This document shows, piece after piece, positions 1 to 46,601 of a stretch of DNA of 46,601 nucleotides. The translations under genes were made by a program, and so were the position numbers. Position 1 is the stretch's first letter; every line of letters begins with the position of its first letter. The stretch comes from Leptolyngbya sp. PCC 6406 (lineage in GTDB: Bacteria > Cyanobacteriota > Cyanobacteriia > Phormidesmidales > Phormidesmidaceae), in NCBI RefSeq assembly GCF_000332095.2, contig NZ_KI913949.1, forward strand, positions 4,452,627 to 4,499,227, read 5' to 3'. Below the pieces are notes generated by a model. It did no database searches. It was not told where the DNA came from and saw only the letters and a list, made by a program, of their open reading frames with translations.

Positions 1-509
1 CCCGAAGGGCTTAGGGGTGATGGGGTGATGGGGTGTGAGGGTGATGGGGTGATGGGGTGATGGGGTGTTGGCGAAGCCTGCCCGAAGGGCTTAGGGGTGA
101 TGGGGTGATGGGGTGTGAGGGTGGGGGGTAGATCCCGTAGGGGCGGGTTTAGCTCGTGTCTACTGGGGAATCCCAAATGGGAGGCTCAAAACCCGCCCTA
201 CCCAGTGCCGGGAAATCCAAGATTGAGGTTAATTCCGTAGGGGCAATCCCTTGGCTGTGCTCAAGGAACCTCTTCCTAACATCCCCTCTTGGGAGGGGTG
301 CCCGAAGGGCGGGGTGGGTCAGGGGTGACCGAAGGGCGGGGTGGGTCAGGGGTGACCGAAGGGCGGGGTGGGTCAGGGGTGACCGATATTGGCCCGTGGG
401 GGGTAGGGGCGCGGTTTCCGCGCCCAATGCGGTATTGACTGGGAAATCCAGAATGGGAACCTCAAAACCCGCCCTGCCTAGCGCCGGGGAAATCCGCGAA
501 ATTTATCCC
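1..509. repeat. Gene-free, low-complexity repeat region
   Basis: No convincing gene is present. Bases 1-43 and 81-123 are an 80-bp-spaced direct repeat rich in the octamer GGGGTGAT. Bases 302-382 hold three exact 27-bp tandem units beginning CCGAAGGGCGGGG. Bases 143-206 and a diverged copy near 436-490 belong to the family that also ends the window. Long open frames on both strands here only read through these 3n-long repeats and show no domain. Confidence 0.75.
143..206 (+). repeat. 64-bp dispersed repeat, left copy
   Basis: It is an exact inverted match to 46538-46601 at the other end of the window. A diverged third copy lies around 436-490, sharing CTCAAAACCCGCCCT. It is a dispersed intergenic repeat of unknown nature. 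Confidence 0.85.
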
Positions 510-1499
510 CTAGATATAGCCACCGAGAACAAGTCCTACGAGGGCTAGGAGTAACCGCACCATGATCGCAATATCCACACTGGGTCGGGTCATCAGACGG
601 TAGAGCGCCCAGACCACCGCGCCTACGACGGCTCCCACCAACAGCGGCCAGAGACCAGGGGAGGCTGCCAGCAGTAGCTCCAGGGCTTGGCGGAAGATCG
701 CACCTCCCCCCAACCAAATCATCAAATCCAGGGGCATCAACTGCGATGGCCCCTTTGGGCCGGTCCCTGACCATCGTCCCTCCAATATCGTGGTGAGGGC
801 TTGCCAGAATCCCGTTACAGCGGCGATGGGCTCTGCCCAGAGGATCTGCCATGCCGCCCCACGGCTAGGACTTGGAGATCCTTGTCCCCGCCGCAGGAGG
901 GCTGCCGTTTGGGAAGCATCCCGCTCTTGTTGGTAGAGATCCACAGCGGATTGGGTCAGCAGCATCGTGCCCTGGGGGGTTCTAAACACTCGGGCCACCC
1001 CTGCCTGTTGAATATGGCAAAACTGCTCCACGGGCCAGTGGGTCGCGAGTCCCTGGTGGCGCAATGTCCAGCCCAGACTATCGATACCGCGTTTAAAGGA
1101 CTGAATTTCTACCTCCTGGGCTTGGGCCAACTCATTAATCCGGTGGGCTTGCTCCTCCAGCCGTTGTAGACAGGCCAATGCCTCTGGAGATAGGGCCGGG
1201 GGAACAGCAGCAACCACAGGTTCGGCGGCAGGCTCGGGAGTCGGCGCGGCTGTGGGGGGTGCTTCTTCGGGGGAAATAGGGGCGGAGGTATCTCCCGGAT
1301 AATGGCCGGTCAGATGGGTCGTTCGCTGCCGGAGAGCGGCGACCGTTGCTCCCAGATCGACCTGAGAGGCTGCCCCCTTAGGGAATCCTTGTCGAGGATT
1401 GGCCCACAGCAGTCCCGTTTCACTAGGGGGGGCCTTCTGCTGTAGGGCTTGCATACGCTCATGGAAAGCAGCAGCAAGGGGCGTATCAGATGAAGCCAT
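510..1499 (-). CDS. Hypothetical membrane protein with C-terminal TM segments
   Basis: A 329-residue protein I do not recognise as a named family. The first ~75 residues look soluble. Residues ~75-105 are Pro/Ala/Glu-rich and probably a disordered linker. Residues ~108-140 are a charged helical or coiled-coil stretch (CLQRLEEQAHRINELAQAQE), and ~145-190 look like a small folded domain. The C-terminus (~258-329) carries two or three hydrophobic segments, so it is a tail-anchored inner or thylakoid membrane protein. It is divergent from the MlaE-like gene, with a 267-bp AT-rich gap between them. The composition and continuous frame support a real gene; function cannot be inferred. Confidence 0.7.
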   Translation of the reverse strand: MASSDTPLAAAFHERMQALQQKAPPSETGLLWANPRQGFPKGAASQVDLGATVAALRQRTTHLTGHYPGDTSAPISPEEAPPTAAPTPEPAAEPVVAAVPPALSPEALACLQRLEEQAHRINELAQAQEVEIQSFKRGIDSLGWTLRHQGLATHWPVEQFCHIQQAGVARVFRTPQGTMLLTQSAVDLYQQERDASQTAALLRRGQGSPSPSRGAAWQILWAEPIAAVTGFWQALTTILEGRWSGTGPKGPSQLMPLDLMIWLGGGAIFRQALELLLAASPGLWPLLVGAVVGAVVWALYRLMTRPSVDIAIMVRLLLALVGLVLGGYI

Positions 1500-1766
1500 G
1501 GCATTTACCCATCAGGACAGGGGGACTAAAGGCTAATTAAATACAAATGTACTACAAAAAAACCAAAATGCAACCCTTTTGTTCGTAATGCAGTCTAGAA
1601 ACACCTAGTATTCAGAGGATGGGCCGCTGACTCATTCCGGCTAGGGGCTAGTACACCGCCAGGATGGATGAACGATCGGCAACTTCTCGCTGGGGGATAC
1701 TAAACTCTTGTATTCACCGATCTCGTATCCGTTGAAATTTCTGTTGAAATTTCTCTGAATAAATTT

Positions 1767-2627
1767 ATGATTTACCCTTTTCGGGAAACTTCGCCTGATC
1801 CCCATCGAGAGGAAAAGGCCACTCTCTGGGCTAACCGCGATCGCGGGCTAGCTCGGGTTCCCTTTCTCAGTGTGCGCTCCTGTAGCTACCACATCCTGAT
1901 GGCCTTGGTCTTGGGAGGACAGGTATTGGTCCGGGTACTGCGGGGGCGAGTTCAGCGCCATCGGGTGATGGAGCACATGGTGGCAGCAGGCCCTGGAGCC
2001 CTGGTGCCCGTACTCCTCACCAATTTGTTTGCCGGTATGATTTTTGCCATCCAAACCGCTCGGGAAATGGAGCGCTTTGGGGTATTGCAAGGGTTGGGCG
2101 GTGCTTTTGCCCTGGGATTTTGTCGAGAGCTAGCCCCCATCCTCAGTGCAGCCATCTTGGCGGGGCAAGTGGGCTCAGCCTTTGCCGCCGAAATCGGCAG
2201 TATGAAAATCACGGAGCAAATTGACGCCCTCAAGGTGTTGCGAACCGACCCTATCGACTACCTAGTGGTGCCTCGGGTGTTGGCCTGCTGCATTATGCTG
2301 CCCATACTCACCATGATGGGATTGGTCCTCGCGGTAGGAGGCGGTGCCTTTATTGCCCATCAGCTTTACCACCTGGAGCCATCGGTGTTTATGGAATCTG
2401 TCCAGACCCTCTTGGAACCGGCTGATCTATTGGCGGTGCTGATGAAGTCGGTCATTTTTGGGGCCATGACGGCGTTGTCGGGTTGCTGCTGGGGATTAAC
2501 CACTACCTGTAGTAAAACCCTAGGCCGCGCTGCCACTTCTGCTGTGGTCACCACCTGGGTCTCCCTATTTGTCGTGGATTTCTGTATCACCCTTATGCTG
2601 TTCCAGGGTATCAAGCTGAACTATTAG
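1767..2627 (+). CDS. MlaE/TGD1-family ABC lipid transporter permease
   Basis: This is the integral membrane subunit of an Mla/TGD-type ABC system, which moves phospholipids or related lipids between inner and outer membrane. The family signature is clear: RELAPILSAAILAGQVGSAF, then AAEIGSMKITEQIDALKVL and RTDPIDYLVVPRV (about residues 120-172), with about five hydrophobic segments. The 286-residue length is near normal, but residues 1-40 precede the usual family start, so an internal start is possible; no strong ribosome binding site marks the ATG used here. No MlaF ATPase or MlaD substrate-binding gene is adjacent, as is common in cyanobacteria where these genes are scattered. Confidence 0.9.
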   Translation: MIYPFRETSPDPHREEKATLWANRDRGLARVPFLSVRSCSYHILMALVLGGQVLVRVLRGRVQRHRVMEHMVAAGPGALVPVLLTNLFAGMIFAIQTAREMERFGVLQGLGGAFALGFCRELAPILSAAILAGQVGSAFAAEIGSMKITEQIDALKVLRTDPIDYLVVPRVLACCIMLPILTMMGLVLAVGGGAFIAHQLYHLEPSVFMESVQTLLEPADLLAVLMKSVIFGAMTALSGCCWGLTTTCSKTLGRAATSAVVTTWVSLFVVDFCITLMLFQGIKLNY

Positions 2628-2878
2628 GGGGTGTCAACTCAAAGCGGGACAAATCTCCTGGGGAGGAGTTAGGAGCTAGAATTCAGTACCCTCCTGGATT
2701 CTGACTCCTAACTCCTGAATTCCTCGGACCGCGCCCCTACCCCTTTCTTGAATGCCGTTAGGCTATACACCCCAACATCTCGCCTACCACAAGAGATTGC
2801 CCCTACGGATGGAACTTTGCTTTTATGCAAATCCTTTGTAGTGCCTCTTCTTAGGGACAGGGGTGCTGCTGCTCTTCA
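2628..2878. repeat. Intergenic hairpin repeat
   Basis: GGAGTTAGGAG (2665-2675) pairs with CTCCTAACTCC (2705-2715) and is flanked by related GAATTC-containing arms. This is a type of inverted repeat common between cyanobacterial genes. It lies between convergent genes and may act as a terminator. Nothing else is seen in this gap. Confidence 0.6.
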
Positions 2879-3376
2879 TTACTTCTCTTCAATGTAAAGG
2901 CGATAGCTAGGGGTGTCTTGAGCACGATAGGCCCCTACCCAGATGCGGTAATTGCCGGGGAGCCATTCCCCGCCAATGGCTGGGTCATAGCCGTAGGTGT
3001 CGTCGTTGCACCAAGTTCCCCCTGGACCTGAAATGACTAGGGTGGTGTCTTGGGCGCTTGCCACGCGGATTTCTAGGTTGGGGAACCGATCTTCCAGGGT
3101 GATGCGTTGATGGGGTTCACGGCTGATGTAACCCAGACAGGGGCCTGTGGGGGTGGTGCTAACACCGACAATGGAGACCGCTGAATGGGGACCGCCCCCC
3201 TGCCCTCGCAGAATGGTGGGGTTGGGTGAGAAGCCCGATCCCAAGGACAATGATTGAGACTCGTTTGCGATCGCAGTTCCTGTTAGGGCTGCGATCGCGG
3301 CCAGCAGCCCCAGCCCTCGGCCCCCCCAACGGCAGGCCATCATAGCGGTATCGCGACTATAGCTTTGTCCCATCAT
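2879..3376 (-). CDS. Secreted protein, PPC-like beta domain
   Basis: A 165-residue exported protein. The start is set by GGAGGA about 10 nt upstream of tandem ATGs (3376/3373); the frame is open further upstream but only through a short tandem repeat. The N-terminus has a signal peptide: charged start, hydrophobic GLGLLAAIAALTGTAIA, likely cleavage near ANE. The rest is probably beta-sandwich, with the pattern SGPGGTWCNDDTYGYDP followed by GEWLPGNYRIWVGAYRA and a terminal YRLYI strand. This resembles small PPC-like extracellular domains whose members often have a GG-x-WC-DD motif. Single Cys residues may form a disulfide. Substrate and role are unknown. Confidence 0.65.
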   Translation of the reverse strand: MMGQSYSRDTAMMACRWGGRGLGLLAAIAALTGTAIANESQSLSLGSGFSPNPTILRGQGGGPHSAVSIVGVSTTPTGPCLGYISREPHQRITLEDRFPNLEIRVASAQDTTLVISGPGGTWCNDDTYGYDPAIGGEWLPGNYRIWVGAYRAQDTPSYRLYIEEK

Positions 3377-3481
3377 CACAAAATTGTCCTCCGACACGAC
3401 AATGGCAAAGAGACATCGACTGGTGTCTATATCTGCATGGTGCCACAGTCCCCCCAGATGAAAGGCGTGGCGAAAAGTTCC

Positions 3482-3541
3482 AAGGCCCACAGTGCTAAGG
3501 CCCACAGTTGCAAGGCCCACAATGCTAAGGTCCACAGTTGC
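3482..3541. repeat. 4 x 15-bp tandem repeat
   Basis: Four consecutive 15-bp units start at 3482, 3497, 3512 and 3527 with core AAGGCCCACA; units 1/3 and 2/4 are most alike. They lie upstream of the secreted protein gene. The 3n length keeps a frame open and artificially extends that gene upstream. Confidence 0.85.
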
Positions 3542-3671
3542 AGCGTCAAAAATAGCCAAGGCATAGGAAGCGCGTCCCCATGCCCTGACCCAGAAGATTG
3601 TTCAATAGTGGAATAGGCTAATGGCCTATAGCTTTCAGCAGAATAGGCTGCTCTTTGGATCGTGAAAGACG

Positions 3672-4022
3672 CTAACGCCCGGTGGCTCCCGGCAGAATGG
3701 GCTGCTCCACCGATTGACGGAAACTCTCCACATCATTTTCGTCGTAGCCAATAGGGAGAATCGCGACCACATTCTCGTGGGGGCGGGGAATGATCACCCA
3801 GGTTTCTAGAATACCGCCAGGGGCATTCTCTGCCGCTGCTACCCCGGCTTCCATCGCCGCCTTCACCTCTGAAACGTCGCCGCGAATATTCACGACAAAC
3901 CGAGCACTCCCGGCCCGAATGTAGCCCACCAAGGTCACGCGCCCCGCCTTGACCATGGCATCCGCCGCCGCAAGTACGGGGGGAAACCCTCTTGTCTCTA
4001 GGGAGCCCACTGCCTGTGCCAT
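3672..4022 (-). CDS. ccmK: Carboxysome shell hexamer protein, CcmK3/CcmK4 type
   Basis: A single-domain bacterial microcompartment (BMC, Pfam00936) shell protein of 116 residues that forms hexameric tiles of the beta-carboxysome facet. The canonical N-terminus AVGSLETRGFPPVLAAADAM and the following KAGRVTLV are intact. The pore-loop region is RAGSAR, as in CcmK3/CcmK4, not the K-I-G-S loop of CcmK1/CcmK2, so pore properties probably differ from the main shell proteins. The tail after ETWVIIPRPHENV is somewhat extended. It stands alone, away from a ccmKLMNO cluster, which fits a satellite ccmK locus, but no second ccmK is adjacent although CcmK3 and CcmK4 are usually paired. Confidence 0.93.
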   Translation of the reverse strand: MAQAVGSLETRGFPPVLAAADAMVKAGRVTLVGYIRAGSARFVVNIRGDVSEVKAAMEAGVAAAENAPGGILETWVIIPRPHENVVAILPIGYDENDVESFRQSVEQPILPGATGR

Positions 4023-4193
4023 TGCCGATCTCTCCTAAGTCCTGAATAAATCCTTCGGTGCAAGCTTTATTGTATGAGTCTGGGGAGCATCCGCCGCGAT
4101 CGCAGTCTGCTTTGTTGCCTTCCCGCTAAATCTTCACCTTCCGTCAGCCTTGTTCACAGCCCAGATCCATGAATCCACCGATCCAAATGCTCT

Positions 4194-4299
4194 TATAGCG
4201 GTTCCCTAATGGATGAGGTACAGCTCAACTTGATGGCAATTCGGGGAACAAGGGGCTTAAGCCCCTTGCCTGTACTTAACCCGAGTGAGAACCGCTATA
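4194..4299. mobile_element. MITE-like element with 11-bp terminal inverted repeats
   Basis: TATAGCGGTTC (4194-4204) and its exact reverse complement GAACCGCTATA (4289-4299) bound a 106-bp element. Inside is a palindrome AAGGGGCTTAAGCCCCTT. TA at both ends fits an IS630/Tc1-type MITE. It fills most of the gap between ccmK and the psbA terminator. Confidence 0.7.
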
Positions 4300-4325
4300 T
4301 ATCCCCAGGTTCAAATTCATAACGC

Positions 4326-4354
4326 AAAAAAGCGCCCCCTCGGGGGCGCTTTTT
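4326..4354. terminator. Rho-independent terminator of psbA (bidirectional form)
   Basis: AAAAAGCGCCCC, a short CTCG loop and GGGGCGCTTTTT form a GC-rich hairpin with T runs on both strands. It lies about 25 nt beyond the psbA stop codon and is read on the minus strand. Confidence 0.9.
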
Positions 4355-4376
4355 AAGTCATGGACTGAGTCAGAGA

Positions 4377-5438
4377 CTAGCCGATGATTTCAGGAGCCTG
4401 AGCCGCAGCCAAGTCCAGAGGGAAGTTGTGAGCATTGCGCTCGTGCATCACTTCCATACCCAGGTTGGCGCGGTTGATTACGTCAGCCCAGGTGCCAATC
4501 ACACGACCCTGAGAGTCGAGGACAGACTGGTTGAAGTTGAACCCGTTCAGGTTGAACGCCATGGTGCTGATACCCAAGGAGGTGAACCAGATGCCGATGA
4601 CGGGCCATGCACCTAAGAAGAAGTGCAAGGAACGGCTGTTGTTGAAGCTGGCGTATTGGAAGATCAAACGACCGAAGTAGCCATGGGCGGCAACGATGTT
4701 GTAGGTCTCTTCTTCTTGGCCAAACTTGTAGCCGTAGTTCTGAGATTCGGTTTCGGTGGTCTCACGCACTAGGCTGGAGGTCACCAAGGAACCGTGCATG
4801 GCGGAGAATAGGGAACCACCGAATACACCCGCTACACCCAACATGTGGAAGGGGTGCATCAGAATGTTGTGCTCTGCTTGGAACACCAACATGAAGTTGA
4901 AGGTGCCGGAGATACCCAGGGGCATACCGTCGGAGAAGGAGCCTTGACCCAAGGGATAGATCAGGAACACTGCGGAAGCCGCTGCTACGGGAGCAGAGTA
5001 GGCGACGCAGATCCAGGGGCGCATTCCTAGGCGGTAGCTCAGTTCCCATTCACGACCCATGTAGCAGAAGACGCCGATGAGGAAGTGGAAGATGACGAAC
5101 TGGTAGGGGCCACCGTTGTACAGCCACTCATCTAGGGAGGCAGCTTCCCAGATGGGGTAGAAGTGCAGGCCAATGGCGTTGGAGGAGGGAACAACAGCTC
5201 CGGAGATGATGTTGTTGCCATACATCAGGGACCCGGCGACGGGCTCACGGATGCCATCGATGTCTACGGGGGGAGCCGCGATGAAGGCGATGACGAAGCA
5301 GGTGGTGGCAGCGAGCAGGGTGGGGATCATCAACACGCCGAACCAGCCAATGTATAGGCGGTTTTCGGTGCTGGTCACCCACTGACAGAACTGCTCCCAC
5401 AGGGAAGCGCTTTCGCGCTGCTGTAGTGTCGTTGTCAT
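4377..5438 (-). CDS. psbA: Photosystem II reaction-centre protein D1
   Basis: D1 of the PSII reaction centre, binding P680, pheophytin, QB and the Mn4CaO5 cluster in the thylakoid membrane. The start [17 protein letters not shown] follows TAAGGA 10 nt upstream. All key residues are at standard numbers: Y161 (TyrZ), D170, E189, H190, H198, H215, S264, H272, H332, E333, H337, D342 and A344, the processing site. Residue 130 is Glu, as in the high-light D1:2/PsbA3 form, not Gln. The tail after A344 is only nine residues (AAQAPEIIG) instead of about 16, giving 353 residues as in chloroplasts. Own promoter and terminator are visible. Other psbA copies are expected elsewhere. Confidence 0.99.
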
Positions 5439-5506
5439 GATGAATGATTCCTTACGGAAAGTTGTGAATGTATTTACAAGGTCGGAATTCCGCCCCTGTG
5501 TTGACA

Positions 5507-5535
5507 ATATTAACGAAGATGCTGAGTTTTGTAAA
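5507..5535 (-). promoter_or_regulatory. psbA promoter
   Basis: Read on the minus strand: -35 TTTACA (5530-5535), a 17-nt spacer, -10 TAATAT (5507-5512). This is a textbook group-1 sigma-type promoter, about 70 nt upstream of the psbA ATG, leaving a 5' leader of roughly 60 nt. Position and spacing make it convincing; the start point itself is inferred. Confidence 0.8.
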
Positions 5536-5775
5536 GGAATCCTCAGGTGAGTCTCACATGGGGTCTCGCTCTATTGGCCTGTCAAATCTCCCTGAAGGAA
5601 GGGGTTTCAGATGATCGAGGCTACGGAGGAAATGGGTAGATGCGATCGCGAATATTTCTTTGACGGCTATAAGATTTACAGTTCTCCACAGGTTTTGGGG
5701 CGTTAACCTGAGAGCATCGTTCCCCAGTCCTACATATTTGCCCTGCCCTAGATTTCCGGCTGAGACAACATCGCC

Positions 5776-6777
5776 ATGCCCTCGACCCCCCGTCGCTTGG
5801 TCACCTACAGCCCCGCCATTACCCTGGTGCCCACCTATGAATGTTTCAATCGCTGCCAATACTGCAACTTCCGGGTGGACCCAGGGCAGGATGTCTGGCT
5901 TTCTGAAAATGATGCTCGGGCACAATTGCAAAAAGCGCGATCGCAGGGCGCAATTGAAGCTCTCATCCTGAGTGGAGAGGTCCACCCCGCCAGTACCCGT
6001 CGTGCCCCTTGGCTTCAGCACATCTACCGCCTGTGCGAACTGGCGTTGGCGATAGGGCTGCTGCCCCACACCAATGTCGGGCCTTTGAGCCGAGAAGAAA
6101 TGGCCCAACTCCAGCAGGTCAATGTCTCTATGGGGCTGATGGTGGAGCAGGTGACCCCCCGCCTTTTACAGGGGGTTCATCGCCATGCCCCCAGCAAGGA
6201 TCCAGACCTACGACTAGAACAGTTGGAGCAGGCAGGGCGATTGGGGATTCCCTTCACTACGGGGTTGCTGTTGGGGATTGGGGAAACAGTGGCGAATCAG
6301 GACGATACCTTAACGGCGATCGCCTGCTGTCATCACCGCTGGGGCCATATTCAAGAGGTGATTTTGCAGCCCTACCAGCCCGGTCACCAAGATACCCATG
6401 AGCCGATGGGCTATGGGGCGGCGGCTCTGGTAGCGGCGATTGCCCGCGCCCGTGCCCTATTACCCGATGACATCACGCTGCAAGTGCCCCCCAATCTGTT
6501 GTCTTCCTCCCAGTTTCTGATTGCTGCCCTCGCAGCGGGAGCCCGCGACCTAGGCGGTATTGGCCCCATTGATGAGGTCAATCCTGACCATCCCCACCCC
6601 ACCATTGCGGCCTTGGCCCAAGATCTTGACGCCGCTGGCTGGCAGATCCAGCCCCGGCTACCGGTCTACCCTGCCTATGATGGTTGGCTAAACCCGGCCC
6701 TAGGCCAAAGGGTCCGGCAATGGCGACAACACATCGCAACAAAGACCTCCGAGGTTTTGAAAACCTCGGAGGTCTAG
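5776..6777 (+). CDS. cofG: 7,8-didemethyl-8-hydroxy-5-deazariboflavin synthase subunit CofG
   Basis: Radical SAM half of FO synthase. With CofH it builds the deazaflavin FO, used by cyanobacteria mainly as a photolyase antenna. The radical-SAM cluster motif CFNRCQYC (CxxxCxxC) is at about residues 24-31, after the family start TYSPAITLVPTYE. LILSGEVHP, HTNVGPLS, SMGLMVEQV and FTTGLLLGIGET are further CofG-like blocks. Its 333 residues are near normal. The last ten residues (TSEVLKTSEV) and the stop codon are encoded inside a perfect palindrome (6743-6775), so the tail is not ancestral. No cofH is seen here. It is divergent from psbA, with 337 bp between them. Confidence 0.95.
   Translation: MPSTPRRLVTYSPAITLVPTYECFNRCQYCNFRVDPGQDVWLSENDARAQLQKARSQGAIEALILSGEVHPASTRRAPWLQHIYRLCELALAIGLLPHTNVGPLSREEMAQLQQVNVSMGLMVEQVTPRLLQGVHRHAPSKDPDLRLEQLEQAGRLGIPFTTGLLLGIGETVANQDDTLTAIACCHHRWGHIQEVILQPYQPGHQDTHEPMGYGAAALVAAIARARALLPDDITLQVPPNLLSSSQFLIAALAAGARDLGGIGPIDEVNPDHPHPTIAALAQDLDAAGWQIQPRLPVYPAYDGWLNPALGQRVRQWRQHIATKTSEVLKTSEV
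6743..6775. repeat. 33-bp perfect palindrome spanning the cofG 3' end
   Basis: AGACCTCCGAGGTTTT (6743-6758), one G, then AAAACCTCGGAGGTCT (6760-6775). The 16-bp stem includes most of the cofG stop codon. Similar palindromes recur in many cyanobacterial genomes. It could terminate cofG transcription and has become coding. Confidence 0.85.
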
Positions 6778-6799
6778 ACCCGGAAAGGGTTTGCAGTTT

Positions 6800-6906
6800 G
6801 TAGGATGCGTTAGCGAAGCGTAACGCATCATTGCTGGTTTTCCCGGCTGGTTTTCCCGGCTGGTTTTCTGGTTGATGCGTTACGGCTAGCGCCTAACGCA
6901 TCCTAC
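6800..6906. repeat. GTAGGATGCGTTA inverted repeat, copy 1
   Basis: The outer arms GTAGGATGCGTTAGCGAAGC and GCTAGCGCCTAACGCATCCTAC are inverted. Each arm is itself a hairpin (GCGTTAGCGAAGCGTAACGC). The spacer holds TGGTTTTCCCGGC repeats. This is a REP/BIME-like intergenic element, the first of five in the window. Confidence 0.85.
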
Positions 6907-6924
6907 GGAACACTGGGAACGAGA

Positions 6925-7095
6925 CTATTCGACAAATTCTGTTTCTTCGCCTTCTATCATGGCTTGAGCTAGACCCACTTCTTCTAGGGCATCGAGAACA
7001 ATGTCATAAAAGATTTCACGCTTTTGTTGCAGTAGTTCGACGAGTACTTCAGTTAGAAGTTGTTTGGTCTTTTCGTCATCAAGAATGAGTTGCAT
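6925..7095 (-). CDS. Small acidic protein, antitoxin-like
   Basis: A 56-residue protein starting MQLILDDEKTKQLL and ending EEVGLAQAMIEGEETEFVE. It is helical and acidic. The pattern of an amphipathic helix, then a helix ending in L-A-x-A-I/M-x-E-G-x-x-x-E-F/L-V, is frequent in small cyanobacterial antitoxin-like proteins that partner RelE/ParE or PIN toxins. No toxin gene is adjacent, so it would be an orphan. No Shine-Dalgarno is seen. It sits between repeats on both sides in an accessory block. Assignment as an antitoxin is inference from pattern only. Confidence 0.5.
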   Translation of the reverse strand: MQLILDDEKTKQLLTEVLVELLQQKREIFYDIVLDALEEVGLAQAMIEGEETEFVE

Positions 7096-7465
7096 AGGAG
7101 GTGCTGATGGGCGGTGCCTATCAGGTTAGTGGATTTTACCCCTGGTGGGCGTTCTGGGTGACGCGATCGCGATCGCGGTAGAGGTGTGTGCCCTGGTGCC
7201 CCGGCAGAGTCACCTGAGGAGTTCCCAGCCGGAGGCTAGGAACCAGGAAATGGGAGGCGGGGGTGCAAAGGGGACGGGTTCCTAGGAACAGCCTGGTTGG
7301 GTGGGGAAGATTGGGGATGAGGAACCCGTCCCCTGGCTGGGCGCAGCAGGAAAGGGTTGGTTAAGCTGGCAAGGACAAGCGATCCTGTACAGGGGACACA
7401 GGGGACTGGCTGGGCGCAGCAGGAAAGGGTTGGTTAAGCTGGGTCGCCCTACGGTTGACCCAAGC
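7096..7465. repeat. Gene-free cluster of hairpins and direct repeats
   Basis: GTTCCCAGCC/GGCTAGGAAC is a hairpin at 7221-7243, with a second copy at 7994-8016. GGGGACGGGTTCCT (7270-7283) pairs with AGGAACCCGTCCCC (7320-7333). A 37-bp direct repeat beginning CTGGCTGGGCGCAGC occurs at 7333-7369 and 7406-7442. No gene is recognised here. Confidence 0.75.
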
Positions 7466-7738
7466 CTACGGGGGAGGGGGGAGGGCGTTGAGTCGTCCTT
7501 GGAGGGGTTCGTATTCGTCTTCGAGGAGCCAGGTTTCGGCTTCTTGGTAGGTGGCGCTGCTGAAGATGAGTTTGTGGTTTTCTGCTGGGTTGTGGATGCG
7601 GCAGGTGCCGGTCTTTTCGCCGAGAAGGAGCAAGATGTAGGGGGGCGAGAGGAAGGGGTCGATCCAGACTTCGAGGAAGTCCCAGTCGGGTTTAGCTGGG
7701 GCGAGATCTTGGGATGACGTGGTATCGGTTTCCTGCAT
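7466..7738 (-). CDS. Conserved small hypothetical protein
   Basis: A 90-residue protein. GGAGAG lies about 10 nt before the ATG, which supports the start. After a polar 17-residue head comes DWDFLEVWIDPFLSPPYILL, then a beta-rich stretch with GTCRIHNPAENHKLIF and a helix YQEAETWLLEDEYEPLQGRL. The block order strand-strand-helix with a W/E-rich finish looks like a folded single domain, and I believe similar small proteins occur across cyanobacteria. No catalytic motif is visible. It stands alone between repeat clusters. The opposite-strand frame covering it is rejected as a shadow. Confidence 0.6.
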   Translation of the reverse strand: MQETDTTSSQDLAPAKPDWDFLEVWIDPFLSPPYILLLLGEKTGTCRIHNPAENHKLIFSSATYQEAETWLLEDEYEPLQGRLNALPPPP

Positions 7739-7803
7739 TGATTTTTATCTCTCCATAAAACAGGGGTGTGATGGAGCGATCGGCTAGGAGCCAGGGTGGA
7801 TTT

Positions 7804-7897
7804 GTAGGATGCGTTAGCGAAGCGTAACGCATGGTTGCTGGTTTGCTGGGCTGGGCTGCGGGTTGATGCGTTACGGCTAGCGCCTAACGCATCCTAC
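7804..7897. repeat. GTAGGATGCGTTA inverted repeat, copy 2
   Basis: Same arms as copy 1 (6800-6906) with a shorter spacer rich in GGCTGGGCTGC. It is followed to 8016 by further hairpins (GGTGCCCTGGGC, GGAGGCGGAGCCGCC and the GTTCCCAGCC hairpin). Confidence 0.85.
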
Positions 7898-8028
7898 GGA
7901 AGGCTGGATTCCCTCTGGTGCCCTGGGCTCTGCCTGGGCACTAGACCGGGAGGCTCTGCCTCTGGGGCTCTGGAGGCGGAGCCGCCAATGGGGGTTCCCA
8001 GCCGGAGGCTAGGAACCAGGGTCAAAGG

Positions 8029-8145
8029 CTAAGCGCTGGCGGCATCGGCTTGGATGCGGGTGAGGATGGCTTGGACGGTAGCGGCATGGGGGGAGCCGAT
8101 GCGCTGGAAGATGGCGAGGGACTTTTGCAGATAGGGGAGGGCTGG
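8029..8145 (-). pseudogene. 3' fragment of a TPR-protein gene
   Basis: The minus strand reads ...YLQKSLAIFQRIGSPHAAT... ending TRIQADAASA-stop at 8029. This closely parallels the C-terminus of the neighbouring TPR gene (QLQESVTIYEKIGSPDAAG). It has no start of its own and breaks off at the 8150-8213 inverted repeat. It is best read as the remnant of a duplicated or earlier TPR gene end. Confidence 0.65.
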
Positions 8146-8149
8146 GAAA

Positions 8150-8213
8150 GGGGACAGGTTCCTGGAAAGCAATTGGATGGTACGGCAACGTGACCGTTTA
8201 GGAACCTGTCCCC
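8150..8213. repeat. GGGGACAGGTTCCT inverted repeat
   Basis: 14-bp exact arms at 8150-8163 and 8200-8213 with a 36-nt spacer. It belongs to the same family as 7270-7333, including the trailing TGGCTGG. It lies between the intact TPR gene and the TPR fragment and is probably an insertion. Confidence 0.8.
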
Positions 8214-8221
8214 TGGCTGGT

Positions 8222-9973
8222 CTACACCTGTTTCATACGCTGCACCCGCTCCAGCACCTTGCGAACACCCGCAGCGTCCGGTGACCCAATTTTTTCGTAA
8301 ATTGTTACCGACTCTTGCAACTGGGCAATCCCTCGATCCACCTCACCCCGTTGGGCAATCAGTTCTCCCAGGAAAGACAGGGTGCTGGCTTTGCCCTGGG
8401 CATCCCCGATGCGCTCCTTGATCGCTAAGGATTGCTGGTAGAGTGCGATCGCACCTTCTACATCCCCCTGGTTCGCTTTCAGAATTGCAATACAGTGCAG
8501 GGTGGCGGCTTTGCCCTGGGCATTACCGATGCGCTCCTTGATCGCTAAGGATTGCTGGTAGAGTGCGATCGCGTCCTCGACCTGCCCCTGGTTCGCTTTC
8601 AGTATGCCCATTCTGTGCAGGGTGCTGGCTTTGCCCTGGGCATCCCCGATGCGCTCGAAGATCTCTAAGGATTGCTGGTAGAGTGCGATCGCGTCCTCCA
8701 CCTCCCCCTGGTTCGCTTTCAGTCTGCCCATTCCGTGCAGGGTGCTGGCTTTGCCCTGGGCATCCCCGATGCGCTCGAAGATCTCTAAGGATTGCTGGTA
8801 GAGTGCGATCGCACCTTCTACATCCCCCTGGTCCGCTTTCAGTCTGCCCATTTGGTGCAGGGTGGCGGCTTTGCCCTGGGCATCTCCGATGCGCTCTTTG
8901 ATCGCTAAGGATTGCTGGTAGAGGGCGATCGCGTCCTCTAACTCCCCCTGGTTCGCTTTCAGGTTGGCGAGATATAGGTAAGCAGTTGCTTTTAACCCTG
9001 CATCAAAACCCTTGTTCAGCAGCAGCGAATTCTGAAGCCGTTCTTCTGCAACGGTGATTTGCCCCAATCCAGTCGCTAGATATCCGTGCCAGGTGAGGTA
9101 TTTAATCCGCAGGGTCAAGTCCCGTTTCGTTTCCGGCTGCCATTCAGGTTTGGAGAAAACCTGAGCCGCCAGGGCCAGCGCCTCTTCTGCTTTAAGCAGT
9201 TCCCCCGCAAAGCACTGGACAATGCCCAGTTTCGTCAGGGCTTGGGCGGCGATGCGGAGGTCGGCTTTGCAGCGGTGGGCTTGCAGCGGGTCAAATTCCT
9301 GGGCCAGTTTTTCCAGTAGCTTGATGCGCTCCTGCCGCTCCAGTTGGCTGGCGCTGCCAAGCATCTTCTGGGCATGGAGAGCGTAGATCGAGGCTTCATC
9401 GCTGCGTTCCTGGCTAGCGGCGATGCGAAATACCCCCGACTGCCAACTCCAAAAATCCGGCGCAAACTTATTCACCCGCTGAATGGCGTAGCTGGGCAGG
9501 CACAACAGCACCGGGTAGGGTACCGACTCAATCCAGGCATCCCGCACAAAGTTGAGGTCTTGCAACAGGGGCGGGTAGTCGCCAAACAGGCCGATCGCGT
9601 TTTCTAGCCCCTTGACCATAATCACCCGCTTTTCTACCAGCAACAGCGACACTGGGGGCGGCAACTGCTGAATCTTTTCCTCTAGGGCATCCTTCAAAAA
9701 GCGCAAATTAGGGTCGTCAAAATTGAAGACGTGGAACTGCACCATGGCGCATTCTGACCGTTTCCGCAGCGCCTTGATTACGTCATCTAGGTCTTTTGTA
9801 AAATTGATTTCCAGAAACCCCAGGGTGAACCCTTCCGCAAAGTCAATAAAGCGGGCTAGCTCGTCCAGCGTCTCCTGGTTTTGGGCCAGCCATGGGCTCA
9901 CCGCCACCGGCTCTGGCAGGGGCGGCGCTGGGGTTTTCGGCGCACCTTGCTTAAAGAAGTTGCTGAAGTGCAT
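8222..9973 (-). CDS. STAND-like N-terminal domain plus TPR array protein
   Basis: A 583-residue protein. Residues ~30-190 resemble the ATPase-like module of bacterial STAND/TPR proteins: VSLLLVEKRVIMVKGLENA (Walker-B-like hhhhGLE), LNFVRDAWIESVPYPVLLCL, then the hallmark APDFWSWQSGVFRI. No Walker A loop is visible, so it may not hydrolyse ATP itself. A helical linker follows, then six 40-residue TPRs (~335-575), five almost identical (IALYQQSLAIKERIGDAQGK), showing recent repeat amplification. The ATG overlaps the upstream ATPase gene by 23 nt, with GAGG 7 nt before it, so the two are translationally coupled. It is probably a peptide-binding partner of that ATPase; a signalling or defence role is inference. 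Confidence 0.8.
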   Translation of the reverse strand: MHFSNFFKQGAPKTPAPPLPEPVAVSPWLAQNQETLDELARFIDFAEGFTLGFLEINFTKDLDDVIKALRKRSECAMVQFHVFNFDDPNLRFLKDALEEKIQQLPPPVSLLLVEKRVIMVKGLENAIGLFGDYPPLLQDLNFVRDAWIESVPYPVLLCLPSYAIQRVNKFAPDFWSWQSGVFRIAASQERSDEASIYALHAQKMLGSASQLERQERIKLLEKLAQEFDPLQAHRCKADLRIAAQALTKLGIVQCFAGELLKAEEALALAAQVFSKPEWQPETKRDLTLRIKYLTWHGYLATGLGQITVAEERLQNSLLLNKGFDAGLKATAYLYLANLKANQGELEDAIALYQQSLAIKERIGDAQGKAATLHQMGRLKADQGDVEGAIALYQQSLEIFERIGDAQGKASTLHGMGRLKANQGEVEDAIALYQQSLEIFERIGDAQGKASTLHRMGILKANQGQVEDAIALYQQSLAIKERIGNAQGKAATLHCIAILKANQGDVEGAIALYQQSLAIKERIGDAQGKASTLSFLGELIAQRGEVDRGIAQLQESVTIYEKIGSPDAAGVRKVLERVQRMKQV

Positions 9974-11294
9974 CGATCTGCCTCACGAGGGGATTCACAT
10001 AGAGCCAGCGGCGGGTGGTGTCGTCTCCTTCCTCATATTCCAACACCGTAATGTTGAAGAGCATCGACTGCATCATCGCCTCTGCTTCCGGCTCAGCGGG
10101 CATGGCCTTGGTGCGGCACACCTGGGCCAGCACCGGGTAATGCTCGCGGGGGATAAACCGCTCAAAATTGTTCTTTTCCTTTGCCGCTGCGCGGGTGACA
10201 TCCTCAACGGTGATCTGTGGCCCCCGCGCCAGCAGACAGGTTTGGCGCATCAGTTGCATCAGTTGGCGCACATGGCCGCCGCTGAGCTTCACCAATGCCA
10301 TCAACGCTTCCCGACTGGCAAACAGTGTCTCCACATCCACCCGCTTAGCCAGCAGTTCCACCAGCGCAGTCAACCCGGTATCACGGTAGACCAACTCCAT
10401 CGCGTCTGGATCGTACTGGTAGATATTGACCATGGGCATCACATTCAGATTGCCAAAGGCGTTGCTGTAGTTGCCGCCGGAGTAAATGACTGAAATTGGC
10501 ACCGTGTAGACCAGCACGGTCTGGAGTTCCCGCAGTTGGTTGGCATATTTCAGAAACAAATGCTCCCCCACCTGGGGCGGCACTCGATCCAAGTTGTCAA
10601 AAATCAGCAGAAACCCCTTGCAGTTAGGCTTTTTGGTGGTGAGTTGGCTGTAGGCATCCTTGAGCAGGGCATTGGTGTTGTCCCGCAGCCGGGAAAAGCC
10701 CTGTTGCAAGTTCTCCCGCACCGTGCGCTTGTAGCTGTCTGAGCCCTTGATTTCGCTCAGCAGCTTCACCGCCAGCTTAAAGATGAACGGAAACTGCTGC
10801 CCCGCCTCCGCTTCGGCCCCTAGACTGACGGACTTGGTGACCGACTCCTCGCTTTCCCCGGTGATTTCCTTAAACCAATCTTCAAATGCCTTCAGCAGCT
10901 TGGCGTTGGGGCTGAGCCCCCAACTGTGGAGGGCTTGGGTGATGTATTTGATGATGACCAGATAGATGTCTTTGTAGTCGGCATCGTTGATGTCCAGTTC
11001 ATCGGTGGCGCGGACGTAGATTACTTCGTAGTTCAATTGCCACTGCTGCTCCAGTCGCCGCAGTTCGGTACTTTTGCCGCAGCCCCGATGCCCGGTGAAG
11101 AGAATGGCGGCGGGTTCTCCTGGGTCCAAAAAGTCCAGTTCCCGACTCACGCTGTCAATGGCGGCTTCATTGCGCACCGCTGACAGATCTACCCGATAGC
11201 GGTTTAGCGCTACTCCGGTGAGTGCGCCCAAATTGCACAGCCGAAATGCCTGCTTTAGGGTCTTGGCGCGGTAGTCGGTGGCTCTGCTAGCCAT
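9951..11294 (-). CDS. P-loop (AAA/STAND-type) ATPase, partner of the TPR protein
   Basis: A 447-residue ATPase. Walker A GHRGCGKST is at about residues 68-76 and Walker B LLIFDNLDR at ~229-237. VRATDELDINDADYKD follows the first strand, as in GKSTEL-type cyanobacterial ATPases. A winged-helix-like C-terminus follows (HVRQLMQLMRQTC, later YVNPLVRQIDALQQLL). I chose the ATG at 11294 because AGGGG lies 8 nt upstream, while the alternative at 11339 sits against a repeat. It overlaps the TPR gene downstream. It resembles regulatory or conflict-system ATPases in which nucleotide binding drives a partner. No nuclease, TIR or other toxic domain is seen in either protein. Confidence 0.8.
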   Translation of the reverse strand: MASRATDYRAKTLKQAFRLCNLGALTGVALNRYRVDLSAVRNEAAIDSVSRELDFLDPGEPAAILFTGHRGCGKSTELRRLEQQWQLNYEVIYVRATDELDINDADYKDIYLVIIKYITQALHSWGLSPNAKLLKAFEDWFKEITGESEESVTKSVSLGAEAEAGQQFPFIFKLAVKLLSEIKGSDSYKRTVRENLQQGFSRLRDNTNALLKDAYSQLTTKKPNCKGFLLIFDNLDRVPPQVGEHLFLKYANQLRELQTVLVYTVPISVIYSGGNYSNAFGNLNVMPMVNIYQYDPDAMELVYRDTGLTALVELLAKRVDVETLFASREALMALVKLSGGHVRQLMQLMRQTCLLARGPQITVEDVTRAAAKEKNNFERFIPREHYPVLAQVCRTKAMPAEPEAEAMMQSMLFNITVLEYEEGDDTTRRWLYVNPLVRQIDALQQLL

Positions 11295-11347
11295 GGCGGT
11301 TACCCCTGTGCGGCAGTCGGCTCCATTGTTCTGCTCCATTCTAAGTT

Positions 11348-11648
11348 GTAGGATGCGTTAGCGAAGCGTAACGCATGGTTTCTGGTTTGTTGCTTGATGC
11401 GTTACGGCTAGCGCCTAACGCATCCTACTGAAGCGACGTTGTAGTTGTAGGATGCGTTAGCGAAGCGTAACGCATGGTTTCTGGTTCGTTTCTGGCTTGT
11501 TGCTTGATGCGTTATGGCTAGCGCCTAACGCATCCTACTGAAGCGACGTTGTAGTTGTAGGATGCGTTAGCGAAGCGTAACGCATGGTTTCTGGTTCGTT
11601 TCTGGTTTGTTGCTTAATGCGTTACGGCTAGCGCCTAACGCATCCTAC
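11348..11648. repeat. Tandem array of three GTAGGATGCGTTA inverted repeats
   Basis: Copies lie at 11348-11428, 11447-11538 and 11557-11648, separated by nearly identical TGAAGCGACGTTGTAGTT linkers. Each has the GCGAAGCGTAACGC and GGCTAGCGCC half-hairpins. The array is immediately upstream of the ATPase/TPR module. Bases 11649-11692 add GAATTTTGAATTTTGAATTC repeats. Confidence 0.9.
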
Positions 11649-11692
11649 GGGAGCGACTTTGAATTTTGAATTTTGAATTCCGCGTAGCGGTA

Positions 11693-12448
11693 CTAGCGAT
11701 CGCTGAGCAGACCCAGAATGGCGCGGGGGTTGTCCAACTCCCCCACCAACCGCCGTAGAGGTAGCGGCCACACCCGCACTAGGGTAGGCGTCGCAGAAAT
11801 CTGATCCGCCTCCGCCTGTTCGGGATGTTTCGAGACATCGATGACCTTCAAACTGTAGGGACGGTATCGGGAGGTTTCTAAAACCTCTTGAAGGGTTTTG
11901 AGGATAGGTTCGGTCAGGGCAGATTGGCTAGAGACAAAGAGCCGGAGCACCGGACCAGAGCTATGAATTTGGGGTGTTTCCGATAACACGGAGGCAAAGG
12001 CTTCGGGGGCTCGCTCCTGGGAAATATCGAGCACCAAATCATGATCCACCCATAACTCGGAGAACTGGTTCCGATAGGTGGCAAGGACTGCCGGACTGCT
12101 AATCTCGGGGTTGGGATATACCGGCTGCCACTCCACATCCCCCAAGCCAAAGATGCGATTGAGTAAACCCTGATAGCGCCAAACCTGGGGAGCGGCTTCC
12201 GCGACGACATGTAGCCCTTGGGTGGTGGGAGAACGCCAGCAATCCACCGTAGCAGCATAGGTCGGTACCAAGAAGTGGGGCGGTGCCGACAGGGTCAAAT
12301 ATTCTTGAAGTGCCGCGCAGAGGTTGACGTGCCACTGAGATCGCTTCTGCTCATCGCGGCAATAGACCAAATCGCCCCCTGGGGTAAATAGGGCAATGCC
12401 CTTAAACTCCGAGGAGCGATTTGAGATTTCAGTTTCGGAACTTGTCAC
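11693..12448 (-). CDS. Protein with C-terminal KaiB-like (thioredoxin-fold) domain
   Basis: A 251-residue protein. No ATG fits; the GTG at 12448 lies 4 nt after the pilT stop and gives a coupled start. Residues ~15-150 form an uncharacterised domain (FKGIALFTPGGDLVYCRDEQ...). Residues ~165-251 resemble KaiB and the SasA N-terminus: LRLFVSSQSALTEPILKTLQ, YSLKVIDVSKHPEQAE, ISATPTLVRVWPLPLRRLVG. In KaiB-fold proteins this segment is I-x-A-T-P-T-L-V. Being directly downstream of pilT suggests a role in type IV pilus motility, perhaps as a protein-binding module; that is inference. It need not be part of the clock. The stop TAG lies in a CTAG. Confidence 0.8.
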   Translation of the reverse strand: MTSSETEISNRSSEFKGIALFTPGGDLVYCRDEQKRSQWHVNLCAALQEYLTLSAPPHFLVPTYAATVDCWRSPTTQGLHVVAEAAPQVWRYQGLLNRIFGLGDVEWQPVYPNPEISSPAVLATYRNQFSELWVDHDLVLDISQERAPEAFASVLSETPQIHSSGPVLRLFVSSQSALTEPILKTLQEVLETSRYRPYSLKVIDVSKHPEQAEADQISATPTLVRVWPLPLRRLVGELDNPRAILGLLSDR

Positions 12449-12452
12449 AGGC

Positions 12453-13703
12453 TTAGACTCGACCCCGCAGCATCTGGGCCATTTCGTTTTGTCGGGGAGA
12501 TTCTTCGAGGGCAACTTCCTCGGTGATCCGTCCCGACTCATACAGGGTATAGAGGGACTGGTTCATCGTGACCATGCCATCAAAGCCGCATTTGGGCATG
12601 AGGGCTTCCACCTCATCTAGCTCACCCTTGAGGATATAGTCCTTGATGGCATCGGTGTTGATCAGGATGTCGTGGTAGGCGGCGCGTTTGCCGTCAGTCG
12701 TGCGACAGAGCCCCTGGGCAATGACGGCGACGAGGGCTTCCGCCAAGGACACTCGCACGGGAGCTTGCTGCTCCGGCTCGTACAGGTTCAGAATCCGTTC
12801 TACGGTTTTCACGGCGCTATTGGTGTGCAGGGTTCCCATGACCAAGTGCCCCGTTTGGGCTGCTTTGAGCGCTGTGTTGACGGTTTCCTTATCCCGCATT
12901 TCCCCCACTAGGATGACATCGGGGTCTTCCCGCAGGGAGGCTTTGAGGGCACTTTCAAACTTGAGGGTATGACGGCCCACTTCCCGCTGCTTGATCAGGG
13001 ATTTTTGGCTAGTGTGGACAAATTCAATCGGATCCTCAATGGTGACGATGTGCTTGGCCATCTCCTTGTTCATGTAGTCGATCATGGCGGCCATGGTCGT
13101 GGATTTACCCGAGCCCGTTGGCCCCGTGACTAGGATCAGACCCTTGTGGTAGTGGCAAAGATCCTTAAACACAGGCGGCAGACTGAGTTGCTCCATGGTC
13201 AAGATCTTGGTGGGGATCAGGCGGAGCACCATGGCAGGCCCCAGCAGGGTGTCGAAAATATTGATCCGAATCCGGGAGAAGTCGAACTGGGCCGCTCCGT
13301 CAAAGTCGAAGGTTTGCTTGAACTGCTGAATCTCCTCCGGCTTGAGGACTTCCTCCAACCAGCCATAGAACATGGCTTCAGTGATTTTGGGGTAGTCGGT
13401 CATGGCGATCTCACCGCGATCGCGGAATCGAGGCACTTCCCCTACACCGAGGTGAACGTCGGAAAATCCCTTGTCGAAGGCTTCCCGGACGATTTTCTCC
13501 AGGCTAATGCTGCCCTTGGCCGGGGTGGCACCGGGCATGGGGGGCGGCGGGGCAGAGCGGTGTCCCGGTGGCGGGGGCGGGGGCGCAGCGCTGGGGGGGG
13601 GCGCAGCGGGACGAGTACCCGCAGCAGCCGGAGGCCGTCCCGGTGGCGGGGGTGGGGGCATACGGGGCGGAGCGGGAGGACGTTGGGAGGACTCGGCAGA
13701 CAT
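12453..13703 (-). CDS. pilT: Type IV pilus retraction ATPase PilT
   Basis: Hexameric ATPase that depolymerises type IV pili for twitching motility, phototaxis and DNA uptake. After a Pro/Ala-rich disordered head (~residues 8-57), the core begins LEKIVREAFDKGFSDVHLGV. Walker A GPTGSGKST is at ~194-202, the Asp box around IVTIEDPIEFVH, Walker B at LREDPDVILVGEMRD and the His box at AAQTGHLVMGTLHTNSA. Its 416 residues exceed typical PilT by the proline-rich head. The start MSAESSQRPP is preferred over the upstream MLFSTGS. It probably forms an operon with the KaiB-like gene 4 nt downstream. Confidence 0.96.
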   Translation of the reverse strand: MSAESSQRPPAPPRMPPPPPPGRPPAAAGTRPAAPPPSAAPPPPPPGHRSAPPPPMPGATPAKGSISLEKIVREAFDKGFSDVHLGVGEVPRFRDRGEIAMTDYPKITEAMFYGWLEEVLKPEEIQQFKQTFDFDGAAQFDFSRIRINIFDTLLGPAMVLRLIPTKILTMEQLSLPPVFKDLCHYHKGLILVTGPTGSGKSTTMAAMIDYMNKEMAKHIVTIEDPIEFVHTSQKSLIKQREVGRHTLKFESALKASLREDPDVILVGEMRDKETVNTALKAAQTGHLVMGTLHTNSAVKTVERILNLYEPEQQAPVRVSLAEALVAVIAQGLCRTTDGKRAAYHDILINTDAIKDYILKGELDEVEALMPKCGFDGMVTMNQSLYTLYESGRITEEVALEESPRQNEMAQMLRGRV

Positions 13704-14251
13704 AAGGATGCTTCCCGTACTAAATAACAAGGAGATAGAGAAGAGAAATGACGCGCAAATCGCTGTGGGTCAGGGCAATTTCTAACCCCCTCTGACCCAC
13801 CCTGACATCATGGGATGCCGACAGGTAGAGACAGGGAACTGGGGCCAGACTCGGATCGGGGAGACCGGGTAAACGAAACGGACCGCGATCGCAGTACCTT
13901 AACCCTAGATGCCACTGTCCCCAATGATCCATAGATTTCCCAGATGTGCAAGGGAGACGAAAGGCAGGCCCAGATATTTTTGCCCAGTCCCCTACCCAGT
14001 CCCCTCGGGTGGCGGTGTCCCAGGCTAGGCCCAGGGCCGGTTACGGACCGGAAGGTCAGCCCATCCATAAAATTTCCAAAATCCAAAATTCCCGAAATTC
14101 CTGCTGTCAAAGTGAGATCTCTCGGAGTAAGGGAGATAGCCTTGAAGAAAATCTATGAAAGGACTGAGATGGATCGACAAAAATGGAGGCATCCAGTGCT
14201 TCGGTCCCCATCCTCTAGATTTTCTCGGGTTACTTTAGGGCAACGGTCATC
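13704..14251. other. Intergenic region between divergent pilT and kinase genes
   Basis: 548 bp without a recognised gene. It holds one HIP1-like site near 13883 and is locally rich in CCC/GGG. It should contain both divergent promoters, but I cannot pick convincing -35/-10 pairs. Open frames here have no protein-like character. Confidence 0.6.
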
Positions 14252-15670
14252 ATGGTCCAGCTCATGGGGCATCAATTGGGTTCTAGTCTCCCCACCATTG
14301 AGGTATCTCCCAACAGTTTCAAAGACTGTTTGCGGGCGTGGCTGACAGTGGTACGAGACCAACACCTACCTGCTCAAATCTGGGTTAAACTTCCCAGCAG
14401 CGGAGCTTGGCTAGAGGAATTCCAGCAATTCTGTGAGGCGATCACGCCAAGGTCGAGGGTCTATCTGCTGACTCGACAATCGTTGTCCCTAGGAGACTGG
14501 GGGATGTCGGTACCCTTACCCAGGAATCGCCCCCTCCGGGGGGAGTACGGCATGTTGATGGTGGGGCCAACCCTGGGAGCCATGGTGCTGGCCAAACGCC
14601 ACTATCGGGAGGATCGAAGTACCCCAGTACCCCTGAACCCTGACAGTCCTGATGAAGTTAGCTCCTCGCGATCGCAGGTAAGTTTGTCCACCACAGTTCA
14701 GCCCGCTGCCCTCCAGGGGGCCTTGGATGAGCTTCGCCAGTGGGTTCGCCAGAGTGGGGCTGAGCATCCCGACCGTAGTGATTTAGCTGAGTTACTCACG
14801 GACTGGGATCAGCGCTTTGCCTTACCCCTCACCCTTGATGCTGGGGTCGTGGATGCCCTAATGGGCCATATTTGGCAGCAACAAGACCAAAATCGGCGAC
14901 AGATTAAAGCCCTACGCCACAAGGCCATGACGGCCACCAACCTCTCCACCCAAAATGAAGCCCTGATGAATACCCTACGGATTAAGGATGACTTCCTTAA
15001 CTCCGTTGGCCAAGAACTGCGAGCTCCCCTGACCACGATCAAAACTGCCCTGCCGCTCTTGGGGAACACGACGCTTAAGCCCTCGTCGCGCCAACGCTAT
15101 CTAGACATGATTAGCCGCGAGTGCGATCGCCAGAGCACCTTGATTAATGGCGTCCTGGATCTCCTCCAAATCGAAATGAGTGTGGCCACCATTACCCCCG
15201 GCCCCGTCCAACTATTTGATGTGGTGCCGGGAGTGGTCAGCACCTACCAACCCCTAGCAGAGGAAAAGGGGGTACGTTTGGCCTATACCATCTCTGATAC
15301 GCTGCCGTCCGTAGCCTGTCCCGAAAGCTGGCTGCGGCAAATCATGATTCATCTGCTGCACAACAGCATTAAATACACCAACTCGGGTGGCGAAGTCTGG
15401 GTGACTGCGGGCAAGGAGGGGACAGACTGGGTCACCCTGACGGTACGGGACACGGGGGCAGGCATCGCACTCCAGGAAATACCCCTAGTCTTCAAGCATT
15501 TTTATCGAGGCCGCCATCCCCAAGCAGAAGAAGGGGCTGGGCTGGGGCTAACGATTGTGCAGCAACTGCTCCTTTACTGCGGAGGCCAGATTCGGGTAGA
15601 GAGTCAGCCCGGTACGGGAACCCTGTTCCGCATTCTTCTCCCTACCGCCATGGTGGAGGAAGCGCCCTAA
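14252..15670 (+). CDS. Histidine-kinase-like protein lacking the phosphoacceptor His
   Basis: A 472-residue protein with no membrane segment. Residues 1-~235 are a sensor region I cannot name. The DHp helix follows (NTLRIKDDFLN-SVGQELRAPLT), where the invariant His of the H-box (usually S-H-E-L-R-x-P-L) is Gln254, codon CAA at 15011-15013. The ATPase domain is intact: N371 in the N-box, DTGAG (400-404), F-box KHFYRG, GAGLGL (428-433). So it should bind ATP but cannot autophosphorylate on His; it is a pseudokinase or phosphorylates a partner. It is convergent with, and overlaps by 4 nt, another kinase-like gene with the opposite defect. Confidence 0.9.
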   Translation: MVQLMGHQLGSSLPTIEVSPNSFKDCLRAWLTVVRDQHLPAQIWVKLPSSGAWLEEFQQFCEAITPRSRVYLLTRQSLSLGDWGMSVPLPRNRPLRGEYGMLMVGPTLGAMVLAKRHYREDRSTPVPLNPDSPDEVSSSRSQVSLSTTVQPAALQGALDELRQWVRQSGAEHPDRSDLAELLTDWDQRFALPLTLDAGVVDALMGHIWQQQDQNRRQIKALRHKAMTATNLSTQNEALMNTLRIKDDFLNSVGQELRAPLTTIKTALPLLGNTTLKPSSRQRYLDMISRECDRQSTLINGVLDLLQIEMSVATITPGPVQLFDVVPGVVSTYQPLAEEKGVRLAYTISDTLPSVACPESWLRQIMIHLLHNSIKYTNSGGEVWVTAGKEGTDWVTLTVRDTGAGIALQEIPLVFKHFYRGRHPQAEEGAGLGLTIVQQLLLYCGGQIRVESQPGTGTLFRILLPTAMVEEAP

Positions 15671-17286
15671 ATCTCGCGGGTTTCCAGCGGCAAAAACACC
15701 GTTAGCACCTCCCCTTGTGGGGGACGCTGACGCACGATCAGCTTGCCCCCTAGGGCTTGAAACAAAGTTTTGGTCACATCTAGGTTGAGGCTGACACCGC
15801 CTGTGTCGGGAGCCACGCTTAAGAGCTGCCCTAGGGAACGGAGGGGTGGACGCTGGCTCTGGGAATTTCCATCCAGGGGGGGGCTGCCCTCCGTGGGCTG
15901 GGATTCAAACTGGAGCTTCAATTGCGGCCCTGCCAGGGTAACCCGCATCTGAATCTGGCTTTGGGCCGGGAGCCCCTGGGTAAACCATTCCACCACCCCC
16001 GTGAGAACTTGGTGCAGCAGGGTGGGGTCGCTAGTCACGCGGGGTAGGTGGGGGGGCAGGCTAACGATGAGGCTGAGGTTGCGGCGGTGGGCCTGCTGTT
16101 GCCACTGGGGTACGGCGGCTTGAAACACCTGGGCTAGGGCAATGGGGGCTAGAGGGGACTGGGCGCGATGGCCAGGGGTTGGGCGAAGACCATCGTGGGG
16201 GGTTGTGGTCAATTCCGCCGCCCGAAAAATAAGGCTGAAGCGATCAATCTGCTGGGTACATTCTTCGTCAATGCGGCGCAGGCGCTTAGCTACGTCAGCC
16301 CCCACATCTTGACGACGCAACAGCGATCGCGTCAGGGTCCGAATCGTCGTCAGAGGAGTGCGAATTTCGTGGGCCATGGCCTGAAGTAGTTCTACATCAG
16401 GGCTGAGGGGAGATGGACTAGAACGCGAGGATGAAGCCTCCGTCGTCCAGGCTAGGGTGTCGCGACTTCGACCAAAGGTGCCACTACCACCGGAGATCGG
16501 ATGCCAATGGGCCAACTGCAATCCAGACTCTTGCTGAGCAGGAGCCCTGTTGCGGTGGGGTAAATGGGCCACTAGCCCCTGACTAAACTGGGCCACTAAA
16601 CGATAGTCGGGGCTTACCTCGGGGTAGGTGCTGAGGTGCTGTTCTAGTTTGGGGAGGTCAGTATTGTTTAGGGCGGCTACGGCGGTGTGGATCTGGCTCC
16701 AAACCAACTGGAACACCACCGGATCAAAGCTGTACTGAAAAGCCCAGGGTCTGCCGGTGGGCTGTCCCAGGACTAGGGCCAAGCGGAAGGTAGGGGTGAC
16801 TACGAGACAGAACCGCTCTGATAGCAGCGGATCCGTAGAGGCTATTGGGAGGGCTGGAATGGCGGGGGCGGGGGCGGTATGGCCGGTGTTGGCAGCAGGG
16901 AGGAGGGCTCGCCGTCCATTCAGGGCATCAACTAGGGGCTGGGGCGTTATTAACCACAGGGATAGCCGTTGGGTCAACACCGGGTCCGTAATCACAGGCA
17001 ATGGCCCTGAGACCACCGTACCCACTGGGGTTGAAATGGGGGCGTTGGTCGGTCGGGGTAGCAGACTCAACATCTGGGTCAGAGCCGCGATCGCGGCCTG
17101 CCATTCCACCTCAGCAGCCTGACGGTTGCCTCGACGTTGAGAAGAAGTTCCCATTGCGATGGTCAGAGACTGGCCCAAAGGGGCCATCGCACCGTCGCCA
17201 CTAGCGGCTAGCACTTGATCACTAAGGGATATATTGCGGATATCCTCCACGGTCGCCTCCCCCCGGTGTTGCAGGCAGTGCAGCAC
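15667..17286 (-). CDS. Histidine-kinase-like protein with intact H-box and degenerate ATPase domain
   Basis: The listed GTG start gives 539 residues. Residues ~1-290 are an uncharacterised sensor region with Pro/Ser linkers and hydrophobic strands. The H-box LLQAMAHEIRTPLTTIRTL is canonical, with His306. The C-terminal domain aligns to HATPase but lacks the N-box Asn (LLHQVLTGVVEWFTQ), the DxGxG G1 box (LKLQFESQPTEG) and a proper G2 box (TGGVSLNLDV). It probably cannot bind ATP, so His306 would need another kinase. The frame stays open and protein-like for ~53 codons upstream of the GTG, to a MITE end near 17426, without a usable start, so the N-terminus may be truncated. The exact start is uncertain. 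Confidence 0.85.
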   Translation of the reverse strand: MLHCLQHRGEATVEDIRNISLSDQVLAASGDGAMAPLGQSLTIAMGTSSQRRGNRQAAEVEWQAAIAALTQMLSLLPRPTNAPISTPVGTVVSGPLPVITDPVLTQRLSLWLITPQPLVDALNGRRALLPAANTGHTAPAPAIPALPIASTDPLLSERFCLVVTPTFRLALVLGQPTGRPWAFQYSFDPVVFQLVWSQIHTAVAALNNTDLPKLEQHLSTYPEVSPDYRLVAQFSQGLVAHLPHRNRAPAQQESGLQLAHWHPISGGSGTFGRSRDTLAWTTEASSSRSSPSPLSPDVELLQAMAHEIRTPLTTIRTLTRSLLRRQDVGADVAKRLRRIDEECTQQIDRFSLIFRAAELTTTPHDGLRPTPGHRAQSPLAPIALAQVFQAAVPQWQQQAHRRNLSLIVSLPPHLPRVTSDPTLLHQVLTGVVEWFTQGLPAQSQIQMRVTLAGPQLKLQFESQPTEGSPPLDGNSQSQRPPLRSLGQLLSVAPDTGGVSLNLDVTKTLFQALGGKLIVRQRPPQGEVLTVFLPLETREI

Positions 17287-17425
17287 CCCTCCAGGGGAGT
17301 ACCGACCCTCTATTCCTCCCCACAGTACTGGACCAGACTGCGGGAAGGTTAGGGGCAGAACCGAACGACTCAGACCGGATTCCCAACTTTTTCCCAGGTT
17401 ATTCTCAGCTTGTGACCGAATTGTC

Positions 17426-17571
17426 CTAGTACCGCAGGGCGTAAATCAGTCCCCTATTGTCGCACCAGCCCAACCTTTTCCGGTCCCCTCTCCCCGTGGG
17501 AGAGGGCTAGGGTGAGGGGCCGAGGTGTGCCACGATGAAACGGTCACAGTATTTACGCCGCACAGGACTAG
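17426..17571. mobile_element. CTAG-bounded MITE, family 1 copy A (146 bp)
   Basis: It starts CTAGTACCGCAGGGCGTAAA and ends ATTTACGCCGCACAGGACTAG-like, so it has imperfect inverted ends around GGCGTAAAT. The core contains CACCAGCCCAAC and CCCTCTCCCC/GGGAGAGGG. Copy B (23990-24135) has the same length in inverse orientation. It is probably an IS630-related non-autonomous element. Confidence 0.85.
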
Positions 17572-17699
17572 GGCCTGTGGACAAGTCATGGGAAAACCCT
17601 TGCCGGGTAGGCATGACCACGCCTACCTTACTGAATCAACCTAGGGGCTGTAACCGCTCCACAATACGGAATCTGGCTTTGATTGTCCCCAGCCCCTAG
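17568..17699. mobile_element. Two further CTAG-bounded elements chained to copy A
   Basis: 17568-17644 runs from the shared CTAG to the next CTAG and has a diverged inverted copy at ~38634-38709 (shared core TGGTCATGCCTACCC). 17641-17699 is a 59-bp element with exact ends CTAGGGGCTG and CAGCCCCTAG. Its right CTAG contains the comFB stop codon (17696-17698). Confidence 0.75.
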
Positions 17700-18043
17700 C
17701 CAAACCAACTAGAGGGCGTCTCAGAGGAGAGGGTCGGGATCCCCTGGTGTTGACATTGGTGCTGGTGCAACAAATGCTGAATTCCCTGGTGAACCAACTG
17801 CCCAATGTGGTGATGTTGCTCCAGCGAATAGCAGTGGGTTGTGGCCTGAAGGGAGCACCCTTGCTTCTCATCCATGGCAGCATACAGAGACGGCATCCGG
17901 CTGAGAACATAGGCGACTAGCTTCTGCCGCCAATCGTTGCTACCGAAGATAGCTTGGTGGGGCTGCATCGGATACTGGCCCAAAACCTCCTCAATTTTTT
18001 CATCGACGACCGGCAAGGCAAGATTCACAATTGTTTGAGACAT
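17696..18043 (-). CDS. ComFB-family protein
   Basis: A 115-residue protein with the ComFB (late competence) domain at ~9-57: LALPVVDEKIEEVLGQYP, then DWRQKLVAYVLSRMPSLYA, the family pattern of helix, D/W-rich turn and A-Y-x-L-x-R-x-P-x-x-Y. Work on cyanobacterial ComFB has identified it as a cyclic-di-nucleotide receptor controlling motility and natural competence through type IV pili, which fits pilT and an EAL protein in this window. GGAG lies 7 nt before the ATG. The tail is His/Gln-rich (LLHQHQCQHQG) and the stop TAG lies in the CTAG end of a mobile element, so the C-terminus may have been altered by insertion. Confidence 0.85.
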   Translation of the reverse strand: MSQTIVNLALPVVDEKIEEVLGQYPMQPHQAIFGSNDWRQKLVAYVLSRMPSLYAAMDEKQGCSLQATTHCYSLEQHHHIGQLVHQGIQHLLHQHQCQHQGIPTLSSETPSSWFG

Positions 18044-18677
18044 GGTTCCACTCCAGTTTTATAGGTTCACTCCCGTCGGGCTCCCTGAAGGGAGTAGCGC
18101 CGAGGTCATGCGGTTGTTTCATCCAACCGATATCTAACCCAAACGTGCCCAGCTCTTCCCAGAGGCCAAATTTAGCAAAAAAAGAAAATTGAATTACTTT
18201 CGTGGCAATTTTTGGTCCCTAGAACTGCCTCAAAAGCCAAGACTAATACATGGGGCTGTATGAAGAGCTGGGAAGATAGGGATCAGAGTTAAATGGTCTA
18301 GATCGTAAGCAATTCAATCAAATATCCATCTTGAATTTATTGATTCTCCATTAGCTCTGGTGCAGACAATCTCTCAGAAAGGGCAAATCACTTTATCTTT
18401 AGAGTTCGACAAAAGCATCTATTTACGTTTTAGAAAAAATCACCGTCTTCTGCCAAAATCTTACAATAAGAGTTACGAAAATAAATATAGGGAAATCTAA
18501 GTTAAGAAGAGGGGTGGTAGGACAGAAAAATTGGTATCATTCCTGCAACAATTCCAGTCAAATACCCGGATCAAAATATGGCGATCCTGCCTCAGCTTTG
18601 AGTAAGCCTCTTCGTGGGTTGCGCTTCGCTTCTCCCACGCCATAAAGGTCTTCAAAAATCACATAGGCTTGCTAGAT
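18044..18677. other. 634-bp AT-richer intergenic region
   Basis: No gene is recognised. It is visibly more AT-rich than its surroundings between ~18170 and 18560. CCCAGCTCTTC (18148-18158) is inverted at 18262-18272 (GAAGAGCTGGG). It contains the comFB promoter side and the upstream region of the next gene. A small RNA cannot be excluded but has no specific support. Confidence 0.55.
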
Positions 18678-19277
18678 ATGGCGATTATTCTTTGTCCGGG
18701 GAGCCATCCCAGGGGCTGGACCCACGAGTTCCTGGCCCAACTCAAGGAGGCTGCCCCTGAATTAATGTCCACCATTCGGGTTGCCCCCACCAGCCCTGGA
18801 GATGCCTGGTCCCCCTATGCGCTCCGGCGTTGGCTCCAGACCCAAGACTGGACGGAAGAGTCTCCAACTGGCCTGCGGCTATCGCCCCTGATATTTGTGG
18901 CCTTCAGTGCCGGGTGTGTTGCGGCGGCGGGAGTGGCCCACTATGGATCTGTCCAGGGTCATACCGTTGGGGCCGTGATTGCTCTGGACGGTTGGGGGGT
19001 GCCCATCGTTGGACCCTTTGCGGTCTACCGCCTCAGTCATGATTTCATTACCCATCAAACAACCCATTGGCCCAGATCTGGCCAGGGCCATTTCTATGCC
19101 GATCCCCCTGTTCCCCACCGGGATCTCTGGCGCACCCCTGCTACGGTAACGGGCTGGCAAACGCTCCAATCCCCAAATGGTCTTGATTTGAAGGATGGAT
19201 CTGCTACGACTGCTTTGCAGTTTTTAGTGGATTGTCTATGGCAGATCAGGGCCAAGGTCACGACCCCGGTTCGTTAG
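18678..19277 (+). CDS. Conserved hypothetical protein, alpha/beta-hydrolase-like
   Basis: A 199-residue protein starting MAIILCPGSHP. The first strand MAIILCPGSHPRGWT and the elbow FVAFSAGCVAAAG (a Ser-centred G/A-x-S-x-G turn) suggest an alpha/beta-hydrolase fold, as do VGAVIALDGWGVP after the elbow and HDFITHQ further on. A catalytic Asp/His pair is not certain, and the protein is short for a hydrolase. It stands alone upstream of ilvB, transcribed in the same direction with 160 bp between. Two possible starts are nine bases apart; I chose the second. It is a domain-level guess; the biological substrate is unknown. Confidence 0.65.
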   Translation: MAIILCPGSHPRGWTHEFLAQLKEAAPELMSTIRVAPTSPGDAWSPYALRRWLQTQDWTEESPTGLRLSPLIFVAFSAGCVAAAGVAHYGSVQGHTVGAVIALDGWGVPIVGPFAVYRLSHDFITHQTTHWPRSGQGHFYADPPVPHRDLWRTPATVTGWQTLQSPNGLDLKDGSATTALQFLVDCLWQIRAKVTTPVR

Positions 19278-19437
19278 GCAACTTTTCGGAGGAGAGAAAC
19301 TGAAAATGGTCTGTAATATAAAGAGTCCTGGTTGTCCCTACGCGAGGACAAGTATTTCGGGCATGATTGAGGAATATAAATTGCCCTAGCGGGTGACCGC
19401 CACTTTTCATTCATTTACCTGTGCTTCCCCCAGTCCC

Positions 19438-21330
19438 ATGACCTCTACTATTCCAGCCCAAAACGCCGTCCGTAAGACTGCTCCCACACCAGATCACAGC
19501 CCCGTTAAACCCGTGGTTCGGCGGGCCACCGGAGCCCATGCCCTGATTGATAGCCTCAGACGCCATGGCGTTGATCAAATTTTTGGCTATCCTGGCGGGG
19601 CAATTCTGCCCATCTATGATGAGCTCTATCGGGCTGAAGCTGAGGGTGGCCTCCACCATGTTTTGGTGCGCCATGAGCAGGGCGCATCCCACGCGGCGGA
19701 TGGTTATGCTCGGGCGACAGGGAAGGTAGGGGTGTGCTTTGGCACCTCAGGGCCGGGGGCCACGAACCTGGTTACAGGGATTGCCACCGCTTCTATGGAC
19801 TCGATTCCCATGGTGGTGATTACGGGACAGGTAGCCTTAGCGTCCATTGGCAGTGATGCTTTTCAGGAAACCGATATCTTTGGTATTACCCTGCCCATCG
19901 TCAAGCATTCCTACGTGGTGCGCGATCCGCGCCAAATGGCCCGCATTGTGGCAGAAGCTTTTTACATTGCCCAGACGGGACGCCCTGGCCCAGTACTGAT
20001 CGATGTACCCAAGGATGTGGGGTTAGCGGAATTTGATTACGAACCCGTAGAGCCGGGGCAGGTCCATTTGCCCGGTTATAAGCCTACGGTCAAGGGCAAC
20101 CCTCGCCAGATTAGTCATGCCATTCGGCTGATCCGGGCGGCCAGCCAGCCCCTGCTCTATGTGGGGGGTGGGGCAATTACGGCGGGTGCCCATGGGGAAA
20201 TTCAGCAACTGGCGGAGCATTTCCAGATTCCGGTCACCACTACCCTGATGGGGAAGGGGGCCTTTGATGAACACCATGACCTGGCGCTGGGGATGCTAGG
20301 GATGCATGGTACGGCCTATGCCAACTTTGCGGTCAGTGAATGCGATTTGTTGATCGCGGTGGGAGCCCGCTTTGATGATCGGGTGACGGGCAAGTTGGAT
20401 GAATTTGCCTCCCGAGCACGGGTGATTCACATTGATATTGACCCGGCGGAGGTGGGTAAGAATCGGGCTCCCGAGGTGCCCATTGTCGGAGATGTGCGGT
20501 TGGTGGTGCAGGAGTTGCTGCGTCGCCTAGAAGCGGATGGTCGCTCGGTGGACTTGACCCATACCCAGGCTTGGCGCGATCGCATTCGCCACTGGAAACA
20601 GGACTATCCGCTGACGGTGCCCCACTATGACAACATCTTGGCTCCCCAGGAGGTGATTGTGGAACTGGGGCGTCAGGCTCCCCAGGCGTACTACACCACG
20701 GATGTGGGCCAGCACCAGATGTGGTCTGCCCAGTTCTTGAAGACCGGCCCCCGCCGTTGGATTTCCAGCGCAGGGCTCGGCACCATGGGCTACGGCATGC
20801 CTGCCGCCATGGGAGTGCAGGTGGCATTGCCGGGGGAAACGGTGATTTGCATTAGCGGCGACGCCAGCTTCCAGATGAATCTCCAGGAGTTGGGGACTCT
20901 GGCCCAATATGGCATCAACGTTAAAACGGTGATCATTAATAACGGCTGGCAGGGAATGGTACGCCAGTGGCAACAGGCGTTCTATGGGGAGCGCTATTCC
21001 TCCTCCAACATGGAGATTGGGATGCCGGACTTTGAACTGCTGGCCCAAGCCTATGGTGTCAAGGGAATGGTAGTGCGCGATCGCGCTGACCTGAGTCTAG
21101 CGGTGTCTACTATGCTGGCCCACGATGGCCCGGTACTGATGGATGTGCAGGTGCGCCGGGATGAAAATTGCTATCCCATGGTGGCCCCCGGCAAGAGCAA
21201 TGCCCAGATGTTGGGGCTGCCCGAGAAGGTCCAGAGTGCTCAAGGTGCTCAGGTGATCTCTTGTAGTAACTGCGGTACCGAAAATGCTGTCAGCCATGCT
21301 TTTTGCCCCGTTTGTGGGACAAAACTGTAG
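19438..21330 (+). CDS. ilvB: Acetolactate synthase large subunit with C-terminal zinc ribbon
   Basis: ThDP-dependent enzyme of branched-chain amino acid synthesis, condensing two pyruvates to acetolactate (or pyruvate with 2-oxobutyrate). The N-terminal PYR domain has [20 protein letters not shown] with the catalytic Glu in [20 protein letters not shown]. The ThDP motif is [20 protein letters not shown] (C-terminal third) followed by [12 protein letters not shown]. The ATG at 19438 is preferred to an upstream GTG at 19393. After the usual end near LGLPEKV there is an extra ~25 residues with C609, C612, C623 and C626 ([20 protein letters not shown]), a zinc-ribbon knuckle not needed for catalysis. 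The regulatory subunit ilvN is not in the window. Confidence 0.97.
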
Positions 21331-21480
21331 GCCAAACCTGTAGACAGTGAGAGGGCAAACGCACGGTAATGGTTGCTGAGATTAAGGCGGCGCGCTAGCA
21401 TTGCCCATAATTTCTGGAGTACCCCCATAGCAGTCGCCAGTCCGCTCAATCCAGTCCGCCCACGGTAGGGGCGCACGGCT

Positions 21481-21519
21481 GTGCGCCCTCAGGGATGTAC
21501 GTCATCCCTGAGGGCGCAC
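21481..21519. terminator. Long hairpin after ilvB
   Basis: GTGCGCCCTCAGGGATG (21481-21497) and its exact reverse complement (21503-21519) form a 17-bp stem with a 5-nt loop. No T run follows, so terminator function is possible rather than certain; it may be an inverted-repeat element. It separates ilvB from the ftsL-like gene. Confidence 0.5.
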
Positions 21520-21579
21520 TACGGATGTCGCTATAGCTTCTGGGATGCTCATAATTTCTGGAATTTTCTGGAGTATTGT

Positions 21580-22113
21580 ATGCCCGCTGCAATCAAGTCC
21601 AAGGGAACGGTACCAGACCAACGGCGTCGGTCTCGTCGAGAGCCGCGTTCTGCGGCAACCGTCATGCCCTTGGGACCACAGCGCCGACCACAGCGCGGGT
21701 ACCTCCGTCGCCAAGGAGCCCCGATTCTCACGACCATTGAGGCGCTACCTCGACCCCGGTCTCCCCTGTGGCTGAAGGCGCTGATGGGGGGACAGGCGTT
21801 ATCGGTGGTGATGGCGGCAGGGCTAGTGGGGGCAACCTTTGTAGCCTATGGCATGACGGTGCGCGCCGATCGCCAACTGGGGGCTACGACCCGCTACCTC
21901 CAGCAACTCCAGCGCCAGGAACAACAGCTCACGACGGGCAAGGCGGTGCTTAAGCATCACCTTGCCCAGCAGGTGACCTCGGGGAGTTTAACGGCTCAAA
22001 CCGGAGGGGTAATTTTTCTGGAGCCGGATGCGGTACCGGAGGAACCGGCGACTTCTCGCACACCTCCATCCCGCGCAACATCCCCCATCCCCCTTCGGCC
22101 TCTAGGCTACTAG
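21580..22113 (+). CDS. FtsL-like small division protein
   Basis: A 177-residue protein encoded just upstream of ftsI, the classical position of ftsL. A basic N-terminal cytoplasmic tail (many Arg/Pro) leads to one TM segment (~81-101, LSVVMAAGLVGATFVAYGM). A short coiled-coil stretch follows (GATTRYLQQLQRQEQQLTTG) and then a proline-rich tail. The architecture (basic tail, single TM, periplasmic coil) is that of FtsL/FtsB-type divisome proteins. Sequence identity is too low to name it from motifs alone. GGAG lies 6 nt before the ATG. It ends 11 nt before the ftsI ATG, so the two form an operon. Confidence 0.7.
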   Translation: MPAAIKSKGTVPDQRRRSRREPRSAATVMPLGPQRRPQRGYLRRQGAPILTTIEALPRPRSPLWLKALMGGQALSVVMAAGLVGATFVAYGMTVRADRQLGATTRYLQQLQRQEQQLTTGKAVLKHHLAQQVTSGSLTAQTGGVIFLEPDAVPEEPATSRTPPSRATSPIPLRPLGY

Positions 22114-22124
22114 GATGATCCCCT

Positions 22125-23993
22125 ATGGCCTCCTTCTTGAAATCCTCTGCAACCCGCTGGACTCGGGGTGACCGTGCAGGCGGCCCGCCGCGATCGCGGC
22201 GGGGTACGCCCCCATCCCGTGTTCCTGGCCGGAAAACTAAGCGGCGACCTCCAGCCCTGGGTTTGCGGGCGGCCCTGATTTGGGGGCTACTCATCCTCAT
22301 CGCCCTAGTTCTCGGGATTCGTCTTGCCCATCTCCAATTGATTCAGGGGCCAGAGTTACGCGATCGCGCCACCCAACAGCAGCGGCAAATAGGGGCTCCC
22401 CCCCTAGCCCGAAGTCCCATTGTGGATCGCCAGGGCAACCTATTGGCGGTGGATCGGGTGATGTATACCCTCTATGGTCACCCAGCTTTATTCCATCAGC
22501 CCCCAGGAGTAGTAGCAGCTACCCTCAGCCCCTTTCTAGAGCGGCCTGCCTCCGACCTGACGGCAAAACTGCGATCGCAAAACACTGGGGTCCGACTCGC
22601 AGACAATATTTCCGCAGAGGTGGCCCGTCGCATTCGGCAACTGCGATTAGACGGGCTAGAACTGATTCCTCAGCAGCAGCGCTTTTATCCCCAGCAGGAT
22701 TCCTTTGGCCCCATTGTGGGTTTTGTCAACCTAGATGGCGAAGCTCAGACTGGCCTAGAGCTGACTCAACAGGAACGTCTAGCCATTGCCCCCGGCAAAC
22801 CAACTGTCGTCGCAGGCCCCGCCCTCCCCGTTGGGAATCTGCGCCTAGACAGCCCCGCCCAACTCCAGTTGACCCTAGATACCCGCTTGCAACAGGTGGC
22901 TCAAGACGCTCTCCAGGATACCCTGGCCACCTTTGGGGCCAAACGGGGCACCGTGATGGTGATGGATGTGAACACTGGGGCGCTCCATGCCCTGGCGGTG
23001 GCTCCGTCCTTTGATCCCAATCGCTACTATGAGGCTCCCCTAGATCGCCTCAGAAACTGGGTCGTGACAGATTTCTATGAGCCTGGATCCACCTTGAAGC
23101 CGGTCAATGTTGCGATCGCGCTGGAAAGTGGAGCCATCCAGCCCAATGATGTTATCTACGATGAGGGTCGCATCCAGGTGGATGACTGGACCATCCAGAA
23201 TGCTGACTATGAGTCGTCAGGAAGATCGGGTAGCCTCTCCATTACTCAGGTCATGCAATATTCCAGCAACGTGGGCATGGTCCACATCATGGAAAAAATG
23301 CCCACTGCTGACTTTTACCAATGGTTAGTAGATTTAGAGTTTGGCCAGTCCACGGGGATCGATCTTCCCGGTGAAGTGCCGGCACCGATCAAGACTCGGG
23401 AACAGTTCCTCAACAGTCGGGTTGATGCGGCCACTGTGGCCTTTGGTCAAGGGGTGGTGATGACGCCCATGAAGCTTCTGCAACTCCAAGCGACAGTCGC
23501 CAATGGGGGCCGAATGGTGACGCCCCACGTACTGCGGGGCTTGGTGAATGAAGTCGGTGACCTGCGCTGGCAGCCCCTCCGCCCTGCCCCCACCCAAGTT
23601 TTTTCTCCGGAGACCAGTGCAGCGGTGCTGGCAATGATGGAAGCGGTGGTGCGGGATGGCACCGGAAAAGCCGCTCAAATTCGTGGCTATCGCATTGCGG
23701 GCAAAACCGGGACGGCCCAAAAGGTAACGGCAGGAGGCTACTACGGCGATGGACGCATTACCAGCTTTGTCGGTATTTTGCCCGTAGAAGCCCCCCGCTT
23801 TGTAGTGTTAGCGGTAATCGATGAGCCCCAGGGGGAGAACGCCTACGGTTCAACCGTAGCCGCCCCCCTAGTTAAAAAGGTGATGGAATCCCTGGTGGTT
23901 TTAGAGGGCATTCCCCCCTCTTCGACCCAAGCCCTGGGTGGAGTCTGGGTGGTGCCGCCTACCCCATCTACCGCCGGGGGAGCACCGGATTAG
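22125..23993 (+). CDS. ftsI: Septal peptidoglycan transpeptidase FtsI (PBP class B)
   Basis: A 622-residue class B penicillin-binding protein of the divisome. A basic cytoplasmic head is followed by one TM (~48-68), then the pedestal domain with RSPIVDRQGNLLAV. The transpeptidase motifs are all present: STLK (322-325, catalytic Ser322), SSN (380-382) and KTGT (527-530). EPGSTLKPVNVAIALE and FGQGVVMTPMKLLQL are typical FtsI blocks. The length is normal. The TAG stop (23991-23993) lies inside the end of a CTAG-family mobile element (TTAG here), so the last codons may be element-adjacent. It is coupled to the upstream ftsL-like gene. Confidence 0.96.
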   Translation: MASFLKSSATRWTRGDRAGGPPRSRRGTPPSRVPGRKTKRRPPALGLRAALIWGLLILIALVLGIRLAHLQLIQGPELRDRATQQQRQIGAPPLARSPIVDRQGNLLAVDRVMYTLYGHPALFHQPPGVVAATLSPFLERPASDLTAKLRSQNTGVRLADNISAEVARRIRQLRLDGLELIPQQQRFYPQQDSFGPIVGFVNLDGEAQTGLELTQQERLAIAPGKPTVVAGPALPVGNLRLDSPAQLQLTLDTRLQQVAQDALQDTLATFGAKRGTVMVMDVNTGALHALAVAPSFDPNRYYEAPLDRLRNWVVTDFYEPGSTLKPVNVAIALESGAIQPNDVIYDEGRIQVDDWTIQNADYESSGRSGSLSITQVMQYSSNVGMVHIMEKMPTADFYQWLVDLEFGQSTGIDLPGEVPAPIKTREQFLNSRVDAATVAFGQGVVMTPMKLLQLQATVANGGRMVTPHVLRGLVNEVGDLRWQPLRPAPTQVFSPETSAAVLAMMEAVVRDGTGKAAQIRGYRIAGKTGTAQKVTAGGYYGDGRITSFVGILPVEAPRFVVLAVIDEPQGENAYGSTVAAPLVKKVMESLVVLEGIPPSSTQALGGVWVVPPTPSTAGGAPD

Positions 23994-24135
23994 TGCTCTG
24001 CGGCGTAAATACTCTGACCTTTCTATCGTGGCGCACCTCGGCCCCTCACCCTAGCCCTCTCCCACGGGGAGAGGGGACCAGAAAATGTTGGGCTGGTGCG
24101 ACAATAGTGGGCTGATTTAAGCCCTGCGGGACTAG
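23990..24135. mobile_element. CTAG-bounded MITE, family 1 copy B (146 bp)
   Basis: An inverse-orientation copy of 17426-17571 with the same length. It starts TTAGTGCTCTGCGGCGTAAAT-like and ends GCCCTGCGGGACTAG. The left end supplies the ftsI TAG stop. It lies exactly between convergent ftsI and the VKOR gene and could serve as a terminator region. Confidence 0.85.
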
Positions 24136-24147
24136 TAGGAAATAGGG

Positions 24148-25065
24148 TTAGAACTCCCGAGGGCCGGTATAGCCGGAGATATCGGCGAGGGCTTCTAGGC
24201 TTTGGGTGCCGCTGTAGAATTCTCCATTCACCTGCCAGGTGGGAAAGCCTTGGATTCCTGGGGTGGACTGGCAGCGCTCGACCTGGGGATTTTGACCGTC
24301 ATCGGCGCATTCCACATAGGTGATGGTCTTGGCCGCTTCTTGACCAAAGAGTTGCTTTTGATCGTGGCAGTGGGGACACCACCAGGCTCCGTACATGACG
24401 GCACCGACATCGGTGAGGTACTGGGCAAGCTGTACTTGAGCCTCACTGGAGACGGTGGTGATGGGGGGACCGGCCTGTCCCGGAATGTTGCTATCGGCGC
24501 TACGGGGGCTGTTGATAGGGGCATAGATGGCCAGGGTGCCCGTGAGGGTGACCACCGCGACGATGAGCCCGGTGAAGATGAGTTGGCCGCTGTCTTCCCA
24601 ATAGCGACCCGCGATCGCAAGTCCAAACATACCGCAGGCAAAGCAGGCGGAGGTGATGCAATAGATGCAGGGGGTCTTCAGGACAAAGGCCAGCAGGTAC
24701 ATTAAATAGCCGCTGAAGACCATCATGGCGACAGACCCCAGAAAGAGACCCAGCCAGGTCCAGCTTTCTAGGGTCTTGCGAAGATCTTTATTGCGATCGG
24801 CATCAATGGCTAGCGGAGCTAGGGCCATCGTTGCCATGCCCGCGTAGCCAAGGAAGCCAAAGATGGTGAGGGGAATGCCAAACACCATGGCATAGGGGCT
24901 GGAAAGGACGACATCACATCCTCCCGTGGGGCAGGCAGCTTCTCCCTGGCTGAGCTTCACTACCGTCAGGTAGGCAGTGCCCAGGGCTCCCATAATCGCG
25001 ATCGCGCCAATTATCCAGCGTGCCCAGCGATGAATCCAGCGGGTTTCTTGACGGCGACGGGGCAT
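24148..25065 (-). CDS. Vitamin K epoxide reductase-thioredoxin fusion (VKOR)
   Basis: A 305-residue (from the MPRRRQET start) disulfide-bond-forming membrane enzyme. The N-terminal VKOR domain has four or five TMs, the loop pair C45/C50 (CPTGGC, followed by DVVLSS) and the quinone-proximal C133/C136 (CIYC). The C-terminal lumenal thioredoxin-like domain has C230/C233 (WCPHC) and a late Cys in the sequence ECADDGQNPQVERC. This is the same arrangement as the structurally characterised Synechococcus VKOR homologue. It oxidises lumenal or periplasmic thiols with quinone as acceptor, supporting PSII assembly. It is convergent with ftsI across a MITE. Confidence 0.96.
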   Translation of the reverse strand: MPRRRQETRWIHRWARWIIGAIAIMGALGTAYLTVVKLSQGEAACPTGGCDVVLSSPYAMVFGIPLTIFGFLGYAGMATMALAPLAIDADRNKDLRKTLESWTWLGLFLGSVAMMVFSGYLMYLLAFVLKTPCIYCITSACFACGMFGLAIAGRYWEDSGQLIFTGLIVAVVTLTGTLAIYAPINSPRSADSNIPGQAGPPITTVSSEAQVQLAQYLTDVGAVMYGAWWCPHCHDQKQLFGQEAAKTITYVECADDGQNPQVERCQSTPGIQGFPTWQVNGEFYSGTQSLEALADISGYTGPREF

Positions 25066-25195
25066 AGGCCAACGAACTCCATGCAATGCAGCAAAATTCT
25101 TTCCTATTTTGCCCTATTCAGTCCCGAGTCGGCAGAGGGACTGTCTTTTCATCTCGTTTCAAGGCTTAAGCTGTCAAGTCGTGTCAGGGATTGGC

Positions 25196-25219
25196 CTCTG
25201 CGGTGAGGTCACCGCAGAG
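25196..25219. repeat. Perfect 11-bp-stem hairpin
   Basis: CTCTGCGGTGA (25196-25206), a GG loop, then TCACCGCAGAG (25209-25219). It lies between the GNAT gene and the VKOR gene and has no T run. Confidence 0.6.
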
Positions 25220-25229
25220 ACAGACCAGC

Positions 25230-25338
25230 CTAGTGCTCGGTTAATTAATGATTGACGGGTGACTGAAATCCTGAAGTTGAGTTGGGGTTGAATTTTGAGG
25301 GTCTTCGGCCCGTCACAATTTTCCTGACGGAACACTAG
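25230..25338. mobile_element. CTAG-bounded MITE (109 bp)
   Basis: The ends CTAGTGCTCGGTTAATTAAT and the reverse complement of the right end, CTAGTGTTCCGTCAGGAAAA, match imperfectly, and both continue to GTGACGGG-like sequence. It lies 5 nt beyond the GNAT stop codon. Confidence 0.7.
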
Positions 25339-25342
25339 GGCA

Positions 25343-25837
25343 TCAGAGGCGGTGGGGGAACCCTGGGGAGTTTGCTGCCAGGGGACAGAACAGAATAATG
25401 GCTTTGGAACCATCGTAGTAATAGTGGTTGACAAACCCTACTTTTTTGAAGCCTACACTTTTGTAGAACTTCAGGGCTTGGTAATTGTCATCATCCAGAT
25501 CCACCATCAGCCCTCGGGCCTGGATCGCTTGGGCCTGCGATCGCAACTCCTCCATCAATGCCGTAGCCACCCCTAGACGGCGGTAGCTGGGATGGACAGA
25601 CAACACCTCAATCCACACCCGTCCCTCCTCCTCCAGCCCCCCCATAATCACCCCTGTCGGCAGATCCAGCTTGGGTTGGCCATAGGCCAAGAAGGCAATC
25701 ACCAACCCCCGATCCAGCAAAAATGTCAACTTCTCGCGGCTGATCCATTGCTCCACATCCGCGAGACCGGGTAGGGCTGCATGGATAATCACCTCAGCAT
25801 CTTGAGTGGGCTCAATGACGAAGGGCTTAGTAGTCAT
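25343..25837 (-). CDS. GNAT-family N-acetyltransferase
   Basis: A 164-residue single GNAT domain. Motif A is VWIEVLSVHPSYRRLGVATA (acetyl-CoA pyrophosphate loop R-R-x-G-V-A), followed by LMEELRSQAQAIQARGLMVD and motif B DDDNYQALKFYKSVGFKKVG. The start ATG overlaps the stop of the upstream BpsA-like gene by 11 nt (ATGACTACTAA), so the two are translationally coupled and probably functionally linked. The acyl acceptor cannot be read from sequence. Linkage to a polyamine-synthase-like protein makes a polyamine or amine substrate worth considering, but RimI-like protein acetylation is equally possible. Confidence 0.85.
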   Translation of the reverse strand: MTTKPFVIEPTQDAEVIIHAALPGLADVEQWISREKLTFLLDRGLVIAFLAYGQPKLDLPTGVIMGGLEEEGRVWIEVLSVHPSYRRLGVATALMEELRSQAQAIQARGLMVDLDDDNYQALKFYKSVGFKKVGFVNHYYYDGSKAIILFCPLAANSPGFPHRL

Positions 25838-27926
25838 AAATGGAACTATCTGCTCCCAGGAAATCCTCGTGGGGACGCAGTAACACCTGGGTCTCTACCG
25901 TGCGCTGGATCCGGAAAAGAACAGAGGAGTAATTGGCCTCGGCGAGGCGAATATCGTCCCTATAGTTGACATGGACATACTTACCCCGCCGCACCCGGCT
26001 GGTTTCCACCTTGGAGTTGCGCAAAATCACATAGCTCCAGCGCTCTTGATCTGCCTCTAGGATTGCCACCCGGAGCTTTTCCAATAAATAGCGGGCTTTG
26101 AATCGCTGCGATCGCCGGTTTTCAAAATTAATCAGCCCCACGCCCCCCACCCGCAATAGGGACAAGCCTCGGGTCAGGAATAGGAAAAAAGACTCAATGG
26201 TGAAGTCCGAATCCGTGACAAAGAGATCAAACCGACTGGCGACATCATCAATTTCCCGAGGCAGCGATCGCCGTAAATCATGCTGCCATAGGGCCAGGGG
26301 CAGATTTTCCTGATCAGCAATCCCCTGGATTAAAGCACAGGTATAGGGATCCACCTCCAGCACCGTGACCTGGACTCCCCGCCGCGCCAGGGAAATGGAA
26401 ACCAAGTCATCATCCCCCACCATCAGCACGTCCTGGGGATTTTCCCGCAGGATTCTTTCCACCTTTTTTAGGTGGGAACGGGGGGATAGGGGAGCCTGCC
26501 CCAGGGTGTAGTCCAGCACCCGCCGTCGGGCCAGCAGTTGAATCGTCTCTTGGTTCTCCTGAGAGCCAGGGCTTCCCGGCCCACTATGGGCCGAATACAC
26601 CTCCACACCATAGGGATCAGGGACCGCAAACCCCCGCGATGGCACCCCATAGGTGGATAGGTTCAGGCCCGAATTCCCCGCTGCTGAGGGGGAGAGGCCA
26701 CTGCTATCCCTGGGCTCTCCCCCAGGGCTAAAGCTGTCTGGGGAGGCAACCTGCCCCGGCATCACCCCCAGGGCCAATCGATAGAGTAGCCGGAGATTAT
26801 CCAGTTGGGTAGACAGAATTTGATTGGGTAGGTACTTATCCGCGTGGGTATCCACCACCCCCAGACGGTTGTTGATGTCGTTGATGATGTAGAGGCCCTG
26901 GCGCAGCTCCAGATAGCTGCCCACCCTGGGTTCCTGGAAGAAATCAGTCGTCAACAGATCGCGGTAGGCGAGTGCCTCCGGACTCCAGGCCGACAGCGCC
27001 CGCTTGGCCAAGGCTGTGGCCGCTGGGGGACTGGCTTGGGCAAAGCGCAACACCTTGTCCACATGCCGCCGCCATAACCAGCCCTGACAGGGCAAATAAC
27101 CCACCAGGGCAGCAAGGGGAAGGCCCAGCCATCCCAGGGAAGAGAATACACCGGGCAGGGTCGCCCCCCAATTGCGCTGCACCGGAAAGGAACTGTCCTG
27201 GAGGACAATTTCCTCTGACCATGAAAACTGCCCTGAGCTGGTGATGCCCTCCGCCTGCCAGTCCGATCGCAGGATGTAGCCCGTGGCCGGGTCGTAATAA
27301 TTGTGCTCATCCAGAACGTTCAGCGTCCACTGGCCAGTGGAATCGTACTCAGCGTTGTTAATCGTGCGGGAAGTGGGGCTAAGCAGGGCCAGATGGAGGG
27401 CATCCACAAAGCGTAGGGGGCCGAGGCGCACGGTTTTGGGCGGCTCAACGACAAAAGTCTGCCCCAGGATGGTCAGCCGGGTTTCCAAATTAGCCAGGGC
27501 GGGCTGGATGTGGAACCAAATGTAGTCAAAGGTGTAATAGTCGAGGCCGATGTCCGGGCTGTCGTAGGTGCCCTCTAGGTAGGCGCGGGTGTTGGCATCG
27601 GTTTTGACGGTGAAGGCAAAGGTCTCGTTCATGGAGCCGCCGTCACTGTCGGAGTAGCGAAAACGGGAGGACACCTGCCAGGTGACCACATCGTTGTCGA
27701 TTTGGGTGATGGTGTAGGTGCGGCGATCGCTTTCCCGCTCGGTGTAACCTTGGTAGTCTCCCGTGCGTCCCCGAAAGCGAGTCGTCGCTTGGACGGTAAA
27801 GGTGTCCCCCACCTGATAGGTATAGATCGACTCTGACAACCCTTGGGACAGGACAGGACAGCTCACCCCTAGCAGCAACACTAGGACTGCTCCCATCTGG
27901 AGCAGCCGACGAATCAGGTGCTGCAT
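25827..27926 (-). CDS. Membrane-anchored protein with exported beta domain and BpsA-like aminopropyltransferase domain
   Basis: A 699-residue protein. A signal-peptide-like N-terminus (1-27) precedes a beta-rich extracytoplasmic region (~30-255; VGDTFTVQATTRF, VTWQVSSRFRYSDSDGG). One TM at ~263-290 leads to a cytoplasmic part with a helical segment (~290-390), a low-complexity linker (~400-465) and a Rossmann domain. The latter has DVLMVGDDDLVSISLARRG (GDDD 504-507), LEVDPYTC, WQHDLRRSLP and VTDSDFTIESFFLFLTRG. This order matches BpsA, N4-bis(aminopropyl)spermidine synthase (PF01861), whose motifs are GDDD and DPPYT; here the second is DSDFT. GGAG lies 9 nt upstream of the ATG. Aminopropyl transfer is probable only by homology. 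Confidence 0.75.
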   Translation of the reverse strand: MQHLIRRLLQMGAVLVLLLGVSCPVLSQGLSESIYTYQVGDTFTVQATTRFRGRTGDYQGYTERESDRRTYTITQIDNDVVTWQVSSRFRYSDSDGGSMNETFAFTVKTDANTRAYLEGTYDSPDIGLDYYTFDYIWFHIQPALANLETRLTILGQTFVVEPPKTVRLGPLRFVDALHLALLSPTSRTINNAEYDSTGQWTLNVLDEHNYYDPATGYILRSDWQAEGITSSGQFSWSEEIVLQDSSFPVQRNWGATLPGVFSSLGWLGLPLAALVGYLPCQGWLWRRHVDKVLRFAQASPPAATALAKRALSAWSPEALAYRDLLTTDFFQEPRVGSYLELRQGLYIINDINNRLGVVDTHADKYLPNQILSTQLDNLRLLYRLALGVMPGQVASPDSFSPGGEPRDSSGLSPSAAGNSGLNLSTYGVPSRGFAVPDPYGVEVYSAHSGPGSPGSQENQETIQLLARRRVLDYTLGQAPLSPRSHLKKVERILRENPQDVLMVGDDDLVSISLARRGVQVTVLEVDPYTCALIQGIADQENLPLALWQHDLRRSLPREIDDVASRFDLFVTDSDFTIESFFLFLTRGLSLLRVGGVGLINFENRRSQRFKARYLLEKLRVAILEADQERWSYVILRNSKVETSRVRRGKYVHVNYRDDIRLAEANYSSVLFRIQRTVETQVLLRPHEDFLGADSSIYDY

Positions 27927-28194
27927 TGCTCGTTCTCCCTTGGGTTACACCAACTAGCCTAGGTGATGCACCAGAATCACCCTGGGATGCCTTGATCAAG
28001 GGTGGGGGTAGGCTGTCACTCTCACCCTTAACGGGTCTTAATTAGGGCAATCCCGATTCGAGACTTTATCATCCGGCAGGGTGATATTGCAAAAGAAGGC
28101 CGCATCTAGGTCAGCATCCCCCGTCTCCCATCCCAAGGGCTCAGGAACCACCACAGACCTATCCAGTCGGCAGTATTCTTGACCCACCGATCCC

Positions 28195-29055
28195 TTAATG
28201 GCCCAGGCTGAGGACGGAGCGTTCGGGGGTGGAGGCGATGACGGTATTGCGGGCTTCAATTCCTGCTTCTAGGGCTTCCATAAAGTGTCCGACTCGGGTG
28301 GGATCAATGGGCTGATTCACGTCGCCCTTGCGCTTGAGGGAACTGGCGACAATGACTCCATCTGCTGCTTGAATCAGCTTGCCGATATTTTCCCAGTCGG
28401 CTCCACTGCCAATGAAGACGGGGGTTTGTTTGGCGGCGGCTTTCGCCAGTTCTAAATCTTCCAAGCTAGGGGGGCTACCGGTGGCCCAACCGGAGAGGAT
28501 GATGCCGTCGGCGAGACCCCGCTCGATGGTTTCTTGGACGGCGGTGGTGAGGTTGGGGGAGCCTAGGGGACGGGCATGTTTGACGAGGACATCTGCCAGA
28601 ATTTGCACGTCACTGCCCAGTTCTCGGCGGTAGCGGAGCAGATCGTAGGCACAGCCTTCGATCAATCCTTGATCTGTGGCCATGACTCCTGTGAGGACAT
28701 TGACGCGGATGAATTGGGCTCCAACACAGGTTGCGATCGCAAGGGCACTCCGGGCATCATTCCGCAGGACGTTGATGCCAATGGGCACCGTCACCAACTG
28801 CTGGAGGCGATGGACGATCAGGCTCATGGCGCTGACGACAGCGGGATCGACCCGATCCTTGGGGAAGGGAGCGTCAAAGAAGTTTTCCACGATCAGGCCA
28901 CTGATGCCCCCGGATACCAGGGCGGTGGCTTCTTGTTCGGCGCGATCAATTACGATCTGGAGGTTGCCTTGCCAGCGAGGAGACGTGGGCAAGGGCAGTA
29001 GATGGACAACGCCAAGGGCGGGGACCGAGGTCTTAAAAAGGGTCGTTACACTCAC
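28195..29055 (-). CDS. btpA: BtpA-family protein, photosystem I biogenesis
   Basis: A 286-residue TIM-barrel protein of the BtpA/SgcQ family. In Synechocystis BtpA is a peripheral thylakoid protein needed to accumulate PSI reaction-centre proteins. Diagnostic blocks: LGVVHLLPLPTSPRW near the N-terminus, GISGLIVENFFDAPF, PIGINVLRNDARSALAIA, IRVNVLTGVMATDQGLIEG, ILADVLVKHARPLG and VFIGSGADWENI. Length is normal. It lies upstream of the BpsA-like gene on the same strand with a 268-bp gap, and is divergent from the methyltransferase gene. Molecular activity is unknown for the family; related SgcQ proteins are thought to act in sugar metabolism. Confidence 0.95.
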   Translation of the reverse strand: MSVTTLFKTSVPALGVVHLLPLPTSPRWQGNLQIVIDRAEQEATALVSGGISGLIVENFFDAPFPKDRVDPAVVSAMSLIVHRLQQLVTVPIGINVLRNDARSALAIATCVGAQFIRVNVLTGVMATDQGLIEGCAYDLLRYRRELGSDVQILADVLVKHARPLGSPNLTTAVQETIERGLADGIILSGWATGSPPSLEDLELAKAAAKQTPVFIGSGADWENIGKLIQAADGVIVASSLKRKGDVNQPIDPTRVGHFMEALEAGIEARNTVIASTPERSVLSLGH

Positions 29056-29257
29056 GTGGATTCAAGTCTCGATGCAATGACTGGCAAGCCTGCACTGGGA
29101 TGCAGACCCTCAGGGTTTGCTCCCCCTTCCAATGTACCCCAAGGGCTTCCCCTGGTTTGATCGGGGACGCGATCGCGCCCCCGATTCTCCCAAACTAACC
29201 AGATCCATGAGTCCCTAGGGATAGAGTGCTACTTAGGGAATCACATCTCAAAGAACG

Positions 29258-30013
29258 ATGGAAGAGGAATACATTACTGCTCTGATCGCGCTCCATACGG
29301 GCCTCGACCGGCAAGGTCCAGGGGATGGAGAATTTACCCACAACCTGCTGCGGCATCTGCCTCCATTGCCATCCCGACCCCGAATTGCTGATCTCGGATG
29401 TGGTAGCGGTGCGGGGGCCTTGTTGCTGGCGGAACATTACCAAAGCCCTGTATTAGCGGTGGATTCATCTGCGGTCTTTATTCAAGAACTCAGAACCCGC
29501 GCCCATGCTGCTGGCCTAGATGCCCTGATCACGTCCATTGAAGGCGATATGGGCCAGCTAGACTGGCCGCAGGCTGGGATTGACCTGCTGTGGTCTGAGG
29601 GGGCTGCCTATAATCTAGGCTTTGAACGGGCTCTGGGCCTATGGCGACCTTTGCTGGCGGCGGGTGGTGTGGCTGTTGTCTCTGAACTCAGTTGGTTCAC
29701 TACGGAGATCCCCGCACCCGCCCGCACCTATTGGCAAGCGGCCTATCCAGAAATGGAGACCGAGGCAGAAAACTGCGATCGCGCTATCAGGGCAGGCTTT
29801 CGAGTCCTAGATACGCCCAGACTACCCAGTGAGGCTTGGTGGAAAAATTACTATGACCCACTGCGATCGCGCCTAGCCACCTACCCCAAAACTGGATTAA
29901 GCCCCGTGGAGCAAACTGTCCTCCGTGATACCGAGGCAGAAATGACTCTATTCCAACAGTTCAGCCATTGTTATGGCTATACCTTCTATCTCTTGCAGGC
30001 TTCATCGCCCTAG
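29258..30013 (+). CDS. Class I SAM-dependent methyltransferase
   Basis: A 251-residue cytosolic methyltransferase of UbiE/Methyltransf_25 type. Motif I is RIADLGCGSGAGALLLAEHY (~42-61), with the acidic strand-2 residue in VLAVDSS, then GDMGQLDWPQAGIDLLWSEG (motif II/post-I region) and LLAAGGVAVVSE (motif III). The C-terminal half has aromatic-rich segments (AWWKNYYDPL) that could form the acceptor site. Substrate not predictable. It is divergent from btpA, 202 bp away. The stop TAG (30011-30013) lies exactly in the CTAG left end of a mobile element, so the element abuts the gene without a gap. Confidence 0.85.
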   Translation: MEEEYITALIALHTGLDRQGPGDGEFTHNLLRHLPPLPSRPRIADLGCGSGAGALLLAEHYQSPVLAVDSSAVFIQELRTRAHAAGLDALITSIEGDMGQLDWPQAGIDLLWSEGAAYNLGFERALGLWRPLLAAGGVAVVSELSWFTTEIPAPARTYWQAAYPEMETEAENCDRAIRAGFRVLDTPRLPSEAWWKNYYDPLRSRLATYPKTGLSPVEQTVLRDTEAEMTLFQQFSHCYGYTFYLLQASSP

Positions 30014-30181
30014 GACACCTAGGCTGAAATGGGCTTACTATTCTGTCACACCAGCCCAACATTTTCTGGTTCCCTCTACCCCTGGCAGAGGGCAGGGCTT
30101 CGGCGTAAACCCAGCCGAACGGTGAGGAGGCCAGATGTGCCCCGATGGAACGGTTAGAGTCTTGACGCCGACCAGTACTAG
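30010..30181. mobile_element. CTAG-bounded MITE, family 1 copy C (172 bp)
   Basis: CTAGGACACCTAGGCTGAAAT to CCAGTACTAG, with the family core ACCAGCCCAACATTTTCTGG. The left CTAG carries the methyltransferase stop codon and the right CTAG is shared with the next element (30178-30313). Confidence 0.8.
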
Positions 30182-30575
30182 GGCAGCGTCAAGCTGCGAT
30201 TTGTAGGCTGGGTTAGCGCTAGCGTGACCCAGCAAAACCCTTGCCTGTGCTGGGTCTCACTTCGTTTGACCCAGCCTACATCAATCACAAATTGAAGGTT
30301 GACAGACCACTAGTGGAGCGTCAAGACTAAAATCGTGAGCGTTCTGATCCTGGACTACCTGCCATAAGGGACTCGCAAGAAAATAAGGTACCAATTGCCA
30401 CCTTGCCTATTGGTGCATTGCTTCGCGTTTCGCAAGCGACATAAAAGGCGAAGCCGCGCCTTAGCGCTATGCACCCTATCAGTGCTCAACGGTTCCGGTA
30501 CTTTATTTAGACACACGTCCCTAAGGGGAGCCTGGAAACAAGCTATCCACAAAATAAAGATTGACAGACCACTAG
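30178..30575. mobile_element. Two chained CTAG elements, one with a nested MITE
   Basis: 30178-30313 runs CTAGGGCAGCGTCAAG... to ...TTGACAGACCACTAG and contains a nested GTAGGCTGGGTTAGCGCTAG / GACCCAGCCTAC inverted repeat. 30310-30575 has ends CTAGTGGAGCGTCAAG and TTGACAGACCACTAG and contains the 154-bp element 30368-30521. With copy C they form a three-element chain sharing CTAG junctions. Confidence 0.75.
30368..30521 (+). mobile_element. 154-bp MITE, left copy of an inverted pair
   Basis: Ends GGGACTCGCAAGAAAATAAG and (reverse complement of right end) GGGACGTGTGTCTAAATAAA are imperfect inverted repeats. It is flanked by TAA on both sides (possible 3-bp target duplication). A near-identical inverted copy lies at 33365-33518. 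Confidence 0.85.
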
Positions 30576-30602
30576 CCTTGGCCCCTAGCCTGGGATGCGG
30601 CC

Positions 30603-31394
30603 CTAGCGTAGGGGCCACCAAGACACCTTGTCGCGGGTGGCCCCATAGACCGCCTTGAGTCCCTCTGGATCTGCCACCCGCACCCAGTCCCCACTATTAT
30701 CCCCAGTATCCACCGGAGCCAAAAGCCCCACCTGTACCATTCCCTTCAAAACCTGCTCCACGGTGCGATGGTTGAGCTGGCTAGCGCGGGCAATTAGATC
30801 CACGGGCAAGTCAAAAGCAAACAGTCCCTTCGTCTGGGGTTGATGGCCCAGGGTCCGCTCTTGATAGACTAAGGCCCGTAACAGAGAGGCAACGGCCTGG
30901 GGCGGATAGGTGCTGCAATTCAGTAGGTGATATTGGAACTTTTCCCGCAATTCAAACAATTGCCCATAGCGATCGCGGAATCCCTGATCTGCCTGGTACA
31001 GATTTTGCACCGCCGCCAAAGGGATTTTAATCACGTCGGTGGTTTTATATGCCTCCACCAAACTAGGAAAAGAGCGGCTGACCACACCATAGCTAAAGTC
31101 TAGATTTCGCATCCCAAAACAGCCGCCGGGGTAGGTGAGGGCAATGACCCGGTCTAACGGTGTGCTGCGGGTAATCACCGGACCACCGGAAACGATGGCA
31201 TAGAGATAGTCCAGGGAGGTATCTGGACGAAAGGCCGTGTAGATAGGACGGCTGGAATACAGTTTTTCCTGGATCAGGCTGCCAGGGGGAACATGGACCT
31301 CTAGCAAGTCCGTCGCTATACCCCGGAACAGAAAATTACCCTCACTGAGGAGCTGAAGGGGGCTAGGCACTACTTCCTTAGCTCGTTTTGCCAT
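30603..31394 (-). CDS. Crp/Fnr-family transcriptional regulator
   Basis: A 263-residue regulator. An N-terminal cyclic-nucleotide-binding-like beta-roll (~25-125; FRPDTSLDYLYAIVSGGPVI, VIALTYPGGCFGM) is followed by a dimerisation helix (~135-165) and a C-terminal winged helix with FDLPVDLIARASQLNHRTVEQVLKGM-like recognition. The cAMP-binding PBC motif is not recognisable, so the effector is unknown. It resembles the Crp-like regulators of cyanobacteria but not NtcA proper. It is divergent from the sodium symporter, with 113 bp between, so it probably controls that gene. The two genes are bracketed by inverted MITE copies. The TAG stop is in a CTAG. Confidence 0.85.
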   Translation of the reverse strand: MAKRAKEVVPSPLQLLSEGNFLFRGIATDLLEVHVPPGSLIQEKLYSSRPIYTAFRPDTSLDYLYAIVSGGPVITRSTPLDRVIALTYPGGCFGMRNLDFSYGVVSRSFPSLVEAYKTTDVIKIPLAAVQNLYQADQGFRDRYGQLFELREKFQYHLLNCSTYPPQAVASLLRALVYQERTLGHQPQTKGLFAFDLPVDLIARASQLNHRTVEQVLKGMVQVGLLAPVDTGDNSGDWVRVADPEGLKAVYGATRDKVSWWPLR

Positions 31395-31507
31395 ACCTTA
31401 GTTCGCATGAAACCTCTCCAGTCTGTCATGAGAGACGCCCAGTGAGACGAAGACGCTGTGAGATGATGGCTGCGGTGATTGTGCAATGGTGAGTTCTCCC
31501 TCTGCCC

Positions 31508-33325
31508 ATGATTTTGATTGACTGGTTGGTGGTGCTAGCGTACCTGATATTGACCTTAGGCTTGGGGCTATACCTGGGACGCAAGGCATCGGGATCCCTG
31601 GTGGATTTCTTTGTGTCGGGGCGATCGCTGCCCTGGTGGCTGGCGGGTACCAGCATGGCCGCTACCACCTTTTCCATTGACACCCCCCTCTACATTGCCG
31701 GGGTGGTGGGCAGTCGCGGCATCGCAGGCAACTGGGAATGGTGGAGCTTTGGCATCGCCCATGTCGTGATGATCTATGTATTTGCGCGACTCTGGCGGCG
31801 ATCGGAAATTGTCACCGACGCCGAGCTAACGGAGCTGCGCTATGGCGGCAGCATGGGAGCGGTGCTGCGGGGGGTGAAAGCGTTTCTGTTTGCCGTGCCG
31901 ATTAACTGCATTGGCATTGGCTACGCCATGCTGGCCATGGTCAAGGTGGTGACCGCACTGCAACTGTGGGAAAGCCTAGGGCTAGATCCCGGCCCCTATG
32001 GCAAGTTGTGGAGTGTGGTGGGCATTAGTGTCCTGGTGCTGGTATACGCAGGCTTTTCGGGACTATGGGGGGTAGTGGCCACGGACTTTTTCCAGTTCTT
32101 TTTGGGCCTATTTGGGGCGATCGTGGTGGCGGTCATTGCCGTGGCCCATGTGGGGGGCATGGGCAGCTTGGTAAGCCAGATTCAGACGGAATTTGGGGCG
32201 GAAACCCTGTCCATGGTGCCGATCCAGTTCGGCAACGGCAGTTGGATCAGTTGGAGCGAAACCGCTGGCATCACCGCCAGTACCTTCTCGGCCTACGTAT
32301 TTCTGCAATGGTGGGCCTTTCGCCGCAGTGATGGCGGGGGCGAGTTTATCCAGCGGCTGGCGGCATCTAAGGATGAGGGGGAGGCGGAAAAGGCGGCTTG
32401 GTTTTTCAATATTCTCCACTACGTCATTCGTACCTGGCCCTGGATTGTGGTGGCCCTCGTAGCCCTCATCACCTTCCCGGAGTTGGAGGATCGAGAACTG
32501 GGCTATCCCCTACTCATGTTGGAGTTTTTGCCGCCGTTCTTCCTGGGTCTGGTAGTGGCATCCCTGATCGCTGCCTTTATGAGCACGGTGTCTACTTTGA
32601 TCAACTGGGGGGCTTCTTATCTGACCAATGATCTCTATGGGCGCTTCATGCGACCCCAGGCCACCCAGGCGGAGTTGGTCTTAGCGGGGCGGATTGCCTC
32701 GGTGCTGGTGACAATATTGGGTGCGATCGCAGCTTTCTTCTCCCAGGATGTAACGACAGTTTTTCGTCTCGTGATTGCCATTGGTACCGGGCCGGGACTG
32801 GTGTTGATCCTGCGCTGGTTTTGGTGGCGTATCAACGCCGCTGCGGAATTAGCCGCCATGGTGACGGGGTTCATCATCGGCCTCTTTACCAGTGTGGTGC
32901 CCTTGCTAATCATTGAGGACTTTGGCCTCCGGCTGCTGGTCACCGCTGGGTTGACCACCGTCGTATGGGTAACCGTCATGTACGCCACCCCCCCCGAAAG
33001 CAATGCCACCCTAGATCGCTTCTACGCCAAGGTCCGCCCCAGTGGACCGGGCTGGAAGGCTCAGCAGTTACGGGCTCCCGATGCCGCCTGGGATGCGGTG
33101 CCCCTCCTGCTTCAGTTCCAGCAGGTCGTTGCCGCCATGGCACTTCTGTTTGGCAGTATGTTTGCCCTAGGCGGATTTTTGCTGTTGCAATCTGTGACGG
33201 GCTGGCTGGGATTGATTGTGGCGGTCGTAGGTGGGGTAGCGCTACGACGCCTACACCGCTGGACGGTGGTCCCTATGCCCCGTCCCGGCTTGGCGGATCC
33301 GGGGACATCCCAGAATGAGGAATAG
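31508..33325 (+). CDS. Sodium:solute symporter (SSS family)
   Basis: A 605-residue, ~14-TM LeuT-fold Na+-coupled transporter. TM1 DWLVVLAYLILTLGLGLYLG is followed by the family signature GSLVDFFVSGRSLPWWLAG and TSMAATTFSIDTPLYIAGVV (unwound helix region contributing Na+/substrate sites). Later signature segments: FMSTVSTLINWGASYLTNDL and GPGLVLILRWFWWRINAAAE. The soluble tail after ~500 (LDRFYAKVRPSGPGWKAQQL) is followed by two more TMs. Substrate not predictable (sugars, amino acids, carboxylates occur in the family). It is divergent from the Crp-like regulator. Confidence 0.93.
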   Translation: MILIDWLVVLAYLILTLGLGLYLGRKASGSLVDFFVSGRSLPWWLAGTSMAATTFSIDTPLYIAGVVGSRGIAGNWEWWSFGIAHVVMIYVFARLWRRSEIVTDAELTELRYGGSMGAVLRGVKAFLFAVPINCIGIGYAMLAMVKVVTALQLWESLGLDPGPYGKLWSVVGISVLVLVYAGFSGLWGVVATDFFQFFLGLFGAIVVAVIAVAHVGGMGSLVSQIQTEFGAETLSMVPIQFGNGSWISWSETAGITASTFSAYVFLQWWAFRRSDGGGEFIQRLAASKDEGEAEKAAWFFNILHYVIRTWPWIVVALVALITFPELEDRELGYPLLMLEFLPPFFLGLVVASLIAAFMSTVSTLINWGASYLTNDLYGRFMRPQATQAELVLAGRIASVLVTILGAIAAFFSQDVTTVFRLVIAIGTGPGLVLILRWFWWRINAAAELAAMVTGFIIGLFTSVVPLLIIEDFGLRLLVTAGLTTVVWVTVMYATPPESNATLDRFYAKVRPSGPGWKAQQLRAPDAAWDAVPLLLQFQQVVAAMALLFGSMFALGGFLLLQSVTGWLGLIVAVVGGVALRRLHRWTVVPMPRPGLADPGTSQNEE

Positions 33326-33364
33326 GGCTGCCCTGTAGAATACGGCCCTGTAGAATACAGGTAA

Positions 33365-33518
33365 GGGACGTGCGTCTAAATAAAGTACCGGAACCGTTGA
33401 GCACTGGTAGGGTGCATAGCGCTAAGGCGCGGCTTCGCCTTTTATGTCGCTTGCGAAACGCGAAGCAATGCACCAATAGGCAAGGTGGCAATTGGTACCT
33501 TATTTTCTTGCGAGTCCC
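33365..33518 (-). mobile_element. 154-bp MITE, right copy of an inverted pair
   Basis: Near-identical reverse complement of 30368-30521, same length. The left flank is TAA and the right flank GAA. Together the two copies enclose the regulator/symporter pair. Confidence 0.85.
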
Positions 33519-33617
33519 GAAGTGATCTCTGGCGCTATCCCTGGCATCGGCAGGCTGTGCCCGTGCATCGCTGAGATGACCACCCCCCCCAGCTTGACCC
33601 CGTTTACCCCCGTCCCT

Positions 33618-33851
33618 ATGAGCTTTTTTCGCGCCTACATTGCCCCCTTGCTGATTGTGCTCACCTTTCTCTTTGCCATGGTGGCTGTAAGCGCCCGCAG
33701 CTTTTTACCCAGTGACATGCTGGCCCCAGCCCCCCTAGGGGAGCCCACGGCGTTGGGGGCTCCCCCAGATGCAACCCCAGCCTCCCCAGAGCTAGAGTTG
33801 CTGCCCGATGTGTCGATGTTGGTCCATGGCCAGCCAGATCTAGCCAGCTAG
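33618..33851 (+). CDS. Small single-TM protein, conserved type
   Basis: A 77-residue protein (start MSFFRAYIAP; an upstream ATG at 33576 would add 14 residues). One TM segment (AYIAPLLIVLTFLFAMVAVS, ~6-25) is followed by ARSFLPSDMLAPAPLGEP and an acidic proline-rich tail. Small proteins with this TM-A-R-x-F-L-P-x-D-M-x-A-P pattern occur in cyanobacteria, to my memory without function. No ribosome binding site decides the start. It lies next to a mobile element on the left and a hairpin plus element cluster on the right. Confidence 0.55.
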   Translation: MSFFRAYIAPLLIVLTFLFAMVAVSARSFLPSDMLAPAPLGEPTALGAPPDATPASPELELLPDVSMLVHGQPDLAS

Positions 33852-33957
33852 GCAGACTCGGACTTGGTAATAGGTAACGTCAGTTCGGGATTAGCGCCGT
33901 CACCCCGCCGGGAATTCAAAATTCCCGGCTAACAGGCTTAAGTCCATTAAAAATGGA
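33852..33957. repeat. Two adjacent hairpins
   Basis: GCCGGGAATT / AATTCCCGGC (about 33908-33930) and AGTCCATT / AATGGACT (about 33941-33959). They follow the small membrane protein gene and may terminate its transcript. Confidence 0.6.
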
Positions 33958-34071
33958 CTAGTGGGTCATTTGCTTTGAACGTGGCCATTAACTTGCTGAC
34001 CCAAGCCACTGCTACCACAAGCTTTAGGAGCGTTCAAGAATGGCTATATTCATTCCGAATGACCCACTAGT
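33957..34071. mobile_element. CTAG-bounded MITE with 14-bp perfect terminal inverted repeats
   Basis: ACTAGTGGGTCATT (33957-33970) and AATGACCCACTAGT (34058-34071) bound a 115-bp element with further imperfect inner symmetry (TGAACG / CGTTCA). The right CTAG is shared with the next element. Confidence 0.85.
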
Positions 34072-34274
34072 ACTCTGGGGCGGAAATTCTGTGACCATTT
34101 CCCCTAGGCGTTGCCTTTCTGCGGTGCATTGCTTCGCGAATGCACCCTACGAAACTATTCTGTCGCACTAGCCCAACATTTTCTGGTCCCCTCGCCCCTT
34201 GGGAGAGGGCTAGGGTGAGGGGCCGAGGTGTGCCACGATAGAACGGTCAGAGTATTTACGCCGCCCAGTACTAG
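34067..34274. mobile_element. CTAG-bounded MITE, family 1 copy D (208 bp)
   Basis: Starts CTAGTACTCTGGGGCGGAAA and ends TTTACGCCGCCCAGTACTAG; both are family-1 right-end sequences in inverted orientation. A GGTGCATTGCTTCGCG hairpin is inside. The right CTAG carries the stop codon of the caspase gene (34271-34273). Confidence 0.8.
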
Positions 34275-37200
34275 GCTTCTGTTCCAGTGCCATTCCCCCG
34301 CTTGCCCAGTCCATTGCTCTGGGCCTGGTAATACTGGGCCAAATCCCCTTCCGTCCACACCTGCTCCTGCAAAAACGCCAGTACCCCTCGCTCCAAGTCA
34401 CTGCTGGGCTGGGTCAGGGCAGGATGGCGCAACAACCGCTGCCCACAGCAATACAACCAATCGCGCCACGTCCCCCCCGGCCACAGCCGCAGGGTACCGT
34501 CTTTGCCCCCAGAGACAATGGCATCCCCCTGAGGGCTAAAGGCCACCGCATTGACCCCAGCCCCATGGCCCTGGAAGGGGTCGCCGATCTGCCGCCCCCC
34601 TAGATCCCATAAGCGCAGGGTGCCATCATGGCCACCAGAGATAATGGCATCTCCCTGGGGGTTAAAGGCCACTGCACCGACCCAATTCCCATGGCCCTGA
34701 AAAGGGTCGCCGATCTGTCGTCCTGTCAAGTCCCATAGCCGCAGGGTGTCATCATTGCCGCCAGAAACAATGCGATCCCCCTGGGGACTAAAAGCCACCG
34801 CCAAGACCCAATCCCCATGGCCCTGGAAAGAGTCACCAATCTGCCGCCCTCCCAAATCCCACAGCCGCAGCGTGCCGTCATCGCCCCCAGAGACAATGCG
34901 ATCTCCCTGGGGACTAAAAGCCACCGCAAAGACAAAATCCCCATGGCTTTGGAAGGGGTCGCCGAGCTGCCGCCCCCCCAAATCCCATAGCCGCAGGGTA
35001 CCGCCTTTGCCCCCAGAGACAATGCGATCCCCTTGGGGGCTAAAGGCCACCGCCAAAACCCAATCCCCATGGCCCTGGAAAGGGTCGCCGAGCTGCCGCC
35101 CTGCCAAATCCCACAGCCGCAGGGTACCGTCATCACCCCCAGAGACAATGCGATCCCCTTGGGGGCTAAAAGCCACCGCCAAGACCCAATCCCCGTGACC
35201 CTGGAAGGGGTCGCCGAGCTGCCGCCCTGCCAAATCCCATAGCCGCAGCGTGCCGTCATCGCCCCCAGAGACAATGCGATCCCCTTGGGGGCTAAAGGCC
35301 ACCGCATTGACCAAATCCCCATGGCCCTGAAAGGGGTCGCTGAGCTGCCGCCCCGCCAAATCCCACAGCCGCAACGTGCCGTCATCGCCCCCAGAGACAA
35401 TGCGATCCCCCTGGGGGTTAAAGGCCACCGCATTGACCAAATCTCCATGGCCCTGGAAGGCAGAACCAATCTGCCGCCCCCTCAGGTCCCACAGCCGCAG
35501 GGTGCCGTCTCTGCCCCCAGATAAAATGCGATCCCCTTGGGGGCTAAAGGCCACTGCCCTGACCCCGGCCCCATGGCCCTGGAAGGGGTCACCGAGCTGC
35601 CGCCCCCCCAAATCCCACAGGCGTAGGGTGTTGTCACCACCGCCAGAGGCAATGCGATCCCCCTGGGGGCTAAAGGCCACTGCTAAAACCCAATCTCCAT
35701 GGCCCTGGAAGGGGTCGCCGATCTGCCACCCCCCAAGATCCCACAGGCGCAGGGTGCCATCTTTGCCGCCAGAGACAATGCGATCCCCCTGGGGGCTAAA
35801 GGCCACCGCCCTGACCCAATCCCCATGGCGGAATGGTTTGCCGATCTGCCGTCCCGTCAGATCCCACAGCCGCAGAGTGCCATCAGCCCCACCAGAGACA
35901 ATGGCATCCCCTTGGGGACTAAAGGCCACCGCCCTGATCCCAGCCCCATGGCCCTGGAAGGGGTCACTGAGCTGCCGCCCTGCCAGGTCCCACAACCGCA
36001 GGGTACCGTCAGCCCCACCAGAGACAATGGCATCCCCCTGGGGGCTAAAGGTCACCGCCAAGACCCAATCCCCATGGCCCTGGAAGGAGTCACCGATCTG
36101 CCGTCCCGTCAGATCCCACAGCCGTAGAGTGCCATCAGCGCCCCCAGAAACCATTCGATCTCCGTGGGGGCTAAAGGCCACCGCATTAACCCAACCATTA
36201 TGGCCCTGGAGCCGCAAGCACTCACAAGGGTGAGTCCAGGCTCGGTGCAGGGCGTCTTGGGCTGGAGCCAGGACTTGGTTTTGGAAACCCTTGAGACTGA
36301 GACCCACAGCTTGAATGGCACGCAGGGTACGCTCCAGGGGGTTGTTTCCGGGTAAGGAATTGATTCGGGTACATTCGTCTCGCAGTTGGGTTTCTGCAAG
36401 GGCGCGCTCAAGAACGGCAACGTTTTCCCGCTCTTGGTCATCGCTGAGGCGAAAAAAATCCATCAGTTCCGCCGCCAGTTTGTCTTGTTTTAGGATGGCC
36501 CAGCGCTCCCGTAGCTCCGCCAACAGCCCCCCCTGCACCAAATACGCTTCACTGCGCTGCCGTTGCTGCCACTCCTGGTAGGCATCCTTTAACCGCTGGA
36601 TCAACCGCAGGCGATCGCGATCCTGCTGTCGCCACTGCTCAAACAGCGGCCATGCCCCCATCAACGCCTCATGGGCCAAGTCCACCGTTTCCCCATGGGC
36701 CACCAACAGCCGCCCCTCAATCAACACCTCCAACACCCGCTCAATCACCTCCCGCTCCTTTACCGTTGCCCCCTTCCCCAGCAAGGCTCCTCGGTCACAG
36801 CGACAGCGAGTATCGTTGCCATCCAAACTGATATAGACCAGCTCTAAACAGAGCTGCCGACACCACGCTTGCTCCAGCTCGGTGTTTAATGCCTGGTCAT
36901 AGAGCGCATCTGCCCGCTGCCGCAGCGCCCCCCGCAAGCCTCCCATAGCGGTGTAGGCCGCCAGGGTCAACTGCCGCCTGCCCTGATCTCGCTGCTGCCA
37001 CAGCTCCGTCAGGGCAAACTCCAGCAAAGGTAAACAATGGGTCTCCTGAGCCACATCACGCTGCATCACTTCTAGCAGCCCCGGCTCTAGGTCATAACCC
37101 TGCTTCTGAGCAGGGCATACAATGGCATCCCGCAGTCCCTCTGGCTCCAGCGGCCCCAACCATACCGCATTGTCCTGAATCACCCGGATCAAGGGGTTGC

Positions 37201-38473
37201 TCCCCAACCATGCCGTGACAAAATCCGATCGCATCGTCGTCACTACCTGAAACGCCATCCCCGGCTGCTGTCCCAACTGGGTCAACAGGTGAATAAACTC
37301 CTGGCGTTGCTCCTGGTTGGTGCAGACCGTAAACACCTCCTCAAACTGATCCACCACCAGCACATAGCGCTCTCCTGGGGGTAAGAGCGCTACCACATCC
37401 GCCACTGCCCTCCGCTCTAGTGCTCTGTACACTGAGCCAATGGTGAACTTGTCAAACACGGGCAGAAAACAACGCTTCAACTCCGCCAGGGGTTCCGGCC
37501 CTGGCTTCATTGGCCCCAATACCAGCCCCCCCACCGCCTGCACCCAGAGCACCACCCCGGCCCGCACGACCGACGACTTGCCACTGCCCGATGGCCCAAT
37601 CACCGGCACAAAGTTGGCCTGCTCTAGCCGCCGCACCACTCGCCCCACCTCTGCCTCACGACCAAAGAAAAATGCCCGCGTCTCCGGGGTAAAAGCATTC
37701 AATCCCTGATAGGGGCACCGTTCGCTCACGGTGGGGGCAAGCCGCTGCTGAGCCAGCCGCAGCACCATCACATCCTGCCCAGAATGGAGCAAAATCGGCT
37801 CTTGACCTACCCCCTTCAACCCGGTCTTAATGCCCTGAAACAGTCTTAATGCCGTAATCTCGCCCCTGTCCGGTTCTGCCTGCAATCCCTGCACTAGGGC
37901 GGTGGTAAACAGACTGTGGGAATCTTGGTGCTCTGCATAGGCTTGCTCAAATCCGCGACAGGCGGCAATCAGGCAATAGTTGCGGTCCCGAAATGCGTCC
38001 AACCCCGCTTTCACCAGCCCGTCCTCGATGAAATAGCCCCCGTGGCAACAATCCAGCAACATCACCAAGCTGCTGGCCTTACTCCGCCCCACCAGTTTGT
38101 TTAAGCGTTTAAAGGACAATCCCCGCCGCTGGCTGAGTATGGCGTCGCCATCCATCTCCACCTGGCAATCCCCGGTGGCCAAATACCCCTCCCGGTCATC
38201 CGCCGTCTCCCCCGCCATGAAGCCATGGCCGGTGAAATAAATCAGCACCTCACTGCGATCGGCCCGCTTTTCTAACAGGGTCACCAGGGCATCGTTTAAA
38301 ACTTCAAACGTCACCCCGTCCGGCACCGTGCTGTGATTCAGCAGGTGAATATGATCAAAGTCTCCCTGCTGCTTCAGCAGGTCGTGGACCGTCTGGGCGT
38401 CCCCCTCCGGCTTGGAAAGATTCTGGAGAACGTGATAGTGACCAATGCCAACAATCAGAGCGTAACGGGGCAT
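34271..38473 (-). CDS. Caspase-like peptidase / STAND NTPase / WD40 protein
   Basis: A 1400-residue three-part protein. Residues 1-~250 are a C14 caspase-like (orthocaspase) domain with the dyad H83 (YFTGHGF) and C143 (LLDCCHGG). Residues ~255-700 are an nSTAND1-type NTPase: PYQGLNAFTPETRAFFFGRE, Walker A GPSGSGKSS (293-301), Walker B VLVVDQFEEV (~371). Residues ~750-1325 are 14 WD40 repeats of 42 residues, each close to FQGHGDWVLAVAFSPQGD, enough for two seven-blade propellers; repeat 4 lacks one residue. Such proteins act as sensors coupling ligand recognition by WD40 to protease activation, possibly in cell death or phage defence. The TAG stop lies in a MITE end. Confidence 0.95.
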   Translation of the reverse strand: MPRYALIVGIGHYHVLQNLSKPEGDAQTVHDLLKQQGDFDHIHLLNHSTVPDGVTFEVLNDALVTLLEKRADRSEVLIYFTGHGFMAGETADDREGYLATGDCQVEMDGDAILSQRRGLSFKRLNKLVGRSKASSLVMLLDCCHGGYFIEDGLVKAGLDAFRDRNYCLIAACRGFEQAYAEHQDSHSLFTTALVQGLQAEPDRGEITALRLFQGIKTGLKGVGQEPILLHSGQDVMVLRLAQQRLAPTVSERCPYQGLNAFTPETRAFFFGREAEVGRVVRRLEQANFVPVIGPSGSGKSSVVRAGVVLWVQAVGGLVLGPMKPGPEPLAELKRCFLPVFDKFTIGSVYRALERRAVADVVALLPPGERYVLVVDQFEEVFTVCTNQEQRQEFIHLLTQLGQQPGMAFQVVTTMRSDFVTAWLGSNPLIRVIQDNAVWLGPLEPEGLRDAIVCPAQKQGYDLEPGLLEVMQRDVAQETHCLPLLEFALTELWQQRDQGRRQLTLAAYTAMGGLRGALRQRADALYDQALNTELEQAWCRQLCLELVYISLDGNDTRCRCDRGALLGKGATVKEREVIERVLEVLIEGRLLVAHGETVDLAHEALMGAWPLFEQWRQQDRDRLRLIQRLKDAYQEWQQRQRSEAYLVQGGLLAELRERWAILKQDKLAAELMDFFRLSDDQERENVAVLERALAETQLRDECTRINSLPGNNPLERTLRAIQAVGLSLKGFQNQVLAPAQDALHRAWTHPCECLRLQGHNGWVNAVAFSPHGDRMVSGGADGTLRLWDLTGRQIGDSFQGHGDWVLAVTFSPQGDAIVSGGADGTLRLWDLAGRQLSDPFQGHGAGIRAVAFSPQGDAIVSGGADGTLRLWDLTGRQIGKPFRHGDWVRAVAFSPQGDRIVSGGKDGTLRLWDLGGWQIGDPFQGHGDWVLAVAFSPQGDRIASGGGDNTLRLWDLGGRQLGDPFQGHGAGVRAVAFSPQGDRILSGGRDGTLRLWDLRGRQIGSAFQGHGDLVNAVAFNPQGDRIVSGGDDGTLRLWDLAGRQLSDPFQGHGDLVNAVAFSPQGDRIVSGGDDGTLRLWDLAGRQLGDPFQGHGDWVLAVAFSPQGDRIVSGGDDGTLRLWDLAGRQLGDPFQGHGDWVLAVAFSPQGDRIVSGGKGGTLRLWDLGGRQLGDPFQSHGDFVFAVAFSPQGDRIVSGGDDGTLRLWDLGGRQIGDSFQGHGDWVLAVAFSPQGDRIVSGGNDDTLRLWDLTGRQIGDPFQGHGNWVGAVAFNPQGDAIISGGHDGTLRLWDLGGRQIGDPFQGHGAGVNAVAFSPQGDAIVSGGKDGTLRLWPGGTWRDWLYCCGQRLLRHPALTQPSSDLERGVLAFLQEQVWTEGDLAQYYQAQSNGLGKRGNGTGTEA
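34490..36235. repeat. 126-bp tandem repeats encoding WD40 blades
   Basis: About 14 in-phase 126-bp units with high nucleotide identity, for example AATGCGATCCCC-CTGGGG recurring once per unit. The DNA-level similarity shows recent amplification or homogenisation and makes copy-number change or mis-assembly likely. Confidence 0.9.
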
Positions 38474-38817
38474 AACAGTCTCGTCTGGGGTCCCCCCCGC
38501 AGGAGCGAAGCGCCAAAGGCTTGCCTTACGATACCCTCAGATTCCACTGTCATGAGTGATCACCCACTTCCAGGCTATTTCCAGCAAGGTAATCAGCCGT
38601 TTCATTCAGGTCTTGGCTGGCAAGCAATAGTGATGGCTTGATTGAGTAGGGTTGACGTGGTCATGCCTACCCTGCAAAGGTTTCCTCGTTAATCGTCCAT
38701 ACGCCCTAGTGCGGTATGCCCCGAAATATTCAGTGGGGGCACTAACTGGATTTTATGGCCGGATTTTATTGGTAGAGTGGTTAGGATTGCAAGCAAAAAT
38801 CAAGAATACTAGAAATT
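38474..38817. other. Intergenic region with a diverged CTAG element
   Basis: 344 bp between divergent genes. ~38634-38709 is a diverged inverted copy of 17568-17644 (shared TGGTCATGCCTACCC), ending in CTAG at 38706. No gene is seen. AT content rises sharply from about 38740 toward the next gene. Confidence 0.6.
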
Positions 38818-39420
38818 ATGAAAGTACAAATAATCATTTTTGATGGGTTTGATGAGCTTGACGCGATCGCTCCGCTTGAGGTTTTGCGAAGTGCGGCGGA
38901 AATTGGTGCTGACATACAAGCAGAACTCGTGACTCTAGATAGCTCTACGGAAATTGTTGCCGCTCACGGATTGCGAGTTCAACCTGATGCCAAACTTGGG
39001 ATCGATCAGAAATCAGATATTTTGATAGTACCAGGGGGAGGTTGGGGGAATCGGGCTACACAAGGAGCATGGGCTGAAGCGCAACGAGGTGAGATACCAA
39101 AAGCAATTTCTCGGTTGCATCAAAGTGGCACAACAATAGCGTCAGTTTGTACAGGTGCCATGTTAGTTGCAGAGACAGGGCTTCTAAAAGGTCGCCCAGC
39201 AATTACACATCATGTTGCTATAGAAGAGTTGAGAGCTAGTGGGGCAGAAATTATCAATGCTCGTGTTGTAGACGATGGCGATATTGTTACCGCAGGAGGT
39301 GTCACGTCTGGTTTGGATTTAACGCTGTGGCTCATAGAACGGTATTTTGGTCCTCAAATTGTCTATGAGGTAGAGAAAGAAATGGAGCATGAACGTCGCG
39401 GTACAGTGTGGCGACGGTGA
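38818..39420 (+). CDS. DJ-1/PfpI-family protein
   Basis: A 200-residue DJ-1/PfpI (glutamine amidotransferase-like fold) protein: VQIIIFDGFDELDAIAPLEV near the start, VPGGGW, and the nucleophile elbow IASVCTGAMLVAETGLLKG with the conserved Cys, then ITHH and GGVTSGLDLTLWLIER. The pattern is that of the subgroup including isonitrile hydratase-like and ThiJ/PfpI-type regulators, but no HTH is fused. The gene is visibly AT-richer than its neighbours, with codons such as TTT, GAT and ATA, which suggests acquisition. A truncated MITE follows the TGA stop directly. Confidence 0.9.
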   Translation: MKVQIIIFDGFDELDAIAPLEVLRSAAEIGADIQAELVTLDSSTEIVAAHGLRVQPDAKLGIDQKSDILIVPGGGWGNRATQGAWAEAQRGEIPKAISRLHQSGTTIASVCTGAMLVAETGLLKGRPAITHHVAIEELRASGAEIINARVVDDGDIVTAGGVTSGLDLTLWLIERYFGPQIVYEVEKEMEHERRGTVWRR

Positions 39421-39514
39421 GCTCACGCCGAAGCCCTAGCCCAAGGGGAGAAAGGACCAGAAAATGTTGGGCTGACGCGACAATAGTGAGCTGATTTACG
39501 CCCTGCGGTACTAG
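39421..39514. mobile_element. CTAG-bounded MITE, family 1 copy E (left end truncated)
   Basis: Contains AAAATGTTGGGCTGACGCGA and ends TTTACGCCCTGCGGTACTAG, as copy B. The left CTAG end is missing or merged with the DJ-1 gene end. Bases 39552-39574 then hold a GAGTTTCCCC / GGGGAAACTC hairpin within a larger CCAAGTC / GACTTGG hairpin. Confidence 0.7.
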
Positions 39515-39631
39515 GCTAGTTGACTTAAACCTGGCCCAAGTCTAAGAAGTAGAGTTTCCCCGATGGGGAAACTCCAGATTTCGAGCTGGACTTGGTATAG
39601 CTATAATTGATGGAGTGCGATCACGATCAAT

Positions 39632-40105
39632 ATGCGCATGATCAATATACGGTTGTTTAAGACACAGGATGTTGAACAAATAGCACAGTTGTTTCATGAC
39701 ACAGTTCGTGAAGTCAATGTCCGCGATTACTCAAGCAATCAGGTTAGGGCTTGGGCACCCGATGATATCCACTTTAGAAACTGGTTAGAAGTGTGTTCGA
39801 ACCGATTCACCTATGTTGCTGCTGCTGATGATGGGACAATTGCTGGGTTTGGAGAGTTGGAGGCGAATGGTCATATCGGCTGCTTTTACTGCCACAAAAA
39901 CTATCAACGTTGCGGCTTAGGCAGACAAATCTATCAGGCAATTGAGGCAAAGGCAGTTGAGTTATCAGTGAGTCGGTTGTTTACTGAGGCAAGCATTACC
40001 GCAAAGCCCTTTTTCCAGCGCATGGGGTTTTTGGTTATCAAAGAGCAGGAGGTGACTTGTCGGGGCAAAACGTTAATCAACTATGCAATGGAAAAGCTCC
40101 TGTAG
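39632..40105 (+). CDS. GNAT-family N-acetyltransferase
   Basis: A 157-residue GNAT protein. After INIRLFKTQDVEQIAQLFHD the acceptor-side region has WAPDD and NWLEVCSN. Motif A is GHIGCFYCHKNYQRCGLGRQ (R-C-G-L-G-R-Q), followed by IYQAIEAKAVEL and ASITAKPFFQRMGFLVIKEQ. This order resembles YafP-like stress acetyltransferases. ATGCGCATG gives two starts two codons apart. Like the preceding DJ-1 gene it is AT-richer than the genome around it, and both are probably accessory acquisitions. Confidence 0.85.
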   Translation: MRMINIRLFKTQDVEQIAQLFHDTVREVNVRDYSSNQVRAWAPDDIHFRNWLEVCSNRFTYVAAADDGTIAGFGELEANGHIGCFYCHKNYQRCGLGRQIYQAIEAKAVELSVSRLFTEASITAKPFFQRMGFLVIKEQEVTCRGKTLINYAMEKLL

Positions 40106-40392
40106 AATAAATGAACAAGCTGATATCTGGTCTCACAAGTTCTTACAGCAGACGTGTAAGCTAAACTATGAGCCTTAAGGACAGATCTCCCCAAATAAGA
40201 ACGTGAACTGTCAATGCGCAACTGCGTCATTTACTGTATCTCCTGAGCCATTGGGCTACCCTTCGAGAAGGCTGCGCCTACGTTGCGTGGTGCTAACTCG
40301 CCCCAGAAACTGGGACTGCTTATGGCGTTTCTGTCCGTCGGCTCGCACTTCCGAACGTTATAGCCCTACCGTTGCCTAACCTGTTGCCCACC
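40106..40392. other. Intergenic region, nothing recognised
   Basis: 287 bp with no domain-bearing frame and no clear repeat shared with the rest of the window. It marks the return from AT-rich accessory genes to normal composition. Confidence 0.5.
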
Positions 40393-41079
40393 ATGGCTGA
40401 CGATCAAATTGACCTGTTTGCCCCAGAGGATGCCTCTCCCCTAACCGAAACCATTGAATACGACGCCATTCCCACCGACGGTAGCGTTCCCATTCCCCCC
40501 GGCACCTATGGCTCCCTGGCGGATCTTACGGTCCACTGTCAGCGCTGTCAGCGCTGCGATCTGGCAGCAGGACGAACCCATGTGGTAGTGAGTCGGGGCA
40601 GTGCCCAGGCTCCAATTCTGGTGGTGGGGGAGGGGCCGGGGCAGCAGGAGGATGAGCAGGGGTTGCCCTTTGTGGGTAAATCGGGGCAGTTGCTAGAGAA
40701 AATCCTGGCGGCGGTGCGTCTGGATACGGAGCGGGATGTGTACATCTGCAACGTGGTGAAATGTCGTCCTCCCGGTAACCGGGCTCCCACCATCCAGGAA
40801 TCCACCGCTTGCAAAGGCTATTTGATGGAACAGATCCGCCTAGTGAATCCTAAAATCATCTTGCTGACTGGGGCCACCGCCCTCAAGGGGCTAACGGGGG
40901 AGAAGAAAGCCATTAGCAAAATCCGGGGACAGTGGATGCAGTGGCAGGGCCACTGGTGTATGGCTATTTTTCACCCCGCCTACCTACTTCGCAATCCATC
41001 CCGCGATCGCGGTTCGCCCAAATGGCTGATGTGGCAAGATATCCAGGCCGTGCGAGCCAAGCTAGACGAGTTATCCTAG
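40393..41079 (+). CDS. Uracil-DNA glycosylase, family 4 (4Fe-4S)
   Basis: A 228-residue base-excision repair enzyme removing uracil from DNA. HCQRCQRCDLAAGR carries the first cluster Cys residues. The catalytic GEGPGQQEDEQGLPFVGKSG and VYICNVVKCRPPGNRAP are typical of family 4, with the later cluster Cys in QESTACKGYL. LLTGATALKGLTG and FHPAYLLRNP complete the fold. The ATG at 40393 is preferred over an upstream TTG at 40372. A ~45-residue acidic N-terminal extension precedes the domain. The gene points toward aroA with a 274-bp gap. Confidence 0.95.
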   Translation: MADDQIDLFAPEDASPLTETIEYDAIPTDGSVPIPPGTYGSLADLTVHCQRCQRCDLAAGRTHVVVSRGSAQAPILVVGEGPGQQEDEQGLPFVGKSGQLLEKILAAVRLDTERDVYICNVVKCRPPGNRAPTIQESTACKGYLMEQIRLVNPKIILLTGATALKGLTGEKKAISKIRGQWMQWQGHWCMAIFHPAYLLRNPSRDRGSPKWLMWQDIQAVRAKLDELS

Positions 41080-41170
41080 AAGATCTTCTCAGCGGTGCAA
41101 ATGCTGCCCGTGGAGGTGCCAACCTCCCGCCCTGAATTCCCCGCCCTGCCTCCCTAGCCTTTAGATTGGC

Positions 41171-41207
41171 TCCCTGTAGCAGAGCGAGTTGTGCTCTGCT
41201 ACAGGGA
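41171..41207. terminator. 15-bp-stem hairpin upstream of aroA
   Basis: TCCCTGTAGCAGAGC (41171-41185) pairs exactly with GCTCTGCTACAGGGA (41193-41207), loop 7 nt. It lies about 90 nt past the glycosylase stop. No T run follows on the plus strand, so it could be a repeat rather than a terminator. Confidence 0.5.
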
Positions 41208-41353
41208 AAATTGTGCGCCTGGGGACCGTCTAGGAGTCTGCATCCCTTGCCTTGCGGTCAACCTCCTCCTAGAATCGCTTGCGGCTCAGTATTACCGTTT
41301 TCCTGGCTCCGACGCTTAGGTTCCCCTACCCTGCTTCCCTTGCCCTGATTTCT

Positions 41354-42743
41354 ATGACAGATCTCTGCTTACAGATTACCGAAACCCCTGCTGACCATCA
41401 GACCTTAACGGTGACACCGCCGCTGCAGGGGGTCGTACTAACGGGACGACTGAGGGTGCCGGGGGACAAGTCCATTTCCCATCGGGCGCTGATGCTGGGG
41501 GCAATCGCGACGGGGAAGACCCGCATCCAGGGACTATTGCTGGGAGAAGATCCCCGTAGCACCGCCGCCTGCTTCCGGGCCATGGGGGTGGAGATCTCTG
41601 ACCTAGAGCAGGACTGGATCACGGTGCAGGGGGTGGGCTTGGGCCATCTCCAGGAGCCCGATACGGTCCTGGATGCAGGCAACTCCGGCACCACCCTACG
41701 CTTGATGCTGGGGCTACTGGCCTCCCACTCCGATCGAGTGTTTACCGTCACTGGGGATGCCTCTCTGCGATCGCGGCCCATGGGCCGGGTGATCACCCCC
41801 CTGCAAAAGATGGGGGCCACGATTTGGGGACGGCGGGGCCATACCCTCGCCCCCCTGGCGGTTCAGGGACAGCGGTTGCGCCCCATCCATTACCACTCCC
41901 CCATAGCCTCCGCCCAGGTCAAATCCTGTGTGCTGCTAGCGGGGCTGCTGGCTGACAGAGGGCCAGACTAGGGTGACAGAGCCCAGCCGCTCCCGTGATC
42001 ACAGTGAGCGGATGCTGCAAGCCTTCGGTGCAAACTTGGTGGTGGAGCCTGACAGCCTCACTGTCACCCTCAATGGTCCCGCCCAACTCACGGGACAAAC
42101 GGTAATCGTGCCAGGGGATATCAGCTCCGCCGCCTTTTGGCTGGTGGCAGCGGCGATCACCCCCGGTTCTGAATTGGTGATTGAAAATGTCGGTGTCAAT
42201 CCCACCCGAACGGGTATCTTGGACGCCCTGCACCAGATGGCGGCGGACATTACCTTGGAAAATGAGCGCTTGGTGACGGGGGAACCGGTGGCGGATATTC
42301 GGGTGCGCCACAGTGTCCTCAAGGGCACCACCTTGGGGGGCGATCTAATCCCTCGTCTGATCGATGAAGTGCCAATCCTGGCAGTGGCAGCCCTGTTTGC
42401 AGAGGGCAAAACCATCATTCAAGACGCGGCGGAACTACGGGTGAAGGAAAGCGATCGCATTACTGCGATGGCCACTCAGTTGACCCAACTAGGAGCCACC
42501 GTCGTCGAGCGGCCCGATGGCTTGGAAATCATGGGAGGTGCGATGCTGAAAGGTGCTGAAGTGGATAGTTTTACCGATCATCGGGTAGCGATGAGCCTTG
42601 CGATCGCAGCCCTACGGGCAGAAGGCACCACCCACCTTCACCGGGCCGAAGCTGCCGCCATTTCCTATCCCGAATTTATGCACACCCTAGCCCAAGTCTC
42701 TGGGGCCACCCCTCCTTCCCCCTCAAAACCCCGTCCCCTTTGA
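41354..42743 (+). pseudogene. aroA: 3-phosphoshikimate 1-carboxyvinyltransferase (EPSP synthase), frameshifted
   Basis: Sixth enzyme of the shikimate pathway. The first part (41354-41971) has [45 protein letters not shown] and ends [24 protein letters not shown]-stop. The second (from about 41973) resumes at [20 protein letters not shown] and continues to [21 protein letters not shown] and [17 protein letters not shown]. Removing one base in the GACAGAGGG stretch near 41955-41962 joins them as [20 protein letters not shown] with no residue lost. So it is a +1 insertion in an otherwise complete ~460-residue gene, either a sequencing error, a real mutation or, least likely, programmed frameshifting. 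Confidence 0.9.
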
Positions 42744-42780
42744 TCATTTTACCGCTGCCGCTCGGCTTCACCCCCCTCCC

Positions 42781-44481
42781 ATGCGCAAACTGTTGGTTGT
42801 TGAAGATCAGGGCATCTCCCGCCAAGCTCGGGTCCAAATGTTGGAAGAGCAGAGCTTTGAGGTGATGACGGCAGCAACCGCAGAAGCAGGTATTCAAACC
42901 GCCCGCCAGTATTCCCCCGATTTGATTCTGTGCAGCCTAGACCTCAGCGGCGGGGACAATACCCACCTCCTGCATCTGATCACGAATAAAAGTGACTTGG
43001 TGGCACTGCCCATTATTGTGCTGACCAACCGTAGCGATCGCGATTATGGGAGGCAATGCGCCACCCTCGGAGCCGATGATTGTCTAGTGACCCCCTTCAG
43101 CGATGGAGACTTGCTAGAGGCCATCGCTGCCCGCCTGCGAAAACAGGACGCTCTCACCCAGCGTTACAACACCCTCATGCGCCACACAGCGGAGCGGCTA
43201 AATCGGCTATCCCACTATGACAGCCTGACGGATTTACCTAACCATCACCTCCTGCGCCAGCGTCTAATGCAGGCGGTTCAGCGGGCCGCCCTCGGGAAAC
43301 AGCACGTCGCTCTCCTGTCCATTAGCCTGGATCGCCTGCGGCAAATTAATAACACCCTGGGCTACCCCGCTGGAGACACTCTCCTGCGGGCTGCCGCCCG
43401 CCGATTGCAGGGTATTCTGCCCCGATCCAGCGCCCTAGCTCGCCTGACAGGAAACCAGTTCGCCATCATTTTGCCCGCTCCCCCCGATGCCGCTGCTGTT
43501 CAACTCATTGCCGAAGACATTATCGACTGCCTCTCTCGTTCCTTTTCCCTACCGGAGCAGGAGGTTTTTGTCACCACCAGCATCGGTATTGCTCTGTTTC
43601 CCGAAAATACCCAAGACATCAGCACTCTACTGCGTCAGGCCGACGCCGCTCTGGATTGGGCCAAACAGCAGAAGAGTAACTATTGTCAGTTCTACCGTTC
43701 TGACATGCCCGTGGTGTCGGGGGATGAACTGCAACTGGAGACCTGGCTGCGCTACGCCCTCAAGCGCCAAGAGTTTCAGGTCTATTACCAGCCCAAGCAA
43801 ACCCTCATGACTGGGCGCATCGAAGGGGCAGAGGCGCTGATTCGCTGGCGGCATCCTGACCATGGCTACATTTCCCCGGCCCGGTTTGTGCCTCTAGCGG
43901 AGGAGACGGGGCTGATTGTCCCGATTGGGGAATGGGTACTGCGTACAGTCTGCGAACAGGCGGCCCGCTGGCAGCAGCAAGGTCTACCTCCGGTGCAGGT
44001 GTCGGTCAATCTTTCCAGTGTCCAACTGAATCAGCCCCACCTCTGTAAAACCCTGGATCGCATCCTCAAGGACATCGGTCTGCCTGCCCACCATCTACAA
44101 CTGGAGGTAACGGAGACGGCCCTGATGCAGGATGTGGAGTCGGCCCTAGTGTTGCTGCACCAGTTTAAGGATTTGGGGGTACAGGTGGCGCTGGACGACT
44201 TTGGTACGGGTTACGCCTCCTTGGGCTATCTGCGCCAGCTTCCCATCGATACCCTCAAGATTGACACCTGCTTTGTGCGGGGGGTGACGGAGGATTGGAA
44301 AAATCAGATTATTTTGCGGCGCATTATTGCCCTGGCCCATGATCTAGATCTGGCGGTGGTTGCCGAGGGGGTGGAGCAGGTGGAGGAAATGGAACTGCTC
44401 AAAACCTACGGCTGCGATGCCATTCAGGGCTATTGGGTGGGGCTGCCCATGACTGCTGCTGAGTTGATCCAGCACCTTTAA
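42781..44481 (+). CDS. REC-GGDEF-EAL protein, probably an active c-di-GMP phosphodiesterase
   Basis: A 566-residue three-domain protein. REC (1-~120): the phosphoacceptor Asp is replaced by Ser52 (DLILCSLD) and the conserved Lys by Thr104 (VTPF), so it should not be phosphorylated. GGDEF (~145-310): the signature is TGNQF (223-227), so no cyclase activity is expected. EAL (~325-566): EAL at 351-353, N410, E442/E445, DDFGTG (D472, D473), K493, EGVE (529-532) and Q549 are all kept, so c-di-GMP hydrolysis is expected. It lies 37 bp after aroA and may be co-transcribed with it. Together with ComFB and PilT it suggests c-di-GMP control of pili. Confidence 0.93.
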   Translation: MRKLLVVEDQGISRQARVQMLEEQSFEVMTAATAEAGIQTARQYSPDLILCSLDLSGGDNTHLLHLITNKSDLVALPIIVLTNRSDRDYGRQCATLGADDCLVTPFSDGDLLEAIAARLRKQDALTQRYNTLMRHTAERLNRLSHYDSLTDLPNHHLLRQRLMQAVQRAALGKQHVALLSISLDRLRQINNTLGYPAGDTLLRAAARRLQGILPRSSALARLTGNQFAIILPAPPDAAAVQLIAEDIIDCLSRSFSLPEQEVFVTTSIGIALFPENTQDISTLLRQADAALDWAKQQKSNYCQFYRSDMPVVSGDELQLETWLRYALKRQEFQVYYQPKQTLMTGRIEGAEALIRWRHPDHGYISPARFVPLAEETGLIVPIGEWVLRTVCEQAARWQQQGLPPVQVSVNLSSVQLNQPHLCKTLDRILKDIGLPAHHLQLEVTETALMQDVESALVLLHQFKDLGVQVALDDFGTGYASLGYLRQLPIDTLKIDTCFVRGVTEDWKNQIILRRIIALAHDLDLAVVAEGVEQVEEMELLKTYGCDAIQGYWVGLPMTAAELIQHL

Positions 44482-44491
44482 GGGTCTGGGC

Positions 44492-44510
44492 ATTTACCTT
44501 TTCTTTACTT
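44492..44510 (+). promoter_or_regulatory. Candidate Pho box upstream of pstCA
   Basis: ATTTACCT (44492-44499), a 3-nt gap, CTTTACTT (44503-44510): two 8-mers with the exact cyanobacterial Pho-box spacing and two mismatches each from CTTAACCT, about 95 nt before the phosphate-permease ATG. Confidence 0.4.
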
Positions 44511-44603
44511 TGGGGGGATAAGGTCGGAGGAGGAGGGGAAAATCTGCCCGTTTTTTGATGCATCGGATGAATTCTATAGCTGAATCCTCTAGCGCCCTTG
44601 GTG

Positions 44604-46511
44604 ATGCCTGTTTCCCCTAAGTCATTGCGATCATTGCAATTCGAGTCTCAAGTGTTTGAACCCATTGCCCCCTGGAGCCAGCGTTGGTCAGAGCGGGCCA
44701 CGGTGGCGATTCTGGCGGTGGCTGGGACGTTGCCCCTGCTGGTAATTGGGGGAATTCTGGCGGTTTTCATCTACCAGAGTTGGCTGTTTTTTCAAGAAAT
44801 TTCCCTCTGGCAGTTTCTGACGGAGACTCGCTGGACGCCGCTGTTTTCAACTCAGCAGTTTGGCATTGTGGTACTGCTGAGTGGCACGGTGATGGTGAGT
44901 GCGATCGCACTTTTAGTTGCCCTGCCTTTGGGATTGTTATCTGCCATCTATCTGAGCGAGTACGCCCCGCCGCTGGTGCGACGGCTGATTAAGCCCGTGC
45001 TAGAAACCCTGTCGGGGGTACCTACCATTGTCTATGGCTACTTTGCCCTGCTGTTTGTAACCCCCCAATTGCAGCGGATCTTCCTCGGTATGGCGGTTTT
45101 CAATAGCCTCAGTGCAGGCTTGGTCACGGGGTTATTGATCATTCCCATTGTGGCCAGCCTGAGCGAAGATGCTTTGCGGGCGGTGCCCACAGCCCAGCGG
45201 CAAGCAGCCTTTGCCTGCGGCCTGACCCGATATGAAACCATTACCCGGCTGCTGGTTCCAGCGGCCCTACCGGGGATTATTGCCTCCTTTACCCTGGCGG
45301 CCTCCCGCGCCCTAGGAGAAACCATGATTGCAGCGGTGGCAGCAGGTCAAACCCCCCAACTCACCCTGAATCCCCTCATTCCCGCCAGTACGATGACGGC
45401 CTTCATTGTCCAGGTGAGTTTGGGGGATGTGCCAACGGAGAGCCTGATTTTCCGCACAATTTTTGCCGTGGGTATGACCCTTTTTCTGCTGACCCTGGCC
45501 CTGAATACAGTGGGTAATACGCTGGTTCACCGCTACCGGCGCTTTACCGAGGGGCAGAGTTTACCTACGGCAGCGGTGTCTGCGGACCCCACTGCCCTGC
45601 CCCCACAGGTGCTGGATATCCAACCATCGGGGGACTTTGTGGTGCGATGGCCCTGGCGACAACTGTGCGATCGCATTTTTGCCCTATTGGGATTGGGGGC
45701 GTCCTTAGTAGGGCCAATATTCTTCGCCCTGCTGGTGCTGGTTACCTTTCGCAGTGGTCTGGCGGAACTGAACTGGCAATTTCTGACCAGTTTTACCTCC
45801 CGCAACCCCGAACAAGCCGGGGTTCTGGCGGCCCTAGCCGGGACATTGTGGCTGCTGGGGTTGACGGCCCTGCTGGCCATTCCCCTAGGCTTAGCCGCCG
45901 CCATTTATCTAGAGGAATATGGCCGGGACGGACTTTGGAATCGGTTTGTGGAGATTAATCTGGCCAATGCCACGGCGATTCCCGGCATTCTCTACGGGCT
46001 GTTGGGCTTAGCCGTCTTTGCGCGGGCACTGGGGTGGTTTACCGGAGGCCGTACCCTGATTTCCGCCGCTCTGATCATGACACTGCTAGTACTACCCCTA
46101 TTGATCACTGCCTCCCGATCGGCCCTGCAATCGGTGCCCCCCACCCTGAAGAAAGGCGGCTATGCCATGGGCATGAGCCGGTGGCAGGTGACCTGGCACA
46201 TCACTCTACCCACCGCGCTCCCCGATCTGATTACAGGGATGGGGCTCGCCCTATCGCGGGTGCTGGGGGAAACTTCCCCCTTGATTGCCCTAGGCACCGT
46301 CGATTTCATCACCTTTATCCCTACCCCCAATCTCGATGGTCTACGCTCCCCCTTTACCACCCTGACAACCCAGATCTTTTTCTGGCTGTCCCGCCCCCAA
46401 CCCGCCTTTCAAGCCAAGGCAGCCGCAGCGGTGCTGTTGCTTGGGTTGATTGGCCTAGCCATGAATGGACTAGCTGGAATCCTGCGCGATCGCCTAAGGG
46501 CATCGCTTTAG
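44604..46511 (+). CDS. Phosphate ABC transporter permease, PstC-PstA fusion
   Basis: One 635-residue polypeptide containing both transmembrane subunits of the Pst high-affinity phosphate importer. Residues ~20-320 match PstC: YQSWLFFQEISLWQFLTETRWTP, VVLLSGTVMVSAIALLVALP, SGVPTIVYGYFALLFV, and the EAA loop near ASFTLAASRALGETMIAAV. A linker (~320-355) follows. Residues ~356-630 match PstA: NWQFLTSFTSRNPEQAGVLA, NATAIPGILYGLLGLAVFAR, and the EAA loop RVLGETSPLIALG. The ATG at 44604 is chosen over TTG/GTG just upstream. No frameshift is needed; the frame is continuous. pstS and pstB are not in the window, but pstB could follow beyond its end. Confidence 0.93.
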   Translation: MPVSPKSLRSLQFESQVFEPIAPWSQRWSERATVAILAVAGTLPLLVIGGILAVFIYQSWLFFQEISLWQFLTETRWTPLFSTQQFGIVVLLSGTVMVSAIALLVALPLGLLSAIYLSEYAPPLVRRLIKPVLETLSGVPTIVYGYFALLFVTPQLQRIFLGMAVFNSLSAGLVTGLLIIPIVASLSEDALRAVPTAQRQAAFACGLTRYETITRLLVPAALPGIIASFTLAASRALGETMIAAVAAGQTPQLTLNPLIPASTMTAFIVQVSLGDVPTESLIFRTIFAVGMTLFLLTLALNTVGNTLVHRYRRFTEGQSLPTAAVSADPTALPPQVLDIQPSGDFVVRWPWRQLCDRIFALLGLGASLVGPIFFALLVLVTFRSGLAELNWQFLTSFTSRNPEQAGVLAALAGTLWLLGLTALLAIPLGLAAAIYLEEYGRDGLWNRFVEINLANATAIPGILYGLLGLAVFARALGWFTGGRTLISAALIMTLLVLPLLITASRSALQSVPPTLKKGGYAMGMSRWQVTWHITLPTALPDLITGMGLALSRVLGETSPLIALGTVDFITFIPTPNLDGLRSPFTTLTTQIFFWLSRPQPAFQAKAAAAVLLLGLIGLAMNGLAGILRDRLRASL

Positions 46512-46537
46512 GACAGAAAGGCAGAAGACAGCAAGCG

Positions 46538-46601
46538 ACTGGGTAGGGCGGGTTTTGAGCCTCCCATTTGGGATTCCCCAGTAGACACGAGCTAAACCCG
46601 C
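46538..46601 (-). repeat. 64-bp dispersed repeat, right copy
   Basis: Exact reverse complement of 143-206. The window ends at the last base of the match, so the sequence was probably cut at this repeat. Confidence 0.85.

What the first reader, a model, noticed from the sequence alone, without database searches (positions are those of the whole stretch)
14252..17286. Convergent histidine-kinase-like pair with complementary defects
Seen: the plus-strand protein keeps N, G1, F and G2 boxes of the ATPase domain but its H-box His is Gln254 (CAA at 15011-15013). The minus-strand neighbour keeps a canonical H-box (His306) but has lost the N-box Asn and DxGxG motif. Their 3' ends overlap by 4 nt. Known: histidine kinases often phosphorylate in trans within dimers, and His-less kinases such as DivL exist. 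Inference: the two may form a split kinase, in which one protein supplies ATP and the other the phosphoacceptor. Neither alone should autophosphorylate.
Basis: partly seen in the sequence, partly recalled or inferred. Interest (0 to 1): 0.75.

Follow-up and report, generated by a model that had tools for sequence, protein, structure and literature searches.

The report
Cyanobacterial two-gene split histidine kinase
Two neighbouring cyanobacterial genes each encode half of a working signalling kinase, one able to use ATP but lacking the phosphate-accepting histidine and the other keeping the histidine but lacking the ATP site; both defects are conserved across the phylum, so they look like a division of labour rather than decay.

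Summary
P1 (14252-15670, +) is a DICT-HisKA-HATPase protein with Gln254 in place of the H-box His. P2 (15667-17286, -) has a DICT-like N-terminus, an H-box His306, and an ATPase domain without DxGxG or GxGxG. In 68 P1 orthologues the site is Gln in 63 (codons CAG 33, CAA 30) and His in only 2 recent tips; ATP-site residues are 68/68. In 188 P2 homologues His is 188/188 and the ATP-lid motifs are gone. All 56 P1-bearing genomes of 126 sampled Cyanobacteriia also encode P2. Where the genes are close they are nearly always convergent (37 of 40 loci, many families). P2 is far more widespread (115/126, including Prochlorococcus-type genomes) and exists without P1 in 59, so the pair is not obligatory. 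In Gloeobacter- and Thermostichus-type genomes P2 instead precedes a bare, sensorless, ATP-competent kinase ("P3", 14/14 directly downstream). Best reading: P2 is the sensor and phosphoacceptor subunit of split kinases, with ATP chemistry supplied by P1 (or P3). No phosphotransfer or binding has been shown. Kind: new variant of split or heterodimeric histidine kinases.

The parts
14252..15670 (+). P1: 472-aa DICT-HisKA-HATPase_c protein with Gln in place of the phosphoacceptor His
   Evidence: Pfam DICT 8.6e-10, HisKA 1.3e-11, HATPase_c 3.9e-26
14285..14599 (+). P1 DICT sensory domain (res. 12-116)
   Evidence: PF10069, 39.1 bits, cut-off 23.8
15011..15013 (+). Gln254 (CAA) at the H-box His position
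   Evidence: 63/68 orthologues Gln, codons CAG 33 / CAA 30
15323..15646 (+). P1 intact ATP-binding (CA) domain, N371 / D400-x-G402-x-G404 / G428-x-G430-L-G432
   Evidence: all seven residues 68/68; HATPase_c 92 bits
15667..17286 (-). P2: 539-aa DICT-like-HisKA-degenerate CA protein
   Evidence: HisKA 2.1e-8; HATPase_c below cut-off; homologues in 115/126 Cyanobacteriia genomes
16552..17115 (-). P2 N-terminal DICT-like sensor region (about res. 58-245)
   Evidence: profile-profile match to the P1 N-terminus, prob 96.2, E 2.4e-9; 3 of 26 P2 homologues weakly hit PF10069
16249..16392 (-). P2 HisKA/DHp with HExxT motif (res. 299-346)
   Evidence: H306 188/188, E307 184/188, T310 188/188
16369..16371 (-). 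P2 phosphoacceptor His306 (CAC)
   Evidence: sequence; 188/188 conserved
15682..16149 (-). P2 degenerate CA domain: Trp434 at the N-box Asn, no DxGxG, SLNL in place of GLGL
   Evidence: AlphaFold2 model has the CA sheet but no ordered ATP-lid helix between res. 463 and 483

Best explanation
P1 and P2 are complementary subunits of a split (heteromeric) histidine kinase. Both sense through DICT-type N-terminal domains. They pair through their DHp helices; P1 binds ATP and phosphorylates His306 of P2 in trans; P2, which keeps the full HExxT motif, then hands the phosphoryl group to, and may dephosphorylate, a response regulator encoded elsewhere. P2 is the older and more general phosphoacceptor/sensor subunit. 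In Gloeobacter- and Thermostichus-type lineages its ATP-supplying partner is probably the bare kinase P3 encoded directly downstream. Shown: the complementary losses, their conservation, the co-occurrence and the neighbourhood patterns. Inferred: heterodimerisation, trans-phosphorylation, the response-regulator role.
For: Conserved complementary defects: P1 Gln 63/68 with both Gln codons used and ATPase residues 68/68; P2 His 188/188 with ATPase motifs gone. Gln254 clade monophyletic, 100/98 support; P2 clade 100/100. All 56 P1 genomes contain P2. 37 of 40 linked loci are convergent, 3' end to 3' end, across Leptolyngbyaceae, Nostocales, Gloeocapsopsis, Aliterella, Microcoleus and others. P3, a DHp-CA-only kinase, lies directly downstream of P2 on the same strand in 14/14 genomes that have it, so P2 independently sits beside a second ATP-competent kinase. 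P2 keeps T310 in 188/188 while P1 has Thr at that site in only about 86% (Ala258 in the window), which suggests P2 is the subunit that faces the response regulator. P1 and P2 share sensor and kinase-core architecture. The best structural match of P2 (Z 16.9, rmsd 3.6, 190 aligned) is the kinase region of RetS as solved in complex with the GacS DHp domain.
Against: P2 is present without P1 or P3 in about 45 of 126 genomes, including Prochlorococcus- and S. elongatus-type genomes where all HisKA kinases examined keep His; His306 stays invariant there, so its conservation cannot be due to P1 alone. In most P1 genomes (about 45 of 56) the two genes are not near each other (contig breaks contribute). 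Two P1 tips have regained His. No interaction, coevolution or biochemical evidence; cis/trans handedness of the DHp loop was not determined. P1 and P2 cores are not joined as sister clades in the tree.
Confidence: 0.45

Rival explanations
1. P1 is a kinase-null, phosphatase-type or allosteric histidine-kinase-like regulator (DivL/RetS style). Its intact ATP site serves as a nucleotide cofactor or conformational switch; it dephosphorylates a response regulator or modulates P2 or another kinase, and no phosphoryl group passes from P1 to P2.
For: P1 keeps E255 (92%) and mostly T258 (86%), the phosphatase residues of HisKA kinases, although the His is gone. P2's closest folds include RetS and DivL, both regulators rather than ordinary kinases.
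Against: The window's own P1 has Ala258; variants with Val/Pro there also exist. All seven ATP-site residues 68/68 suggest catalysis or at least ATP binding is needed.
Confidence: 0.25
2. P2 is a stand-alone histidine phosphotransferase or pseudokinase (like ChpT or Spo0B in role) that serves a nearly universal cyanobacterial pathway and is phosphorylated by a general kinase or by a response regulator. P1 is an unrelated later arrival, and their adjacency is an ancestral accident.
For: P2 is nearly universal and independent of P1. His is invariant also in P1-less genomes.
Against: Adjacency and convergent orientation recur in many families although most P1 genomes have lost it. P3 gives a second, independent kinase neighbour. 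P2 homologues are not picked up by the ChpT-type family PF10090 in whole genomes (one of 26 members matches at E 0.06), and P2 keeps a canonical HExxTP H-box.
Confidence: 0.2
3. Both genes are decaying kinases (pseudogenisation).
For: Each has lost a motif that textbook kinases need.
Against: Long open frames, strict conservation of complementary residues across the class, synonymous codon change at Gln254.
Confidence: 0.02

Closest known systems
CheA3/CheA4 split kinase of Rhodobacter sphaeroides (PMC3591291)
   Same: Neither protein autophosphorylates alone; one supplies the catalytic domain and the other the phosphoacceptor, which also acts as phosphatase
   Different: CheA (HPt) architecture with whole domains missing. 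Here both partners keep all HisKA-type domains and are inactivated by residue or loop loss; no chemotaxis cluster
Hik36-Hik43 (PilL-N/PilL-C) of Synechocystis (PMC7656254)
   Same: A cyanobacterial kinase split over two genes, with two-hybrid interaction
   Different: CheA-type split with HPt on one gene; unrelated proteins
HK1-HK2-TcrA of Mycobacterium tuberculosis (Rv0600c-Rv0601c-Rv0602c; listed in PMC8965865; split mechanism from memory)
   Same: HisKA-type kinase separated into an ATP-binding and a phosphoacceptor protein
   Different: Adjacent and with an adjacent response regulator; here there is no linked regulator, and both proteins carry their own DICT-type sensor region
RetS-GacS heteromeric kinases and DivL pseudokinase (PMC4211667)
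   Same: Kinase-like proteins that act on a second kinase, RetS by DHp contacts; among the top structural matches of P2; DivL lacks the His
   Different: RetS and DivL regulate intact kinases; here neither partner is intact
Hik2/CSK kinases of cyanobacteria and chloroplasts
   Same: P3's core is closest to Hik2-type kinases (Hik2 assigned by H-box and GAF-type length, from memory)
   Different: P3 has no sensor domain and forms a separate family by score gap (270-341 bits versus at most 215)

Membership tests
Split histidine kinase | ATP-binding and phosphoacceptor functions lie on two different proteins | tested here: met
   by sequence only:
Split histidine kinase | The two proteins co-occur and the split is conserved | tested here: met
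   all 56 P1 genomes have P2; but P2 also occurs without P1 in 59
Split histidine kinase | Neither protein autophosphorylates alone; the mixture phosphorylates the acceptor | not testable with these tools
   needs protein and labelled ATP
Ordinary HisKA histidine kinase | H-box His plus N, D, F and G boxes in one chain | tested here: not met
   P1 lacks His (63/68 Gln, only 2 His); P2 lacks DxGxG and GxGxG in the family
DICT-domain signalling proteins | PF10069 above gathering score | tested here: met
   P1 39.1 bits versus 23.8. P2 does not reach it; only a profile-profile link
ChpT-type histidine phosphotransferase (PF10090) | Family model match | tested here: not met
   no P2 locus among whole-genome matches at E <= 0.01
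DivL-type pseudokinase | Tyr at the phosphoacceptor site, PAS sensors, role with CckA | tested here: not met
   Gln, not Tyr; DICT, not PAS; role with CckA not tested

The most novel reading that the evidence does not exclude
P2 is a phylum-wide, ancient phosphoacceptor/sensor subunit with no catalytic activity of its own, served by interchangeable ATP-supplying subunits: a bare kinase P3 in early-branching lineages, the Gln-box DICT kinase P1 in many others, and a still unknown general kinase (perhaps Hik2) in Prochlorococcus-type genomes. This would be a modular kinase in which the catalytic subunit is swapped over evolution.
Probability: 0.3. Interest if true: 0.8.

Novelty: new variant of a known kind. 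Interest (0 to 1): 0.62.

Why it matters
Split HisKA-type kinases are known from only a few single cases. A pair conserved over most large-genome cyanobacteria, with an acceptor subunit kept even by the smallest photosynthetic genomes, would be a natural system for asking how kinase and acceptor roles separate. It also marks a nearly universal cyanobacterial signalling protein that cannot work as an ordinary sensor histidine kinase.

Tried and rejected
Recent decay: rejected by conservation. Ancestral His in P1: the two His orthologues are 92-96% identical to Gln relatives, so they are late changes. A Gln-box or His-less, ATP-competent partner in small genomes: none among the kinases examined; the candidates with unusual H-boxes are Hik2-type with HQLRNP. 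Conserved response-regulator neighbour: none recognised among the 30 commonest neighbour families, judged by eye from their sequences; those I could name are MurE, ComFB-like, acetolactate synthase and menaquinone genes. ChpT-type membership: no family match; Spo0B and ChpT were not among the listed structural matches, which is not informative. Sister-paralogue origin of P1 and P2: shared architecture and N-terminus, but the core tree does not join them. Literature: no paper found on DICT kinases of this type; absence in this open-access library is weak evidence. P1-P2 complex prediction was not possible (single chains only).

Full report
WHAT IS THERE. The window lies in a 5.78-Mb cyanobacterial genome; the nearest named P2 relatives are in Halomicronema/Leptolyngbya-type genomes. 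P1 (14252-15670, +) carries DICT, HisKA and HATPase_c domains, all above Pfam cut-offs. Its H-box reads GQELRAP, with Gln254 encoded by CAA at 15011-15013. P2 (15667-17286, -) carries HisKA with AHEIRTP (His306) and only a fragmentary HATPase_c match below cut-off. The 3' ends overlap by 4 nt. One refinement: the N-box Asn of P2 is lost in the window (Trp434) but kept in 62 of 188 homologues; what is lost everywhere is the DxGxG and GxGxG lid.

THE DEFECTS ARE CONSERVED. Over 68 distinct P1 orthologues residue 254 is Gln in 63, Arg in 2, His in 2 and Glu in 1; Gln uses CAG 33 times and CAA 30 times, so the residue and not the codon is kept. The ATP-site residues N371, D400, G402, G404, G428, G430 and G432 are 68/68. 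The two His-bearing orthologues are 96% and 92% identical to Gln-bearing relatives, hence late changes. Over 188 P2 homologues His306 and Thr310 are 188/188 and Glu307 184/188; regular expressions for DxGxG and GxGLG find no convincing motif (two DxGxG-like strings in the wrong context, no GxGLG). In a tree with 52 other kinases the P1 family is one group (100/98) and the P2 family another (100/100, long branch). As a base rate, 45 of 47 other HisKA hits in the same genome have His at this site.

SHARED ARCHITECTURE. Profile comparison links the P2 N-terminus to the DICT region of P1 (probability 96.2, E 2.4e-9) and the kinase cores to each other (99.6, E 2.3e-24). The AlphaFold2 model of P2 (mean pLDDT 78) shows a mixed alpha/beta N-terminal domain, a DHp hairpin and a CA-type sheet without an ordered ATP lid. 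Its best structural match is the RetS kinase region solved with the GacS DHp domain (Z 16.9, 190 residues, 3.6 A), with DivL at Z 15.1 (220 residues, 5.8 A); rows within 1 of each other are tied, and many ordinary kinases follow closely. The P1 model shows the DICT, DHp and CA domains in order.

DISTRIBUTION. In 126 sampled Cyanobacteriia genomes P1 is present in 56 (a 57th match, G264, is at the score level of ordinary kinases and is not counted) and P2 in 115. All 56 P1 genomes have P2; P2 stands without P1 in 59; 11 have neither, belonging mainly to two families. Because P2 is nearly universal and the absences cluster by lineage, this co-occurrence is weak by itself. In an earlier phylum sample P2 was in 88 of 89 members of the class and in none of the genomes outside it.

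NEIGHBOURHOOD. Where both lie in one fetched stretch, they are convergent in 37 of 40 loci, most often with less than 300 nt between them; three are same-strand and 2-6 kb apart. These loci span Leptolyngbyaceae, Nostocales, Gloeocapsopsis, Aliterella, Microcoleus and others. Within the 126-genome sample, however, only about 11 of the 56 have them within 10 kb. I read this as an ancestral linkage that is often lost; convergent genes are not co-transcribed, so it is suggestive only.

A SECOND PARTNER. It has an H-box His (HQLRNP, HEMRNP or HELRNP) and an intact ATP site. A profile search separates this P3 family cleanly (270-341 bits, against at most 215 for the next, mostly Hik2-length kinases), and in all 14 genomes it lies directly downstream of P2. 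P1 and P3 are mutually exclusive in this sample except in G239. So P2, which cannot be expected to bind ATP, sits beside an ATP-competent kinase in two independent ways. This was not in the finding and is the strongest support for P2 as a subunit.

WHAT DOES NOT FIT. Prochlorococcus-, marine Synechococcus- and S. elongatus-type genomes have P2 with an invariant His but neither P1 nor P3, and every HisKA kinase examined in four such genomes has its own His (not all kinases of the largest were read). There P2 must be phosphorylated by another kinase, receive phosphate from a response regulator, act as a phosphatase, or serve without phosphate. The P1 hypothesis therefore cannot be the whole story of P2.

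MECHANISM. Most likely (0.45): P1 and P2 form a heteromer in which the P1 CA domain phosphorylates P2 His306; P2 with its complete HExxT motif exchanges phosphate with an unlinked response regulator; two DICT-type sensors give two inputs. In P1 the Thr of this motif is not strictly kept (about 86%; Ala in the window), which fits P2 as the regulator-facing subunit. Main rival (0.25): P1 is a His-less phosphatase or allosteric regulator in the manner of DivL or RetS. Second rival (0.2): P2 is a stand-alone phosphotransferase and adjacency is an accident.

KNOWN SYSTEMS. Split kinases are established for CheA3/CheA4 (PMC3591291) and reported for Hik36-Hik43 in Synechocystis (PMC7656254); a HisKA-type split is listed as HK1-HK2-TcrA in M. 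tuberculosis (PMC8965865; mechanism from memory). Pseudokinase precedents are DivL (PMC4211667, abstract) and the laboratory-evolved ChrS, whose native form heterodimerises with HrrS (PMC9491836). The present pair works like these if the inference holds, but it is homologous to none as a system. I found no paper that describes it; the library is partial.

Noticed in passing
L283 4205-4840, L294 4464-5258, L090 3130-3888 and 11 further genomes: P3: a bare DHp-CA histidine kinase with no sensor domain, directly downstream of P2 in every one of 14 early-branching genomes that have it.
   Followed up: yes
L363 (G000:C1:2561500-2565500), seen in L360: A GAF-HisKA protein in the same genome also has Gln at the H-box (TQELRTP), and its ATPase domain looks lost too: a complete pseudokinase.
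   Followed up: partly
L058 and L117: Two P1 orthologues have His at the Gln254 position (CAC, CAT) although relatives 92-96% identical have Gln; they may have regained autophosphorylation.
   Followed up: partly
L032, L077, L079: One family of P1-less genomes has P2 with AHS or AHG in place of AHE, losing the Glu next to the phosphoacceptor His.
   Followed up: no
window 17696-18043 (-): A ComFB-like protein just upstream of P2; a ComFB-like gene is the upstream same-strand neighbour in 18 loci.
   Followed up: partly
window 11693-13730 (-): A KaiB-domain protein with a 200-residue N-terminal extension overlaps the gene of a PilT-family pilus ATPase, next to P1.
   Followed up: no
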